Part shown: positions 1 through 64,000 of the stretch, in pieces
Position numbering within the stretch: the first letter of the stretch is position 1
Layout: each line of letters opens with the position of its first letter
Assembly (NCBI GenBank): GCA_018970145.1
Contig: JAGWWY010000008.1
Coordinates: 1 to 64,000 of the forward strand
Direction of reading: 5' to 3'
Origin: Gammaproteobacteria bacterium
Lineage (GTDB): Bacteria; Pseudomonadota; Gammaproteobacteria; Steroidobacterales; Steroidobacteraceae
DNA length: 64,000 bases
Program-made: the position numbers and the translations under genes
The notes under the pieces: generated by a model
What the model saw: only the letters and a program-made list of their open reading frames with translations
Told to the model about the DNA's origin: nothing
Databases searched by the model: none

Positions 1-1
1 C

Positions 2-1396
2 GGGGTCTTCGTCGAAACACCGACGGCCGCAGGTGATGCCACCGAGCTGCGTAAGTATGTCGTCAAACTGCCCGATAGCACGCTCGCGCCCTACTTCGGT
101 ACCAGCACAGCGATCGGAGCCGCCTTCGTCAAAGGCATCAAGCCTGCACTCGGTGGTGGCATCGCCATAGTCCCGGGAACCGTCAGCGGTTCGACTCTCG
201 AGTTCAGGGCCGTCAGTTCTCGCGGCATCACGGCGGCAGCGCCGCGATATTTCGACGGCGTGGAAACTCGCAGCGCGAATGTCATCGTCACGGCCGAGCC
301 CAATGCACTGCCCTCGATCGGGCAGTTTTCACTCAACATCACGACGGCTGAGCTGAAATCTTTGACGACACTCAAGACGAGTGCGAATGAGAACTTCTCT
401 GGACGCCCAACCCCCATTGGCGCCTCCGGAAGCGACGGCGCTCGAAATCTCGACGAAGCCTTGAAGCCACGTAATCCGGAGTTTGATCAGCTCGGTCTCG
501 ATCCGGCCGGCTTGACTATCGGCGCCGACGGAACCAACTGGATCTGCGATCGACGCGGTCCGTTCCTGATGCAACTTGATGCACAAAGTCGCACGACGCT
601 GCGGTTGGGACCTGCTGGGAACGCAGGGTCGATACCTGGCGTCACACGAAGTTTGCCGAGTATTCTGGAGGCGAGACAACCAGGACTCGGCTGCGGAGGC
701 TTGGCGATTCGACCCACCTCGGGCGATGTCGTCATGGCGATCGGAAGCGCACTCGATATTGGTGGTCGCACCGCGAGCACCGCAGCACTGATTCGTCTTG
801 TCAGTTACAACCCGCGTTCGAGCGCAGTACGTCAATTCGCGTTCCCCGTTGCGCCCAACGAAATCTCACTACAGGTGCTGGATCTCGATTCGTTGAGTGA
901 AGATCGCCTGCTTGCCCTCGTCCGCTATCGCCCGGGTAAGGCGGATGCGAACTGGGAGTGGGAGGTTCGCGTCATTGATTTGAGTGCTGCAACAGACCTC
1001 ACGAATCGCGCCCTGACGAGTGGCCCCAGTGCAGGGCTCGCGTTGGAATACGGCAGTCTCGCTGCGATCGAAGCAAGCGGTGTGAGATTGGCATCAACGA
1101 GCAGGGTCTTGAGCCTACGTCCGCTCGGTTGGCGACTCGAACGACCCGAGGGTCTCGCGCGCATCGATAACCAGACACTGCTCATCATGGCCGAGGTCAA
1201 CGGGGGCGTGACGAGCCGCATTCGCGGCGGCGACGCCAGCTTGCGGGTCGATCAACACCAAGTCGATCGGAATGGGCTTATCACACCACGAGCAAGCGGC
1301 GCCAGCACTGCGCCGGTTTACGAGGTCGTACCCGCCTCGGCCGATCAGCGGCAGTTGGTGCTCTGGAACGTGAAACTGAAAACCGCTCTCAACTGA
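2..1396 (+). CDS. Esterase-like activity of phytase family protein, 5' end outside the window
   Basis: The reading frame is open from the first complete codon of the window to a TGA at 1394-1396, so this is the C-terminal 464 residues of a longer protein. The phrase WICDRRGPFLMQLDAQ near base 540, and later PEGLARIDNQTLLIMAE, match the pattern of the phytase-like beta-propeller family (PF13449), in which acidic and polar loops line the propeller. Members are usually secreted; the signal peptide would lie outside the window. The true substrate is unknown, since the family name comes from distant similarity and not from shown phytase activity. Its last 8 bases overlap the convergent SPOR lipoprotein gene. 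Confidence 0.72.
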   Translation, partial: GVFVETPTAAGDATELRKYVVKLPDSTLAPYFGTSTAIGAAFVKGIKPALGGGIAIVPGTVSGSTLEFRAVSSRGITAAAPRYFDGVETRSANVIVTAEPNALPSIGQFSLNITTAELKSLTTLKTSANENFSGRPTPIGASGSDGARNLDEALKPRNPEFDQLGLDPAGLTIGADGTNWICDRRGPFLMQLDAQSRTTLRLGPAGNAGSIPGVTRSLPSILEARQPGLGCGGLAIRPTSGDVVMAIGSALDIGGRTASTAALIRLVSYNPRSSAVRQFAFPVAPNEISLQVLDLDSLSEDRLLALVRYRPGKADANWEWEVRVIDLSAATDLTNRALTSGPSAGLALEYGSLAAIEASGVRLASTSRVLSLRPLGWRLERPEGLARIDNQTLLIMAEVNGGVTSRIRGGDASLRVDQHQVDRNGLITPRASGASTAPVYEVVPASADQRQLVLWNVKLKTALN

Positions 1397-2117
1397 TCAA
1401 GCATGCCTGCCCCGCTGCTTGCAGCGCGCGACAAAGTTGCTCGGCATCCGTGGGCGTCGCAACGCCCGCTTTCAACAAATGCAGCCCAGATGCGTCCTTG
1501 CCGCTGCGTTGGTAAACGGGCTGCAGGTCGCGTAGTGCCGCGTGGCGCGACTGTAATTCGCGCCAGGCCTTTCGCGCACCCTCAGCGCTCGAGAAGGCGC
1601 CAAATTGCACCAACACTTTAGGAGCAGGCGGCGGTGTGATTTTCGCGGGTGCAGCAGGCGCCACCGGTGTCGAAGCAACGATCGGTTCGGAAGGCGCTGT
1701 TGGTGCTGGAGTTGCTGCCGGTGGCGCAGCAACTTTTTCAGCCGAATCCTGAAGAGTCGCCTGCTCTACGCTCGGCGTCGCAGTCAAAGCGGTTACCCGC
1801 TCTTTGGCCTTTCCCGCCCATAACCCTTCGGGGTGCTTCTCGAGGTACTCCCGATAAGCGTCGAGGGTGTCGGCATTGCGGGCTACCGACCAATCCCGCT
1901 CGGCCAACAGGGCCTCGCGTCGAACACGCGCCTCGGTCGCATGAGGACTACGAGGATGACGCTCTTGATAGGAGGCATAGCCATCGGGAGTATCGAGGCG
2001 ACGTGCTTCTTCCCAAGCCGCGTCAGGACGCGCGCAGGCAACGAGCACAGCGCACAGCAAGAGCACAACACTCAGGTTGCGCACCGCGTTGTTAGAGATC
2101 ACGGACCAAGCGTACAT
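1389..2117 (-). CDS. SPOR-domain lipoprotein
   Basis: A 242-residue predicted lipoprotein. The N-terminus has a hydrophobic stretch ending in a lipobox (LVAC, Cys28). Two short repeat-like segments rich in Ala, Arg and Glu follow (residues 33-100), each with an LDTPDGYASY/ADTLDAYREY motif. A Pro/Ala linker (about 115-165) leads to a C-terminal SPOR domain starting at VLVQFGAFSS. SPOR domains bind denuded septal glycan strands, so a role at the cell wall or division site is likely but inferred. The ATG at 2117 is preceded by GGAG 10 bases away. It overlaps the stop of the upstream DUF1566 gene by 26 bases, which suggests coupled translation. Confidence 0.72.
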   Translation of the reverse strand: MYAWSVISNNAVRNLSVVLLLCAVLVACARPDAAWEEARRLDTPDGYASYQERHPRSPHATEARVRREALLAERDWSVARNADTLDAYREYLEKHPEGLWAGKAKERVTALTATPSVEQATLQDSAEKVAAPPAATPAPTAPSEPIVASTPVAPAAPAKITPPPAPKVLVQFGAFSSAEGARKAWRELQSRHAALRDLQPVYQRSGKDASGLHLLKAGVATPTDAEQLCRALQAAGQACLIS

Positions 2118-2616
2118 AACGTCTCATCTCCGGGGCGTTGCGACCGTACCGCAAGCCGTTGGCAAAATTGACACTCCAGTGACGAGTCGCCGAGAGATCT
2201 TCTCCCTCGTCACACCAATACGGAGCAGCGATACTGTTCGGGTAAATCCGCGCGTCAATCGTCGGCTTACCGCAATCGCGACACACCAATTGCTGAAGCT
2301 CCTCCAGCCTCGGTAGGCGCCAATCGCCTCCGAGTTCCCGAGTCGCGATGCGCGCCGCCGCACGCGCCTCGGCAAGGGTCAATGCGCGAGCGACTCCAAT
2401 GCAGCTTTCGCCGCTCCACCGCTGACCCACCGTGCAACGCATCCACTGCAGACGGGCATCGGCACTGATGGCCGTGAACTCCGCTAAGCGTGCCTTGCTA
2501 ATCGGTGCACCAAGAGCGCGGGGGACAGCCATCCCCATGAGAACCGCGCAACACGCGACCCACAGCCATATCGAGCTGTACCAGAGTTTTATGTGGACGT
2601 ACTGCGACGTGCGCAT
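2092..2616 (-). CDS. Secreted DUF1566 (Lcl C-terminal) domain protein
   Basis: A 174-residue protein beginning MRTSQYVHIKLW with a hydrophobic signal segment that ends near VPRALGA. The mature part has the DUF1566 pattern: MRCTVGQRW..ESCIG, then A-rich helix, then WRLPRLEELQQLV, IYPNSIAAPYWC, a W-x-VNFANG strand, and the closing YVRLVR. This fold occurs in secreted or surface proteins of unknown activity. The frame extends upstream to 2679 and 2643. I chose 2616 because a TATACT -10-like box (minus strand) lies just before the 2643 ATG. Divergent from motA. It may share a transcript with the SPOR lipoprotein downstream. Confidence 0.66.
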   Translation of the reverse strand: MRTSQYVHIKLWYSSIWLWVACCAVLMGMAVPRALGAPISKARLAEFTAISADARLQWMRCTVGQRWSGESCIGVARALTLAEARAAARIATRELGGDWRLPRLEELQQLVCRDCGKPTIDARIYPNSIAAPYWCDEGEDLSATRHWSVNFANGLRYGRNAPEMRRYVRLVRDL

Positions 2617-2692
2617 CCGGAGAGCGGTCGAATAAAGTACCATTTTGGAGTATACCCATTTACCCGCCACCTCGAGCATTCACTGAACTTGC

Positions 2693-3463
2693 ATGGATAT
2701 CGCGATACTCATCGGAATTCTGGGCGCTTTGGGGCTAGTCATCGGCGCCATGATCAGCGCGGGCACGGTCGCCGCTTTTTTAGACTGGCCGTCGGCCTTG
2801 ATCGTCGTCGGCGGCACCTTTTTCGTGGTGATGGCGCGCCATTCGCTAGAGACCTTTGTCGCCCATCTCGCAGCGCTATCACGATTGGTCGCCAAGCCGC
2901 AGCGCGACGTGGGGCAGCTGAGTCAAACGCTCCCCGAGTACGCCACACGGATCCGGCGGGATGGCCCCTTGGCCCTCGAACCGCAGTTACACGATATCGA
3001 GAATCCGCTCATTCGTACCGGACTGACCTTGATTGTCGATGGCGCCGATGAGCCACGCCTGATGCAACGACTGCAGTTCGAGATGGACTCTGTGAATCGT
3101 CGGGATGAGTCGATCATCGCCGCTTGGCAGACTTGGGCCGACGTGGCGCCAGCCATGGGCATGATCGGCACGCTGGTTGGACTCGTGCAGATGCTCGGCG
3201 GAATGTCCGACCCGGGGTCGATCGGCCCTGCGATGGCAGTGGCGCTGCTGACGACTCTCTACGGTGCGCTCATCGCCAACGTCATCGCGACACCGATCGC
3301 AGAAAAGCTTCGAGCGCTGCATCGAGACGAGATGATTTATTGCGAAGCAGCGACGCTCGGATTGCGCGCCATCGCTCGAGGTGAAAGCCCTCTCCTGATC
3401 GGTGACACCATCAACGCATTCCTCCGCAGGGATGTGCAAGCGCCACCGACGCTTTCAACCTGA
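2693..3463 (+). CDS. motA: Flagellar stator protein, MotA/PomA type
   Basis: A 256-residue inner-membrane stator subunit that forms the ion channel with MotB and pushes on the rotor protein FliG. It opens MDIAILIGILGALGLVIGAM, close to PomA of sodium motors. It carries the diagnostic last two membrane segments: PAMGMIGTLVGLVQML, then DPGSIGPAMAVALLTTLYG, then the ANVIATPIAEKL end. Four membrane spans are expected and visible. The gene stands 7 bases before motB and is not in a flagellar cluster within this window. Whether the coupling ion is H+ or Na+ cannot be fixed from sequence alone, though the PomA-like start favours Na+. Confidence 0.88.
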   Translation: MDIAILIGILGALGLVIGAMISAGTVAAFLDWPSALIVVGGTFFVVMARHSLETFVAHLAALSRLVAKPQRDVGQLSQTLPEYATRIRRDGPLALEPQLHDIENPLIRTGLTLIVDGADEPRLMQRLQFEMDSVNRRDESIIAAWQTWADVAPAMGMIGTLVGLVQMLGGMSDPGSIGPAMAVALLTTLYGALIANVIATPIAEKLRALHRDEMIYCEAATLGLRAIARGESPLLIGDTINAFLRRDVQAPPTLST

Positions 3464-3470
3464 CCGATTC

Positions 3471-4529
3471 ATGCGCATCGAAAAAAGCTCTCGCTCCGCT
3501 CCGCCTTGGATGGTGACCTTCGCCGATCTGGTTATTTTGTTGATGTGCTTTTTTGTGTTGATGCTGTCGTTCTCCACCATGAGCGACTCCACGTTTGCGA
3601 CCGTCTCGAGCAGCATCCGAGATTCTTTCAAGGGCACTACGACAGACGCGCGGCCGACCCCAGCGACATCGACTTCCGCGAGCGAAATCTCCTTCTTGCC
3701 GGCGGCCAATGACGCGTTGAGGCTATCGACGACTGCCGTCTCGGACGATGCGGCATTGTCGAAAGACGTACCACCGACGCTACTCGCCGATGCTCGTCGG
3801 ATAGAGAGCGGGTTACGTGAATGGATCGATCGAAAAATCCTGGATGTACATCCGACAAACACGCGGATCCTGATCCGATTCGACACGCTCGGCTCAGGCG
3901 ATGCGGCCTCGAAGGCCCTGGCTGCAAACGGCATGCTCGCAGCGATGCAGCGTATCAACGAACTCGCGCCGACACTCAGCAGTGAAATCACGATTACCGG
4001 CGCCACCTCGACATTAGTCGAAGCCGCTCGAAAATCGGATGTCGATCCAATCGACACCGCCAGTAGAGATGCACTACTCGCGCTCGAGCGTGAAGCTGGC
4101 GTTTTACTCAAGGATGCGCTTCGGAGCGAATCGATCAAGATCGATAGTCGCGGCCAAACTTTGCTCATTTCCATGGGAACCGAAGGCGCTTTCGGCTCCG
4201 GTGACGCGCAACTGTCGGTGCAAGCTCGGCGCTGGACTCAGCAGATCAGCGAAGTCGCTCGGAAGAGTGATGCCATGATCGTTGTCTCCGGACACACGGA
4301 CGACATACCGATTTCTAATACGAGATACCGCGATAACTGGGATCTATCGGCAGCGCGCGCCATCGCCGTCGTTCGAGAGATGGTGCGAGTGCATAAAATT
4401 GACGCGGAACGCGTAAGAGCACAAGGATTCGCCGATACCAAACCCGTAGCAGCCAACGACAGCGCCACCAATCGACTGCGCAACCGACGAATCGAGATCG
4501 CGCTGGAAGTCGGCGCGCCGACCAACTGA
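3471..4529 (+). CDS. motB: Flagellar stator protein, MotB/PomB type
   Basis: A 352-residue partner of MotA. After a short cytoplasmic tail comes PPWMVTFADLVILLMCFF, in which Asp19 is the expected ion-carrying residue of the channel. The next stretch (STMSDSTFATVSSSIRDSF) is where the plug helix lies. A long Ser/Thr-rich periplasmic linker precedes an OmpA-like peptidoglycan-binding domain (VVSGHTDDIPIS...NWDLSAARA...ADTKPVA...NRRIEI). The frame is open further upstream inside motA. I chose the ATG at 3471, 7 bases after the motA stop, because the MotB N-terminus begins there. Co-transcribed with motA. Confidence 0.88.
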   Translation: MRIEKSSRSAPPWMVTFADLVILLMCFFVLMLSFSTMSDSTFATVSSSIRDSFKGTTTDARPTPATSTSASEISFLPAANDALRLSTTAVSDDAALSKDVPPTLLADARRIESGLREWIDRKILDVHPTNTRILIRFDTLGSGDAASKALAANGMLAAMQRINELAPTLSSEITITGATSTLVEAARKSDVDPIDTASRDALLALEREAGVLLKDALRSESIKIDSRGQTLLISMGTEGAFGSGDAQLSVQARRWTQQISEVARKSDAMIVVSGHTDDIPISNTRYRDNWDLSAARAIAVVREMVRVHKIDAERVRAQGFADTKPVAANDSATNRLRNRRIEIALEVGAPTN

Positions 4530-4568
4530 TCGACGCGCCATTTCTTTACGAATACTCCAAAGCGAAGC

Positions 4569-5597
4569 TCACTTCACCGGCGCGGGCTTCTGATCCTTCG
4601 CGTAGTGCTCGAGGCTCGAGAGGCTGCGATCACTGCTCCACTCGGTTGGCGCATCGAAATATTTCTTGTAGTTCTTTTCGCAGTAATCAAGGACATTGCG
4701 AGTGAGTACTTCTTCGAGATTCGGCGTCGTCCCCATGAAACAGGCGTACTGACATAACCCCGGACGCTGGCCCATCAGCATCCACGGCAGCCATGGCGTG
4801 ATGCGATTCCACGTGCCGGTGTAATCGAGCGAGGTGATCTTTTCGTTCTGCAGATCTTCCACCCTCACGTGGTGGGCAAAGAACTCGGACACCTGCGCGA
4901 TGGGACCTGCCGACTCGCGCGGCCACTTGGCGGGCTGCAAAGCGCTCGGATAAGCCAGATGCACGTGGATCTCCATCTCCGCCATGCCGCCGTGCTGATA
5001 CCACGGCAGGATGAACGGGATCTTGGGTGGTTGTTCCTTGTTGAGACCGCCGAAATCGGACATCGCTGGAAAGTGATCTTCGATCATGTAATTGAACGGA
5101 TCGTTGGCCACATGCACCGCTTTGACCGTCTCGTTGGTCAAAGGGTTCTTCCAGTCATCAAGCACTTCGCCACTGCGCAGATCGGTGTAGACGATCACTT
5201 CGCGACACATCCGCCGAATGCCACCGTTCGCGCCTTGCTCGAGACGGATCACGCCGAAACCCGAGGCACCCATCAGATCGACGACCTTCTTCTGCGGTTC
5301 GATGGCCATCACATAGCCCTTGAACCAGAAGTATTTCTGCTTGCCGAAATCGAGATCACCCTGGATACGGGCGTAGGCCAATTGATTACCGCGGCCGGTG
5401 GAAAGATCGAGATACGGCCCCTTGAGGCCGGGGCCGCGGCCGTGCAGCGAATGCAACGCGGCCGACGCACTGGCCAACGGCCCGCCGAGGGTCATTCCGG
5501 CGATGCCCGCAGCGCCTATGGCCAAGACGCCACCCGCGCTCGCCGTTGTCAGAAATTCACGTCGGTCAGGTCGTTGCAGATCGGAATACTGAGCCAT
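4569..5597 (-). CDS. Tat-exported DUF1838 family protein
   Basis: A 342-residue protein with a twin-arginine signal (RREFLTTASAGG) followed by an Ala/Gly-rich hydrophobic region, so it should be exported folded, often with a bound cofactor. The rest matches DUF1838: repeated aromatic motifs such as KYFWFKGYVMAI, GGIRRMCREVIVYTD, DDWKNPLTNE, and WYQHGGMAEMEIHVHLAYP. No catalytic function is established for this family. It is often found in organisms that degrade aromatic or steroid compounds. Single gene; a 12-bp inverted repeat lies 30 bases upstream of its ATG. No cofactor motif is obvious beyond conserved His and Cys residues. Confidence 0.7.
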   Translation of the reverse strand: MAQYSDLQRPDRREFLTTASAGGVLAIGAAGIAGMTLGGPLASASAALHSLHGRGPGLKGPYLDLSTGRGNQLAYARIQGDLDFGKQKYFWFKGYVMAIEPQKKVVDLMGASGFGVIRLEQGANGGIRRMCREVIVYTDLRSGEVLDDWKNPLTNETVKAVHVANDPFNYMIEDHFPAMSDFGGLNKEQPPKIPFILPWYQHGGMAEMEIHVHLAYPSALQPAKWPRESAGPIAQVSEFFAHHVRVEDLQNEKITSLDYTGTWNRITPWLPWMLMGQRPGLCQYACFMGTTPNLEEVLTRNVLDYCEKNYKKYFDAPTEWSSDRSLSSLEHYAKDQKPAPVK

Positions 5598-5626
5598 GAA
5601 TGAACCCCTCGTGTCAGGAAGCTTTA

Positions 5627-5669
5627 GATGATGCCGTCAGCCACGACTCGGCGACGGGACGGCATCATC
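5627..5669. repeat. Perfect 12-bp inverted repeat between bcp and the DUF1838 gene
   Basis: Arms GATGATGCCGTC (5627-5638) and GACGGCATCATC (5658-5669) are exact reverse complements separated by 19 bases. There is no T run long enough for a standard intrinsic terminator on either strand. It lies downstream of the bcp stop and 30-72 bases upstream of the DUF1838 ATG, so it may be a transcript-end hairpin for bcp, a protein-binding operator for the DUF1838 gene, or both. Confidence 0.6.
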
Positions 5670-5703
5670 CTTTGTCCATTTTCGAGGGATCGACTGTCGG
5701 TAG

Positions 5704-6234
5704 TCAGACGCCCTTGAGCCGCTTCAATTCGCTCAGCACCATGACCGAGTGGCCCTTGGCGTCGACGTTTTCCCAATGCTTGGCGATACGGCCCTCGGGA
5801 TCGATGATGAAGGTGTCCCGACGGGCGATTTCGAACATCCCGAGCATCTTTTGCAGCACTCCGTAGGCCGCGGTGGTCTGCTTGCTGGGGTCTGCCAGCA
5901 CCGAGAAGGGTAGGCTGTGTTCCTTGGCGAACGCTTTCTTGGAATCTACATCATCAACACTGACACCATAGATCACCGCCCCTTCGCGACGGAAGGCAAA
6001 GATATCGTCTCGGAATTCGCAGGCTTGAGTCGTACATCCCGGCGTGTTGTCCTTCGGGTAGAAATAGAGCACCACCCATTTGCCACGCTGCTCTTTCAAA
6101 GAAACCCACTTGCCCGTTTGGTCCTGCAAACGAAAATCTGGCGCTGGTGAACCCATTTTAGGGGAGCTCGCCAAGGCTACCGTGGCAAGCAGCACTAGGG
6201 CGAGACCGGAGAGCCAACGGGACATCGATCGCAT
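5704..6234 (-). CDS. bcp: Periplasmic BCP/PrxQ-type peroxiredoxin
   Basis: A 176-residue thiol peroxidase that reduces hydroperoxides. The catalytic motif PGCTTQAC places the peroxidatic Cys at 67 and the resolving Cys at 72, the C-x4-C spacing of the BCP/PrxQ class. Before it lie a cleavable signal peptide ([23 protein letters not shown]) and the thioredoxin-fold entry [15 protein letters not shown]. Export to the periplasm is therefore predicted, whereas most BCP proteins are cytosolic. I chose the ATG at 6234 because AGGAG sits 7 bases before it; the frame extends farther upstream into the patatin region. Divergent from the patatin gene, 42 bases apart. Confidence 0.85.
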
Positions 6235-6264
6235 GTTCATTCTCCTGTCTTTGGGGTGAGCGCT

Positions 6265-6270
6265 TATCAT
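6265..6270 (+). promoter_or_regulatory. Possible -10 box for a leaderless patatin transcript
   Basis: TATCAT ends 6 bases before the ATG at 6277, which would place transcription start at or next to the A of the start codon. No convincing -35 element or ribosome binding site is visible, so this is a weak call. Confidence 0.3.
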
Positions 6271-6276
6271 AGTGCC

Positions 6277-7392
6277 ATGCGCAAGCGCACAGCTATCGTC
6301 TTGTCGGGTGGCGGAGCCCGCGCGGCCTATCAGGTCGGCGTACTGAAAGCCCTCGCCGAACTCACCCCGAGTGAGGATCCGCCTTTCGACATCATCGTCG
6401 GCACCTCCGCAGGCGCGGTCTGCGCAGCCGTGCTCGCCACTCACGCGCGTGATTGGCGCGAGGGTGTTCGTCGGCTTGAGCAGGTCTGGGGCCAGTTCAC
6501 CGTTGGGCAGGTATTCGAGGCCGATACCGCTGCGATGCTCCGCGCCGGCGCCCGTTGGTCGCTCTCGGCTATTTCAAGCGGACGCCTCGCGAGCGCTCCG
6601 GATGCGCTATTTGACAACTCGCCCTTGCGCAGACTCTTGGCAGATCGAATCGACTGGGGTCTGATCCGCAGCAACGTGCAAGGCGGGATATTGCATGCCC
6701 TCGCGCTGACGGCCACCTCCTACGTCGGTGGCCAGCACCGGATTTTCTTCGAAGCGGATCCGGCCGTTAGAGACTGGCAAGGGGTACGACGGATAGGGGC
6801 GCGTACACCTTTAAATCTCGATCACTTGATGGCGAGCGTCGCCATTCCGTTTTTGTTTCCGTCGGTGAAAATCGGCGATCGATACTTCGGGGATGGGGCG
6901 ATGCGGCAACTCGCACCCCTATCGCCCGCCATTCACTTGGGCGCAGAGCGTATCTTGGTCCTCGGTGTCCGCGCGCAAAACGCAGCCGGGATCGACGATG
7001 ATCTGCGATCGCTCCAGTCGCCCTCGTCGGGCGATATCTTTGGTTTCATGCTCGACACGCTGTTCAGCGACCAAGTCGATGCCGATCTCGATCAACTTGA
7101 ACGCACCAATCGATTCTTGAACGAAGCGGACAAGACGGTCGTCGGCTTGCGCCGCATTGCAGCACTTCGCCTCGTCCCGACCGCGGACCCTAGAGACATC
7201 GCCGTGCGCCATCTGACCGCATTACCGAGCGCCTTGCGCACTCTGCTCTCGGTCATCGGCGCGCGCGGCGCGTCAGGCGGACTGTTAGCGAGCTATCTGC
7301 TCTTTGAAGGCGTCTATACACGCGAATTGATTGAACTTGGCTACCGAGACACGCTCGGCCAGCGCGGAGTTATCTTGGATTTCTTAGCCTAG
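6277..7392 (+). CDS. Patatin-like phospholipase
   Basis: A 371-residue serine lipid hydrolase of the patatin/RssA type. It has the oxyanion-hole motif [15 protein letters not shown] at residues 9-23, the nucleophile elbow GTSAG with Ser44, and the dyad aspartate in FGDGAMRQ (Asp206). These three elements in this order define a patatin catalytic Ser-Asp dyad. There is no signal peptide, so it is cytoplasmic or peripheral to the inner membrane. Patatins release fatty acids from phospholipids; the natural substrate here is unknown. I chose the ATG at 6277 over the upstream ATG because the family starts with R-x-x-x-VLSGGG. Confidence 0.84.
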
Positions 7393-7408
7393 TTTTTTGC
7401 GTGAATTT

Positions 7409-8599
7409 TTACGATAACACTTTGCGACGCAAAGCTGCCATCGCACGATCCAACCCCTCGAGCGTCAGCGGAAACATTCGGTTTTCCACTAAGTCTTGAG
7501 TCAGGCTGATCGATGGAGTCCAACCCCAATGCTCTTCGGGCGTCGGGTTCAACCAGATGAGTTTCGGGAAATGCGCGGTGAAGCGCCGCATCCACTCGAC
7601 ACCGGCTTCCGCGTTCCAGTGTTCGACACTGCCGCCTGGTTGCAGAATCTCGTAAGGACTCATCGCTGCATCCCCGACAAAGATCACCCGATAATCAGAA
7701 TTGAATGTACGCAGCAGATCGAAGGTTGCGCTCTTCTCGGCGTGGCGACGTCGATTGTCCTTCCACAGCGTTTCGTAGATGAAGTTGTGGAAGTAAAAGT
7801 GCTCGAGATGCTTGAACTCGCTCCGAGCAGCCGAGAAGAGCTCTTCGCACAGGCGAATGTGATCATCCATCGAACCGCCCACATCCAGCAGTAGCAGCAC
7901 TTTCACGGCGTTACGCCGTTCGGGGCGCAGCTTCAGATCAAGCCAACCCGCATTGCGCGCCGTTGCATCGATGGTGCCATCGAGATCGAGCTCATCGGCG
8001 GCGCCTTGCCGCGCAAACTTGCGCAACCGACGCAGCGCCATCTTGAGATTGCGCGTGCCGAGTTCGCGTCGATCATCGAAGTTGCGATACTCACGCGCCT
8101 CCCATACTTTGACAGCGCGGCGCTGACGCTGGCCCTGATCGCCGATGCGTATGCCCTCGGGGTTGTAGCCACCCGAGCCAAAGGGCGATGTGCCTCCCGT
8201 ACCGATCCATTTGTTGCCGCCTGAGTGACGCTCTTTCTGTTCTTTCAAGCGCTCACGCAAGGTCTCAAGCAGCTTGTCCCAACTGCCAAGCGCCTGCGCT
8301 TTCGCTCGCTCCTCCTCGGTGAAGAGGCGCTCGGCCATCATCTGCAACCACTCGGCTGGTACTTGTGCGACGATTTTCTCGAATAAGCGCTCGGCACCCG
8401 CGAAATGCTCTGCGAAAACGCGATCGAAGCGATCGAAATGCCGCTCATCCTTCACGAGCGTCAGGCGCGCCAACCAATAAAACTCCTCGGCAGAACAGTA
8501 AGCGACGCGCGCCTCAAGCGCCTGCAGCAACGAAAGAAGCTCGGTGATCGACACCGGAACTCCCGCCGCTCGCAGATCGAAGAAGAAGCGGATCAACAT
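7409..8599 (-). CDS. CoxE-like VWA domain protein, partner of MoxR
   Basis: A 396-residue protein. The N-terminal half is helical. The C-terminal half is a von Willebrand A domain starting at VKVLLLLDVGGSM and continuing ARSEFKHLEHFYFHNFIYE and VIFVGDAAMSPYE. The metal site reads D-V-G-G-S where the usual MIDAS is D-x-S-x-S, so the first serine is glycine. Families of this CoxE-like type pair with MoxR AAA+ ATPases to mature or insert metal into target proteins. It is the last gene of the run pyk-acylase-moxR-VWA, 5 bases after moxR. The client protein is not known; the adjacent acylase is one candidate by position only. Confidence 0.8.
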   Translation of the reverse strand: MLIRFFFDLRAAGVPVSITELLSLLQALEARVAYCSAEEFYWLARLTLVKDERHFDRFDRVFAEHFAGAERLFEKIVAQVPAEWLQMMAERLFTEEERAKAQALGSWDKLLETLRERLKEQKERHSGGNKWIGTGGTSPFGSGGYNPEGIRIGDQGQRQRRAVKVWEAREYRNFDDRRELGTRNLKMALRRLRKFARQGAADELDLDGTIDATARNAGWLDLKLRPERRNAVKVLLLLDVGGSMDDHIRLCEELFSAARSEFKHLEHFYFHNFIYETLWKDNRRRHAEKSATFDLLRTFNSDYRVIFVGDAAMSPYEILQPGGSVEHWNAEAGVEWMRRFTAHFPKLIWLNPTPEEHWGWTPSISLTQDLVENRMFPLTLEGLDRAMAALRRKVLS

Positions 8600-8604
8600 C
8601 GGCG

Positions 8605-9456
8605 TCAGCGCGCGCGACGATTGAGGAAAATCAGCTGCTCGAAAAGGTGGACGTCTTGCTCATTCTTCAACAACGCGCCGTAGAGCGGCGGGATCGCCTT
8701 TTTCGGGTCATCGCTGCGCAGCACTTCCGGTGGAACATCCTCAGCCAGCAACAACTTGATCCAATCGAGTAACTCGGAGGTCGATGGCTTCTTTTTGAGA
8801 CCGGGCGTCTCACGCACCTTGTAAAACGCGCCCAAGGCCTCCGCAAGTAGCTCTTTTTTCAGATTCGGATAGTGCACGGCGACGATCTTTTCCATCGTCT
8901 CGGCATCGGGAAAACGGATGTAGTGAAAGAAGCACCGACGCAGAAAGGCATCGGGTAGTTCCTTCTCGTTGTTACTCGTGATGATGATGATCGGTCGATG
9001 CCGCGCCTGGACCAGTTCGCGAGTCTCGTAAACATAGAATTCCATCCGGTCGATTTCACGCAATAGATCGTTCGGGAATTCGATATCCGCCTTGTCGATT
9101 TCGTCGATCAGCAATACCGGTTGCGTCTCGGAATCGAACGCCTCCCATAACTTGCCCCGCAGTATGTAATTACGAATGTCCGCGACTTTGGGATCACCCA
9201 GTTGTGAGTCTCGCAAGCGTGAGACGGCGTCGTATTCGTAAAGACCCTGCTGCGCTTTACTGGTCGACTTGACGTGCCACTCGAAGATCGGTCGGCCGAG
9301 AGCACCAGCCACCTCGAGAGCAAGCTGCGTCTTGCCCGTGCCCGGTTCACCCTTGATCAGGAGCGGCCTGCCTAAGGTGATGGCCGCATTGACCGCCATA
9401 CCAAGATCAGCTGTGGTGATATAACGATCAGTACCGACGAAACGCGTTTCTGTCAT
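8605..9456 (-). CDS. MoxR-type AAA+ ATPase
   Basis: A 283-residue AAA+ chaperone ATPase. Walker A is GEPGTGKT (residues 36-43), Walker B is LLIDEIDKAD (about 114-123), sensor 1 is IIITSNNEKELPDAF, and the arginine-finger region is LRRCFFHYIRF. MoxR proteins act with VWA proteins, and the VWA gene lies 5 bases downstream. Its ATG overlaps the stop of the penicillin acylase gene (ATGA-type 4-base overlap), so translation of acylase and MoxR is probably coupled. Confidence 0.88.
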   Translation of the reverse strand: MTETRFVGTDRYITTADLGMAVNAAITLGRPLLIKGEPGTGKTQLALEVAGALGRPIFEWHVKSTSKAQQGLYEYDAVSRLRDSQLGDPKVADIRNYILRGKLWEAFDSETQPVLLIDEIDKADIEFPNDLLREIDRMEFYVYETRELVQARHRPIIIITSNNEKELPDAFLRRCFFHYIRFPDAETMEKIVAVHYPNLKKELLAEALGAFYKVRETPGLKKKPSTSELLDWIKLLLAEDVPPEVLRSDDPKKAIPPLYGALLKNEQDVHLFEQLIFLNRRAR

Positions 9457-11942
9457 GGCTTGGCCACCAAGGTCAAAGAATACTGGGTCGGGCCTGGTAA
9501 CAAAGCTCGCGGTCGCCCGCTGACCCAGTCGTCAAACCCCGTTTGATAGAAAGGCGACAAGGGATGCCCGCTCTGACCACCAGGAATCTGTAAGTACGCT
9601 TCCGACTCACGCCCCGGTGAGATGGCAAAGCGCTCGGAAGCGCCGAAACTAGGGCCCGTCACATGCGGCACATTCATATCGCCGTTGAGTTGTCGCGCTG
9701 GCATGTCGAGATAGCCTGCAAGCGGACCCAAGGCCGCCGAGAGCGGATGGCGAATACGCGTGGTGTTGTATTGACCCCAACGACAATTGGCGAGCGTTCC
9801 GCAACTCTCTTCCAAACGCTCTATCACGAGATCCGCTTGCTGTAGCAGGAAACTGCGCCAATCAGCATAGTTGGCCGTCAGCATGTGAGCGGGCTGCTCG
9901 GTGACGAGCCGCCACAGTGATCCCTCGAAAAGTGCATTCGGATATGAACCCTGCGCCGTCTGCAAAGACTCGGTGAACATGCTCCACACCGCTTTACGCG
10001 TAGTGTCGCGATAGGCGCGCACCAGACGATAACTCACCGAATCGGCCGCCGCGACACCCCTCCATTCGCTCACCCAGCGACGCAGCTCAGCCCGCCTCGG
10101 ATGATTCTTGAGTGCATCCTCATCAAGCACGCCTAGTAACAGTTGCTGCCAACGATCTAGAAACTCCGCCCGCGCATCGAACTGGATCGACAGCATGTCT
10201 GCAGGCGTCGCCTCGCCATCGATCGCAAGCAACCGATCGCGGATGCGGCCCTGCCTCGTTCCCATGTCGTAACCCATGCCGCTTTCAGCCTCATCGTTAC
10301 CGAGCACCGTCTCGAGTTCGCCCTCGACATGACGGGAGTTGGCACTCCACAAACGACCGACCTGCGGGTCGACGATTCGCGGCGCTGCGGTCGCATCGCG
10401 CCAGGGCACCGGACGAGCCGTTTCGGGTCCGAGCGAACCTTCCGGGATACGCCCGATAATGGTCCAAGCGATCCGCCCGCTCCGATCTCCGAGGGTAAAG
10501 TTTTGATGTGGGATTCCGACGCTCGGCGCCAGTTGTAGTGCAGCTTCAAGATCACTCACCTGCTGCAACTCGAGACTCGCGAGATTGGTCGCACCACGCT
10601 CGGTGATCAACCAGCGTGCCGCCCAGCAGGTCTCGCCCGTCTTGGCATCACCGTCGACCTTGATGATGGGGCCGGACGCGCTTTCCCAAATTTCGAACAT
10701 CTCGGGATCGGCTCCGGCGATCTCGATACGCTCTTGGCGAATCTCGAAGGCGGTCTCACCACCCGGCGCCAGATAACCACGCCGCCCCGATACACACGAC
10801 AAACCACGCACGTCCGCCCAGTCGCCATAGCTGTTGGTGAACGACCACGCGATCCGACCGTTGCTGCCAGCTGCCACTGCTGGAAGACCCGGTAGCGTCA
10901 CACCATTGAGCTCCATCGGCGAACCGTCGTTGTCCGTCACGATGAGTCGGGCACGGTACCAAACGGTCGGCACTCGCAAGCCCAAATGCATATCGCCCGC
11001 CACCAAAGCCGCACCGCTTTGCGTGTGTTTCCCCGCGACGGCCCATGCATTACTACCCGGAAAACCTCGCGCCTCCTCATCAAAAGCGGCGCGCACGACG
11101 ACACCGGAAACCCGGGAGCGACGTAAATCGAGCCACTCGGGCGGCGGCACAGCCGGAGCTGCGAATGCGGCGCCGCCATTGGCAGCCTTCCGATCGGCAT
11201 CGGTTGCGAAGTTCGGTGCGTCCCATTCATTGCCGCGGGGAAACAGAAACTGCTGCACGGCGCGCACGGCGGTCAAATCGATCTCGCCATCGCCGGCGGC
11301 TGTCCGCATGCGCTCCTCGAGTCGCGCGCTGATCGCACGGCGCGTCATCTCCGACTCGATGCTCTCGTGCTGCAACTGCCACCACATCGCATGCACAACG
11401 AGAATCGAGTCTTCGACAAGCCATTCGGCCGGTTTTTGACGCAGGAGCAAATATTCCCACGGTCGGACTTCGAGGGACCCGAGACCCGCATTCACGCCCC
11501 GCGTATAAGCCTCGATCCAGACGCGTTGGTCGGCGGTGCTGTCGTTGATGACCTGCCTTGCGACCTCACGCAGTCGGAAGACTCGCGCCGATTTGTCTTG
11601 ACCCACCAGAGTCGGACCGAGCAACGCCGCCAACTCACCGGCTGCCAGACGCCGCGAGAGATCCATTTGAAAATAGCGATCCTGAGCGTGCGCAAAGCCG
11701 AGACCAAAAGCGACATCGGCAAAACTACGCCCCCGTATAGTCGGCGCACCATCGGCATCGCGCTCGATACGTACATCCGCCGTCAGCGCACCCGCAGGAG
11801 TCTCGATACCACCTGCGAGGTCAGGCAGCGAACCGCGCAAAGCCCAGTACGCCGCCGCAATCGTCGCAACCAACAATGCGGCCAAGATCAGCAAGCCGCG
11901 ACCAACCCAACGCTTGATCGGCCTTGCCGTCATACTGAGCAC
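9453..11942 (-). CDS. Penicillin acylase family (Ntn) hydrolase
   Basis: An 829-residue penicillin amidase family protein (PF01804). An N-terminal hydrophobic segment (about residues 15-35) should anchor it in, or carry it across, the inner membrane. The alpha-chain motif GFAHAQDRYFQMDLSRR lies near residue 79. The autocatalytic nucleophile is the Ser in RGFPGSNAWAV (about residue 297), which becomes the new N-terminus of the beta chain after self-cleavage. Family members cleave amides such as acyl-homoserine lactones, beta-lactam side chains or cyclic lipopeptides; the substrate here cannot be read from sequence. Start is GTG at 11942, overlapping the pyk stop by one base, or ATG at 11933. 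Confidence 0.87.
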   Translation of the reverse strand: MLSMTARPIKRWVGRGLLILAALLVATIAAAYWALRGSLPDLAGGIETPAGALTADVRIERDADGAPTIRGRSFADVAFGLGFAHAQDRYFQMDLSRRLAAGELAALLGPTLVGQDKSARVFRLREVARQVINDSTADQRVWIEAYTRGVNAGLGSLEVRPWEYLLLRQKPAEWLVEDSILVVHAMWWQLQHESIESEMTRRAISARLEERMRTAAGDGEIDLTAVRAVQQFLFPRGNEWDAPNFATDADRKAANGGAAFAAPAVPPPEWLDLRRSRVSGVVVRAAFDEEARGFPGSNAWAVAGKHTQSGAALVAGDMHLGLRVPTVWYRARLIVTDNDGSPMELNGVTLPGLPAVAAGSNGRIAWSFTNSYGDWADVRGLSCVSGRRGYLAPGGETAFEIRQERIEIAGADPEMFEIWESASGPIIKVDGDAKTGETCWAARWLITERGATNLASLELQQVSDLEAALQLAPSVGIPHQNFTLGDRSGRIAWTIIGRIPEGSLGPETARPVPWRDATAAPRIVDPQVGRLWSANSRHVEGELETVLGNDEAESGMGYDMGTRQGRIRDRLLAIDGEATPADMLSIQFDARAEFLDRWQQLLLGVLDEDALKNHPRRAELRRWVSEWRGVAAADSVSYRLVRAYRDTTRKAVWSMFTESLQTAQGSYPNALFEGSLWRLVTEQPAHMLTANYADWRSFLLQQADLVIERLEESCGTLANCRWGQYNTTRIRHPLSAALGPLAGYLDMPARQLNGDMNVPHVTGPSFGASERFAISPGRESEAYLQIPGGQSGHPLSPFYQTGFDDWVSGRPRALLPGPTQYSLTLVAKP

Positions 11943-13375
11943 TAGCGATGTACGGTCAGGATCTGCAGAGAATTCGTACCACCCTGCACGCCCGAGAACT
12001 CGCCCTTGGTGAGAATGATTTGGTCACCCTCACAGACCAGCTGCAAGTCGAGCAATTGATGGAATACGGCTCGCAACAAGCCATCACGCGTATCACGCGG
12101 CAGATCGAAGGACACCGGATACACGCCGCGATAAAGGGTCACTCGGCGCCGCGTTTTCTCGTGCCGGGTAAACGCATAGATGGGAATGCCCGAGCGAAAG
12201 CGCGACATCCACTGCGGCGTGGCGCCGCTCTCGGTCAACGCCACGATGGCCTTTACCTCGAGATGATTGGCCGTGTACATCACCGCGTTGGCGATCGCCT
12301 CCTCCGTTTCGGAGAACATCGCACCGTATCGCTCACGGGGTTTGTGTGCCGCAATTTGATAACGCTCGGCGCCCGAGATCACCTCGGCCATCGCCGCTAC
12401 GGCCTTGACCGGGTACTTGCCCGCCGCCGTTTCTGCCGACAGCATCACGGCATCGGTCCCGTCCATCACAGCATTGGCGACGTCGCTCACCTCGGCGCGC
12501 GTCGGCACCGGGTTCTGGATCATCGATTCCATCATTTGCGTCGCCGTGATGACGATGCGATTCGCATGCCGAGTTTTGTAGATCATGGTCTTCTGCAAAC
12601 CGGTCAGCGCCGCGTGACCCATCTCCACACCGAGATCGCCACGCGCCACCATGATCACGTCGGTAGCGGCGATGATTTCATCGAGATGGGCAACCGCCTC
12701 GTGCCGCTCGATTTTGGCAACGATACGCACGGACTCGCCGCCCGCCTGTTTAAGCAACTCGCGTGCTTTGTGGACATCTGCGGCATCACGTACGAACGAC
12801 AACGCAAGGTAATCAAGACCCTGCGCTGAAGCGAAGCGGATATCCTCGAAATCTTTGTCGGTCAGGGCAGGTGCGGAAATACCGCCACCTTTGCGATTCA
12901 CACCTTTGCGGTTGGACAGCTCGCCGCCGGCCATCACCTTGGTCTCGATCCGAGTGCCGTGAACGGCCGTGACTTCAAGCACGATGAGACCATCGTTGAG
13001 AAGCAGCGTATCGCCCGCTTTCACGTCGTTGACGAGTTCTTTGTAGGCGACTCCGACGACGGACTCATTCCCGGCTTTGGAGTCGAGTGCGGTATCGAGC
13101 GCAAAGGCTTGCCCGTCCTGCAAATCGACTTTGCCACTCTGGAAACTCTCGATCCGAATCTTGGGACCGGCGAGATCGCCCAAAATAGCGACGTAACGAC
13201 CCGCGCGCGTTGACGCCTCACGCAACAGCATGATCCGCCGCAGGTGGTCGTCATGGTTGCCGTGGGAAAAGTTCACCCGAGCCACATCCAGACCGGCCCG
13301 GCACATATCGAAAAGGACGTCGATATCGTCTGTCGCCGGCCCGAGGGTGGCGACGATCTTGGTTCTACGCAACAT
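11942..13375 (-). CDS. pyk: Pyruvate kinase
   Basis: A 477-residue glycolytic enzyme making pyruvate and ATP from phosphoenolpyruvate and ADP. It begins MLRRTKIVATLGPATDD, has GDLAGPKIRIE, a metal and substrate loop at VARGDLGVEMG, and the signature ITATQMMESMI. The length is that of a full family member. AAGG lies 5 bases before the ATG. It follows pgk by 42 bases in the tkt-gap-pgk-pyk run, and its stop overlaps the acylase start, so the acylase-moxR-VWA genes are likely on the same transcript. Confidence 0.95.
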   Translation of the reverse strand: MLRRTKIVATLGPATDDIDVLFDMCRAGLDVARVNFSHGNHDDHLRRIMLLREASTRAGRYVAILGDLAGPKIRIESFQSGKVDLQDGQAFALDTALDSKAGNESVVGVAYKELVNDVKAGDTLLLNDGLIVLEVTAVHGTRIETKVMAGGELSNRKGVNRKGGGISAPALTDKDFEDIRFASAQGLDYLALSFVRDAADVHKARELLKQAGGESVRIVAKIERHEAVAHLDEIIAATDVIMVARGDLGVEMGHAALTGLQKTMIYKTRHANRIVITATQMMESMIQNPVPTRAEVSDVANAVMDGTDAVMLSAETAAGKYPVKAVAAMAEVISGAERYQIAAHKPRERYGAMFSETEEAIANAVMYTANHLEVKAIVALTESGATPQWMSRFRSGIPIYAFTRHEKTRRRVTLYRGVYPVSFDLPRDTRDGLLRAVFHQLLDLQLVCEGDQIILTKGEFSGVQGGTNSLQILTVHR

Positions 13376-13417
13376 AGGCCTTCATTGTGAGGTGCACGCA
13401 AGCCCCTTGCCAGCACG

Positions 13418-14596
13418 TTATGCGTCGAATCGGGCCTCCAGCGCCGCCACTGCCGGGAGGGTCTTACCCTCGACGAACTCGAGGAAGGCGCCGCCACCGG
13501 TGGAGATGTACGAAATACCGGGTTCGACACCGAACTTTTCGATCGCCGCGAGCGTGTCGCCGCCGCCCGCCAGAGAGTACGCCGAACTGGCAGCGATCGC
13601 CTCGGCGATCACCCGCGTTCCACCCGCGAACGAATCGAACTCGAACACACCAACTGGACCATTCCAGAGTATCGTGCCCGCCGATTGCAACAGCGTTGCA
13701 AGCGAGCGGGCGCTCGAGGGGCCGATATCGAGGATTAGCTCGTCGGCTGCGACCGTTTCGACAGCTCGTGTTGTTGCGACGGCTGTCGCCGAGAATTCCT
13801 TGGCGACAACGACATCAGTCGGCAGCGGAATCGCAGTGCCTTTGGCTTTTGCCTGCGCGAGCAACGCACGCGCCGTATCGAGCATATCCGGCTCGTGCAA
13901 CGACTTGCCGACGGCAACGCCGCTCGCCGCCAGAAAAGTATTGGCGATACCACCACCCACGATCAGCTGATCGACTTTCGAGAGCAACGACTCGAGCACG
14001 GTGAGTTTGGTCGACACTTTTGAGCCCGCGACGATCGCGACCAGGGGACGCGCGGGCTTGGCCAGCGCGCGCTCGAGCGCCTCGAGCTCGCCGACCAATA
14101 GCGGGCCTGCGCAAGCAATCGGCGCAAAGCGCGCGACGCCATGTGTGCTGGCCTCGGCTCGATGCGCGGTGCCGAAGGCATCCATCACGAAGATGTCGCA
14201 AAGCGCCGCCATACGACGCGAGAGCGCCTCGTCGTCCTGCTTCTCGCCTTTGTTGAAACGCACGTTCTCGCAGAGCACCACTTCGCCAGGCGCACACTCG
14301 ATCCCATTCAACCACTCACTCACAAGGCGCACGGGGGTACCGAGCAGCTCTGCCAAACGCGCGGCGACCGGCGCCAAGGAATTCTCGGCAGAGAACTCAC
14401 CCTCCTTGGGGCGACCCAGATGCGACAGCAGCATCACACGCGCGCCGGCGTCGCGTGCTGCGCGGATCGTCGGCAGCGCCGCGCGAATACGCGCATCGCT
14501 CGTGATCACACCCCCCTCGACGGGGACGTTCAAATCCTCACGGATCAGCACACGCTGACCCTTGAGCTCGAGATCGAGCATCCGACGAACCGGCAT
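13418..14596 (-). CDS. pgk: Phosphoglycerate kinase
   Basis: A 392-residue cytosolic enzyme making 3-phosphoglycerate and ATP from 1,3-bisphosphoglycerate. Visible family motifs are [14 protein letters not shown] near the start, [45 protein letters not shown] and the C-terminal [14 protein letters not shown] start it at the ATG at 14596 ([13 protein letters not shown]), which is where the conserved region begins; the open frame upstream runs into gap. The gap stop is 5 bases before, so the two are co-transcribed. Confidence 0.94.
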
Positions 14597-14601
14597 AATG
14601 A

Positions 14602-15615
14602 TCAGTTCGCCTTCGACCACGCGAGCGTCGTGTCGAGCATCCGGTTGGAGAAGCCCCACTCGTTGTCGTACCACGCGCAGACCTTGACCAGATTACCGCC
14701 GATGACCTTGGTCATCGTGCCATCGAAGGTCGATGAATGCGCATCGTGGTTGTAGTCGATCGAGACGAGCGGCGCTTCGGTGTACGCCAATACACCCTTC
14801 AGCGGACCTTCGGCGGCGGCCTTCATCAATTCATTGACCTCCGCCACCGTGGTCGCCCGTTTCGGAGTCAGGGTGAGATCGACCAGCGAGACGTTGATCG
14901 TCGGTACGCGTACGGCGAAGCCGTCGAACTTGCCCTTCAGTTCAGGCAGCACGAGACCCACGGCTGCTGCGGCGCCGGTCTTGGTCGGGATCATCGACAT
15001 GGTGGCCGAGCGAGCGCGGCGAAGATCCGAGTGATAAACGTCGGTGAGCACCTGATCGTTCGTATACGCGTGCACGGTGGTCATGAGCCCACTCTCGATG
15101 CCGATGTTCTCGTGCAGCACCTGCGCGACCGGCGCCAAACAGTTGGTCGTGCACGACGCGTTGGAGATCACTGAGTGCGCCGCACGCAGAATCTGATGAT
15201 TGACGCCGAAGACAACGGTCGCATCCACATCGTCACCACCGGGCGCCGAGATGACGACCTTCTTGGCGCCACCCGCCAAATGCGCAGACGCTTTGGCCTT
15301 GCTTGTAAAAAGGCCGGTGCATTCGAGCACGAAATCGACCCCCAGCTCGCCCCAAGGCAGCTTCGCGGGATCGCGCTGGGCGAGCACCCGGATGCGATCG
15401 CCGTTAACGACCATCGAATCTCCATCGACCTTCACTTCACACGGAAAGCGGCCATGCGCGGTGTCGTAGCGCGTGAGGTGGGCATTGGTTTCGGCATCAC
15501 CTAAATCGTTGATCGCAACGATTTGTATCTCGCGGTTACGGCCACTCTCGTAGAGCGCACGCAGCACGTTGCGTCCGATCCGTCCATATCCGTTGATGCC
15601 AACCTTGATCGCCAT
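14602..15615 (-). CDS. gap: Glyceraldehyde-3-phosphate dehydrogenase, class I
   Basis: A 337-residue NAD-linked dehydrogenase for glyceraldehyde 3-phosphate. The N-terminus [20 protein letters not shown] is the nucleotide-binding motif. [12 protein letters not shown] carries the catalytic Cys, HAYTNDQ follows, and [15 protein letters not shown] closes the domain. A GAGAGGTCAGGA ribosome-binding region precedes the ATG. It stands 39 bases after tkt and 5 before pgk. Confidence 0.95.
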
Positions 15616-15654
15616 GTGTCCTGACCTCTCAATGAAAAAGCGTTTGGTATCTGT

Positions 15655-17658
15655 TCAGTTCGCGAGCAGCTCGTCGATCGCGCGACCGATGTGAGCGCTC
15701 GTCAATCCGTAATGCTCGAAGAGCTCCGCGGCCTTGCCCGAGGCGCCGAACCGATCGATGCCGAGCACTCGTCCCTCGCTGCCAACGTACTTCCACCAGC
15801 TTTGCGTAGCCGCGGCTTCTACAGCGACACGACGCGTGACCCGCTTGGGTAACACCGCTTCGCGCCAAGCGGCGTCCTGCCTATCAAACGTATCGGTGGA
15901 CGGCATCGACACGAGTCGGATTCGACGACCCGCCGCGTTCTTGGCGCGCACCGCTTCGGCAGCCGGCGCGACCTCGGAGCCGGTCGCCATCACGATCGCT
16001 TCAGGCTCACCACCGACGGGCTCGATGAGGACGTAGCCGCCGTTTGCAATCGCGGCGAGCTGCGCGGTGTCGCGCGGCTGCTGCGGCAAGGCCTGACGCG
16101 TCAGCACCAGTGAGGTCGGGCCCGTGACACGCTCGATGCCCGTTAGCCAAGCCACTGCCGTCTCGGTGGCATCGCACGGGCGCCACAGCGACAGATTCGG
16201 CATCGCTCGAAGCGAAGCCAGATGTTCAATCGGCTGGTGCGTCGGACCGTCCTCGCCAAGCCCGATGGAGTCGTGGGTGTACACCAGCAGAATTCTTTGA
16301 TGCATCAGCGCAGCCAAGCGCACGGCGTTACGCGCATAATCAGAGAACACGAGGAACGTCCCCGCATAAGGCGCGAAACCGCCATGCAGGGCAAGCCCGT
16401 TCATCATCGCCGTCATCGCGAATTCGCGTACGCCGTAATAGACGTAGTTGCCGCTCGCATCCTCTGGCGTGATCGCCTTGGAGTCCTTACGGAAGGTGTT
16501 CACCGAGCCGGTCAAGTCCGCTGAGCCGCCCAGCAGCTCGCCCATGCCAGGGCCGATCGCATTCAGGATGACTTGAGAGGACGCGCGGGTCGCCTGCGGC
16601 GCAGTCACGGCCGCCGCCGCCGCCATGGCAGCATCACGCAGTGCAGGCCAGTTACCCGGCAAGTCGCCCTTCATCCGGCGGGTGAACTCCGCCGCAAGCT
16701 CGGGAAACTCGCGCTTGTACCGATTGAAGCGACGTTTCCACGATTTCTCGGCTTTGTCGCCGCGTGCGCGCTGGTCCCACGCAGCCCGCACGTCTTCGGG
16801 CACCACAAAAGGCTCGTGCGACCAACCGAGAGCGGCGCGCGTTGCGGAAATCTCCTCGACACCGAGTGGCTCACCGTGAGTCGACTTGCTGCCCTGCTTA
16901 TTAGGCGCACCCTTGCCGATGACGGTGCGCGCGCAAATCAGCGTGGGCTGCCGACGATTCGCCTTCGCCTTGCGCAGCGCCTTGGAGACCGACTCGGCGT
17001 CGTGCCCATCGATATCTTTGATGACCTGCCAGCCGTAAGCGGTGAAACGCTTGGCCGTGTCGTCCGACATCCAGCCGTTGACGTTACCGTCGATCGAGAT
17101 GCCGTTATCGTCGTAAACGCAAATCAGTTTGCCGAGGCCCAAGGTGCCAGCGAGCGAAGCCGCCTCGTGCGAAATGCCCTCCATCATGCATCCGTCACCA
17201 AGGAAGACCCAGGTGTGGTGATCGACGATGTCGTGGCCTTCGCGATTAAACTCTGCGGCGAGCAGCCTCTCGGCCAGCGCCATACCAACGGCAGTGGCAA
17301 TGCCCTGACCGAGCGGGCCGGTCGTAGTCTCGATACCGATCGCCGGCTCGTGCTCGGGATGACCTGCCGTGCGCGCGCCCAGCTGACGGAAATTTTTGAT
17401 GTCCTCGATCGAGAGCGGATGACCTGTCAAGTGGAGCACGGAATAGAGCAGCATCGATGCGTGCCCATTCGAGAGAACGAAGCGATCTCGATCCACCCAA
17501 CGCGGGTTGGCCGGGTTGTATTCCATGGCCTCACGCCAGAGCACTTCGGCGATATCCGCCATGCCCATCGGAGCGCCGGGATGCCCAGAGGCTGCCCTCT
17601 GCACCGCATCCATGGAGAGCGCCCGAATGGCGTTGGAGAGGGTGCGGCGATCAGTCAT
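15655..17658 (-). CDS. tkt: Transketolase
   Basis: A 667-residue thiamine-diphosphate enzyme that moves two-carbon ketol units in the pentose phosphate pathway. [17 protein letters not shown], the TPP-binding [17 protein letters not shown], and the C-terminal [22 protein letters not shown] motif are all present, with the expected three-domain length. It is the first gene of the minus-strand run tkt-gap-pgk-pyk. The 115-base gap to the divergent metK should hold promoters for both directions; I recognise only the metK -10 box there. Confidence 0.95.
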
Positions 17659-17742
17659 GGGGCGGGCTCATCCTGCTTGCGTGAAACTGCAATTCTCGCT
17701 CACCGAGCGCCTTTTTTTCAATGAACCACCGCGATTAACCGC

Positions 17743-17748
17743 TATACT
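17743..17748 (+). promoter_or_regulatory. Probable metK -10 box
   Basis: TATACT, 5 of 6 matches to consensus, about 25 bases before the metK start. No good -35 hexamer is seen at 16-18 bases. I looked for a SAM riboswitch in this leader and found none; the leader is too short. Confidence 0.42.
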
Positions 17749-17779
17749 TTTCCGGCTGTGTAACCGCTGGACGATGCCC

Positions 17780-18952
17780 ATGGCCAATCATTACCTGTTC
17801 ACTTCGGAATCCGTTTCCGAAGGCCACCCGGATAAAGTCGCCGACCAAATTTCGGACGCCATTCTCGATGCCATCCTCACCGAGGATAAGCGCTGTCGAG
17901 TGGCCGTCGAAACACTCGTGAAGACGGGTGTGGCAATCGTTGCAGGCGAAGTCACGACCAACGCGTGGGTCGATATCGAAGCCATTGTGCGTCGCACCGT
18001 GCTCGGCATTGGATACAACTCCTCGGATATGGGTTTCGACGGCGCGTCGTGCGGCGTACTCAACGTCATCGGGAAGCAATCTGCCGACATCGCTCAAGGC
18101 GTCGATCGCAGTGATCCACGCAAGCAGGGCGCGGGCGATCAGGGCTTGATGTTCGGCTTCGCCACGAACGAAACCGAAGTTTTGATGCCCGCGGCGATCA
18201 CTTTGTCGCATCGTTTGGTGGAGCGCCAAGCGAAAGTGCGCAAGCAAGGCAAACTGCCCTGGCTGCGTCCGGATGCCAAGAGCCAAGTCACGCTGCGATA
18301 CGAGAACGACAAGCCGGTCGCCATCGAAGCGGTGGTGCTCTCGACGCAGCACAGCGACGACATCTCGACCAAAAAGCTGCGCGATGCCGTGATGGAGGAA
18401 ATCCTCCTGCCCGTGCTGCCGAAAAAGTGGCTGCACAAAGGAACCAAGTTTCACATCAACCCGACCGGTCGCTTCGTGATCGGTGGGCCGGTGGGCGATT
18501 GCGGTCTCACGGGCCGTAAGATCATCGTCGACACGTACGGCGGCTTCGCGCGCCACGGTGGCGGCGCTTTCTCGGGTAAGGATCCCTCGAAAGTGGATCG
18601 CTCGGCGGCCTATGCAGCGCGGTACGTCGCCAAGAACATCGTGGCTGCCGGGCTTGCCGACCGCTGTGAAGTCCAGGTGTCGTATGCCATCGGCGTGGCG
18701 GAACCGACCTCGGTCATGGTCGAAACCTTCGGCACCGGCAAAGTCCCGCGTGAGAAACTCACGCAGCTCGTCGGCCGGCATTTCGATCTAACCCCTTATG
18801 GCCTGCGCGAAATGTTGAAGCTCGCCCGGCCCATCTATCAAAAAACCGCGGCGTACGGCCATTTCGGGCGTGAGGATCAGGATTTCACCTGGGAGCGCAC
18901 CGACCGGGCTGCCGCCTTGGCGGCCGACGCTGGAATTAAGCGTCGTCGCTGA
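17780..18952 (+). CDS. metK: S-adenosylmethionine synthetase
   Basis: A 390-residue cytosolic enzyme that joins methionine and ATP to make S-adenosylmethionine. The N-terminal [23 protein letters not shown] is the family start, followed by [12 protein letters not shown] and the phosphate-binding [27 protein letters not shown]. An in-frame ATG two codons earlier (17774) is an equal alternative; the open frame runs much farther upstream but would cover the promoter. Downstream, ahcY with its SAH riboswitch completes the hydrolysis side of the methylation cycle. Confidence 0.95.
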
Positions 18953-18980
18953 AACAGTCGCTGCCGCGAGGCGGCGCAGG

Positions 18981-18986
18981 TAAACT
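18981..18986 (+). promoter_or_regulatory. Possible ahcY -10 box
   Basis: TAAACT is followed by about 7 bases before the first base of the SAH aptamer, so the predicted transcription start coincides with the aptamer 5' end. The -35 region is poor. If used, ahcY has its own promoter separate from metK. Confidence 0.38.
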
Positions 18987-18991
18987 ACACA

Positions 18992-19070
18992 CCGCGACGA
19001 GGGGCGCTGCAGCATCGGGTTGGCCGATGCCAGGCTCGTTGCGAGTCAGGATGACGTTCAACGGCGCCCG
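18992..19070 (+). ncRNA. SAH riboswitch (S-adenosylhomocysteine aptamer)
   Basis: The sequence matches the SAH riboswitch class element by element. The P1 5' arm CGCGACGAG (18993-19001) pairs with CTCGTTGCG (19035-19043) with one G-U. The conserved GGGGCGCTGC follows P1. P2 is GCATCGG with CCGATGC closed by a short loop. CCAGGCTCG is the conserved junction. The distal CGGCGCCC (19062-19069) can form the pseudoknot with GGGCGC. Known members bind SAH and raise expression of SAH-clearing genes. About 33 bases separate the aptamer from the ahcY ATG, so control is most likely by freeing the ribosome binding site. Confidence 0.92.
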
Positions 19071-19103
19071 TTAATCTTCAACCAAGATCAACGGAGTCAG
19101 ACC

Positions 19104-20522
19104 ATGAACGCTGTCGTTAAATCGATCGGTAAGACCGACTTCCACGTCGCCGATCTCTCCCTCGCCGATTGGGGTCGCAAGGAAATCCGTATCGCCGAGA
19201 CCGAAATGCCGGGCTTGATGGCGATCCGAGAGGAGTTCGCCCCGACGCAACCTCTGCGCGGCGCCCGCATCACCGGCTCGCTGCACATGACCATCCAGAC
19301 GGCCGTGCTCATTGAGACGCTGCAAGCGCTCGGTGCGCAGGTTCGTTGGGCCTCGTGCAACATCTTCTCGACGCAGGATCACGCGGCCGCTGCGATCGCC
19401 GTCAACGGTACGCCCGTCTTCGCCTACAAGGGCGAGTCGCTGAAGGAATACTGGGATTTCACTCATCGCATCTTCGAATGGTCCGACGGTGGCTACTCGA
19501 ACATGATCCTCGACGACGGTGGCGACGCCACGCTGTTGCTGCACCTTGGCACCAAAGCCGAGAGCGATCTGTCGGTGCTCTCGCACCCGGGCAGCGAGGA
19601 AGAGGAATACCTTTTCGCGAGCATCAAAGAAACCTTGCAGCGCGATCCGAAGTGGTACTCGACGCGTATCAAGCACATCCGCGGCGTGACCGAGGAGACC
19701 ACCACCGGCGTCAAGCGCCTCTACCAGATGGCCAAGGATGGCGCCCTTGCCTTCCCCGCCATCAACGTGAACGATGCGGTCACGAAGTCGAAGTTCGACA
19801 ATCTTTACGGTTGTCGTGAATCGTTGGTGGATGCCATCAAGCGCGCCACCGACGTCATGATCGCCGGCAAAGTCGCCGTGGTCTGTGGCTATGGCGATGT
19901 GGGTAAGGGCTCGGCCCAGGCCCTTCGAGCGCTCTCCGCGCAAGTGTGGGTCACCGAGTGCGATCCGATCTGCGCGCTGCAGGCAGCGATGGAAGGTTAC
20001 CGCGTCGTCACCATGGAATATGCCGCCGACAAGGCCGACATCTTCGTGACGGCCACGGGTAACTTCCACGTGATCACGTTCGATCATATGAAGCGCATGA
20101 AGGACCAGGCGATCGTCTGCAACATTGGCCACTTCGACAACGAAATCGATTGTGCTTCGTTGAAGCAGTGCCAGTGGGAGAACATCAAGCCGCAGGTTGA
20201 TCACGTGATCTTCCCCGACGGCAAGCGCATCACGCTGCTCGCCGAGGGGCGCCTCGTGAACCTCGGCTGCGGCACGGGCCACCCGAGTTTCGTGATGTCC
20301 TCGTCGTTCGCGAACCAGACGATCGCGCAGATCGAATTGTGGGCGAACCACGAAAAGTATCCGGTTGGCGTGTATGTGCTGCCGAAGCATCTCGACGAGA
20401 AGGTCGCACGACTGCATCTGCAGAAGCTCGGCGCCCAATTGACGGAACTCACCGATCAGCAAGCCAATTACATCGGTGTGACCAAGCAGGGTCCCTACAA
20501 GCCCGAGACCTACCGCTACTGA
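19104..20522 (+). CDS. ahcY: Adenosylhomocysteinase
   Basis: A 472-residue NAD-dependent hydrolase that splits S-adenosylhomocysteine into adenosine and homocysteine, removing the product inhibitor of methyltransferases. [31 protein letters not shown], the NAD loop [14 protein letters not shown] and the C-terminal PYKPETYRY are all typical. It carries the extra segment of about 40 residues (around [17 protein letters not shown]) found in many proteobacterial enzymes. The ATG at 19104 has GGAG 8 bases upstream. It is controlled by the SAH riboswitch in its leader. Confidence 0.96.
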
Positions 20523-20557
20523 GTTTGCGCTGACAGAGCGGCAGTCATGGCGTTAGC

Positions 20558-21370
20558 ATGAACGTCATGACTGCCGTACATCTGCTGCAACTGACCGACA
20601 CCCACCTCGTCGGCGATCCGGCCGGCGGCATGCGCGGCATCGTCACACTCGACACGCTCCGCGCGACCCTCGATCTCGCAAGGCGCCGCTGCGGTGGTTT
20701 CCAACAGCTCGATGCGATCCTCGCCACCGGTGATCTCGTACACGACGACCCCGACGGTTACCGCTGGATCGCTCGCGAACTCGGTGTGCTCGGCCCACCG
20801 GTGCTGTGTTTGCCTGGCAATCATGACGATCCGGCGTTGATGAGCGACGTGTTCGCCGAAGCGCCGTTCCAATATTGCGGCCATCACGATTGTGGACACT
20901 GGCGCATTGTGATGCTCGACTCGATGCTCCCCGGCAGCGCCGCCGGTCGCCTCAGCGACGCCGAGTTGCAGCGCCTCGAAAACGCACTGGCCGATGCACG
21001 GTACAAACACGCGCTTGTCGTGCTGCATCACCACCCGATCCCATCGAACAGCGTATGGCTCGACACGGTCGCTCTCGAAGAGCCGCAACGCTTCCTCGAG
21101 ATTCTCGCCAAACACCCGCGCGTTCGGGGCGTGCTCTGGGGCCATGTGCATCAAGCGTTTGATGGCATGCACGGAAACATCCGAATGATGGCAACGCCCT
21201 CGACTTGCGTGCAATTCAAGCCTCTCGTCGTCGACTTCGAGCTCGACACACGGCCGCCGGGGTTCCGGCTACTGTCTTTGCAGGATGACGGCCGCATCGA
21301 CAGTCGGATCGAATGGCTAGAGCTGAATGATGGTTCAAAGAACGGCGTAGCTACATCAGGATTTCTTTGA
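20558..21370 (+). CDS. cpdA: CpdA-like 3',5'-cyclic nucleotide phosphodiesterase
   Basis: A 270-residue class III calcineurin-like phosphoesterase. The five metal-binding motifs appear in order: LTDTH, ATGDLVHD, LPGNHDD, LHHHP and GHVHQ. The spacing and length match CpdA/Icc, which hydrolyses cAMP. Substrate choice within this family cannot be set from motifs alone. An alternative ATG three codons in (20567) has a TAGCAT -10-like box 7 bases upstream. It sits 35 bases after ahcY and overlaps the CPBP gene start, so it may be co-transcribed with both. Confidence 0.78.
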   Translation: MNVMTAVHLLQLTDTHLVGDPAGGMRGIVTLDTLRATLDLARRRCGGFQQLDAILATGDLVHDDPDGYRWIARELGVLGPPVLCLPGNHDDPALMSDVFAEAPFQYCGHHDCGHWRIVMLDSMLPGSAAGRLSDAELQRLENALADARYKHALVVLHHHPIPSNSVWLDTVALEEPQRFLEILAKHPRVRGVLWGHVHQAFDGMHGNIRMMATPSTCVQFKPLVVDFELDTRPPGFRLLSLQDDGRIDSRIEWLELNDGSKNGVATSGFL

Positions 21371-22278
21371 TGCGCAGCTTTGGGCTCTTCTTGGTGCTGT
21401 TTGTGGCGGGCTTTGCAGCCATGGCTCTCTTCTCTTGGCCGCTCTACGATGCCTTGACGCCGACATTCGACCTCAAATTTCACCGCGTCGCGAATCGCCT
21501 CGGCATGCTGGCACTGCTCATCGGCTTTATCTGGATGGCGCGCCGTCTCGGCGTCGCCGATCGCGCGAGCCTCGGCTGGGGCCTCGCCCGCCCGAAGTTC
21601 TTGCGCGAAGCCGGCTTGGGCTTGCTGCTAGGCGTGGCGACGATGCTGCCGGTTGGCCTTGCGATGTTCGCGTTCGATTTACGCATCTTGAATGCAGATC
21701 TCGCCATCGACAGCAGCTTGCTAATGGCCATCGCCTTTGGCGGTTTACTGACCGGTATCACCGTGGCTTTGATCGAAGAGACTTTCATGCGCGGCGCCAT
21801 GCACACTGCGATCGAACGTGAATCCGGCACGACCCTCGCCGTCTCGCTCACCGCAGTGCTCTACGCAGCGGTGCATTTCGTTGGCCGCTATCGTATTCCC
21901 GTCGAAGAGCTCGGTTGGGATAGTGGTTGGCGACATGTTGCAGGCACGCTCGCACAGCTCGCCGAACCGCTGGCGATTCTCGATGCCTTTCTCGCGCTCG
22001 CAGCGGTTGGAGTGCTGCTAGGCATGGTGCGTGCGCTCACGGGCAACATCGCTGCCTGCATTGGCTTGCATGCCGGTTGGGTGTGGGTCATTGCGTTGCT
22101 GCGCGAAACATCGCAACCGAACGCGACCCATTCGGCGCGCTTCCTGCTCTCCGACTTCGATGGCGTGGTTGGGTGGCTAGTGCTCGGTGCGACCGTGCTG
22201 ATCGGTGCGTTGCTACTGCCCTTCTACGCTCGACGACGCTCAGGCGTCGTTGCCGACATCGCGCCGAATCAACGGTGA
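21370..22278 (+). CDS. CPBP family intramembrane metalloprotease
   Basis: A 302-residue multi-span membrane protein of the CPBP (CAAX protease and bacteriocin-processing) family. The diagnostic EExxxR motif is EETFMR (Glu136, Glu137, Arg141), followed by AVHFVGRY and a later HAGWVW with further catalytic-type histidines. Seven or eight hydrophobic segments are visible. Substrates of most bacterial members are unknown. The ATG at 21370 overlaps the cpdA stop (TGATG), so the two are translationally linked. Its 3' end overlaps the convergent Lon N-domain gene by 39 bases. Confidence 0.8.
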   Translation: MRSFGLFLVLFVAGFAAMALFSWPLYDALTPTFDLKFHRVANRLGMLALLIGFIWMARRLGVADRASLGWGLARPKFLREAGLGLLLGVATMLPVGLAMFAFDLRILNADLAIDSSLLMAIAFGGLLTGITVALIEETFMRGAMHTAIERESGTTLAVSLTAVLYAAVHFVGRYRIPVEELGWDSGWRHVAGTLAQLAEPLAILDAFLALAAVGVLLGMVRALTGNIAACIGLHAGWVWVIALLRETSQPNATHSARFLLSDFDGVVGWLVLGATVLIGALLLPFYARRRSGVVADIAPNQR

Positions 22279-22851
22279 CAACAACGCGAGGCGACGCAGC
22301 GGATCGAGCAGCTCGAGACACGCCTGTTTGTCGGCGAGACTGATCGGCAATATCTCGACCAAGCGCGAACCGACCCAGTCGGCGTCGTCGAAGCGTGGTT
22401 CGATGCCTTCATAGATATCGCCGAGCTCGGGCAAGACACGACGCAACAAATCGGCGAGGTGCCGATACTCCTCGGGCACGGTTAGCGCCGCGCGGGCACT
22501 CGTTGCCGGTTGATCGATCCATTCGACCTCACCGAGGTTCAGCCCATCATCCTGACGCCACGCACGCAACACCCGGAAGCGACGCTCGCCGCGACAACTG
22601 ATGCCGAGTAGCCCGTCCGGTAGAAGATTGAAATCGACAATACGCGCTGTCGTGCCGATCTCACAAAAACCGGATTTCGCACCGGCTTCGCCGCCCTCGG
22701 TGATCAGCACGACGCCGAAGCAACTGCCCTCGCGCATGCAGCGCTTGATCATGTCGACATACCGTGGCTCAAAGATACGCAGCGGTAACGGACCGCGCGG
22801 GAACAGCACGGTACTGAGCGGAAATAGCGGTATTTCGCTGGTCTCGCTCAT
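22240..22851 (-). CDS. Lon N-terminal substrate-binding domain protein
   Basis: A 203-residue protein consisting of the LON substrate-binding domain only (PF02190), with no ATPase or protease part. It starts with the typical EIPLFPLSTVLFPRGPLPLRIFEPRYVDMI and carries GSCFGVVLI and LGISCRGERRF. Such stand-alone domains are common and have no fixed role; binding of unfolded substrates is inferred. It is the last gene of the operon that begins with the membrane protein at 25379, 5 bases after ubiX. Confidence 0.83.
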   Translation of the reverse strand: MSETSEIPLFPLSTVLFPRGPLPLRIFEPRYVDMIKRCMREGSCFGVVLITEGGEAGAKSGFCEIGTTARIVDFNLLPDGLLGISCRGERRFRVLRAWRQDDGLNLGEVEWIDQPATSARAALTVPEEYRHLADLLRRVLPELGDIYEGIEPRFDDADWVGSRLVEILPISLADKQACLELLDPLRRLALLSPLIRRDVGNDA

Positions 22852-22856
22852 CGACT

Positions 22857-23477
22857 TCAGGACTCGCGGCCCCAGCGCTGCATCAGCTGATGCTCCACCC
22901 CAAGCTGGTCGAGAATACGCGCAACAATGAAATCGACCATAGCAGCGACATCGGTCGGTCGGTTGTAGAAGCCGGGGTTCGCCGGGAGGATCGTCACGTC
23001 GAGCCGCGCCAGCTTCAACATGTTTTCGAGATGGATCGGCGAAAACGGCGTCTCGCGCGGCACGATGATCAGATTGCCACGCTCTTTGATCACGACATCC
23101 GCTGCGCGTTCGAGCAGATTTTCGCTAGCACCCGTGGCGATGGCCGATACCGTCGCCATGCTAGCCGGGCACACCACCATTTGCCGCGGCGCACCGGAAC
23201 CACTGGCTACCGGCGAGGTCCACTCCTCGTCACCGAAGACACGCAGCTGACCCTCGCGCGCGTTAAAGAGTTGGCTGAGATATCGGGTCTGTTCGGCCGT
23301 ACGCCCCGGCAATTTGCAGTCAGTCTCGGAGCCCACCACGATCTGGGCGGCCTTCGTGAACATCAGAAAAACCTGATAGTCCGCTTGGATTAGGCACTCG
23401 ACCAGACGCAATCCGTACTGGGTACCCGAGGCGCCGGTCATGCCAACCGTGACGATGCGTTCATCCCTGCGTGCCAT
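22857..23477 (-). CDS. ubiX: Flavin prenyltransferase UbiX
   Basis: A 206-residue enzyme that joins dimethylallyl phosphate to FMN, making the prenylated flavin cofactor of UbiD decarboxylases. The fold motif VTVGMTGASGTQYGLRLVECL is at the N-terminus. VCPASMATVSAIATGASENLLERAADV and the RETPFSPIHLENMLKLA motif are both diagnostic. The ATG overlaps the mpl stop by 17 bases, so it is part of the same operon. UbiD itself is not in the window. Confidence 0.92.
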   Translation of the reverse strand: MARRDERIVTVGMTGASGTQYGLRLVECLIQADYQVFLMFTKAAQIVVGSETDCKLPGRTAEQTRYLSQLFNAREGQLRVFGDEEWTSPVASGSGAPRQMVVCPASMATVSAIATGASENLLERAADVVIKERGNLIIVPRETPFSPIHLENMLKLARLDVTILPANPGFYNRPTDVAAMVDFIVARILDQLGVEHQLMQRWGRES

Positions 23478-24846
23478 GCCCTACCTCCCCGAGCGCTGCG
23501 AGCAACTTGCCGTGCAAGCCGCCAAAACCACCGTTGGACATGATCAGCGCGTGGTCTCCCGGGCGCAAGCGTTGCGCCAGTTGCCGCGCCAGCAAGTCGA
23601 CATCGTCACAGTGGTACCCACGACCACCGAGCTCGGCGAGAACGGGCGAAGGGTCCCAACCGAGCGCAGGTGGCGTATGCAACCAGACTTCATCGGCTGC
23701 CGTTAACGATGACGCGAGCGCATCGCGATGTACACCCATGCGCATCGTGTTTGAGCGAGGCTCGAGGATCGCAACGATACGCTCAGAGCCAACCCGAGCA
23801 CGCAGACCCTCGACGGTGGTCGTGATGGCCGTTGGATGGTGCGCAAAATCATCGTAGACGCGTACACCGCCGACTTCACCACGCAACTCCATGCGACGCT
23901 TGATGCCGCGAAATTCTTTGAGCGCTGCGCAGGAAACTTCGGGTGGCACACCCGCATGACGCGCTGCGGCGATCGCTGCCAACGCGTTGTCGACGTTATG
24001 TCCGCCGATCAACGACCAGGCCACTTCGCCGGCCAGAACATCACCACAGAAAACCTCGAAGGCTGACCCGTCGGCTGCCACTTGACGCACTTTCCAAAAC
24101 GCCCCGCCGACTCCAGAGCGAGCAAAAGATTCGCGCGGGGTCCAACAACCCATCTCCAATGTCTCAAGCAAATGCGGCTCGCTTGCGTGATGCACGATCA
24201 AGCCCGAACCGGGGACCGTGCGAACGAGATGATGGAACTGCCTCTGGATCGCTGCGACATCCGGGTAGATGTCGGCGTGGTCGTATTCGAGATTGTTGAG
24301 GATCAGGGTGCGAGGTCGGTAATGGACGAATTTCGCGCGCTTGTCGAAGAACGCCGTGTCGTACTCATCCGCCTCGATCACGAAGAACGGGCGCTCACCC
24401 AAGCGGGCGCTGACCCCGAAATCCTCGGGTACGCCACCGATCAAAAAACCCGGCGACAGGCCGGCGAACTCGAGGATCCACGCAAGCATGCTGCTGGTCG
24501 TGGTCTTGCCATGGGTGCCGGCGACCGCCAGCACCCAACGCTCGCGCAACACCTCTCGTGAGAGCCATTCGGGACCTGATACGAACGGAATATCGCGCTC
24601 TAGCAAAGCCTCGATCACCGGATGCCCGCGACTCATTACGTTGCCCACGACAACCACATCAGGCTGTGCATCGAGTTGCTCTGGATCGAAACCCTCGACG
24701 ACCTCGATACCTAGCGCCGCGAGCTGCGAACTCATCGGGGGATAGACGTTGCGATCAGAACCGGTGACGCGATGGCCAGCCGCTTGAGCGATGGCCGCGA
24801 TCCCACCCATGAAGGTGCCGCAAATGCCGAGGATATGCAGATGCAT
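23461..24846 (-). CDS. mpl: UDP-MurNAc:tripeptide ligase Mpl
   Basis: A 461-residue Mur ligase used in peptidoglycan recycling; it attaches recovered L-Ala-gamma-D-Glu-meso-DAP to UDP-MurNAc. MHLHILGICGTFMGGIAAIAQAAGHRVTGSD is the Mpl N-terminus. The ATP loop is VAGTHGKTTTSSM, and VYDDFAHHPTAI is the Mur-family motif. It differs from MurC by the short N-terminal HILGICG. The ATG overlaps the stop of the upstream membrane protein by one base (TGATG). Confidence 0.92.
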   Translation of the reverse strand: MHLHILGICGTFMGGIAAIAQAAGHRVTGSDRNVYPPMSSQLAALGIEVVEGFDPEQLDAQPDVVVVGNVMSRGHPVIEALLERDIPFVSGPEWLSREVLRERWVLAVAGTHGKTTTSSMLAWILEFAGLSPGFLIGGVPEDFGVSARLGERPFFVIEADEYDTAFFDKRAKFVHYRPRTLILNNLEYDHADIYPDVAAIQRQFHHLVRTVPGSGLIVHHASEPHLLETLEMGCWTPRESFARSGVGGAFWKVRQVAADGSAFEVFCGDVLAGEVAWSLIGGHNVDNALAAIAAARHAGVPPEVSCAALKEFRGIKRRMELRGEVGGVRVYDDFAHHPTAITTTVEGLRARVGSERIVAILEPRSNTMRMGVHRDALASSLTAADEVWLHTPPALGWDPSPVLAELGGRGYHCDDVDLLARQLAQRLRPGDHALIMSNGGFGGLHGKLLAALGEVGHGTQG

Positions 24847-25379
24847 CAGCCGGCGGCCGGTGCATCTGCGCCGAGCCCGAGCGCGACCAGCACGAAAAAC
24901 GTGAACAACTCACCTGCCATGAACAGCAACGCGCACTGCAACATCGAACGCTCGGTCGCAGCACGCAGAATTCTGGCATTGACATAGATCAAAAAAATAC
25001 TCAGAGCAAATGCCACGAGCGCAAGCGGCGTCATCGCCACCGGCTGACCCACCTCGGGTCGGATGGTGGACACCAGCGGAATACTCACCGGCGCGAAGAG
25101 ACAGGCGACACCGAGCAGAGCCGTCGCTGTTTGCACGAATCGCTCGAGTCGTCCCGACAGTTGCAGGATCAACGCAACCCAAGCGAGCGTGATCAGCGTC
25201 GAGAGGATCGCCTGCGGTACGATGGAGTCCTCAGCCGGCATCAGCCAGGTACCGAGCGCCGCTTGCAACACCACGAGCGTGGCGAAACAAATGCCGAGCA
25301 ACTGCTTGGAAGTCGGCAGGTCTTGCGGACCCGCACGCAATAACAAGATGTCAATGAAGATTTTGATGATGCCGGTCAT
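24846..25379 (-). CDS. Predicted membrane protein, unknown function
   Basis: A 177-residue protein with about five hydrophobic spans (residues 25-45, 55-75, 80-102, 114-136 and 145-168) and few charged residues. I do not recognise a named family with confidence. I start it at the ATG at 25379 (MTGIIKIFIDILLLR) because the hydrophobic protein begins there; the frame continues 13 codons upstream. It is the first gene of the operon with mpl, ubiX and the Lon-N gene, and is divergent from rnd. A role in the cell envelope is a guess from its neighbours only. Confidence 0.62.
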   Translation of the reverse strand: MTGIIKIFIDILLLRAGPQDLPTSKQLLGICFATLVVLQAALGTWLMPAEDSIVPQAILSTLITLAWVALILQLSGRLERFVQTATALLGVACLFAPVSIPLVSTIRPEVGQPVAMTPLALVAFALSIFLIYVNARILRAATERSMLQCALLFMAGELFTFFVLVALGLGADAPAAG

Positions 25380-25415
25380 TTTCCGAAATTCGTTCCCCTG
25401 AGCGCTGAATTCTTG

Positions 25416-25421
25416 CATAGT
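25416..25421 (+). promoter_or_regulatory. Possible -10 box for a leaderless rnd transcript
   Basis: CATAGT (4 of 6 matches) ends 6 bases before the ATG at 25428. No ribosome binding site lies between. The geometry is the same as at the patatin and threonine ammonia-lyase starts. Confidence 0.3.
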
Positions 25422-25427
25422 CCATCG

Positions 25428-26519
25428 ATGCCGTCGTCCACTGCCTTGATCGCCTCGCGACCCGCACTCGAGGATCTGCTAGCTGAACTGCAAGGTGAGA
25501 CGGCTATCGGCATCGACACGGAGTTCCTGCGGGAGCGCACCTATCGGGCGGAGCTCTGTCTCGTGCAGATGACGACTCGCCATGAACCGGTCTGCGTCGA
25601 TCCGCTCGCACTCGGCGACCTGGATCCCTTGCGTGCGACATTCAACCACGGCGGACCGCTGAAGGTCTTGCACTCGGGCCGTCAGGACCTCGAAGTATTG
25701 ATGCCGCTCGTGGGTCAAGTAGCGCCATTGTTCGATACCCAAATCGCGGCCTCCTTGGCAGGTTTCCCGGCCCAAGTCGGTTATGCCGAATTGGTGCGGA
25801 GATTGCTCGGCACGGAGTTGCCCAAAGGCCAAACACGAACCGACTGGTCGCGCCGTCCACTCTCACCGGAACAGGTGGAGTACGCACGGGATGACGTCCG
25901 CTACCTTTTGCCCTTGCGCGAAGTGCTGCTCGTCGATATCGATCGGCTCGGGCGTCGCACTTGGCTCGAGGAAGATCAGCTCGCCTTGCAGGATCCTGCC
26001 ACGCTGCAAGTGGATCCCGATCGCGCGTGGCAGCGTTTCAAAGGTGTCGCGGCGTGGGATGAGGGTCGTCAAGCCTTGCTGCGCAGTCTCGCCGCGTGGC
26101 GAGAGCGTCGGGCGATCGCGCGTAATCGTCCGCGCGGTTGGATCCTCGATGATGGCGTGCTACGCGAGATCGTGCAGAGCGTGCCCCGCTCAATGGATGA
26201 GCTCGCGCGCCTGCCGGAGATGCCCGAGGGGGTCGTGAAACACTCCGGCGATGAGCTCCTTGCGATGATCGAGGCTGCGCAGATCGACCACCCACCACCG
26301 CCGCTGCCGAAACGCGAGCGACCAGACCCCGCATTCGTTGCGACGGTGAAGGCATTGTCGAGTGTCGCCCAAGCAGTCGCCAAAGAACTCGACATCGCGA
26401 GCGAAGTATTGGCGACGCGCAAAGATCTGGAGGATATCGCCGCAGGTCGCGATGCGGCGAATGTGCTCGGTGGTTGGCGGGCCGACGTTTTGGCTGACCG
26501 CCTGCGCGCCGCGATCTGA
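25428..26519 (+). CDS. rnd: Ribonuclease D
   Basis: A 363-residue 3'-5' exoribonuclease that trims tRNA precursors. Exo I is IGIDTEFLRERTYRAELCLVQM, with the D-x-E metal ligands. Exo II is VLHSGRQDLEVL, and Exo III is YARDDVRYLLPL. An HRDC domain follows (about residues 205-285, LAAWRERRAIARNRPRGWILDD). The ATG at 25428 fits the family start; an upstream in-frame TTG is less likely. Convergent with adk, with 3 bases between the stops. Confidence 0.92.
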   Translation: MPSSTALIASRPALEDLLAELQGETAIGIDTEFLRERTYRAELCLVQMTTRHEPVCVDPLALGDLDPLRATFNHGGPLKVLHSGRQDLEVLMPLVGQVAPLFDTQIAASLAGFPAQVGYAELVRRLLGTELPKGQTRTDWSRRPLSPEQVEYARDDVRYLLPLREVLLVDIDRLGRRTWLEEDQLALQDPATLQVDPDRAWQRFKGVAAWDEGRQALLRSLAAWRERRAIARNRPRGWILDDGVLREIVQSVPRSMDELARLPEMPEGVVKHSGDELLAMIEAAQIDHPPPPLPKRERPDPAFVATVKALSSVAQAVAKELDIASEVLATRKDLEDIAAGRDAANVLGGWRADVLADRLRAAI

Positions 26520-26522
26520 CGG

Positions 26523-27173
26523 TTACCGAGCGAGCGCCGCTTCGACGCGGGCGGTGACTGTTGCGAGCGGCGCATCCGCATCGACGCGGCGCAACTGACC
26601 CTTGCCCTCGTAGAACCCGACAAGTGGCGCGGTCTGCGCCTCATAAACCTCGATGCGTTTCGCGACGGTGTCTTCCTTGTCGTCGGGGCGTTGCACCAGC
26701 TTCGGGGTTTCGCAGCGACCACCACAGGGTGGCGGTGACGGTGGCGGAGCCGTGTGCACGTTGAACACGAGCCCACAGGTCTCGCAGGTGCGACGACCCG
26801 AAATTCGCCTCACGAGCAATCCGGAATCGACTTCGAAGAGGAGCACAGCATCGAGCGGCTGACCGATCTCGGCCAACATTTTCTCCAAGCCCTCGGCCTG
26901 CGGAATCGTGCGCGGAAATCCGTCGAGGATGTAGCCAGGACTGGCATCCGCCTCAGCGAGCCGCTCCCGCACCATCCCGAGGATGGTGGCATCGTCGACC
27001 AACTGACCCGCGTCCATGACGGCCTTGGCGCGACGCCCAAGCTCCGTGCCTTCACGCACGTGGGCACGCAGCAGATCTCCCGTGGAAATCTGCGGGATGC
27101 CGTGACGTTCGACCAGACGCTGCGCCTGGGTACCCTTGCCGGAACCCGGCGCGCCGAGAAAAACGATGCGCAT
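26523..27173 (-). CDS. adk: Adenylate kinase, zinc-type lid
   Basis: A 216-residue enzyme that interconverts 2 ADP with ATP and AMP. The P-loop is MRIVFLGAPGSGKGTQAQRL at the N-terminus, and DGFPRTIPQAEGLEKML is the family signature. The lid is the long form with four cysteines: CETC, then 16 residues including a Pro-rich stretch, then CGGRC. This suggests a structural zinc. The Pro-rich insert is unusual. The frame extends upstream, but the protein clearly starts at the ATG at 27173. Divergent from pfp. Confidence 0.94.
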   Translation of the reverse strand: MRIVFLGAPGSGKGTQAQRLVERHGIPQISTGDLLRAHVREGTELGRRAKAVMDAGQLVDDATILGMVRERLAEADASPGYILDGFPRTIPQAEGLEKMLAEIGQPLDAVLLFEVDSGLLVRRISGRRTCETCGLVFNVHTAPPPSPPPCGGRCETPKLVQRPDDKEDTVAKRIEVYEAQTAPLVGFYEGKGQLRRVDADAPLATVTARVEAALAR

Positions 27174-27235
27174 GATGAGCGGCACAGTAACCGGCCGGTT
27201 CCGACAGGTCAAACCGTCCGGTATGCTCCCGACCC

Positions 27236-28567
27236 ATGAAAAAGCCTGTCGCAAAGCCATCCCGCCGCAAATCCGCCGCCCCGACCCGCCGCAGCCGCAG
27301 CGCGATCACCGCGCCGCGCAACGCTTTTTACGCCCAGTCGGGCGGCGTCACCGCCGTCATCAATGCCTCGGCTGCGGGGGTCATAGAGACCGCTCGTCGC
27401 CACCCCACGCAGATCGGCAAGGTGTATGCCGGCAGGCACGGCATCGTCGGCGCTCTTCACGAGGAGCTCATCGACTGCTCCAAGGAATCGCCCGCGACAA
27501 TTCGGGGCCTTCGTCATACGCCCTCGGGCGCCTTCGGCTCGGCGCGTTTCAAGCTCAAGGGACTCGAGCAGAACCGCCCCGAGTACGAACGGCTCATCGA
27601 AGTCTTCAAGGCCCACAACATCGGCTATTTCTTTTACAACGGCGGCAACGATTCGATGGATACCGCTCACAAGGTCGCCGAGATGGGCAAGACCTTGGGT
27701 TACCCGATCACTTGCATCGGCGTTCCGAAAACGGTCGATAACGATTTGCCATATACCGATTGCTGCCCAGGCTTTGGCTCTGTTGCAAAGTACGTCGCCA
27801 TCTCCACCCTCGAGGCGTCGTTCGATGTGGCATCGATGGCTAAGACCTCGACCAAAGTATTCGTCATGGAAGTCATGGGTCGACACGCCGGCTGGATCGC
27901 AGCGGCAGGCGGCCTCGCCGGCAAGGGTCGCGACGAGCCGCCGCATGTCATTTTATTCCCGGAAATTGCTTTCAATCGCGAGGCTTTTCTCAAACGCGTC
28001 AAAGAATGCGTCGATCGCTGCGGCTACTGCGTGATCGTCGTATCCGAAGGAACGGCGTATGCAGACGGCAGCTTCCTCGCCGATGCGGGTACCAAGGATG
28101 CTTTCGGTCACACGCAGTTGGGTGGCGTTGGCCCGGTGATCGCCAATATGGTGCGTGAGGCGCACGGGTACAAATACCACTGGGCCGTTGCCGACTACTT
28201 GCAGCGCGCCGCCAGACATATCGCCTCGAAGGTTGACGTCGATCAGGCCTATGCCATGGGTCAAGCGGCGGTGGAGCTCGCGCTTCGCGGACACAACGCG
28301 GTCATGCCGATCGTCGTGCGTAAATCCTCGAAGCCTTATCGATGGACGGTGGGCAGCGTGCCGCTCGCGAAGGTCGCCAATGTCGAGAAAAAGCTGCCGC
28401 GCGATTTCATTACCGCAGACGGATTCGGAATCACGGAAAAATGCCGTCGCTACTTGCTGCCGCTGATCGGCGGCGGTGACCCGCCACCGTACAAGAATGG
28501 TCTGCCGGTTTACGTGAAGATCAAGGGCGTGGCGGTGAAGAAAAAACTTCCGCCGTTCACGCGCTGA
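27236..28567 (+). CDS. pfp: Pyrophosphate-dependent 6-phosphofructokinase
   Basis: A 443-residue phosphofructokinase that uses pyrophosphate rather than ATP, making the fructose-6-phosphate step reversible. The donor site reads GGNDSMDTAHK, where ATP enzymes have GGDGS. The catalytic loop is GVPKTVDNDLPYTD, with the PKTVDND form of PPi enzymes. VMGRHAGWIAA is also present. A basic Ala/Arg-rich N-terminal tail of about 28 residues is extra. It is 99 bases upstream of the pyrophosphatase pump gene. A TATGCT -10-like box lies 8 bases before the ATG, so the transcript may be almost leaderless. Confidence 0.92.
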   Translation: MKKPVAKPSRRKSAAPTRRSRSAITAPRNAFYAQSGGVTAVINASAAGVIETARRHPTQIGKVYAGRHGIVGALHEELIDCSKESPATIRGLRHTPSGAFGSARFKLKGLEQNRPEYERLIEVFKAHNIGYFFYNGGNDSMDTAHKVAEMGKTLGYPITCIGVPKTVDNDLPYTDCCPGFGSVAKYVAISTLEASFDVASMAKTSTKVFVMEVMGRHAGWIAAAGGLAGKGRDEPPHVILFPEIAFNREAFLKRVKECVDRCGYCVIVVSEGTAYADGSFLADAGTKDAFGHTQLGGVGPVIANMVREAHGYKYHWAVADYLQRAARHIASKVDVDQAYAMGQAAVELALRGHNAVMPIVVRKSSKPYRWTVGSVPLAKVANVEKKLPRDFITADGFGITEKCRRYLLPLIGGGDPPPYKNGLPVYVKIKGVAVKKKLPPFTR

Positions 28568-28613
28568 CGAGAGCGCCGCGACGCGGGTCGCTCGAGGCCG
28601 TAGCCAAGCGCTG

Positions 28614-28622
28614 TGCTATATT
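28614..28622 (+). promoter_or_regulatory. Probable extended -10 promoter of hppA
   Basis: TGCTATATT fits the extended TGn-TATAAT form, which does not need a strong -35. Transcription would start near 28629, giving a leader of about 38 bases that includes AGGGGG 10 bases before the hppA ATG. Confidence 0.45.
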
Positions 28623-28666
28623 GCAGCGCCTTTTTTCGCTGATCTGCTTCAGGGGGAACAATTAGA

Positions 28667-30706
<2,040 letters not shown>

Positions 30707-30732
30707 GCCAGAGGCGACTTCCGCACTCTGCG

Positions 30733-30761
30733 AACCCCGCCCTCGTGGCGGGGTTTTTTTT
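30733..30761 (+). terminator. Intrinsic terminator of hppA
   Basis: Arms AACCCCGCC and GGCGGGGTT, with a 5-base loop (CTCGT), run into a T8 tract. It begins 27 bases after the hppA stop and touches the 3' end of the convergent gene at 30760. Confidence 0.92.
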
Positions 30762-31209
30762 AGAAGATCTTGCCCGGCTCGCCGATACGACTGCGATAAG
30801 CGCCGGGCGGCTCCTTCGGGTCGTCGCGACTGCGATCGGGAATCTTCGGCTGGTTAGGATCGGGCACCAGCAGGCGCCAAGCCTCCGTCGGACGGGTGGC
30901 TGCCCAAAACAAGCCGCCCAAGCCCTGTGGAACCGTTTTGCGCTCGGGGATGTCGGGCTCCGTCTTGCGCGACCGGACGATCACCTCGTCGATATCGGCG
31001 GGTAAGGGTTCAGCCCACTGAGCGGGCGGCAACAGACTTCGGATGTCGCCCACTCGCAAATCCAGTGACGGCGCGCCCGCGGGGCGTGGTGGCGCCAGCG
31101 GCGACGGTTGGTCCGAAGCCCGTGTCGGCGTCGACAACACGATCCAGCCCGCGAGCGCAAGGCTTGCATATTGGTTCCACCGGGCTACATTGACCGCATC
31201 GTGTTTCAT
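30760..31209 (-). CDS. Proline-rich secreted protein, unknown function
   Basis: A 149-residue predicted exported protein. MKHDAVNVARWNQYASLALAGWIVLSTPTRAS looks like a signal peptide. The mature part is rich in Pro, Arg and Asp, with LRVGDIRSLLPPAQWAEPLPADIDEVIV in the middle and a conserved-looking GGLFWAATRPTEAWRLLVPDP near the end. I do not recognise a named family. It is divergent from the M16 peptidase gene, with only 15 bases between the two start codons, so each gene's promoter must lie within the other's coding region. Confidence 0.55.
   Translation of the reverse strand: MKHDAVNVARWNQYASLALAGWIVLSTPTRASDQPSPLAPPRPAGAPSLDLRVGDIRSLLPPAQWAEPLPADIDEVIVRSRKTEPDIPERKTVPQGLGGLFWAATRPTEAWRLLVPDPNQPKIPDRSRDDPKEPPGAYRSRIGEPGKIF
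31164..31191 (+). promoter_or_regulatory. Possible promoter of the M16-bufABC transcript
   Basis: TTGCAT (31164-31169) and TACATT (31186-31191) are separated by 16 bases, each matching 4 of 6 consensus positions. The predicted start near 31198 gives a leader of about 27 bases before the TTG start at 31225. It lies inside the 5' part of the divergent gene. Confidence 0.32.
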
Positions 31210-31224
31210 ATCGGAGCCGCTCCC

Positions 31225-33993
31225 TTGCGACATTTCCTGCCTCGCCTTGCCGGTGTCATCGCCGCGCTGAGCCTCACCCTGGTTACCCCCACCCTGACGG
31301 CAGCGACGGTCAAATCCGTCACGCCCCCGCCGCCCGAGAAAGTCACCTCGGTGGAGGGCATCACCGAGTATCGCTTGGCGAACGGCATGAAGGTACTGCT
31401 GTTCCCCGATCCTTCCAAGTCGACGATCACGGTCAACGTAACCTACCTCGTCGGTTCACGTCACGAGGGCTACGGTGAAAGCGGCATGGCGCACCTGCTC
31501 GAGCATCTCGTATTCAAAGGAACGCCGCGCTTTCCGAACATCCCGCAGGAACTGACGGCGCGCGGCGCGCGACCGAACGGCACCACGTGGTACGACCGTA
31601 CCAACTATTTCGAAACCTTCGCCGCGACTGACGACAACCTGCGCTGGGCACTCGATCTCGAGAGTGATCGCATGATCAACTCGTTCATCGCGGAGAAAGA
31701 CCTGCAGAGCGAGTTCTCGGTCGTGCGTAACGAATTCGAGCGCGGCGAGAACGATCCGTCACGTGTGCTGCTGCAGCGCGTGATGTCGACGGCTTATCTT
31801 TGGCACAACTACGGCAAGTCGACGATCGGCTCGCGCGAGGATATCGAGCGCGTACCCATCGAGAACCTGCGCGACTTTTACAAGAAGTATTACCAGCCCG
31901 ATAATGCGGTGTTGACCGTGGCGGGCAAGATCGACGAAGCCAAAACGATTGGCTGGGTCAATGAATTCTTTGGCAAGATCCCGCGCCCGACTCGGATCTT
32001 GCAGCCGACCTATACGGTCGAACCCGTACAAGATGGCGAGCGTCACGTCGTATTGCGCCGCGTCGGCGAAGTTCAGGTGACCTCAGCCGGTTATCACATT
32101 CCGGCGAGCGCGCATCCGGACTTTGCCCCCGTGGAAATCCTCGCCGATATCCTCACCAACGAACCCTCGGGACGTCTCTACAAAGCCCTGGTCGAAACCG
32201 GCAAAGCGACGAGTGTCGGCGGTCTCGCCTTCAGCCTCAAGGATCCGGGTTATGCCTATTTCACGGCCGAGGTGCTGAAAGACAAGTCGGTTGACGATGC
32301 CACCAAGACCATGCTCGGTGTGCTCGACAACATGGCGGCAACTCCCGTTACCGAGGAGGAAGTTCAACGCGCTAAGAATCGCTTTCTCAAGGGCTTTGAG
32401 CAGGCGTACAACAACAGCGATCGAGTCGGCCTCGGTCTCTCGGAGTACATCGCCAAAGGCGACTGGCGTCTGTGGTTCCTGTCGCGCGACCTGATGGAGA
32501 AGGTGACGGCCGCCGATGTGAATCGCGTCGCTGCGCTGTATCTGAAGCCCGCGAATCGCACGACCGGTCTCTTTGTCCCCGAAGCCAACCCGGATCGCGC
32601 GATCATCCCACCCGCACCAAACCCTGCCGAACTACTCAAAGATTACAAGGGCAAGGCCGCCTTGAAACAAGCGGAAGTATTCGACCCCTCACCGGCGAAT
32701 ATCGTCGCGCGAACTCGCAGCGAAACGCTGCCGGGCGGAGCGGAGTACAGCTTCCTCACCAAGTCGACTCGGGGTGGTTCGGTCAACGCCACCATCACGC
32801 TGCGAGTGGGCAACCTCGGCGCGCTCGCCGGTAAATCGACAGTCTCGGAGTTGACTGCAGCGATGTTGCGTCGTGGTACTACGACGCGCAGCCTGCAGCA
32901 GATCAACGACGAGCTCGACAAGCTCAAGACGTCGGTCGGCATCGGCGGTGGCGGGCAGACCGTGACGATCAACATGACGTCCACGCGCGAGAATCTCGTG
33001 CCGGCGATGGAAATCGTGGCGGACATCCTGCGCTCGCCCTCGTTCCCGGAAGCGGAGTTCACCAAGCTGCGCGACGAGCTGCTAGCCGGTATCGACCAAG
33101 CACGCTCGGATCCCCAATCGATCGCCGCACGCGAGATCAATCGGGTCACCTCACCCTATCCTGCCAACGACTTCCGGCACACACTGGACTTCGATGGCGA
33201 GATCGCCGCGTTGAAGGCGGTCACGATCAAAGATTTGCGCGAGTTCCATGCGCAGTTCTATGGCGCCTCGAATGCTACGGCCTCTGTCGTCGGCGACTTC
33301 GACGAAACGACGGTGCGCGCGGCACTCGGCGCCACGCTCGCGGGTTGGCAAGCCAAAGTGCCCTATCAACGGGCCGAAGCCAAGTTCTTCGAGATCCCAG
33401 CAAGCGCTCGCAAGATCAACACGCCGGACAAGGCCAACGCCGTGATGATCGCGGGATTGAATCTGCAACTGCGCGACGACGACGCAGACTATCCGGCGCT
33501 CGTGATGGCAAACTACATGCTGGGCGGCGGATTCCTCAATTCGCGCCTCGCAGTGCGCATCCGTCAAAAAGAAGGTATCAGCTACGGCGTCTCTTCGTTC
33601 CTGTCGGCAGACTCGCTAGACAAGAACGGCGACTTCGGTACCTTCGCCATCTACAACCCGCAGAACTCGGCTCGTCTGCTTGCGGCCTATCGCGAAGAAC
33701 TCGACAAAGTTCTCAGCGAGGGCTTCTCCGAGTCAGAACTGAAGGACGCCAAGAGTGGCTGGCTGCAGGGCCGCAACGTAAGCCGCTCGCAGGATCGCGA
33801 GCTCGTGGGTCGTCTCTCGAGCTATTTGTTCCTCGATCGCACGCTCGAGTGGGACGCCGACTTCGAACGCAAGGTCGCGGCACTCAGTGCCGCCGACGTG
33901 AACACGACGGTCAAACGCTGGCTCAAGCCGGATCAACTGACCATCATCGAAGCAGGCGATTTCGAGAAAGCCGTAAACGCAGGAGGCAAGTAA
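31225..33993 (+). CDS. Secreted two-domain M16 zinc metallopeptidase
   Basis: A 922-residue pitrilysin-family peptidase. A signal peptide (residues 1-26) is followed by the first M16 domain with the inverted zinc motif HLLEH (90-94) and the downstream EFSVVRNEFERGEN that supplies the third ligand. The second half (from about 510) is another M16 domain lacking HxxEH, as usual. I start at TTG 31225, which has GGAG 8 bases upstream and begins directly with the signal peptide; GTG 31201 is the alternative. It should act in the periplasm. bufA begins 2 bases after its stop, so it shares a transcript with the bufferin genes. Confidence 0.86.
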   Translation: MRHFLPRLAGVIAALSLTLVTPTLTAATVKSVTPPPPEKVTSVEGITEYRLANGMKVLLFPDPSKSTITVNVTYLVGSRHEGYGESGMAHLLEHLVFKGTPRFPNIPQELTARGARPNGTTWYDRTNYFETFAATDDNLRWALDLESDRMINSFIAEKDLQSEFSVVRNEFERGENDPSRVLLQRVMSTAYLWHNYGKSTIGSREDIERVPIENLRDFYKKYYQPDNAVLTVAGKIDEAKTIGWVNEFFGKIPRPTRILQPTYTVEPVQDGERHVVLRRVGEVQVTSAGYHIPASAHPDFAPVEILADILTNEPSGRLYKALVETGKATSVGGLAFSLKDPGYAYFTAEVLKDKSVDDATKTMLGVLDNMAATPVTEEEVQRAKNRFLKGFEQAYNNSDRVGLGLSEYIAKGDWRLWFLSRDLMEKVTAADVNRVAALYLKPANRTTGLFVPEANPDRAIIPPAPNPAELLKDYKGKAALKQAEVFDPSPANIVARTRSETLPGGAEYSFLTKSTRGGSVNATITLRVGNLGALAGKSTVSELTAAMLRRGTTTRSLQQINDELDKLKTSVGIGGGGQTVTINMTSTRENLVPAMEIVADILRSPSFPEAEFTKLRDELLAGIDQARSDPQSIAAREINRVTSPYPANDFRHTLDFDGEIAALKAVTIKDLREFHAQFYGASNATASVVGDFDETTVRAALGATLAGWQAKVPYQRAEAKFFEIPASARKINTPDKANAVMIAGLNLQLRDDDADYPALVMANYMLGGGFLNSRLAVRIRQKEGISYGVSSFLSADSLDKNGDFGTFAIYNPQNSARLLAAYREELDKVLSEGFSESELKDAKSGWLQGRNVSRSQDRELVGRLSSYLFLDRTLEWDADFERKVAALSAADVNTTVKRWLKPDQLTIIEAGDFEKAVNAGGK

Positions 33994-33995
33994 AC

Positions 33996-34250
33996 ATGGA
34001 TAAGAGAAGTGCACTGATCATCGCTGCCGTAGGCAGTCTCGTGGCACTCGGTGTGGCGGATGCCATGGGACCGAAGGAAGGCTCTGAGAAATGCTACGGC
34101 ATGGTGAAGGCCGGTAAGAACGACTGCGCTGCCAACGCCCACAGTTGTGCGGGACAGGCGAAAGTCGACTCCGACCCCAATGAGTGGATCGTGGTTCCGC
34201 AGGGTGTCTGCGACAAAATCGTAGGCGGTCGGACCACGCCGGGCGGTTGA
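33996..34250 (+). CDS. bufA: Bufferin precursor, DUF2282 (BufA1-type RiPP)
   Basis: An 84-residue precursor. MDKRSALIIAAVGSLVALGVADA is a cleavable signal peptide, and the core holds four cysteines at 33, 44, 51 and 72 in the DUF2282 pattern EKCYGMVKAGKNDC, HSCAG, and VPQGVCDKI. In this family, MNIO enzymes modify cysteines to copper-binding heterocycles, and the product is exported to the periplasm as a copper chelator. AGGAGG lies 9 bases before the ATG, the strongest ribosome binding site I saw in the window, as expected for a highly made precursor. bufB begins on the last bases of this gene. Confidence 0.9.
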   Translation: MDKRSALIIAAVGSLVALGVADAMGPKEGSEKCYGMVKAGKNDCAANAHSCAGQAKVDSDPNEWIVVPQGVCDKIVGGRTTPGG

Positions 34251-35098
34251 GCCTGCGAGCTTGGCATGCCGGCTCGGCACCTCGCCGAGCCGGCATCGGC
34301 CTGCGTGCTGCACACCACAGCGAATGGATCGCACAACGGCCTGACGTCGGCTGGTTCGAGATCCACGCTGAGAATTATTTCGCCGAAGGCGGCCTGCTAC
34401 CGGACATTCTAGACACACTGCGGCGCGATCTTCCGCTGTCCATCCATGGCGTTGGGCTTGGCCTCGCGAGTACCGATCCGTTCGATGCGAGGCACCTTCA
34501 GCGACTCGCGCGGCTCAACGATCGTTACGAACCCGCCGTTGTATCGGAGCATTTGTGCTGGGGCAGTGCCCACGGAATCCACTACAACGATCTTTTGCCG
34601 TTTCCGTTCACGCGCGACATGCTCAAGCACGTCGTGGCACGAGTTCAACTCGTGCAAGAACGGTTACGAAGACCAATTTTGCTCGAGCACCTCTCGAGTT
34701 ACGTGACATTCGAAGAATCCCACCTCTCTGAGACGGAGTTTTTGATCGCGCTCATCCGTCGTACTGGTTGCGGCTTGCTGCTCGATCTGAACAATCTCGT
34801 GGTCAACGCAGAAAACCACGGTATCGATCCGGAAGCCTACATCGCGAGCTTGCCCGTCGATGCCATCGGCGAGATCCATCTGGCCGGACACGGACATTAT
34901 CGATACGGCGATAGAACCCTGTGCATCGACACGCACGATCGGCCGGTACCCGATCGCGTTTGGAGCTTATATCGCTACACACTGCGTCAGTTCGGGGCAA
35001 AGCCGACCTTGATTGAATGGGACGCCCAACTGCCGACGCTGTCCGCCCTCGCCGCGGAAGCGCACAAGGCCGATGCGTGTATCGCGGAGCTCGTATGA
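34247..35098 (+). CDS. bufB: Bufferin-modifying MNIO enzyme (DUF692)
   Basis: A 283-residue multinuclear non-heme iron oxidative enzyme. The TIM-barrel metal and substrate motifs are all visible: GIGLRAAHHSEW, WFEIHAENYF, LSIHGVGLGL, VVSEHLCWG, ILLEHLSSYV, LLLDLNNLVVNAENHG, EIHLAGHGHY and LIEWDAQLPTLSAL. The family modifies cysteines in the partner precursor, here bufA. No ATG is near the start. TTG at 34247 overlaps the bufA stop (TTGA), and GTG 34184 inside bufA is the alternative. A perfect 13-bp hairpin covers codons 7-17. Confidence 0.9.
   Translation: MSLRAWHAGSAPRRAGIGLRAAHHSEWIAQRPDVGWFEIHAENYFAEGGLLPDILDTLRRDLPLSIHGVGLGLASTDPFDARHLQRLARLNDRYEPAVVSEHLCWGSAHGIHYNDLLPFPFTRDMLKHVVARVQLVQERLRRPILLEHLSSYVTFEESHLSETEFLIALIRRTGCGLLLDLNNLVVNAENHGIDPEAYIASLPVDAIGEIHLAGHGHYRYGDRTLCIDTHDRPVPDRVWSLYRYTLRQFGAKPTLIEWDAQLPTLSALAAEAHKADACIAELV
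34266..34296 (+). promoter_or_regulatory. Perfect 13-bp hairpin at the bufA-bufB junction
   Basis: ATGCCGGCTCGGC (34266-34278) pairs exactly with GCCGAGCCGGCAT (34284-34296) around the loop ACCTC. It starts 16 bases after the bufA stop and lies within the first codons of bufB. It has no T tract, so it is not a standard terminator. A likely role is to stabilise the bufA message end or slow ribosomes so that enzyme is made in smaller amounts than precursor. Confidence 0.75.
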
Positions 35099-35874
35099 GC
35101 CTGCAGATCTGGCAAAGACGGTTCGCAGCGCAACTCGATGCGGCAGAGCCACCGCAAGACCCCGGAATGCACGTATATCACCACAATCTGCGCGCTCAGT
35201 TTCGTAAAGCCTTGGCGGTATCTTTTCCGATGGTTGCCGAGCGACTTGGTCCGGTGATCTTTGATACCTTGGCCGAAAGATTCCGTCAAAGAAATCCCTC
35301 ACGTAGCGGCGATTTACACCTGAGCGGCTCGGCCTTTCCCGAGTTCCTCTTTGCCGATGCACACACCACAGCCCGTGCAATCGGGGAATCCCCGCGAACG
35401 GCTCTCGGCATCGACCTCGCGGAGCTCGCGCGTCTAGAGTGGGCTTGGCAGAGCGCACTGATCGCAGCGGATCAACCGGCTATCGGCGCCACCTCGCTCG
35501 CGAGATTCCCCGAGGAGCACTGGCCGTCACTAGCGCTGCGATTACAGCCCTCTTTCGCCGTGCTGCGCTCGCGCACCGCTGTGATCAGCTATTGGGAAGC
35601 GCGCCGCGAGCGAACCACGTCCGTGATGCCCGCTGCGACCCGAAGCGGTCCGGAACAAGCCTGGCTCGTCGGCACCCCGCGAGGTCCGACACTGCAACGC
35701 TGCAACGCTGCTACGGCCGAGTGGCTCGAGCTGCTCAGCGCCGGCGCAAGCCTCGCGACCGCTCTGGATGGCTCCACCGGCGTCGCTGAGCTCGACATGA
35801 CAACAACGCTACAGGGTCTTTTCAGCCACGGTGCCGTGGTGTCCCTCGATCTTCGCGCGGACGAGCAAGCGTAG
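35095..35874 (+). CDS. bufC: Bufferin partner protein BufC (DUF2063)
   Basis: A 259-residue protein of the DUF2063 type that pairs with DUF692 enzymes. The N-terminal domain has the family pattern IWQRRFAAQLD, MHVYHHNLRAQFRKALAVSFPMVAERLG and FDTLAERFRQ. The C-terminal part resembles a RiPP-recognition-like domain in family members, thought to bring the precursor to the MNIO enzyme; I infer this from family knowledge. Its ATG overlaps the bufB stop (ATGA). The annotation as DNA-binding in some databases is probably wrong for this family. Confidence 0.84.
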   Translation: MSLQIWQRRFAAQLDAAEPPQDPGMHVYHHNLRAQFRKALAVSFPMVAERLGPVIFDTLAERFRQRNPSRSGDLHLSGSAFPEFLFADAHTTARAIGESPRTALGIDLAELARLEWAWQSALIAADQPAIGATSLARFPEEHWPSLALRLQPSFAVLRSRTAVISYWEARRERTTSVMPAATRSGPEQAWLVGTPRGPTLQRCNAATAEWLELLSAGASLATALDGSTGVAELDMTTTLQGLFSHGAVVSLDLRADEQA

Positions 35875-35887
35875 GTAATGATCCGGC

Positions 35888-35916
35888 TTGGCAGTCTGCC
35901 GGAAAACACGTATTTT
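35888..35916 (+). promoter_or_regulatory. Probable pcm promoter
   Basis: TTGGCA (5 of 6) and TATTTT (4 of 6) are separated by exactly 17 bases, just after the bufC stop. It gives a leader of about 22 bases before the ATG at 35945 and separates this transcript from the buf operon. Confidence 0.5.
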
Positions 35917-35944
35917 CTGCGGCCCTTTTGGCGAGATTTTTGTC

Positions 35945-36601
35945 ATGTCGTTTGATGCCGCTCGTGAACAGATGATCCAGCAGCAATTGCGGACTTGGGA
36001 GGTTCTGGACCAGGACGTTCTCGACGTGTTCGAGAGTATTCCGCGCGAGCGATTCGTCCCCGCAGGCTACGAGTCACTCGCCTACGCAGACATCGAGCTG
36101 CCATTGGGGCAGGGCGATTACATGCTGGCGCCCAAGGTTGCGGGTCGCATCCTGCAGGCGCTTACAATCGAGCCCGCAGATCAAGTGCTGGAAGTTGGCA
36201 CCGGCTCGGGTTATCTGACCGCGGGTCTCGCCGCCCGCGCCCGCAGCGTGCGCTCGCTCGAGATCCGCACGGATTTAGCCGCTCAGGCTGCCAAAAATCT
36301 CGCGGCCTTCGGCGTGAACAATGCCTCGGTCGAACACCGCGATGCCTACGCCAACGAGGCGCTTGGCAGCACGGCATACGATGTCATCGCTCTCACTGGC
36401 TCGCTGCCGATCGACGATGCGCGCTATGCGAGACAACTGGCCATCGGGGGGCGTTTGTTCGCTGTCATCGGTCAGGGCGCGGTGATGGAGGCCACGCTGA
36501 TCGAGCGCGTCTCTGCCGATCAATTCCGTCGCACCGTCTTGTTCGAGACCAGCCTCAAGTCGCTCGTCGGCGCGGCGGAACCTGCCCGCTTTCATTTCTG
36601 A
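35945..36601 (+). CDS. Protein-L-isoaspartate methyltransferase family protein
   Basis: A 218-residue SAM-dependent methyltransferase of the PCMT family. MIQQQLRTWEVLDQDVLDVFESIPRERFVP is the family N-terminus, and VLEVGTGSGYLTAGLA is the SAM loop. The substrate motif that reads GQTIS-x-P in true isoaspartyl repair enzymes is GQGDYMLAP here. This branch occurs in the same pcm-rhodanese-tolC-waaA arrangement in Xanthomonadales and may act on a different substrate. The ATG at 35945 was chosen over an upstream start that would overlap the promoter. Confidence 0.8.
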   Translation: MSFDAAREQMIQQQLRTWEVLDQDVLDVFESIPRERFVPAGYESLAYADIELPLGQGDYMLAPKVAGRILQALTIEPADQVLEVGTGSGYLTAGLAARARSVRSLEIRTDLAAQAAKNLAAFGVNNASVEHRDAYANEALGSTAYDVIALTGSLPIDDARYARQLAIGGRLFAVIGQGAVMEATLIERVSADQFRRTVLFETSLKSLVGAAEPARFHF

Positions 36602-36633
36602 ATTCGGCAGTTCGTAATTTGGAGTTTCAATCC

Positions 36634-36954
36634 ATGGTGCAGGAATTGTCGGTCGAGGATCTTAAAGCCCGGCTCGATACCGGCGAGCGGCCGCTCGTGA
36701 TCGACGTGCGCGAAGGCTGGGAACTCGACATCTCCCACGTCCCCTTCGCTCAGCACGTGCCGATGGCGCAGGTACCGAATCGCGTCGGCGAATTCGACGC
36801 GGATACACCGATCATCGTGATGTGTCGCTCGGGCGCACGCAGCCTACAGGTTGCCCGCTTCCTCGAGAGTCACGGATTTCGGTCAGTCAGCAATTTGACC
36901 GGCGGAATCTTGGCCTGGGGGGAACGGATCGACCCCTCGTTGCGTCCATACTGA
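36634..36954 (+). CDS. Single-domain rhodanese (GlpE-like sulfurtransferase)
   Basis: A 106-residue rhodanese domain. VIDVREGWELDISHV is the CH2A-type strand, and the active-site loop is MCRSGARS, with the catalytic Cys. TGGILAWGERIDPSLRPY closes the domain. It should transfer sulfur from thiosulfate or a persulfide carrier to an acceptor in the cytosol. The ATG has GGAG 9 bases upstream. It lies 32 bases after the PCMT gene and 69 before tolC. Confidence 0.86.
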   Translation: MVQELSVEDLKARLDTGERPLVIDVREGWELDISHVPFAQHVPMAQVPNRVGEFDADTPIIVMCRSGARSLQVARFLESHGFRSVSNLTGGILAWGERIDPSLRPY

Positions 36955-36967
36955 GCCGGACGACGTC

Positions 36968-36996
36968 TGGTCAGACACGGCGTCGACTGTTATAGT
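36968..36996 (+). promoter_or_regulatory. Probable tolC promoter
   Basis: TGGTCA (4 of 6) and TATAGT (5 of 6) with a 17-base spacer. The predicted start near 37003 gives a leader of about 21 bases, with AGGA shortly before the ATG at 37024. Confidence 0.5.
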
Positions 36997-37023
36997 GATA
37001 TATAACACCCTCTGAGGATTCTT

Positions 37024-38421
37024 ATGAAGCGCGTACTCGGGCTGTCGCTCGGACTCATGATGGCCGTCTCGACGGCCGCCGCTGAAGACCTGAAGGCGGT
37101 CTACGATCGCGCCTTGGCCAACGATCCGCAAATTCGCGAGGCGGAAGCGCTACGTCGTGCGACGCGTGAAGCGAAACCTCAGGCGTGGGCAGCGGTGCTT
37201 CCGCAGATCTCGGGAAGTGCGAGCCGCAGCAAAGCCGAATCCGAGGTGGAAGGTCAGTTCCCGCAAGAGATCGTCCAGAACGGCCAAACCGTCGTGTTCA
37301 ACTTTCTCTCCTCGAGCAACTCCAAGCCGGAAACCGATCGTTGGAGCCTAGATCTGCGCCAGAGTCTGATCTCTTGGGACAACTGGGTTGCGATCAAACG
37401 GGCCGATCGTCAGGTTGCGCAGTCGGAAGCCGACTACCAGGCCGCTGAGCAGCAGCTGATCCTTCGGGTATCGGAGGCGTACTTCAACGTGCTGGCCGCG
37501 CAGGACACCGTCGATGCGCAGGCCTCCTCGCTTGAGGCCATCTCGCGCCAGCTCGAGCAGGCCGAAAAGCGCTTCGAAGTCGGGCTCATTGCGATCACCG
37601 ACGTGCAAGAGGCACGGGCCGCGCGCGACAGTGCGGCCGCCGCAGTCATCGCATCCAAGCGCCAACTGGCTTCGACCGAAGAGTTGCTGCGCGAAATCAC
37701 CGCCGAAAAATATCGCGAACTCGCCAAACCCGGCGATTCGATGCCACTCAAGTCACCGGAACCGCAAGACGAGACGCAATGGGTTGAGCGCTCGATGGAG
37801 CAAAATCTCGCGCTCGTCTCGAGTCGGCTCGCTGCCGAGATCGCTCGTGACAACGTGCGTATCGCCTTCGGTGGGCATCTGCCAAAACTCGACCTCGTCG
37901 CGAGCAAGAGCAATACGGACCAGACGAGCCCGATCAACTTCTCAAGTGGCAACGTAGGCACTCGCACGAACAACAGCGACGATACGAGCTACGCACTACA
38001 AGTGACCATGCCACTCTTCAGCGGTGGCGCGACGCAGTCGCGAGTCCGTCAGACCGAATATCAATGGCAGGCTGCGCGTGAACGCCTCACCCGCGTCTCG
38101 CGCCAAACCGAACGTCAGGCGCGTGACGCCTACCTCGGCGTCATCAGCGAAATCTCGCGCGTGAACGCGCTGGGCCAGGCGCTCGAATCGAGCCGCACCG
38201 CATTAAAAGCAACCGAAGCCGGTTATGAAGTGGGTACGCGCACGGCCGTTGATGTACTTGAGTCGCGTCGCGCGCTTGCGGTAGCCGAGACCAATTACTC
38301 GCGCAGCCGCTACGACTACATCCTCAACGTCATGCGCTTGCGACTCGCCTCGGGCACGCTTGATCGCAGCACGCTCGAGGAAGTGAACACCTGGCTGACT
38401 GAGACCTCGCAACCGCGCTAA
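37024..38421 (+). CDS. tolC: TolC family outer-membrane channel
   Basis: A 465-residue outer-membrane efflux duct. A signal peptide (MKRVLGLSLGLMMAVSTAAA) precedes two tandem outer-membrane efflux protein repeats. Typical helices are DLKAVYDRALANDPQIREAEALRRA, EAYFNVLAAQDTV, RFEVGLIAITDVQEARA and, in the second repeat, YEVGTRTAVDVLESRRALAVAE. It works with inner-membrane pumps in drug efflux or type I secretion; no such pump is next to it. Its stop overlaps the convergent waaA stop by 4 bases. Confidence 0.92.
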   Translation: MKRVLGLSLGLMMAVSTAAAEDLKAVYDRALANDPQIREAEALRRATREAKPQAWAAVLPQISGSASRSKAESEVEGQFPQEIVQNGQTVVFNFLSSSNSKPETDRWSLDLRQSLISWDNWVAIKRADRQVAQSEADYQAAEQQLILRVSEAYFNVLAAQDTVDAQASSLEAISRQLEQAEKRFEVGLIAITDVQEARAARDSAAAAVIASKRQLASTEELLREITAEKYRELAKPGDSMPLKSPEPQDETQWVERSMEQNLALVSSRLAAEIARDNVRIAFGGHLPKLDLVASKSNTDQTSPINFSSGNVGTRTNNSDDTSYALQVTMPLFSGGATQSRVRQTEYQWQAARERLTRVSRQTERQARDAYLGVISEISRVNALGQALESSRTALKATEAGYEVGTRTAVDVLESRRALAVAETNYSRSRYDYILNVMRLRLASGTLDRSTLEEVNTWLTETSQPR

Positions 38422-39728
38422 CGCGGCATCAACCAGAGTCGCTTGTCGAGTCGCGCCTCGACAAGCGCCAGCACGCGCTGCAGCGCGCCGCGCGACGAAT
38501 CCAGCTGCATACGCGCGCATGCGCCTCGGCGCTCGCGTTCGTCCGTGTTTTGCGCGAGCAGCCACAGTTGTTGCTCCAACTCGTGCGCGTCGGCGACGAT
38601 TGTGACGGCGCCGGACTCCGATAAGTTTCGAGCGACGTCCGGACTGTTGAACAACTGCGGTCCGGTGAGTGTTGCGGCGCCCATCGCCAACGGCTCGAGT
38701 AGGTTGTGACCGCCCACGGCAACCCAGCTGCCCCCGACGAAAACCGCTTGCGCCAAACCATAGTGGGCCAGGAGATCACCCAATGTGTCGAGCAAAATGA
38801 CAGAGGTCTCACGGCCGATAGATCTATCGAGCGAGCCTGCTCGCCACTGCGACACTCGAGCCCATGATAATCCCGACGTTTCGATCAACTTCGCCACCAC
38901 ATCGAAACGCCGTGGATGTCGTGGGGCAATGATCAACAGCGAGTCGAGGCCTGCGACTTCAAGACGCCGCTGTGTCTCGAGCACGGCACTCTCCTCGCCG
39001 TCGTGGGTACTCGCCGCGATCCAGACGAAGCGCTGTGCAACGGGGTAGATGCGTTGCAGTTGCTGTCGCTGCTCGATCGCTGCGGCAGGCGGCGAGAAAT
39101 CGAATTTGAGGTTGCCCGAAATCGAAACACGATCCGTTGGCACACCGAGAGATCGGAAACGCTCAGCGTCGATGTCTGATTGCGCTGCGATCGTCACGTG
39201 CATGCCTAAGCTCTGCTGCACCAAGCTGCTCCAGCGCCGATAACGCGCAACCGATCGCGCCGACAGTCGAGCACTGGCGAGAATGATCGGAATACCACGC
39301 TCACCACACTCGTAAAACAATCGCGGCCAGATCTCCGTTTCGAGCACGATACCGACTTGCGGTTGAACGCGATCGAGAAATCGTCGTACCGCGCCCGGCA
39401 GATCAAGCGGCAGGAATCGCAAGGTCACGTTTTGGTCGGCAAACAGACGTCGGGCATGCGCCATCCCCGTCGGCGTAATGCAGGTGACGACGATCAGGGC
39501 ATGCGGGTACCGCTCGCGCAACGCGAGTACCAACGGCGCAGCCGCTTGCACTTCGCCGACCGACACCGCGTGGAGCCAGATCGAAGGCCCCGCGAGCTTT
39601 GAACCGAAACCCAAACGCGCAGCGAGATCGATCGCCCCACTGCGCTCGATTCGAGCGCGCCAAGCTAACTGCAGCAAAAATAGCGGCGCCAGTAGCCAAG
39701 TCGCGATTCGATACAGCCCGAGACTCAT
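38418..39728 (-). CDS. waaA: 3-deoxy-D-manno-octulosonic acid (Kdo) transferase
   Basis: A 436-residue inner-membrane glycosyltransferase that adds Kdo residues to lipid A. MSLGLYRIATWLLAPLFLLQL is the membrane anchor and family start. IWLHAVSVGEVQAAAPL, TCITPTGMAHA, the VLETEIWPRLFYECG motif and GGSWVAVGGHNLLEPLAMG are diagnostic. I chose the ATG at 39728; the ATG at 39752 would overlap kdkA by 14 bases, which is possible for coupled genes. It follows kdkA and shares its transcript. Confidence 0.93.
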   Translation of the reverse strand: MSLGLYRIATWLLAPLFLLQLAWRARIERSGAIDLAARLGFGSKLAGPSIWLHAVSVGEVQAAAPLVLALRERYPHALIVVTCITPTGMAHARRLFADQNVTLRFLPLDLPGAVRRFLDRVQPQVGIVLETEIWPRLFYECGERGIPIILASARLSARSVARYRRWSSLVQQSLGMHVTIAAQSDIDAERFRSLGVPTDRVSISGNLKFDFSPPAAAIEQRQQLQRIYPVAQRFVWIAASTHDGEESAVLETQRRLEVAGLDSLLIIAPRHPRRFDVVAKLIETSGLSWARVSQWRAGSLDRSIGRETSVILLDTLGDLLAHYGLAQAVFVGGSWVAVGGHNLLEPLAMGAATLTGPQLFNSPDVARNLSESGAVTIVADAHELEQQLWLLAQNTDERERRGACARMQLDSSRGALQRVLALVEARLDKRLWLMPR

Positions 39729-39738
39729 GGATTCGTGC

Positions 39739-40503
39739 TCACGGACTGACATTAACGATATCGCGATAACCGGTCAGCAGCTGCGACCAATCTCGTTCGT
39801 CGAAGCGGCGCTGTGGCAATGCATCACCCACTTTGAGAATCGAGCGGCGTAAACGGACGAGATTGGCGTCGCACCACAGCCCCCTCTTGCGCAAACGACC
39901 CCGATCGAAGTCGATCATCCACCAACGCCCGTCGGGCCCGTGCAGGATGTTGTGCGCGTTAAGATCGGCATGATCGAGCCCGACGCGATGAAATCGGGCA
40001 ACGAGCTGCCCGAGCGAGTACCAATCTTCATCGCGCAAATCGAGGGCGACGATGCGCATCGCGAGCGTGCTTACATCGGCGATCCGCTCGGTAATCAAAT
40101 CGCCGCGATAGAACCAACCGCGGCGCACATAACGAGCGGCCACCACTTTAGGTACCGGCAAGCCGAGATGTCGCAACCGCTGCGTGAGATGAAATTCGGC
40201 GATCGGACGCGAGGTCGCTTCACCGCGATCAAAGTAGCGATCACCGAGCCTGCGAGCGAGAAAACCGCCGCGCTGGTAGTGACGCAGAGCCCAAGCGATG
40301 CCGTCGGTCTCGATGAAGATCGTACTGCCGCGACCGGCCGCTGAGCCCGCTATCGCACTGCGACTCTCCCAATAGGCCGGGTCGAACCACTCCGACGACA
40401 CAACCGCTGACAAATTGCCGCCATGCGAGGGGTCATATAGCATCACGGCGTCGCCCGTTTCGACCCGCACGCAAGGCGGTTCCGGTGACTGACCCTCGCT
40501 CAT
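39739..40503 (-). CDS. kdkA: Kdo kinase
   Basis: A 254-residue kinase that phosphorylates position 4 of the lipid A Kdo residue, typical of bacteria with a single phosphorylated Kdo. ALRHYQRGGFLARRLGDRYF, FHLTQRLRHLGLPVPKVVAARY, the catalytic loop GLDHADLNAHNIL and the metal motif MIDFDRGRLR are all present. The ATG at 40503 follows AGGGG. It lies 24 bases from the divergent heptosyltransferase start. Presence of kdkA next to waaA supports a Xanthomonas- or Haemophilus-like inner core. Confidence 0.9.
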   Translation of the reverse strand: MSEGQSPEPPCVRVETGDAVMLYDPSHGGNLSAVVSSEWFDPAYWESRSAIAGSAAGRGSTIFIETDGIAWALRHYQRGGFLARRLGDRYFDRGEATSRPIAEFHLTQRLRHLGLPVPKVVAARYVRRGWFYRGDLITERIADVSTLAMRIVALDLRDEDWYSLGQLVARFHRVGLDHADLNAHNILHGPDGRWWMIDFDRGRLRKRGLWCDANLVRLRRSILKVGDALPQRRFDERDWSQLLTGYRDIVNVSP

Positions 40504-40527
40504 CGAAGCCCCCTGACGGACGATCTC

Positions 40528-41601
40528 ATGTTGCACTTCGACACGCCGCCCGCCTCCGTGTGCCTGTTGCGGCTGTCGGCCATCGGCGACACCTGCCACG
40601 TCGTGCCCTTGTTGCGCACGCTGCAGAAAGCTTGGCCCGATACCCACTTCACCTGGATCATCGGCCGCGCGGAAGCACGCTTGATGAGCCTATTGCCTGA
40701 CGTCGAGTTTATCACCGTCGACAAACGAGCCGGATTTTCAGCTCTCGCCGCCTTGCGCCGGCAGTTGCGGGGACGTCGCTTCGATCTCTTGATGCACCTG
40801 CAGTTATCCTTGCGTGCGAGTCTTGTCGCGGCCGTCATTCCAGCGCGTCACAAGCTCGGCTTTGATCGTGCCCGGGCACGCGAAGGTCAGTGGTTGTTCA
40901 CCGATACGAGAATCGCCACGCGCCAGCGTCAACACGTCCTCGATAGCTTCTTGGGATTCGCCGACGCCTGCGGCATCACCGAACACCGCTTCGAGTGGAA
41001 TCTACCGCTGCCGACCGACGCGTTGAACTACGCACGAGAGTGGATTCCACCCATCCGGGACGAGCTTGCGGCAACATCCGCTGGAACCTTGGTAATCAGC
41101 GCCTGCTCGAGTCACGTGCAGCGCAATTGGCGACCGGAGCGTTACGCCGCCGTCGCGCGACATGCCATCGACAAACACGGGATGCGCGTCATCCTCGCCG
41201 GTGGCCCCGGGCCGATCGAGCGCGAAATGGCCGACGCGATTCGACAGCACTGCCCTGCCGTGATCGATCAGGTCGGCAAAGATACGCTGCCGCAGATGCT
41301 GGCGTTACTCGCGCGCGCGCGGGTGTTACTCGCGCCCGATACGGGGCCCGCCCATATGGCCACCATGGTGGGCACGCCCGTCGTCGGGCTCTATGCGGCC
41401 ACCAATCCCGCTCGTAGCGGTCCCTACCTTTCGCAGCAGTGGTGTGTTGATGCGTTTCCGCGGGCAGCGGCCAAGTTCCGACAGGCCACCCCCGAAACAC
41501 TGCCGTGGCACACCAAGATCGAAGAACCCGGCGTCATGGAATTGATCGAAGTCACGGAAGTCTGCAACCGTCTCGATGCCTTGCTAGCATGCCGACCATG
41601 A
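40528..41601 (+). CDS. Lipopolysaccharide heptosyltransferase (glycosyltransferase family 9)
   Basis: A 357-residue enzyme that transfers heptose from ADP-heptose to the LPS core. CLLRLSAIGDTCHVVPLLRTLQ is the N-terminal motif. KLGFDRARAREGQW and the donor-site motif LLAPDTGPAHMATMVGTPVVGLYA follow. It resembles heptosyltransferase I (WaaC/RfaQ-like), but the exact acceptor cannot be set. Its stop overlaps the start of the DUF6165 gene (ATGA). Confidence 0.88.
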   Translation: MLHFDTPPASVCLLRLSAIGDTCHVVPLLRTLQKAWPDTHFTWIIGRAEARLMSLLPDVEFITVDKRAGFSALAALRRQLRGRRFDLLMHLQLSLRASLVAAVIPARHKLGFDRARAREGQWLFTDTRIATRQRQHVLDSFLGFADACGITEHRFEWNLPLPTDALNYAREWIPPIRDELAATSAGTLVISACSSHVQRNWRPERYAAVARHAIDKHGMRVILAGGPGPIEREMADAIRQHCPAVIDQVGKDTLPQMLALLARARVLLAPDTGPAHMATMVGTPVVGLYAATNPARSGPYLSQQWCVDAFPRAAAKFRQATPETLPWHTKIEEPGVMELIEVTEVCNRLDALLACRP

Positions 41602-41987
41602 ACGACATCCTCGTACCCATTTCGCCGGGCGAATTGCTCGACAAGATCACCATCCTGCGCATCAAGGCGGCCCGTATCGACGATGCCGAAAAGCTGCGCA
41701 ATGTTCGCTTGGAGCTCGATCTGCTCGAGCAAACCTGGCGTGACAGCGGCTGCGCCGTGCCCGAAGTGGCCGCCGACGAAGCGGAATTGCAACGCGTCAA
41801 CGAGGCGCTCTGGATCATCGAAGATGACATTCGAGACAAGGAGCGCGCCCGAGAGTTCGACGCGAAGTTCGTCGAACTCGCCCGCGCCGTTTACGTCACC
41901 AACGATCAGCGTGCCGCGGCAAAAAAGCGCATCAACCTTGCGCTCGGTTCACGCATCGTGGAAGAGAAATCCTACAAGCCGTACTGA
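41598..41987 (+). CDS. DUF6165 family protein
   Basis: A 129-residue small protein starting MNDILVPISPGELLDKITILRIKAARI, a hallmark of DUF6165. It is mostly helical and acidic, with no membrane segment or known catalytic motif. Members are often next to LPS or glycan biosynthesis genes, as here. The ATG overlaps the heptosyltransferase stop by 4 bases, so translation is coupled and a role in LPS synthesis is likely but not shown. The end is convergent with the zinc-finger gene, 18 bases away. Confidence 0.8.
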   Translation: MNDILVPISPGELLDKITILRIKAARIDDAEKLRNVRLELDLLEQTWRDSGCAVPEVAADEAELQRVNEALWIIEDDIRDKERAREFDAKFVELARAVYVTNDQRAAAKKRINLALGSRIVEEKSYKPY

Positions 41988-42005
41988 CGGCGCGGCGGCG
42001 TGCAC

Positions 42006-42200
42006 TCAACGCTGTAGTGTGTACTCGGCGCTGCAATAAGGGCACTTGGCCCAGCCGGTTTTCTCGATCGGCAGGTACACGCGCGGATGGGAATTCCACA
42101 GATACATCTGCGGCATCGGGCATGACAGCGGCAGATCCTGCGGCGTGACTTCGTAGCGATTCTGGGCGTTGGGCTGCAGCAAGGGCTTGGAAGTACTCAT
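42006..42200 (-). CDS. Zinc-finger CHCC domain protein
   Basis: A 64-residue protein of the zf-CHCC family (PF10276), related to the small mitochondrial complex I subunit NDUFS6. The ligands appear as LSCPMP, then NSHPRVYLPIEKTG, then AKCPYCSAEY. One Cys, one His and two Cys are expected to bind zinc. The ATG at 42200 was chosen over the longer frame, which would run back into glnE. It follows glnE in the same direction, with 7 bases between. Confidence 0.87.
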   Translation of the reverse strand: MSTSKPLLQPNAQNRYEVTPQDLPLSCPMPQMYLWNSHPRVYLPIEKTGWAKCPYCSAEYTLQR

Positions 42201-42207
42201 GGTGCGA

Positions 42208-45051
42208 TTATACGCCGCTGCCGAAGGCATCGTTCCATACCCGGGTCACCGCGGCACGCTCAGCCACGAACTCCACGTCCGATACCACCGTCGTTTCATC
42301 GCGTAACGAGCGATGGTGGGTCCGTTCACGATAGGTGCGATAGGCGGACGTGAGCAGGTCAACGACCGACTGAGGCACAAGATCCCCCGATGCCAGCGTC
42401 TCTAGCTGACGAATCGTATCGGAGAACAACAGCACCGCCTCGTAACGCTCCGCTTCCCGCAACGCCCAATACTGCGCTAGAAACTCGATGTCAGCGACGC
42501 CACCGGGATCTTGTTTGATATCGAACTCGCCCGTACGTGACTTGCTGAGTTCGCGCCGCATGCGTTCGCGCATGTTGCGGACTTCCTCACGTAAGGTCTC
42601 ACGCTTGACGTGATGCCGCAAGATATCGAGTCGCACAGCCTCGAATCGCGCCTTCAGCGAGACCGAGCCCGCGACAGCACGCGCATGCAGCAAGGCCTGA
42701 TGCTCCCAAGTCCACGCTTCGCTGCGCTGATATTCAGCGAATGCGTCTATCTGGGTGATGAGCATGCCCCCCTTGCCGCTCGGTCGCAGTCTTACATCCA
42801 CTTCGTACAAGCGGCCTGCAGCCGAGTGCACCGTCAGAATATGCACGATGCGCTGGGCGAGACGCACAAAGAAAACTTGGTTGTCGATGGGTCGATCACC
42901 CATCGTCTCCTGTTCGAGTCCGGCGGAATCGTGCAGAAAGACGAGATCTAGATCCGAGCCGTAACCCAGTTCAATACCGCCTAATTTGCCGTAACCAATG
43001 GCGCAAACACGCACGTCCCTGCGCGGTACCGGCTCCGCATCACGACAGGACGGCACACCAAAAGCTTCCGTCATCTGCTGCCAAGCCTGCTGCATCGCTT
43101 TTTCGATGATCAGTTCGGCGATCTCGGTCAACCGATCGGAAACGCGCATCAGCGGCAGCGCGCCGGAGAGATCTGCGATGGCAACACGGAATACCGCTGC
43201 GCGCTTGAACTGCGCCAAAGCTTCGACCAATCGCTCAGGGTCATGGGCGTCGACACGAGCTAACCGATCCTCAAGATCGGTCTCAAGCGCGTGCCGATCC
43301 GGTAACTCGGTTAACGAACGCTCATCGAGCAACTCGTCGAGCAACAGCGGATGCGCTGCCAATTGCGAAACGAGGAAATCGCCACCACGACAAACTGTCA
43401 CAAAACGGTGCCGAGCGGCCGGGTTTTCATTGAGTAGCGAAAAATAAGCCGATCGCCCACCGATCGCCTCGAGCACACGCAGGAAGCGTCGCAACATGAC
43501 GAGGTGATCATCATCGGCATTCAAGCTTCCGAGCAACTGCGGCAAGAGCGCCTGCAGTCGGCGCAGCGCCGTCGCATCCAGCCGGCGTACCCAACCGCTA
43601 CTGCGAAAATCACACAGTAATCGCGCGAGTTCCGATACAGCGCCGAAGCCCCGCTGTTGCAGTAGTGATTCCAACTGCGGACTATCGTAAGACTCATCCC
43701 ACAGCGCCGCGAGCTCATGGGCCGCCGCACGCGTGACGATCGCCTCATCGCGATCATTGACGGGAGAAAATACCAACGACTGGAATTGCCTTTGTACGAA
43801 CTCGAGATGCACCGCCAATGTTTTACGTAACGAGGCCCAATCGGGCTCGCCCATGGCACGCGCCAAGCGTGCCTGCGACGCGTCGTCGGTCGGCAGAGTA
43901 TGGGTCTGTGCATCGCGAATCATCTGCAGACGATTCTCGAGACTGCGCAGATAACGGTATGACGCATCGAGCCCTTCGACGATCTGCGGCTGCAACAGCC
44001 GACTCCGCCCAAGCCGCGGCAGCACCTCGAAGAGATGCGGACTTTGCAGGCGCCGATCCTGGCCACCACGAATCAACTGCAGAGATTGCACTATAAACTC
44101 GATTTCGCGAATCCCGCCGGGACCAAGCTTGACGTGATCGATCAGATCTTTTCGTGCGACCTGCTTTTCGATCAGTTGTTTCATATCGCGCAAACTTTCG
44201 AACACGCCAAAATCAAGATAGCGTCGATAGACAAAGGGCCTCACCGCCTCGTCGTAGAGTTCTTGATAAGCCGCCGTGCCAGTGATGGCCCGTGCCTTGA
44301 TCCAAGCGTAGCGCTCCCAGTCGCGCCCATGCTGCAGCAGATAATCTTCGAACGAAGAAAACCCGCAGGCGAGCGGACCGGAATCGCCAAAGGGCCGCAG
44401 CCGCATATCGACGCGGAAGACGAATCCGTCGGCCGTCGTCGACGAGAGTAAGCGCAGCAGCATCTGACCGAGCCGAATATAGAACTCATCATGGCTGACA
44501 GGCGCCGCGTGCTGAGTCTCGCCGTATTCCGGAAAAAGGAATACGAGATCGATATCGGAGGAGAAGTTCAACTCTCGCCCCCCGAGCTTGCCCATACCGA
44601 CGACGACGAGTGGCATCGGTCGGCCATCTTCGTAAAGTGGTACCCCGTAACGCGAGATCATCACCCGCATTGCATAATCGACCGCTACTTGCACTGCATC
44701 ATCGGCAAACGCAGAAAGATCGGCGAGCGTTTCCTCGAGGTTGGCGAGCCCCGTAAGATCGCGCCACGCGATCCGTACCATTTCGCGGCGACGCCAGAGG
44801 CGCAACCAGCGCTGCGCCGCTGCCTCATCGACACTTGGCGAGAGCACGACCCCCTGCGGCCAACACGAGGCGCCCTGTGCCCTGCGCGGCGATCGCAATG
44901 CATCGTCTCGCTCAAGATCAGCCACGAGTGCCGCGTCGCGAGCGAGGCTCTCCGTCACGAACTCGCTGCACGAGAGCACGTGAGCCGCGCTCGCACGCCA
45001 CGCAGTCGGCAGCTGGTCGATCAGCTCGTTGTCAATCAACTCAGGGTTCAT
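42208..45051 (-). CDS. glnE: Glutamine synthetase adenylyltransferase/deadenylase
   Basis: A 947-residue bifunctional enzyme that adds or removes AMP on glutamine synthetase in response to nitrogen status. Two nucleotidyltransferase domains are visible: GMGKLGGRELNFSSDIDLVF (deadenylase, N-terminal half) and GYGKLGGIELGYGSDLDLVF (adenylylase, C-terminal half). The connecting helical domain is intact. The open frame runs 32 codons further upstream, but that segment would translate the terminator hairpin, so I start at the ATG at 45051. The terminator 18 bases upstream suggests leader control. Confidence 0.93.
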   Translation of the reverse strand: MNPELIDNELIDQLPTAWRASAAHVLSCSEFVTESLARDAALVADLERDDALRSPRRAQGASCWPQGVVLSPSVDEAAAQRWLRLWRRREMVRIAWRDLTGLANLEETLADLSAFADDAVQVAVDYAMRVMISRYGVPLYEDGRPMPLVVVGMGKLGGRELNFSSDIDLVFLFPEYGETQHAAPVSHDEFYIRLGQMLLRLLSSTTADGFVFRVDMRLRPFGDSGPLACGFSSFEDYLLQHGRDWERYAWIKARAITGTAAYQELYDEAVRPFVYRRYLDFGVFESLRDMKQLIEKQVARKDLIDHVKLGPGGIREIEFIVQSLQLIRGGQDRRLQSPHLFEVLPRLGRSRLLQPQIVEGLDASYRYLRSLENRLQMIRDAQTHTLPTDDASQARLARAMGEPDWASLRKTLAVHLEFVQRQFQSLVFSPVNDRDEAIVTRAAAHELAALWDESYDSPQLESLLQQRGFGAVSELARLLCDFRSSGWVRRLDATALRRLQALLPQLLGSLNADDDHLVMLRRFLRVLEAIGGRSAYFSLLNENPAARHRFVTVCRGGDFLVSQLAAHPLLLDELLDERSLTELPDRHALETDLEDRLARVDAHDPERLVEALAQFKRAAVFRVAIADLSGALPLMRVSDRLTEIAELIIEKAMQQAWQQMTEAFGVPSCRDAEPVPRRDVRVCAIGYGKLGGIELGYGSDLDLVFLHDSAGLEQETMGDRPIDNQVFFVRLAQRIVHILTVHSAAGRLYEVDVRLRPSGKGGMLITQIDAFAEYQRSEAWTWEHQALLHARAVAGSVSLKARFEAVRLDILRHHVKRETLREEVRNMRERMRRELSKSRTGEFDIKQDPGGVADIEFLAQYWALREAERYEAVLLFSDTIRQLETLASGDLVPQSVVDLLTSAYRTYRERTHHRSLRDETTVVSDVEFVAERAAVTRVWNDAFGSGV

Positions 45052-45068
45052 GGGCTTAGGCAGGATAC

Positions 45069-45096
45069 AAAAAAAGCCCCGCACGAGGCGGGGCTT
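45069..45096 (-). terminator. Intrinsic terminator just upstream of the glnE start
   Basis: On the minus strand, the arms AGCCCCGC and GCGGGGCT, with a 5-base loop, run into a tract of seven T. It lies 18 bases before the glnE ATG and after no minus-strand gene, so it ends either a small RNA or an attenuated glnE leader. Confidence 0.85.
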
Positions 45097-45170
45097 ATGT
45101 CTGCAGCGCGGCAACCGGAGGGGGAGAAGGTCACCACGCAGGAACAAGACTAATCGTTACTCAGCAGGCA
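45069..45170 (-). ncRNA. Candidate small RNA or attenuated glnE leader
   Basis: About 100 bases on the minus strand end in the terminator at 45069-45096. The transcript would carry the pyrimidine-rich stretch CTTCTCCCCCTCC, complementary to Shine-Dalgarno sequences. No clear promoter was found; a CATACT box near 45165-45175 is the only candidate. The 5' end is a guess. Confidence 0.35.
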
Positions 45171-45204
45171 GTATGTACGCAGTTGTACCTAACCCGAGCT
45201 TCCG

Positions 45205-45687
45205 ATGCCTGTCGATTCCGCCGACTACCGTAACGCCATCAGCCGTTTCTTGACCGGTGTGACGATCGTCACCACCGTCGCGGATGACAAGCCCTCAGGA
45301 CTCACGGCGACAGCCATCGCCTCAGTTACGCTCGAGCCACCGACCCTGCTCGCCTGTCTCAACCGTCACTCGAGTACCTGCCAAGCGATCATCCAAGCCG
45401 GGCGCTTCACGGTGAATGTCCTCGCCAACGATCAGACGGATCTGGCCAAGCTGTTCGCCTCTCGCGAAGCGGATAAATTCCAACGACTGGCCGAGCTCGG
45501 CCAGGGTCTCGAGATCAGCGCTTTCGGGACGCCTCACCTGATGGGCGCACTGACCTCGATTGACTGCGCCGTATCGGCCACGACCGATATCGGCACGCAC
45601 CGAATCTTTTTCGGCGAGGTTCACCGCGTGCGATGCGGCGAAGGCTCGCCGCTCGGTTATTTCCGCGGCGCCTTCGTCGATCGATGA
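45205..45687 (+). CDS. Flavin reductase family, FMN-binding protein
   Basis: A 160-residue flavin reductase-like domain protein. RFLTGVTIVTTVADDKPSGLTATAIASVTLEPPTLLACLN is the typical FMN-binding stretch, followed by FTVNVLANDQTDLAKLFAS, and HRIFFGEVHRVRCGEGSPLGYFRGAF at the end. Members supply reduced flavin to two-component monooxygenases or act alone as oxidoreductases. The LLM oxidoreductase at 48.9-49.9 kb is a possible partner by distance only. Divergent from the glnE leader and convergent with the amidase. Confidence 0.86.
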   Translation: MPVDSADYRNAISRFLTGVTIVTTVADDKPSGLTATAIASVTLEPPTLLACLNRHSSTCQAIIQAGRFTVNVLANDQTDLAKLFASREADKFQRLAELGQGLEISAFGTPHLMGALTSIDCAVSATTDIGTHRIFFGEVHRVRCGEGSPLGYFRGAFVDR

Positions 45688-45718
45688 CGATCGACCAATC
45701 AACGTCGAGCAATACGAC

Positions 45719-47137
45719 CTAGACGACCAACAGTGGTAGCGGCATGGCGCGCTGCTGCTCCGCGGCCACGCGCAGCAACAGCGGCTCGGCATAGGGCCTC
45801 GCGACATACTGGGCGCCCATCGGCAAACCACGCGCATCGAGGCCCGCGGGAACGGTAATCGCCGGCAATCCCAAGTAATTGAAAGGCGCGGTGCAATGAA
45901 CCAAGCGACTCAGAATCTGCCACAGCGACGCGCCTGCCCCCACATCCGTTTCGTCGCATCGCGGCACCGGAATAGGCAAAGTCGGCGTCAGTAGCACATC
46001 GCAACGCGAAAACACGCTCGCGACGAAACGTTGCAGCAGCGGAATGCGTAACTGCAACGCCTCGAGATACACCGCTGCCGGGATGGCGAGCCCGGTCGAC
46101 GCACGTACCCTGACCTGCGGCGTGTATCGCTCACCGCGCGAGCGCAGCCACGGCGCATGCAAGGCGGTCGCCTCGGAATAGACAATGGCCCGGCTGAGCT
46201 CGGACATCTGCACCACACCGGGCACCGCGACATCGACGCGCTGCGCACCCGCCGCCAGTAACGCTTGCAGCGATCGATCCATCGCCGTGCGAATCTCGTC
46301 AGTTGCAAAATCAAAGAAATAATTGGTTGGTACACCAATACGTAGTTTGTCGACACCTTGACGGATGACGCTTCGGTAATCGGGGATCGGTCGCAGACTG
46401 GCATTCGCGTCGATGCCATCGCCGCCTGCCACCACCTGCAAGATCTCGGCGAGATCCGCCGTCGTTCTCGCCACCGGCCCAATCACATCGATCGACGGCG
46501 CGAGCTTCATACTGCCCGTACGCGGAATTAATCCATACGTCGGCTTGAGGCCGACGAGCCCGTTGGCCGAGGCCGGAATACGTACGGAACCACCCGTATC
46601 TGAGCCTAGACTTGCAAAAGCGGCGCCGCAGGCAACCGCAGCGCCCGAGCCGCTCGATGAGCCACCGGAAATGTGCTCCGGGTTCCAAGCATTGCGGCAA
46701 TCGCCGTAGGCGGCATTGTGCCCGGTCGCACCGAGCGCGAATTCCGCCATGTTGAGCGCACCGACTTCGAGTGCACCGGCTTGCTCCAAGCGGGCGGTCG
46801 CCGTCGCCGTATGCCTTGGAGACTGATCGAGCACGACTTTTGATCCGTAGCGGACCACGCCACCGCCACGCCCGAACATATCCTTGTGGGCTAGAGGAAC
46901 CCCCTGCAAAGCACCCACGGGCATAACACCCCGACGACGAGCGTCAGCCAACAGAAGATCCGCGCGCTCCGCCCCCCGCAGCAAGCTCTCGGCCTCGATC
47001 GCCAAAAAACAATTCGTTCGCTGCTGTGCACGACGGGCACGCTCGAGTGTCTGCCGAGCAAGCTCATGGGCCGAGATCGAGCCTGATCTCAACGCTGCGA
47101 CTGCATCCAAGAGGTTCTCCGGATAGACCGCACTCAC
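45719..47137 (-). CDS. Amidase signature family hydrolase
   Basis: A 472-residue Ser-cisSer-Lys amidase. The catalytic Lys is in LAHKDMFGRGG, the cis-Ser and nucleophile Ser lie in ISGGSSSGSGAAVACG and SLGSDTGGSVRIPASANGLVGLKPTYG. It has no signal peptide. GatA-like sequence, but there is no gatB nearby, so it is a catabolic amidase rather than the tRNA amidotransferase. Its start overlaps the upstream small gene by 4 bases, as in AtzG/AtzE-type pairs. Confidence 0.9.
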   Translation of the reverse strand: MSAVYPENLLDAVAALRSGSISAHELARQTLERARRAQQRTNCFLAIEAESLLRGAERADLLLADARRRGVMPVGALQGVPLAHKDMFGRGGGVVRYGSKVVLDQSPRHTATATARLEQAGALEVGALNMAEFALGATGHNAAYGDCRNAWNPEHISGGSSSGSGAAVACGAAFASLGSDTGGSVRIPASANGLVGLKPTYGLIPRTGSMKLAPSIDVIGPVARTTADLAEILQVVAGGDGIDANASLRPIPDYRSVIRQGVDKLRIGVPTNYFFDFATDEIRTAMDRSLQALLAAGAQRVDVAVPGVVQMSELSRAIVYSEATALHAPWLRSRGERYTPQVRVRASTGLAIPAAVYLEALQLRIPLLQRFVASVFSRCDVLLTPTLPIPVPRCDETDVGAGASLWQILSRLVHCTAPFNYLGLPAITVPAGLDARGLPMGAQYVARPYAEPLLLRVAAEQQRAMPLPLLVV

Positions 47138-47430
47138 GGCGACTCTCCTTGGACCACCTCGTCTTGCGTCACCTCGTCGGCGAGCGCTTCGAGCACCCGC
47201 AAATAGTCAGACGGTTCGCACTCAAAGGTCACGCCTGGTTCGACCTGTTGAGAACTCGCCCGTACGGCTGCGATCGCTGCAGCCGCGCCACCCGCGATGC
47301 GCTCAGCCATCGACGGATCGAGGATCGGCACCTGAACGAGACCTGCCAAATCTTCGACCCGATCGGTAGACAGGGTGGGCGACACGTTAGACGGGCTCAA
47401 ATTTGGTTGCGACACGATCGGCTCACGCAC
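47134..47430 (-). CDS. Small GatC/AtzG-like protein upstream of the amidase
   Basis: A 98-residue protein with LAGLVQVPILDPSMAERIAGGAAAAIAAVRA in the middle, resembling the small AtzG/DUF4089 partners that wrap around amidase subunits. The match is weak, so the family call is inference supported by position: it overlaps the amidase start by 4 bases. The start is GTG at 47430, with no clear ribosome binding site. Divergent from the amine oxidase, 31 bases away. Confidence 0.55.
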   Translation of the reverse strand: MREPIVSQPNLSPSNVSPTLSTDRVEDLAGLVQVPILDPSMAERIAGGAAAAIAAVRASSQQVEPGVTFECEPSDYLRVLEALADEVTQDEVVQGESP

Positions 47431-47461
47431 GAGTTAGAGACGCCATGGTAGCGTTTGTCGC

Positions 47462-48841
47462 ATGTCACACCCAACCACGAATACCGACGTCATTGTCATC
47501 GGTGCCGGCCTCTCGGGGCTCGAAACGGCACTGACCCTGCAAGAAGCCGGCTTGACGGTTACGGTGCTCGAGGGTCGTCGTCGAGTCGGCGGCAGGCTCT
47601 ATACGCTAGATCATGTGCCGGGTAAGCCCGAGGTCGGTGGCAACATCGTCTCTCGCGCCTATGGCCGGGTCATCGCTGCAAGCGCGCGCTACGGAGTTCC
47701 TCTACGCGACGACGCACCGCGCTATGCCGCTTTTCCCGATAGGCAAGTCACCTTCATCGGCGGTCGGGCCGTCGATGCGGCGACTTGGGCGCAGCACCCG
47801 GCTAATCCCTTCGTCGGCGAAGAGCGCTCGCTACTGCCCGCTGCATGGGGTCGCACGGTGCTGAATCGTCATCGCCCGTTCGATGATCTCGAGAATTGGC
47901 ATCAACCGCAGCACGCCGATCTCGATATCTCGGTCTACGATTTTCTACGTTCACGTGGGGCGACGCCTGCGGCCATCAGACTCGGCTATGAAACCAACAT
48001 GCCTTACGGAACAGAGTCGTCGCATGATGTGTCGATCCTGCAACTGGCTTTCGTGGACCACTGGCAACGCATCAATCAACGGCAACTCAGCGCCGGTGAT
48101 CGCTTCGTCGGAGTTTTCGAGGGAGGTAACCAGCGACTACCCATCGCGATGGCGAAACGGTTGAATGGTGATCTGCTGCTTAATCGACATATCGTCGCCA
48201 TCGAGCAGACCAAAGAAACGGTGCTCGTACGGTGCGCAGATGGCTCACGGCACCGCGCTCGGGCCGTCGTCAGTTCCATGCCGTTCACGACCTTGCGGCA
48301 TGTCTATCTAGATCCACTACCGCAACCCTTGCAGCACCGCGCGATTCAAACCTTGGGCGCCAAGCCGATCACACAATTCCATCTGCTACCACGTCGACCT
48401 TTCTGGGAAGATGATGGATTAAGCCCTGCGTTCTGGACCGACAGCCTTGCCGGATCCGTGCTCGCCAACCGCGATCCGAAGGATCCCAAAACCGTCACGA
48501 GCCTCACCGTCTGGTGCAGCGCTGCCAACGCTCGATTTCTCGATCGCCATGCTGATACGGATGCGGCGCGACTCGTCATCGCGGACATCGAGCGCCTGCG
48601 CCCGGCGGCACGCGGTGCGCTCGAGGTGGCGGCCGTACACTCCTGGGAGCGTGATCCGCATGCGGCAGGGACCTGGGCTATTTTCAGGCCCGGTCAAGTT
48701 GCACTGACGAGTCATCTTGCCAAGGCGCACGCCAAGCTGTTCTTTTGTGGGGAACACACCGCGATAGCGGCGCGCGGCATGGAGGCGGCGTTCGAATCCG
48801 CCGAACGCGTGAGCCTCGAGGTGCTGGACGCGCTCAGCTGA
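47462..48841 (+). CDS. Flavin-containing amine oxidase
   Basis: A 459-residue FAD-dependent oxidase of the monoamine oxidase family. The dinucleotide-binding motif VIVIGAGLSGLETALTLQEAG is near residue 11, followed by the FAD motif LEGRRRVGGRLYT. The C-terminal FAD-contact motif is LFFCGEHTAIAARGMEAAFESA. It should oxidise an amine to an aldehyde or imine with hydrogen peroxide formation. No signal peptide. Divergent from the amidase pair, suggesting joint use in amine or amide catabolism. Confidence 0.86.
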   Translation: MSHPTTNTDVIVIGAGLSGLETALTLQEAGLTVTVLEGRRRVGGRLYTLDHVPGKPEVGGNIVSRAYGRVIAASARYGVPLRDDAPRYAAFPDRQVTFIGGRAVDAATWAQHPANPFVGEERSLLPAAWGRTVLNRHRPFDDLENWHQPQHADLDISVYDFLRSRGATPAAIRLGYETNMPYGTESSHDVSILQLAFVDHWQRINQRQLSAGDRFVGVFEGGNQRLPIAMAKRLNGDLLLNRHIVAIEQTKETVLVRCADGSRHRARAVVSSMPFTTLRHVYLDPLPQPLQHRAIQTLGAKPITQFHLLPRRPFWEDDGLSPAFWTDSLAGSVLANRDPKDPKTVTSLTVWCSAANARFLDRHADTDAARLVIADIERLRPAARGALEVAAVHSWERDPHAAGTWAIFRPGQVALTSHLAKAHAKLFFCGEHTAIAARGMEAAFESAERVSLEVLDALS

Positions 48842-48880
48842 GCCGCAATTCCCCCGGCGGTTATCAACGAATCGCAGCGA

Positions 48881-49942
48881 TCAGCGACGTTGGCGAAAGT
48901 ACGGGATGACCTCGGTGGCGTATAACTTTGCCTGCTGCACCATGGCCTCCTGCCTCGCTCCGTGCGGATGAGGCACTGGAGAGCCACCGAGCTGATAGAC
49001 ATGATCAAGGCCCATATCGAGCAAGGCACCGAGGCGAGCGCGGCACTTGGCTGGTGAACCGCAGATCGAAAACCAATCGACGAATTCATCGGGTACGCCT
49101 TTGAGATGGCGGCCCTCTTCCTGTGCGTGATGCTTCATGTCATAGCCGGTTTGCATCTGCGCTGCGAGATCTTTGAGCTGTTGGGGTAAATGGTCGAGTG
49201 GCGCGTTTTTCATACCGGCAAAGTGCGCCACCATCCCCGAGATCATGCGGCCGAGGTTGATAGCACGCTGCTCATCCTCATCGCAGACCAAGTTGACATA
49301 GGCACCGATCCTGACGGAATCGCGCGAACGCCCCGTTTCTTTGAGACGCGCGAGCGCCACATCCATCGCCCATTGGATACGCTCAGGCGCGCTGCCGACC
49401 GCAAAACTCACCCGATCACCCACATCCACGGCCATGGCGATCGTCTGCGGACCAGTACACGCGACATCGACCACGACCGGATCGACCTTCAGCGAGTCGT
49501 ACCAGCGCAATCTTGATGGCGTGCCGTTCCGATCGATGGTCTCGCCGCGCGTGTAAGCCTGCAGGCGCTGGACAAAGGTGCGCAACTGGTTGGTGGTACC
49601 GTTCGCAATGCCGATGTGCGCGGCGGACGAGTCGCCGCGACCGATACCGCAAATCACCCGACCGTTGGATTCCGCCTGCAAGGTGGCGAGCGCACAAGCC
49701 GTGACGGCGACATCTCGGGTCACCGGGTTGGTCACACCCGTCCCGAGACGCAGGCGTGTTGTGGTCTGCGCGGCCAGCGCCAACTGCGCGAACGGATCCG
49801 GACTCAGGTTCTGGGTGTCAGGGCACAGCAAGAGGTCGAAGCCTAGCTCTTCGATCTGCTTGGCGAGGCGTGCCGTGTAGCCCGGGGAGGCTTCCATGAC
49901 GATCCCGAAGTCCGGGCCCGGGAACCGATCAGCTTGCGTCAT
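48881..49942 (-). CDS. LLM class flavin-dependent oxidoreductase
   Basis: A 353-residue luciferase-like TIM-barrel oxidoreductase. FGIVMEASPGYTARLAKQIEELGFDLLLCPD is the N-terminus, and TTTRLRLGTGVTNPVTRDVAVTACALATLQAESNGR is the conserved core. GRVICGIGRGDSS is the family's phosphate-binding loop. It may use FMNH2 or F420; the choice cannot be read. No cofactor-supply gene is adjacent. Divergent from the SYLF protein, with 128 unremarkable bases between. Confidence 0.85.
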   Translation of the reverse strand: MTQADRFPGPDFGIVMEASPGYTARLAKQIEELGFDLLLCPDTQNLSPDPFAQLALAAQTTTRLRLGTGVTNPVTRDVAVTACALATLQAESNGRVICGIGRGDSSAAHIGIANGTTNQLRTFVQRLQAYTRGETIDRNGTPSRLRWYDSLKVDPVVVDVACTGPQTIAMAVDVGDRVSFAVGSAPERIQWAMDVALARLKETGRSRDSVRIGAYVNLVCDEDEQRAINLGRMISGMVAHFAGMKNAPLDHLPQQLKDLAAQMQTGYDMKHHAQEEGRHLKGVPDEFVDWFSICGSPAKCRARLGALLDMGLDHVYQLGGSPVPHPHGARQEAMVQQAKLYATEVIPYFRQRR

Positions 49943-50070
49943 GTCTCAACTCGGGTGTGGGGGGCGAGTGCCCCGATGCCGAAGTGTAACCTCACGTCAA
50001 AAGCGCTAGCATTCGCCTTGCGGTCAAGACATCAGCCATTACCTCGGCTGGCATACGGAGTTCGTCGATC

Positions 50071-50646
50071 ATGAAGTTGTTCTCGCGTGGATCCTTCTGG
50101 AGTCTCATTGTCCTGTTCGCACTTACCGGACTGGCACGAGCTGACGAATACGCGAGAACCGTCGAGCTCTTCAAGAACGCAGGGGAAAGTGCCGACTTTT
50201 TCCAAAAGAACTACGCCTACGCGGTGTTTCCAACCATCGGCAAAGCGGGGCTCGGCATCGGCGGAGCCGGTGGCACGGGCCGCGTCTACGAACGCGGAAA
50301 CTACGTCGGCGATGTGTCGATGTCGCAGATCAGCCTCGGCTTTCAGGCGGGCGGTCAGGCCTACAGCCAAATCGTTTTCCTGCAGGATAAGCGCGCCTTT
50401 GACGAGTTCACCTCCGGGGAATTCGCCTTCGGTGCGGGCGTCGGCGCCATCGCTATCACGGCCTCGGCCAGTGCATCGGCGGGTACGACCGGTGCGACCG
50501 CCGCTGCGAGCGGTGGTAAGCGCGACGCCACGACGACGGGCAACTACTACAAGGGCATGGCGGTGTTCACCATCGCCAAAGGCGGCTTGATGTACGAAGC
50601 CTCACTCGCTGGCCAAAAATATTCTTACAAGCCGCGCAAGAAATAA
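50071..50646 (+). CDS. Secreted SYLF (YSC84-like) domain protein
   Basis: A 191-residue protein with a signal peptide (MKLFSRGSFWSLIVLFALTGLARA) and a SYLF lipid-binding domain. NYAYAVFPTIGKAGLGIGGAGGTGRVYERG and the later SLGFQAGGQAYSQIVFL and FTIAKGGLMYEASLAGQKYSYKP are the family strands. An Ala/Ser/Thr-rich loop (about 131-155) is inserted. It probably binds lipid in the periplasm; no enzyme activity is known. The ATG has GGAG about 12 bases upstream. Confidence 0.87.
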   Translation: MKLFSRGSFWSLIVLFALTGLARADEYARTVELFKNAGESADFFQKNYAYAVFPTIGKAGLGIGGAGGTGRVYERGNYVGDVSMSQISLGFQAGGQAYSQIVFLQDKRAFDEFTSGEFAFGAGVGAIAITASASASAGTTGATAAASGGKRDATTTGNYYKGMAVFTIAKGGLMYEASLAGQKYSYKPRKK

Positions 50647-50674
50647 CGCGGCGAGCGGGTCGCTGAGCGCCGAT

Positions 50675-51598
50675 TTACGCAGGCTCGGCGCTCGAACCGC
50701 GCCCACCACGCAGCTCGTACTCCTGCGTGCCGCGATGATAGATGTGATCCGTATCGAGAGCAGCGGTCTTGGCGTAGATGAATCCAGGCGCGATCGACTC
50801 ATAGATCGGCTCGAAACCGCGCTGTTCGGTCATATGGAAAAGCTCAGCGAACGACTCGACGACGAAATAAGTCGATTGCAGATCGGAAATCTCGTAGTCC
50901 GTACGCATGACCCGATCCACATTGAGATGAATCCGATGCGGCGATCGACCCTCGAGTGAAAAGCGCGTTTCGGTAGGTCCAGAGAGAATGCCCGCACCAT
51001 AGATACGCAGACCGCCACTCTCGCGAATCAGACCGAACTCCACGGTGTACCAATACAGCGCGCTCAACGCCTTCAGGCGGTTGTACTTGAGCGCCTTCCA
51101 ACCCGCTCGGCCGTAGGCCGCCATGTAATCTGCAAACACCGGATCGGTCAGCAAGGGCACGTGACCGAAGACATCATGAAAAACGTCGGGCTCCTGGATG
51201 TAATCGAATTGATCGCGCGTACGTATGAAATTGCCTGCTGGGAACCGACGGTTCGCCAAGTGATAAAAGAACACCGCGTCCGGAATCAGCATGGGCACCG
51301 GCACGACCTGCCAGCCGGTCATCGGTCGTAGCGATTCGTTGATACGCTCGAAAGACGGAACGCCACCTCGCCCCAGATCAAGCCGCTCCAACCCATCGAC
51401 GAAAGCCTGACACGCACGCCCCGGTAACAAGCGCCGCTGACGTTCGAACAACTCATCCCACAGTCGATTTTCGTCGACGCCGTATCGGCGTTGTTGTGAC
51501 TCGAGCCAATCGTCACCCAAATGGCTCGGCCGCTGCAACGGCGCCACGAAGACCGACGGCGGTGTTGAGGGGATTCGACTGAAGTCGAACTCGGTCAC
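50675..51598 (-). CDS. phhA: Phenylalanine 4-monooxygenase
   Basis: A 307-residue pterin-dependent non-heme iron enzyme that makes tyrosine from phenylalanine. The iron-binding motif is PDVFHDVFGHVPLL, with the third ligand Glu in YWYTVEFGLI. It is the short bacterial form, without the regulatory ACT domain. Start is GTG at 51598. It lies 8 bases after the M20 amidohydrolase and should be co-transcribed. No pterin carbinolamine dehydratase (phhB) or tyrosine-breakdown gene is in the window. Confidence 0.93.
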   Translation of the reverse strand: MTEFDFSRIPSTPPSVFVAPLQRPSHLGDDWLESQQRRYGVDENRLWDELFERQRRLLPGRACQAFVDGLERLDLGRGGVPSFERINESLRPMTGWQVVPVPMLIPDAVFFYHLANRRFPAGNFIRTRDQFDYIQEPDVFHDVFGHVPLLTDPVFADYMAAYGRAGWKALKYNRLKALSALYWYTVEFGLIRESGGLRIYGAGILSGPTETRFSLEGRSPHRIHLNVDRVMRTDYEISDLQSTYFVVESFAELFHMTEQRGFEPIYESIAPGFIYAKTAALDTDHIYHRGTQEYELRGGRGSSAEPA

Positions 51599-51606
51599 AA
51601 CGAACT

Positions 51607-53037
51607 TCAGCGACGATAATCGAGAGGCGGCTTTCGATCACCCACCACCGAGACGTATTTGAAATCGGCACCGCGCCGTTGCGCGAACTCCGCTTTGGCG
51701 CTTCGGATCAACTCGGCGTCTTGCATCAGCCGAACGGCCGTCAAGCTGAGAACCTTCGTGGCATTCTCCATGCCCTTGAGCCCGATGCTCATACCGCCCG
51801 CAGCAACGGCCTGCCAAGAGTGCGCCGGCGTACCCGGCACCCAAGTTGCCGTTCTAAACCCGATGGTCGGCACCGTCCAACTGACATCACCCACGTCTGT
51901 GGATCCGTAGCCACCGCGTGAATTCGGCGCCTGAATCTCCCTCTCGGAACCTAAAGTCAGCGCCGCTTTACCCAGCGTCGCATAGAGTTTTTCCGCAAAG
52001 GCTTGCTCGTTGGCGTCGTAAGTCACGCCACCAACTTGTCGCAAATGATCATCGACGACCGATGCCAACGCATCGTTCGGAAGCAAGCTGTAGGCACCGT
52101 GAATCACTTCGTGATTCACGGTGGTGCCGGTGCCGTCGGCTGCAGCTTGCGAGGTCTTCACGATTCGATCAAAGATTTCCGACATGATAAGCGGATTTCG
52201 GTGCCTGACGTAGTAGAAGACCTCCGCGCTTTCCGGAACCACGTTCGGCGCGTCCCCGCCGCGCGTGATGATGTAGTGGATGCGCGCATCCTGCGGAACG
52301 TGCTCGCGCATCAGGTTGGCCATGAAGTTCATCGCTTCGACGCCATCGAGTGCGGATCGTCCTCGCTCGGGCGCACCCGCTGCATGAGCCGCGATGCCGG
52401 TGAAGCGGAACTTGGCGCTCTTGTTGGAGAGGGTCGGCTCGTTGGTGACGATATTTTGGTCACCCGCGTGCCAATGCAACGCCACATCGACATCGTTAAA
52501 GAGCCCGGCACGGACCATGTAGGCTTTACCGGCGCCGCCCTCCTCTGCCGGTGTGCCGTAAAGACGAATCGTGCCGCTGCGGCGCTGCATCTGCAGCCAA
52601 TGCTTCACCGCAATCGCAGCTGAGGTAGAGCCTGCACCGAAGAGATGATGTCCACAGGCATGTCCCGAAATACGCCCCTTCAAGGGTGATCGCTCAGGCG
52701 CTGCCGCCTGAGACACACCCGGCAGTGCATCCATCTCCGCAAGAATGGCGATGACCGGCTCTCCACTGCCGTATTCGGCCACGAATGCCGTCGGCATATC
52801 GGCCACACCCGCGATGATACGAAAACCCGCCTCGCGTAATTCTTTCTGCAAACGTGCGCTGCTTTGCTCTTCCTGATAGCCAACCTCCGCCCAGTTCCAT
52901 AAATCGAGCGCGGCAGCGCGATCGGCGGCGCGGCGCGACTCGATGAACTTGAGAAGGGAGTCATCGGCGATAGCCGCGACGGAAGTCAGCACCGTCGCCA
53001 TCGTCACGGCGGCTAGCGCGTAGGCTCTAATCATCAT
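51607..53037 (-). CDS. Secreted M20 family amidohydrolase, AbgB-like
   Basis: A 476-residue metal-dependent amidohydrolase with a signal peptide (MMIRAYALAAVTMATVLTSVAAIA). Metal ligands appear in LAEMDALPGVSQAAAP, HACGHHLFGAG and TPAEEGGAGKAYM. It resembles AbgB, which splits p-aminobenzoyl-glutamate. An AbgT-like transporter is 6 kb away. Periplasmic location is unusual for AbgB, so the substrate may be another N-acyl amino acid. AAGGTGA lies before the ATG. Confidence 0.84.
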   Translation of the reverse strand: MMIRAYALAAVTMATVLTSVAAIADDSLLKFIESRRAADRAAALDLWNWAEVGYQEEQSSARLQKELREAGFRIIAGVADMPTAFVAEYGSGEPVIAILAEMDALPGVSQAAAPERSPLKGRISGHACGHHLFGAGSTSAAIAVKHWLQMQRRSGTIRLYGTPAEEGGAGKAYMVRAGLFNDVDVALHWHAGDQNIVTNEPTLSNKSAKFRFTGIAAHAAGAPERGRSALDGVEAMNFMANLMREHVPQDARIHYIITRGGDAPNVVPESAEVFYYVRHRNPLIMSEIFDRIVKTSQAAADGTGTTVNHEVIHGAYSLLPNDALASVVDDHLRQVGGVTYDANEQAFAEKLYATLGKAALTLGSEREIQAPNSRGGYGSTDVGDVSWTVPTIGFRTATWVPGTPAHSWQAVAAGGMSIGLKGMENATKVLSLTAVRLMQDAELIRSAKAEFAQRRGADFKYVSVVGDRKPPLDYRR

Positions 53038-53064
53038 GGAATCACCTTCAAGGAAAACGAAGAG

Positions 53065-53553
53065 TCAAAAGCGCCAAGATTGACGGCGATAAAACTTACC
53101 GAGCACCCAGATCGGGCCAATCAGCAGATAAACGAGATCGGTGAGAAAACTCGGTCGTTTACCTTCGTAGGCATGACCGATGAATTGCCCGATCCAGGCA
53201 ATCACGAACACGGCAACAGCGGCTTGCGCCAATGTCACGTCACCGAACTGCGCGTACACATAGTCGGTGATGCCCAGACTCGCTAGCATGCAAAGAGCAG
53301 CGCCGACACCGAGACGGATCGACAAGCGCAGCCAAAAAACGATAGTGAGAGCCGCCGCGATCCACGCCACGCTGCCCACCGGCAGCGCCTCGCCAAGCGG
53401 AATAGCATAGAGCAACGCCATGACGGACCAGACGATCGCCGGCACACACAGCACGTGCAACAACTGATTGCGCGCATCCTCATGATCGGCCGAATAGGCA
53501 GAAAACCACCGATCGATCGGACGTTCCGAAGTCTGGGTCATTCCGATAGCCAT
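53065..53553 (-). CDS. DUF962 / Mpo1-like membrane protein
   Basis: A 162-residue membrane protein of the Mpo1/YGL010w family. ADHEDARNQLLHVLCVPAIVWS has the first His motif, and IAWIGQFIGHAYEGKRPSF the second. Yeast Mpo1 is an Fe-dependent dioxygenase that oxidises 2-hydroxy fatty acids, using such histidines. Four hydrophobic spans are visible. It lies between the PLP lyase and the M20 gene in the same direction, with gaps of 39 and 27 bases. Confidence 0.85.
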   Translation of the reverse strand: MAIGMTQTSERPIDRWFSAYSADHEDARNQLLHVLCVPAIVWSVMALLYAIPLGEALPVGSVAWIAAALTIVFWLRLSIRLGVGAALCMLASLGITDYVYAQFGDVTLAQAAVAVFVIAWIGQFIGHAYEGKRPSFLTDLVYLLIGPIWVLGKFYRRQSWRF

Positions 53554-53592
53554 TGCCGATTGCTCCTTTTTTGGCCGTCACCCACCGCAAGC

Positions 53593-54819
53593 TTAACCCG
53601 TCGCCGCTCGCCAACCACGCTCGAGCTGCTCCAAACGATCCTCGAGTAGACCCGTGTAGCCAATCGACAAGCGCACAAGCCCGGGGCTGATGCCCGCGCG
53701 CGTCAGTGCCAGTTCGTCGAGCTCGCTGGAGGTACTCGAGGCACTTGCACTCATCAACGTGTCGCTGAAGCCAAGGCTGACGGCCATGTAACCAAAATCC
53801 TCGATATTTTGCAGATGCTCCATAAATCGATTGGCGCGCTCAGCACTGCCAAGATCAACCGCAAGCAGACCCCCCGCACCGTAGCCGGCATTGGCGAGCT
53901 CGCGATGCAGCACATAATCCGGGTGACTCGGGAGACCGGGATAGATGACCGCGGCACCCAAGGCCGTCAGTCTTTCGGCACAGCTGCTGGCGCGGCGCGC
54001 GTGCTCTTGCATCCGCAGCCCCAGATTCGGGAAGCGGGTGGCCACTTCGTACGCCGAGCGCGGATCCATCGTCGGCCCGAGCAACATCAAGCTGCCCAGA
54101 TGCAGGTCGTACATCCCATCGATAAAAGCACCGCTCGCACAAACGCAACCGGCCACGATATCCGATGCACCGTTGATGAACTTCGTGAGACTGTGGATCA
54201 CGACGTCGGCGCCGTGTCGCGACGGTGAAATCGATAACGGTGCGAACGTGTTGTCGACGATCAATAAAGCGCCGTGACGGTGCGCGATATCAGCTAAAGC
54301 CGGCAGATTGGCGACGCGCAACGTGGGATTGGAGACCGTCTCGCAATACAGCACCCGCGTGCGCGCGCTGAAGGCTGCCTCGACTGATGCGAGATCAGAT
54401 AGATCGACGAACGTCGTCTCGATACCCGCCTTGCGCGGCAGAAAATCATGCAGCAGCGCCCAAGTGCCACCGTACAAGGCTTGGCCTGCCACGATATGGT
54501 CGCCGTGACTGCAAGCGTGCAGCAACGAGCCCGAGATGGCGGCCATCCCGCTCGCGGTGCAGTACGCACTCTCGGTGGCTTCGAGCGCCGCCAAATGACG
54601 CGCAAGCACCATGACCGTCGGATTGAAGTGGCGTCCGTAAAGGAAGCAGCCGCCACCGGGTCCTTCACGCCCCTCGAAAATCGCCGGCATTTTGCCGGCT
54701 TCCATGACGGTGAAGGTGGCGCTGGTTTCGATGGAGAGGTTAACTCCGCCGTGCTCGCCAAACTCGTGACGTGATCGCGCCACGCGGGCCATCGGATCGC
54801 CTAAAGGTCGTTCTTGCAT
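53593..54819 (-). CDS. Cys/Met metabolism PLP-dependent lyase
   Basis: A 408-residue member of the cystathionine gamma-synthase/methionine gamma-lyase family. YGRHFNPTVMVLARHLAALE is the family opening, SGMAAISGSLLHA and DNTFAPLSISPSRHGADVVIHSLTKFINGASDIVAG surround the PLP lysine. It could be a cystathionine lyase, methionine gamma-lyase or sulfhydrylase. I cannot choose on sequence. AGGGGG precedes the ATG. It is the first gene in the run with DUF962, M20 and phhA. Confidence 0.87.
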   Translation of the reverse strand: MQERPLGDPMARVARSRHEFGEHGGVNLSIETSATFTVMEAGKMPAIFEGREGPGGGCFLYGRHFNPTVMVLARHLAALEATESAYCTASGMAAISGSLLHACSHGDHIVAGQALYGGTWALLHDFLPRKAGIETTFVDLSDLASVEAAFSARTRVLYCETVSNPTLRVANLPALADIAHRHGALLIVDNTFAPLSISPSRHGADVVIHSLTKFINGASDIVAGCVCASGAFIDGMYDLHLGSLMLLGPTMDPRSAYEVATRFPNLGLRMQEHARRASSCAERLTALGAAVIYPGLPSHPDYVLHRELANAGYGAGGLLAVDLGSAERANRFMEHLQNIEDFGYMAVSLGFSDTLMSASASSTSSELDELALTRAGISPGLVRLSIGYTGLLEDRLEQLERGWRAATG

Positions 54820-54855
54820 CGCGCGCCCCCTTGAGAGAGGTTAGTATTTTCCACC

Positions 54856-56112
54856 ATGACAACAACTACAACCGGCGCGAGTCGCCACTGGATCAGCGTC
54901 CTCATCTTCAGCGTGTTCGCCTGGACGATGAGCAATCTCGATCAGTCCCTGTTCGGCTATGCCATACCGGGTATCTTGGGCGAGTTTCAGGTGGGCCTCG
55001 ATGTTGTTGGGCTGATCCTCACGGTCGGCTTCATCACCGCCTCGGTCATGGTGATTTTCGCCGGTCTCGCTGCCGACACCTGGGGTCGTCGCTGGACTTT
55101 GACGGCGCTGCTCGCGTTGTCCGCACTGTTCGTGGGACTGCACGGATTGGTCGAGGATCTCGCGCAACTGACTTGGTTGCGCGCCCTCGCCTTTGGCCTC
55201 GCTGCCGGACTCGCACCGATCACGGCCGCTTACGTCGCCGAATCTGCACCCGCGCGCCATCGCGGCATGCTGATGGGTGTTTTGCAATGCGGGTATCCAC
55301 TGGGGTGGTTTCTGGCAGCCATGCTTGCGGCACCGCTACTCGAAACCAGCGGGTGGCGCTCGATTTTTTTCATCGGCTTTGCCGTGGTTCCGATCGCTTT
55401 TTTGATCGGCTGGCGTTTGCCTGAGAGCGAGCGTTTCCAACAAGTGGCCGCAACGCGCTCTAGCGAACGTGCGTCGATCATCGACTGGGGTTTACTGCGC
55501 GAGATGTTCTCAATCGACTATCGACGGCGTTCGATCGCCTCGATCGCTTTGTTCTTTGCATTCGGTTGCGCCTACGCCGGAACGGCGTTCTTTTTTCCGA
55601 CCTATTTCATGGAAGTGCGCGGTTACAGCCAATCAGAGGCAGCGCAACTCGTCGGTCTCTCCAACGGCATCGCGATTTTCGGCTACCTCGCTGCAGCTTA
55701 TGTCGGTGAGTATTGGCTGCCCCGACGTGACACCTTCGCATTGTGGACGTTGCTCGGTGCGGCAGCGCTCGTCGCGCTGATGTGGTTGCCGCAAGAACGC
55801 TGGCAGGATCTCGCACTCTTCGGTCTCACCGGTGCTTTTTTCTATGGCAGTAACGCCGTGGTCGGTGCACTACTGACCGATTTGTTCCCGACGCGGATGC
55901 GCACCACCGCCTACGCCGTCTGCGGCTCGGCACCGCTTAGCGCAGGCTTTGCATTATTCCCGGCTTTGGTTCCACTCGTTGTGCAATCGGCCGGTTGGCA
56001 GTGGTCGTTTACGGTGATGATCGCACCCCTGTTGGTATTGGCGGCGCTAGCCGCCCTCGCGCTGCCCCGTATCGCCTCAGGCAGCGATATCGACGCGGTC
56101 AACCGTGGCTGA
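54856..56112 (+). CDS. MFS transporter, sugar/aromatic acid type
   Basis: A 418-residue major facilitator with 12 hydrophobic spans. The conserved loop 2-3 motif is GLAADTWGRRWTLTAL, and ITAAYVAESAPARHRGMLMGVLQCG is the family signature between spans 4 and 5. Members carry organic acids or sialic acid by proton symport. The substrate is unknown. Divergent from the PLP lyase. A TAGTAT box lies 8 bases before the ATG. Its end overlaps the convergent MFS gene by 14 bases. Confidence 0.85.
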   Translation: MTTTTTGASRHWISVLIFSVFAWTMSNLDQSLFGYAIPGILGEFQVGLDVVGLILTVGFITASVMVIFAGLAADTWGRRWTLTALLALSALFVGLHGLVEDLAQLTWLRALAFGLAAGLAPITAAYVAESAPARHRGMLMGVLQCGYPLGWFLAAMLAAPLLETSGWRSIFFIGFAVVPIAFLIGWRLPESERFQQVAATRSSERASIIDWGLLREMFSIDYRRRSIASIALFFAFGCAYAGTAFFFPTYFMEVRGYSQSEAAQLVGLSNGIAIFGYLAAAYVGEYWLPRRDTFALWTLLGAAALVALMWLPQERWQDLALFGLTGAFFYGSNAVVGALLTDLFPTRMRTTAYAVCGSAPLSAGFALFPALVPLVVQSAGWQWSFTVMIAPLLVLAALAALALPRIASGSDIDAVNRG

Positions 56113-57769
56113 CGGTATCGTCCAACGGCTCATCGCGTGACGCGGGCCCACCGAGTGGCCTTGCCCCCGCTGGACGCTCGATGTAGCGCCGGACCTTGCC
56201 ACGACCACCCTCGATGAGTCCGCTCAGTTGCTCGCGCACTTCGCGGTCTGCGAGCGTCGGACGCGTCAAGCGCCGCTGATAGTCTGTCCAGGTCGGACTC
56301 TCGAACCGTTCGGTCCACACTTGCGGATCGTCGAGGCTCTGGCACAGCGACCAACGATATGCTCCGTCGCGACGGCGGCGACGCCCCAGCTCGTGTGCGA
56401 CGGCTACGAACTGACGGACGTTGTCGTCCGATACGCGATAGTCAATCTCGATGACGATGGGTCCTGATGCAGGATCGAGTTCGACCGCCGGCGGATCGAC
56501 GATTGGTACGATTTGCGGATCGAGCGAACCCATACGCGCAATCGAGACGGGCAACCACCTCGCAAACACGAAGGTGCTCAAAGAAGACACACCAGCGACC
56601 GTCAAGATCTCGCGGAGTCCGTGGGCGGCGGCCAAGTGCCCCCAAAACCAGCTGCCGAGGGCGAGACCGGCGAAAGCGAAGGTTTGATACATCGCCAGCG
56701 TTCGCCCCGTCACCCAACGCGGTGACGACAACTGCATGGCGATATTCAAGTTAGCAAGCCCGAGCGTCCACACGGAGCCTGCCAGTACGTGAGCCAGTAA
56801 CGTGACAATCGCATGGTGGCTTTGTGCGATGACGATCATCGCCACGGTGGCGACTGCACAGATCCAACGCAGCAGGGCATCGCTCGAGAAACGACTGCGC
56901 AGCGCACTGCTCGAGAGTGCTCCCATCATCGCACCGATACCGAAGCCACCGAGCAGGAGGCCGTAGGTCGGGGCACCACCTGCCAATAAATCGCGCGCGA
57001 CGACGGGCATCAGCGCGGGCACCGCCGAGATCGGCACGGTGAAGAGCACCGCGCGTATCAGGATCGCCATCAGATGCGGTGACAAGCGAACGTAACGAAT
57101 ACCGGCCGCGATTGCTCCGAACAGTGGCTCGGGCGGCAGCGGATTCTCGCTCTTCGGTGCACGCCACCACAGCAAGGCGCTCAGCATTCCGATGTAGGAC
57201 AGCGCATTGATCACAAAGGCAGCGGCCGCACCGACGCTCGCGACGATGATGCCACCAATCGCAGGACCCACGCTGCGCGCCAGATTGAAGCCCACCGCAT
57301 TGGCCATCACGGCAGCCGGTATTTGTGCGCGCGGGACCTGATCGGCAATGGAAGCCTGCCACGCCGGCGCGAACGCCGCGGTGCCACAGCCGATCAGGAA
57401 CGTGAAGGTCAGCAACCAAATCGGTGTCAGCCAAGCCAAGATCGCAAATGCAGCGAGCGAGATCGACGCCAGCAGCATCAACAACTGCGAGAGGATCATG
57501 ACCCAGCGACGATCGTGGGTGTCAGCATAAGCGCCGGCGATCAATGACAGAAAAAAGAACGGCAACGTGCCCGCTGTTTGCACGAGGGCGACCTGATCGG
57601 GCGAGGGTGCGATGGTCGCCATCAACCAGGACGCGCCGACGGTCTGGATCAGACTGCCGAGCGACGAAACGAGCGACGCCCACCAGAAAACGGCAAAGAC
57701 CGGATGAGCAAAGGGCGCCAGCGTCGACTGGCGCCAACGGGCTATACGGGAATCGGCGGACGCGGTCAT
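56099..57769 (-). CDS. MFS_3 (EntS-like) transporter with C-terminal extra domain
   Basis: A 556-residue exporter of the MFS_3 family. The transport part (residues 1-415) starts PFAHPVFAVFWWASLVSSLGSLIQTVGASW and holds 12 spans. A soluble C-terminal domain follows (about 440-530; VIEIDYRVSDDNVRQFVAVAHELGRRRRRDGAYRWSL), as in many members of this family. It resembles a ferredoxin-like small-molecule-binding fold. The likely role is export of a siderophore, drug or metabolite. Divergent from the threonine ammonia-lyase gene. Confidence 0.83.
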   Translation of the reverse strand: MTASADSRIARWRQSTLAPFAHPVFAVFWWASLVSSLGSLIQTVGASWLMATIAPSPDQVALVQTAGTLPFFFLSLIAGAYADTHDRRWVMILSQLLMLLASISLAAFAILAWLTPIWLLTFTFLIGCGTAAFAPAWQASIADQVPRAQIPAAVMANAVGFNLARSVGPAIGGIIVASVGAAAAFVINALSYIGMLSALLWWRAPKSENPLPPEPLFGAIAAGIRYVRLSPHLMAILIRAVLFTVPISAVPALMPVVARDLLAGGAPTYGLLLGGFGIGAMMGALSSSALRSRFSSDALLRWICAVATVAMIVIAQSHHAIVTLLAHVLAGSVWTLGLANLNIAMQLSSPRWVTGRTLAMYQTFAFAGLALGSWFWGHLAAAHGLREILTVAGVSSLSTFVFARWLPVSIARMGSLDPQIVPIVDPPAVELDPASGPIVIEIDYRVSDDNVRQFVAVAHELGRRRRRDGAYRWSLCQSLDDPQVWTERFESPTWTDYQRRLTRPTLADREVREQLSGLIEGGRGKVRRYIERPAGARPLGGPASRDEPLDDTVSHG

Positions 57770-57819
57770 CGGTGAGAACTAAAGCAACGGTCTGCAGCGC
57801 AGAAATAGAGTCGCAACGG

Positions 57820-57825
57820 TATCAT
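57820..57825 (+). promoter_or_regulatory. Possible -10 box for a leaderless ilvA-type transcript
   Basis: TATCAT ends 6 bases before the ATG at 57832, the same hexamer and distance as at the patatin gene. No ribosome binding site is seen. Confidence 0.32.
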
Positions 57826-57831
57826 GATGGC

Positions 57832-59049
57832 ATGTCGGTGAGTTTCGAAAATATCGTCAACGCCGCCAAGACGCTCGGCGATCAACTGGAACGTACGCCC
57901 TGCAGGCGCTCGCGTACCTTGTCGGCTCTGACGGGTGCGGAAGTGTGGTTGAAGTTCGAGAACCATCAGTTCACGGCCTCGTTCAAGGAGCGCGGTGCGC
58001 TGAACAAGCTGTGCAGTCTGAATGCAGAGCAGCGGCAGCGGGGCGTCATCGCGATGTCAGCCGGCAACCATGCCCAAGGCCTTGCTTTTCACGCCAGCGG
58101 CCTCGGCATTCCGGCCACGATTGTCATGCCCGCGAATACGCCATTCAACAAAGTTCAACAGACTCGCGCGCACGGTGCGCGGGTCATTCTGCACGGCGCT
58201 CAACTGACCGACGCGGAGCAACATGCCTACGAGATAGCCAAGGCCGAACATCTCGTGTTCGTGCACCCCTATGACGATGTCGACATCATCGCAGGCCAAG
58301 GCACGATTGCACTCGAAATGCTCGAGGACGTACCTGATCTCGAGATGCTCTGTGTCCCCATCGGCGGCGGAGGCCTCCTTGCCGGCATGGCGATTGCCGC
58401 AAGAGCGATGCAGCCCGACATCGAACTCGTTGGCGTTCAGACCCGCGCCTTTCCCGGCATGTACGCAGCGATCAAGGGTACGAGTCCGACTTTCGCCGAG
58501 CGCACCATCGCCGAAGGTATCGCCGTGCGGAATGTGGGCCTCTTGACACGAGCGATCATCGGCGAGTTGGTAGACGACATTCTGCTGATCGAAGACTCCG
58601 CCATCGAGAATGCCATCAGCCTCTTGGTATCGATTGAAAAAACCGTTGTCGAAGGTGCCGGTGCCGCGGGCCTGGCGGCCGTCTTGGCCTATCCAGAGCG
58701 CTTCAAAGGCAAACGAGTCGGTCTCGTCTTGTGCGGCGGTAATATCGATACGCGTCTGCTAGGAATCGTGCTGCAACGTCAGCTCGTACGCGAGCGGCGT
58801 CTTGTCACCCTCCGTTTCGAGAGTGCCGACCAACCGGGTACGCTGGCACGCATCGCCACGCTGATCGGCGGTGCCGGCGGCAATATCGTCGACGTTGCCC
58901 ATCATCGACTCTTTCTCGACGTGCCGATCAAAGATGCCGATCTGGACTTCACCATCGAAACGCGCGACGCCGAACATACCCAACAACTCGAGGCCACCCT
59001 GCGAGAGGCCGGCTTGACGCCGCAAACGATTGCATCGACCGGAGGCTGA
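57832..59049 (+). CDS. Threonine ammonia-lyase with ACT domain
   Basis: A 405-residue PLP enzyme that turns threonine (or serine) into 2-oxobutyrate (or pyruvate) and ammonia. The PLP lysine is Lys52 in [14 protein letters not shown], and the phosphate loop is [11 protein letters not shown]. The C-terminal 75 residues form one ACT domain ([22 protein letters not shown]), typical of the catabolic short form. The open frame runs farther upstream, but the family starts at the ATG at 57832. It is 8 bases before the AbgT gene, so they share a transcript. Confidence 0.9.
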
Positions 59050-59057
59050 CTGACGCC

Positions 59058-60618
59058 ATGACCAATCCGAAAAAGACCGCGATGGATCGCTTTCTCGATA
59101 CGGTTGAACGCGCCGGCAACGCGCTGCCCCATCCGGCAACATTGTTCGCCTTGTTGGCTCTGAGTGTTGTCGTGGCCTCGTTCATTGCCACGCACTTGGG
59201 CGTATCGGTGCAACACCCGACGACCGGCGCCACCGTGACGCCTGTCAACCTGCTGAGCCTTCAGGGCCTGCATCGGATCCTGACCAACCTCGTCACCAAC
59301 TTCACGGGCGTCGCACCGCTCGGCACGGTGCTCGTCGCTTTGATCGGTATCGGTGTCGCCGAGCATTCCGGATTGATCGGCGCTGCGCTGCGCAAGTTCG
59401 TCCTCGCGGCACCGCAGCGACTGCTGACACCGATCATCGTATTCGCCGGCGTCATGTCGAACATGGCGAGTGAAATCGGCTACGTACTCCTGATCCCACT
59501 AGCCGGTCTGATCTTTCATTCTGCCGGTCGCCACCCGATCGTCGGCATGGCGGCCGCCTTCGCCGGTGTCTCCGGGGGATACTCGGCCAATCTTTTGATC
59601 GGCACCATCGACCCACTGCTCGCGGGGCTGTCACAAGAGGCCGCTCGGATCGTCGATCCAAGCTATACCGTCAGTCCGCTCGCCAATCGGTATTTCCTCG
59701 CCGCATCGACTCCCGTCATCACGCTGCTCGGCTGGTTCGTCACGGAACGCTTCACCGAAAAGCGTTTCGCCGACAGCAACAAGACTGCATTGGACGGGTC
59801 AGCGGAGAGTCCATCGACGAGCGAACTGTCGTTGTTCGAGCGTCGTGGTCTTCGCTACGCGGCTGTCGCGAGCCTTGCCCTGACGCTATTGATCATCTGG
59901 TCGATGCTGCCCGTCGGCTCAGTGCCCGCTGGCGGATTCCTGCGCGATCCGAGCACAGGAGACCTCCTGAACTCGCCGCTGCTGTCAGGCGTCGTCGCGA
60001 TCATCTTCCTCTTCGGAGTCGTCAGTGGCGTAGCCTACGGCATCGGTGCAGGGACGATCCGCAGCGATGCCGATATCGTCAAGGGCATGAGTAACAGCAT
60101 GTCGACTCTTGGCGGCTATCTCGTACTGGTATTCTTTGCTGCGCAATTTCGTGGCGCTATTTAATTGGACCCAACTTGGCCTGATCATGGCCGTGAATGG
60201 CGCAGAGGGACTCAAAGCGCTTGGCCTATCGGCAGTGCTGCTCTTCGCTCTTTTTATTTTGCTCACCGCCACCGTCAATCTGATGATGGGCTCAGCGTCG
60301 GCAAAGTGGGCGTTGATGGCGCCGGTGTTCGTACCGATGTTCATGTTGCTCGGCTACTCACCAGAGCTGACGCAAACGGCTTATCGTGTCGGCGATAGCG
60401 TGACCAACATCATCTCGCCGATGTTGAGCTACTTCGCCCTGATCATCGCGTTCTTCCAGAAATACGAATCACGCGCAGGCCTTGGCACCGTGGTCGCTGT
60501 GATGCTGCCCTACTCGATGACCTTCCTGATCGGTTGGTCGTTGATGTTCGGTCTGTGGCTGGGCTTTGGATTACCTGTCGGACCCGGGTCTCCGCTCTTT
60601 TATTCGGGCGTGAACTGA
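59058..60618 (+). pseudogene. AbgT family transporter disrupted by a single-base frameshift
   Basis: Two frames together make one AbgT protein of about 519 residues. The first frame (59058-60164) begins [22 protein letters not shown] and ends prematurely after LVFFAAQF. The second continues [27 protein letters not shown] to the end at 60618, including [25 protein letters not shown]. One surplus base among 60147-60150 (TTTC) causes the break. Removing it joins AAQF to VALFNW. AbgT proteins take up p-aminobenzoyl-glutamate or export sulfonamide-like compounds. It may be a true mutation, a sequence error or a +1 shift site. Confidence 0.85.
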
Positions 60619-62150
60619 CAGATCGCTCGCGGCCGTTCATCTCTGGCGGTTGCGCGACGCACTTCGAGATGCTGAACTTTCGGTGGCATCGTGGGTGACA
60701 AGGTGACCGACGCGCGTAACGTGCCGCGTTCGCAATCAAATAACCAATCGCCCCGTAAGCGATTCTCGAGACTGAGGTAACCGGGTCGACTGCGACAGAC
60801 GCCGAGCTCTTGGCTCAATTGGGCAAACTCGGCACGCCGTCGCTCGAGTGAGCGATCGAGAAAGAGATTCATCGCAGCGAGCTCACGCGCCGTCGCGTCA
60901 TCCCACTTCGTGACCAGGCCCTCGACACCGACCCGCGCCGCCTGCAACTCAGCCGACGGCTCGATCGCGCGCGGCTTGAGTTCACCGCCGCGGGCCAACG
61001 CGGCGATAGCGTCATCCAGTGCGCCGCCCCAAGGTGTGTAGGTCCGATTCCCAAGTGCGATCAGACCAACACCATAGTCCGGCAGCCAACGCATCTGCGA
61101 ACCGAAACCGGGCAGCCCACCGGAGTGGGCGACGATGTGCGAAAACTCGCAACTTTGACTGATACGCAAGCCGTAGCCGTAGCCCGTGACGTTGAGTTGC
61201 GGTTGCCCACTTTTGCTCAGCGTGATCGAAGCGGGTCGCAGGCGCCACATCTGTTGCATCTCTCGTAATGACGAACGTGCGATAGGGCCACTCGACACAT
61301 CATCGCGCGACGGATAAGCCGCGAGGAACTGACCGACGTAGCGGCCAAGATCATCGAGTGAGGTCAACATGCCACCCATCGCACCGAACGCGCCATCGGC
61401 GAGCTGCGGCTCGAGTTTCCATTGACCATCTTCGTATCGGTAACCACGTGCCAGACGCCGATCGCTAACAGCGCTCGGTTCGAGTGTGGTCGAAGTCATG
61501 CCGAGTGGTTGGAGAATTCTTTTGTCGACATACTCGGGGTAGGACAGGCCCGAAACGATGGCAACGATTCGACCAAGCAGAGCATAGCCATAGTTCGAAT
61601 ACTCGAAAGCAACGCCCGGCGGATTCGAAAAAGGCATGCCTTGCTGTAACAAGGCTGTGAACTCATCCTCGCTGATCGCCAGCTGCTGATCACCCCACGG
61701 GTTATCTTCCGGGAACCCTGCAGAATGAGTCAGCAGGTCGCGTATCGTCAGCTTCGGTGAATCACTGCTTGGATAGCGCCAGCTGCGCAGCTCGGGCAAA
61801 TATTTCTCGGCGGGCTCGTCGAGCGACAGGCGCTGCGCATCGCGCAACTGTAGGATCGCCATCGCCGTGAAGCTCTTGGTCATCGATGCGATACGAAAAA
61901 CGCTGTCGCTTTTGACTTCGGCACCGCTCGCCACATCGCGCAGCCCATGCACGCCGACGTGGACGAGCCGACCCTCTACGATGATGCCCCAAGCGCCGCC
62001 GGGTACTTTTTCGCGACTGAGAAAGTCCCGCATCATACGATCGACGTCGGCATACGCCGCGGGCACTTCCGCGTGGGATGTCATTAGGCCGGCGCTGCCA
62101 AGAACAGCAACGGCAGCCCACAAAGTGACCCTCTGGCGTGCTTGCTTCAT
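60600..62150 (-). CDS. Class C beta-lactamase-fold serine hydrolase
   Basis: A 516-residue penicillin-binding-protein-like hydrolase with a signal peptide (about residues 1-27). The S-x-x-K motif is [10 protein letters not shown], the Tyr motif is [10 protein letters not shown], and the third motif is HSGGLPG in place of KTG. An extra C-terminal domain follows (about 400-516). Many such proteins are esterases or D-amino acid peptidases rather than true beta-lactamases. It follows the S9 peptidase by 13 bases. Its 3' end overlaps the convergent transporter by 19 bases. Confidence 0.87.
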
Positions 62151-62163
62151 GACTGAGCCCCTC

Positions 62164-64000
62164 TCAACGATTCAGGCGATGCGAGTCGTACCAGCCGATC
62201 GTTCCTTGAATGGCAGCGAGCCACTGACTCGGTCGACCGAAGCCGTGACTCGCCTCAGGCAAGCGCATCAGCGCGCTCGGCACACCTTGCAACTGCAGCG
62301 CTTGGAAATATTGCTCCGAGTCGCTCATGGGGGTGCGCCAGTCCTGCTCGCCGGTGATGAGCAGCGTCGGCGTTCGCACTTTGCCGACCAACGACAAGGG
62401 CGATCTCGCCCAATATTTCCCCGGCTCTTCCCAAGGCATACGATCGAACCAATATCCCGCCATCGTGGCACCGATGTCCGTCGTCAATGCCGTCGAAGCC
62501 CAGTTGATCACCGGTCGCTTGACCGACGCCGCCGCGAAGCGACTCGTCTTACCGATCGCCCAAGATGACAACACCCCGCCGCCGGAGCCACCACCGATAT
62601 AGAGCCGATTCGTGTCGATGAAGCCCTTGGCAACGACCGCATCGACCACGCTCATCAGATCGTCGTGATCCTTACCCGGGTACGCACGATTGATGAGACT
62701 CGCAAACTCCTCGCCGTAGCCGATCGAACCGCGTGGATTCGCAAAAGCCACCACGTAACCGGCAGCCGCGTAAAGATGATGTGTGATGGAGAACATCGGT
62801 CCGTAGTCGAGATGCGGTCCGCCGTGAATATCGAGCGCCAGCGGATATTTCTTTGACGGATCAAACCCCGGCGGATACAGAACCCAGGCATGCACCGATC
62901 GACGATCTGCACTCGACTTGATCCACCATTCCTCGAGCTTGCCGATATCGCGCTGCTCGCGCCATGCCAAGTTCATATCCCACAACGTCCGCGCGCCCGC
63001 TGCAGCCGTGATCGCGAGCGTAGCCGGTCGGTCCGCCTCGACGCTCGGGTAAGCGAAGACGCCCGCTGCAGCCGAATAGGCGCTGCCACCCGACGATGGC
63101 AACAATAAGCGTGTGGCGCCGAAGGCTTCCACCACGCGCGTGATCGTACGGTCACGCGTCACGAAGCCCACACGATTCACGCCTTGGTCTTGATACTGGA
63201 AGTAAACGCCCGAGGCGTCTTCGCGCCATTGCGGTTGCGAGGCGACTCGGTCGAGCGCCGCGGTCAGGTTCACCGCAGCGATCGTCGGCTGACTATCGAT
63301 AGACATCCAAAAGAGATCGGTGCGTTGATGCGAGTTACGACGATTACGCCAACCCACATAGACGACTTCACGTCCGTTCGGGCTTATCGCCGGCGACGTC
63401 TCTGAGCCATCATCGCGAGTTAATTGTTTGGGCGATGAATCCGAGCTCAAAAATATCTGCCAGAGATCACTTTGATTGGCTCGTCGACGAGCGGCCTCAT
63501 GCGTATCCGCAGACACGACGAGCGATCTACCGTCCGGCATCCAGGCTGGCGCGTCATCACGCGCTCCCCAATCACCCGCCCCGCGGGTCAGCTGCCGCGG
63601 CTCCGTCGAATCGGCGACGTCCACAACGAAGACGTGCCGCTCACCGGGCGTGCTCCAACCACCTGAATCCGTTCGGTATGGATAGCCACGCACGATGCGC
63701 GGTTCGGGCGCCCACTGTGCGCCGTCCGGCTTGGTCGGCAATTCGTAAAAAGCCTTGGGCTTTTGCTCGACGAGCATCACGAAGGCGAGTTGCGAACCGT
63801 CGGGCGACCACGCGATACCGCTCGGCGCTTGAACGCCGCGCGTAATGACATGCGTACGACCATCTTGCACGTCGAGGACGAAAATCTGCGGCTTGCTCCC
63901 TTCGCGCCCGATGAAGGCGATCTTCGTGCCATCCGGCGACCAACGCACCGAGCGGGGCGATTTGTCGGTACCGACCAAGAGTTGCCGAGCGCTGCTCTCA
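62164..64000 (-). CDS. S9 family prolyl-oligopeptidase-like peptidase, 5' end outside the window
   Basis: The frame is open to the window edge, so the N-terminus is missing; about 611 residues are seen. A WD40/TolB-like propeller (SVRWSPDGTKIAFIG, GIAWSPDGSQLAFVM) is followed by an alpha/beta-hydrolase domain. The nucleophile is Ser in GGGSGGGVLSSWAIG, the acid is Asp in ITGEQDWRTPMSDSEQYF, and the base is His in PEASHGFGRP. It matches dipeptidyl or acylaminoacyl peptidases. A TTG at 63978 exists, but I regard it as internal. Co-transcribed with the downstream beta-lactamase-fold gene. Confidence 0.9.
   Translation of the reverse strand, partial: ESSARQLLVGTDKSPRSVRWSPDGTKIAFIGREGSKPQIFVLDVQDGRTHVITRGVQAPSGIAWSPDGSQLAFVMLVEQKPKAFYELPTKPDGAQWAPEPRIVRGYPYRTDSGGWSTPGERHVFVVDVADSTEPRQLTRGAGDWGARDDAPAWMPDGRSLVVSADTHEAARRRANQSDLWQIFLSSDSSPKQLTRDDGSETSPAISPNGREVVYVGWRNRRNSHQRTDLFWMSIDSQPTIAAVNLTAALDRVASQPQWREDASGVYFQYQDQGVNRVGFVTRDRTITRVVEAFGATRLLLPSSGGSAYSAAAGVFAYPSVEADRPATLAITAAAGARTLWDMNLAWREQRDIGKLEEWWIKSSADRRSVHAWVLYPPGFDPSKKYPLALDIHGGPHLDYGPMFSITHHLYAAAGYVVAFANPRGSIGYGEEFASLINRAYPGKDHDDLMSVVDAVVAKGFIDTNRLYIGGGSGGGVLSSWAIGKTSRFAAASVKRPVINWASTALTTDIGATMAGYWFDRMPWEEPGKYWARSPLSLVGKVRTPTLLITGEQDWRTPMSDSEQYFQALQLQGVPSALMRLPEASHGFGRPSQWLAAIQGTIGWYDSHRLNR

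Follow-up and report, generated by a model that had tools for sequence, protein, structure and literature searches.

The stretch of DNA that was analysed (the window, 64,000 nucleotides) carries at positions 33996-35874 of its plus strand what is, by its gene families, a complete Buf1 bufferin operon, bufABC, ordinary in kind. The locus order is H+-pyrophosphatase, M16 peptidase, bufABC, pcm, rhodanese and tolC, and the gene after tolC we take to be waaA. The features of the locus are the following:

30732-30756, plus strand: intrinsic-terminator-like site after the H+-pyrophosphatase gene, with a 10-pair stem and a run of 8 T
30760-31233, minus strand: small divergent open reading frame beyond the terminator-like site
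31108-33993, plus strand: two-domain M16 peptidase gene (PF05193, 222.4 bits; PF00675, 89.6 bits); the start at 31108 is mechanical, and translation may in fact begin further downstream
33981-33986, plus strand: AGGAGG, likely ribosome-binding site of bufA, read from the sequence within the last M16 codons
33996-34250, plus strand: bufA, Buf1 (DUF2282) precursor, 84 amino acids, with ATG at 33996 and stop at 34250
34247-35098, plus strand: bufB, MNIO bufferin maturase, 283 amino acids, its TTG start placed by the 4-base overlap with bufA
34685-34690, plus strand: Glu147-His148 codons of bufB, the bridging iron ligand followed by His
35095-35874, plus strand: bufC, partner protein with DUF2063 and an RRE-type domain (PME type 1), 259 amino acids, ATG start, 4-base overlap with bufB
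35888-35916, plus strand: promoter-like site TTGGCA-17-TATTTT between bufC and pcm, a consensus match only (9/12)

The first-pass annotation had described a complete bufABC set of tightly overlapping genes. This description holds: all three genes are present in the order bufA-bufB-bufC, as in Buf1 operons, with 4-base overlaps at the A/B and B/C junctions. The family search that it had proposed places every gene above the curated Pfam cut-off. bufA matches PF10048 (87.6 bits, cut-off 22.4, E 5.4e-25), bufB matches PF05114 (MbnB_TglH_ChrH; 340.6 bits, cut-off 25, E 7.2e-102) and bufC matches PF09836 (56.3 bits, cut-off 27.2, E 4e-15). Among the NCBIfam equivalogs, bufB passes the BufB model NF050167 (362 against a cut-off of 310) and fails those for HvfB (226.5 bits against 360), ApyH, ChrH and MbnB. 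BufA fails the BufA2 model (21.3 bits, cut-off 60), and bufC passes no NCBIfam model (HvfC 14.4, cut-off 142). One MNIO and one DUF2282 match were found in the assembly by profile search, both at the buf locus. The Pfam families of nine proteins encoded between 28667 and 38421 are H_PPase, M16, DUF2282, MNIO, DUF2063, PCMT, rhodanese and OEP/TolC, with one open reading frame lacking a family.

The amino terminus of BufA, MDKRSALIIAAVGSLVALGVADA, reads by eye as a Sec signal peptide, with a positive n-region, a hydrophobic core and an A-D-A cleavage site. The signal peptide is predicted to span residues 1 to about 23 and the mature peptide about 24-84. The four cysteines stand at 33, 44, 51 and 72, exactly where they had been placed before. 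All four are present in 102 of 103 aligned rows, a set collected by BufA profile search that includes G006 and G023 twice each; the remaining row is gapped at the last Cys. His49, near the second core Cys, is shared by the window and 24 of the other 102 rows. EGKCG repeats are absent, and a sequence search against the PDB returned one meaningless match (E 0.36). In Buf1 precursors, heterocycles arise from the central pair of Cys, and the outer pair is joined by a disulfide (PMC12452194, Fig. 3 legend). By homology, the earlier account, in which core cysteines in general were converted, is to be corrected: only Cys44 and Cys51 are predicted to become heterocycles, and Cys33 and Cys72 a disulfide.

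BufB was compared with MNIO enzymes of known structure. The iron ligands of TglH, as given in the available text, are His71, His107, Glu151, Asp184, His216 and Glu258, and its third iron site also uses Asn187, Asp229 and His231 (PMC10880893). The BufB positions aligned with these are H67, H102, E147, D180, N183, H211, D228, H230 and E257; H67 was placed via the 3BWW and MbnB alignments only, as the TglH alignment starts at residue 90. In an alignment of 98 homologues plus the window, the nine positions agree in all of the 96 to 99 lettered rows, and the predicted iron ligands of BufB are intact. In FonB, Asp249 is the proposed base in the text available (PMC13097082). D259 of BufB is probably its counterpart, and the likely base, as judged from the E-x-D motif.

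The residue after the bridging glutamate is less uniform. Position 148 of BufB is Asn in 91 of 98 lettered rows and His in seven, and the His rows (the window, L032, L033, L034, L115, L116 and L117) all belong to one sub-clade of the genus. Asn148 is found too in L028 and L030 and in five more distant loci outside the row set (L022-L026), the pattern search behind the latter having matched nothing in 6 of 20 loci. The aligned TglH, MbnB and 3BWW chains also have Asn at the matching position. On a bufB tree built without column 148 the change to His amounts to two steps, with one fork at 51% support; a single origin is likely.

As His replaces Asn directly beside Glu147, BufB of this sub-clade might carry out a different reaction or hold a different cofactor state. 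The confinement of His148 to a single sub-clade, against Asn in the 91 other rows and in TglH, MbnB and 3BWW, is compatible with such a change, as is the purifying selection that still acts on the enzyme. Nevertheless, no change is seen in the aligned ligands or in the likely catalytic Asp, the list of TglH ligands in the part of the source available (PMC10880893) does not include the residue following the bridging Glu, and BufA looks alike in His148 and Asn148 genomes, all of which makes an altered enzyme very improbable. We regard His148 as a second-shell substitution. It provides a natural variant for probing the role, in MNIO enzymes, of the Asn that is otherwise conserved next to the bridging glutamate.

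BufC has only 18-38% identity to the 51 homologues that come from genomes other than the three nearest, and no PDB match by sequence at E <= 1. An AlphaFold2 model was built from 55 rows (mean pLDDT 87.6, pTM 0.83), and at E <= 0.001 Foldseek matched it to three PDB entries and no more, TglI (8hci and 8hi7) and NGO1945 (3dee). The TM-scores are modest, 0.48-0.54 by query length over 243-258 alignment columns. NGO1945 is presented, in the portion of the source available, as a DUF2063-RRE protein and the typical PME type 1 partner (PMC12452194). By its predicted fold, BufC is a PME type 1 partner with a DUF2063 and an RRE-type domain.

Of 24 genomes of the genus, 13 carry the operon, that of the window included; G002 shows only a bufB fragment with bufC. 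Seven same-genus genomes display an empty site, in which pcm follows the M16 gene directly, the aligned ends being some 120-195 bases apart, without buf, and none of the seven has an MNIO or DUF2282 match anywhere in its genome. Four others (G010, G012, G014 and G021) also yielded no MNIO or DUF2282 match; in these the site is interrupted by a contig end or is missing from the contigs. In a neighbour-gene tree (FastTree) the buf-less genomes form two or more distinct groups among buf-bearing ones, with a support of 1.0 both for L132-L134 and for L135-L137 with L140. The position of a third buf-less branch, L138, is weakly supported. In the bufB tree, 11 of 12 genus rows group as a single clade with 95% SH-aLRT support, nested among rows of the genus and the family. 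The twelfth, G017, sits among family rows, and from this position one exchange is possible. G036, from another genus of the family, carries buf in the same H_PPase-to-pcm interval.

Taken together, the neighbour-gene tree, G036 and the bufB tree suggest as the simplest reading that buf was anciently present at this site and was then lost repeatedly. Recent horizontal acquisition was also considered. It is weakened by the bufB clade, by the shared interval in G036 and by a GC content of 0.59-0.63 in bufABC, like that of the neighbouring genes (0.60-0.62); GC3 is 0.66-0.67, lower than in the neighbours (0.72-0.79). The presence and absence of the operon at one chromosomal site across a genus form a series in which copper tolerance could be naturally compared. 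The nearest relatives in public records are metagenome-assembled genomes, and the record of L033 carries the name of a lake, from which a freshwater habitat may be surmised.

Codon comparisons, from which the misaligned rhodanese row L112 was left out, show that bufABC is under purifying selection. Over five comparisons for each gene, omega is 0 to 0.14 for bufA, 0.13 to 0.30 for bufB and 0.23 to 0.39 for bufC, the three more distant comparisons having nearly saturated synonymous sites. Constraint is thus strongest on the precursor and weakest on the partner bufC; between the window and genome G006, bufA has 10 synonymous and 0 non-synonymous differences. Together with the family scores, this constraint at the codon level excludes a chance origin of the operon. 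It also bears on whether the operon is a decaying relic whose peptide is made without modification. Decay would be in keeping with the absence of buf from the site in seven same-genus genomes, in at least two tree groups, and with bufC being the fastest-evolving of the three genes. With all frames intact, however, with omega well below 1 throughout and with the strongest constraint on the precursor itself, a relic is hardly credible.

bufA begins 2 bases past the stop codon of the M16 gene, which was absent from the first-pass annotation, and G006 and G023 have the same gap. From the spacing, the transcript may begin with the M16 gene, which is possibly the first gene of the buf transcription unit. 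From the M16 stop codon to that of bufC, only one weak plus-strand terminator-like site was called, inside bufB. Downstream, the site at 35888-35916 may start pcm separately, promoter-like sites numbering 4 in 6.5 kb against 1.3 expected. The terminator-like site at 30732-30756 separates the H+-pyrophosphatase gene from the M16-buf genes.

Among the 11 same-genus genomes, the window included, whose contig reaches upstream of bufA, 8 have the M16 gene directly ahead of it. In G009 and G015 two other genes intervene, an alcohol dehydrogenase and an esterase (by Pfam in G015, by eye in G009), and in G011 buf is present while the M16 gene is absent from the site and found on another contig. Outside the genus, 77 named loci were compared, bufA being found in 76; in 75 of these the sequence extends 500 bases or more upstream of bufA, and none of the 75 has an M16 gene next to bufA. 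Linkage of M16 and buf was therefore seen only in the present genus among the loci compared. In L093, an M16-like open reading frame lies more than 7 kb from bufA on the opposite strand.

These comparisons weaken the M16 peptidase as a candidate for a dedicated bufferin maturase, as it persists without buf and does not stand beside buf outside the genus. Its presence at the same site in the seven empty-site genomes indicates that it is probably a neighbour. It might still be proposed that the M16 peptidase, if exported, cleaves mature BufA, either trimming it or breaking it down, with release of copper or of a shorter metallophore, and that M16 and bufABC form one system. Such a system would account for the retained 2-base spacing and for the adjacency in 8 of 11 genomes, and there is a published precedent for another product: the nitrilobacillin MNIO cluster has two M16 peptidases, which serve as its native protease, according to the text available (PMC13060819). 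This precedent is the reason for retaining the proposal, although the empty sites, the intervening genes in G009 and G015, the buf operon of G011 and the 75 loci outside the genus make it unlikely. No M16-bufABC linkage was found in a literature search for MNIO with M16, or in the available portions of PMC12452194, PMC13097082 and PMC12538549. The M16 gene is a stable neighbour of the site and not a conserved member of bufferin clusters, an unusual but probably incidental arrangement.

With respect to regulation, it had been noted earlier that no DoxX or sigma-factor gene lies beside the operon, and that regulation might therefore differ from the described types. The first statement is borne out by the Pfam test of the nine proteins at 28667-38421, among which no DoxX and no sigma-factor domain was found. 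In the assembly, which is 94.65% complete, neither DoxX (PF07681) nor NrsF (PF06532) has a match. The absence of DoxX is in itself not unusual, since a three-gene version of the Legionella gold-induced gene (GIG) operon without DoxX is described in the part of the source available (PMC5413113). What remains of the suggestion is that any different regulation may be caused by the position of the operon directly behind the M16 gene.

A CueR-like palindrome, which we take to be a copper-regulator box, was matched 15 times in the window with up to 3 mismatches, against 24.4 expected. Five of these matches fall within 31144-35061, all of them with 3 mismatches, and none stands out, so that copper induction has no sequence support. 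Elsewhere in the genome, a profile search placed a heavy-metal RND pump above the family cut-off (C1:366458-369568); the heavy-metal RND family spans several metals. The two parts of a Cu-ATPase gene lie at separate contig ends, one of them about 4.5 kb from a COX1 match. One Cu-oxidase_3 protein is encoded in the genome, and CopB has no match there. In view of these other candidate copper-handling genes, bufferin need not be the main defence and is possibly one of several copper-handling parts.

A TIGR01511 match at E < 1e-80 is found in 8 of 13 buf-bearing and 2 of 11 buf-less genomes (Fisher p 0.047, a value that ignores relatedness and is drawn from assemblies as incomplete as 77%). The curated cut-off is exceeded in 8 of 24 genomes, the split match of the window genome falling below it. 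ATPase and COX1 matches share a contig in 7 of the 10 genomes that have the E < 1e-80 match, and the ATPase may thus be the cytochrome oxidase's own pump. A link between buf and the Cu-ATPase is a hint only.

We put at roughly 85% the probability that the locus is a chromosomal Buf1 bufferin (captophorin) operon making an exported copper-binding peptide, with the chemistry and the copper binding assigned by homology. In Buf1 systems, BufC and BufB modify BufA before export and the exported peptide binds copper, as set out in the parts of the sources available (PMC12452194, PMC13097082); each thiooxazole costs 4 Da (PMC13097082). Here, BufB, the iron enzyme, would act in the cytoplasm on BufA presented to it by BufC with the signal peptide still in place, oxidising Cys44 and Cys51 to 5-thiooxazoles. 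The Sec machinery would then export BufA, with removal of the signal peptide after Ala23, and Cys33 and Cys72 would close a disulfide. The 61-residue product would bind copper in the periplasm and buffer an excess of it. Its calculated monoisotopic mass is 6216.90 when unmodified, 6208.84 with two thiooxazoles, 6206.82 when the Cys33-Cys72 disulfide is added to these, and 6200.78 if all four Cys were modified. The three genes would be transcribed with, or from, the upstream M16 gene, with no sigma-factor-controlled promoter of their own. A more elaborate scheme can be imagined for this Steroidobacteraceae-like lineage, in which the exported M16 gene controls buf, the M16 peptidase handles bufferin and the second-shell His148 tunes a mixed-valent diiron centre, the whole being a house-keeping and not a stress-induced system. 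We consider this scheme quite improbable.

Several known systems resemble the operon. The GIG operons of Cupriavidus and Legionella consist of the same gene families, but that of Legionella has its own metal-responsive promoter and is carried on an integrative conjugative element, according to the text available (PMC5413113), whereas the present operon sits in a conserved chromosomal neighbourhood. Oxazolin/fontiphorin operons (HvfABC, with EGKCG precursors) likewise pair an MNIO enzyme with a DUF2063 partner. The present operon differs from these and from EGKCG captophorins in its lack of EGKCG repeats and in failing the HvfB and HvfC cut-offs. Buf2 bufferins also have an exported, cysteine-bearing MNIO substrate, but with 6 or 12 Cys in place of four, and the BufA2 cut-off was failed. 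The nitrilobacillin cluster has MNIO and M16 genes at one locus, with a different precursor and chemistry as far as the available text describes them (PMC13060819), and the present M16 gene also occurs at its site without an MNIO operon.

The closest likeness is to Buf1 bufferins (DUF2282, MNIO and DUF2063; captophorins), which share the bufABC order, the four cysteines and the signal-like start, as described in the parts of the sources available (PMC12452194, PMC13097082). They share as well a BufB equivalog score above the cut-off and a PME type 1 partner. A DoxX gene is frequent there but not obligatory, and is without a match in the present assembly; sigma factor and NrsF genes occur in Buf1 clusters, again not obligatorily, and none is among the tested neighbours here. 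The lineage is not named in the bufferin literature found, and a search for DUF692 with Steroidobacter gave no literature match; the kind of operon is already known. The present operon differs from described Buf1 systems in the M16 gene directly ahead, in His148 of BufB and in His49 of BufA. It is otherwise as the literature predicts, and adds one clean, minimal bufABC operon.

At residues 147-148 (window 34685-34690), BufB of the window carries the iron-bridging Glu followed by a His instead of the otherwise conserved Asn. In the BufB alignment, His beside the bridging Glu is found in 7 of the 98 rows that have a residue at this column (window included), and all seven belong to one sub-clade of the genus. 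The BufB from the public record at locus L032 is 90% identical to that of the window. This record bears the title Klebsiella pneumoniae, which looks wrong.

Upstream of the buf genes, a divergent open reading frame lies beside the gene for the two-domain M16 peptidase:

30760-31233, minus strand, divergent open reading frame of 157 amino acids with a signal-peptide-like start

The translated sequence has no Pfam match at E <= 1 and no NCBIfam match at E <= 0.1. By tblastn, a match is present in 14 of 33 relatives' loci, and it adjoins the M16 gene in all 14.

Elsewhere in the window, two features stand together:

18993-19076, plus strand, SAH riboswitch (RF01057, 59.3 bits)
19020-20522, S-adenosylhomocysteine hydrolase open reading frame (PF05221, 490 bits)

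The riboswitch is placed at the start of the hydrolase reading frame, an expected pairing.

Among the heavy-metal RND pump genes that match TIGR00914 above cut-off, five (those of G004, G009, G010, G015 and G023) have one in-frame stop codon each; no such stop interrupts the gene in the window genome or in G006.

Within the genus, G017 has a gene for a PAS-GGDEF-EAL protein between bufC and pcm (locus L126, 2834-5242). A comparable long open reading frame was seen by eye in the matching interval of G011 (locus L119). In G009 and G015 (loci L115 and L117, respectively), two extra genes separate M16 from bufA. Pfam assigns one gene of the L117 pair to the zinc alcohol dehydrogenases and the other to the esterases, and the L115 pair appears similar by eye; the inserted genes are reminiscent of a glutathione-dependent formaldehyde pair.
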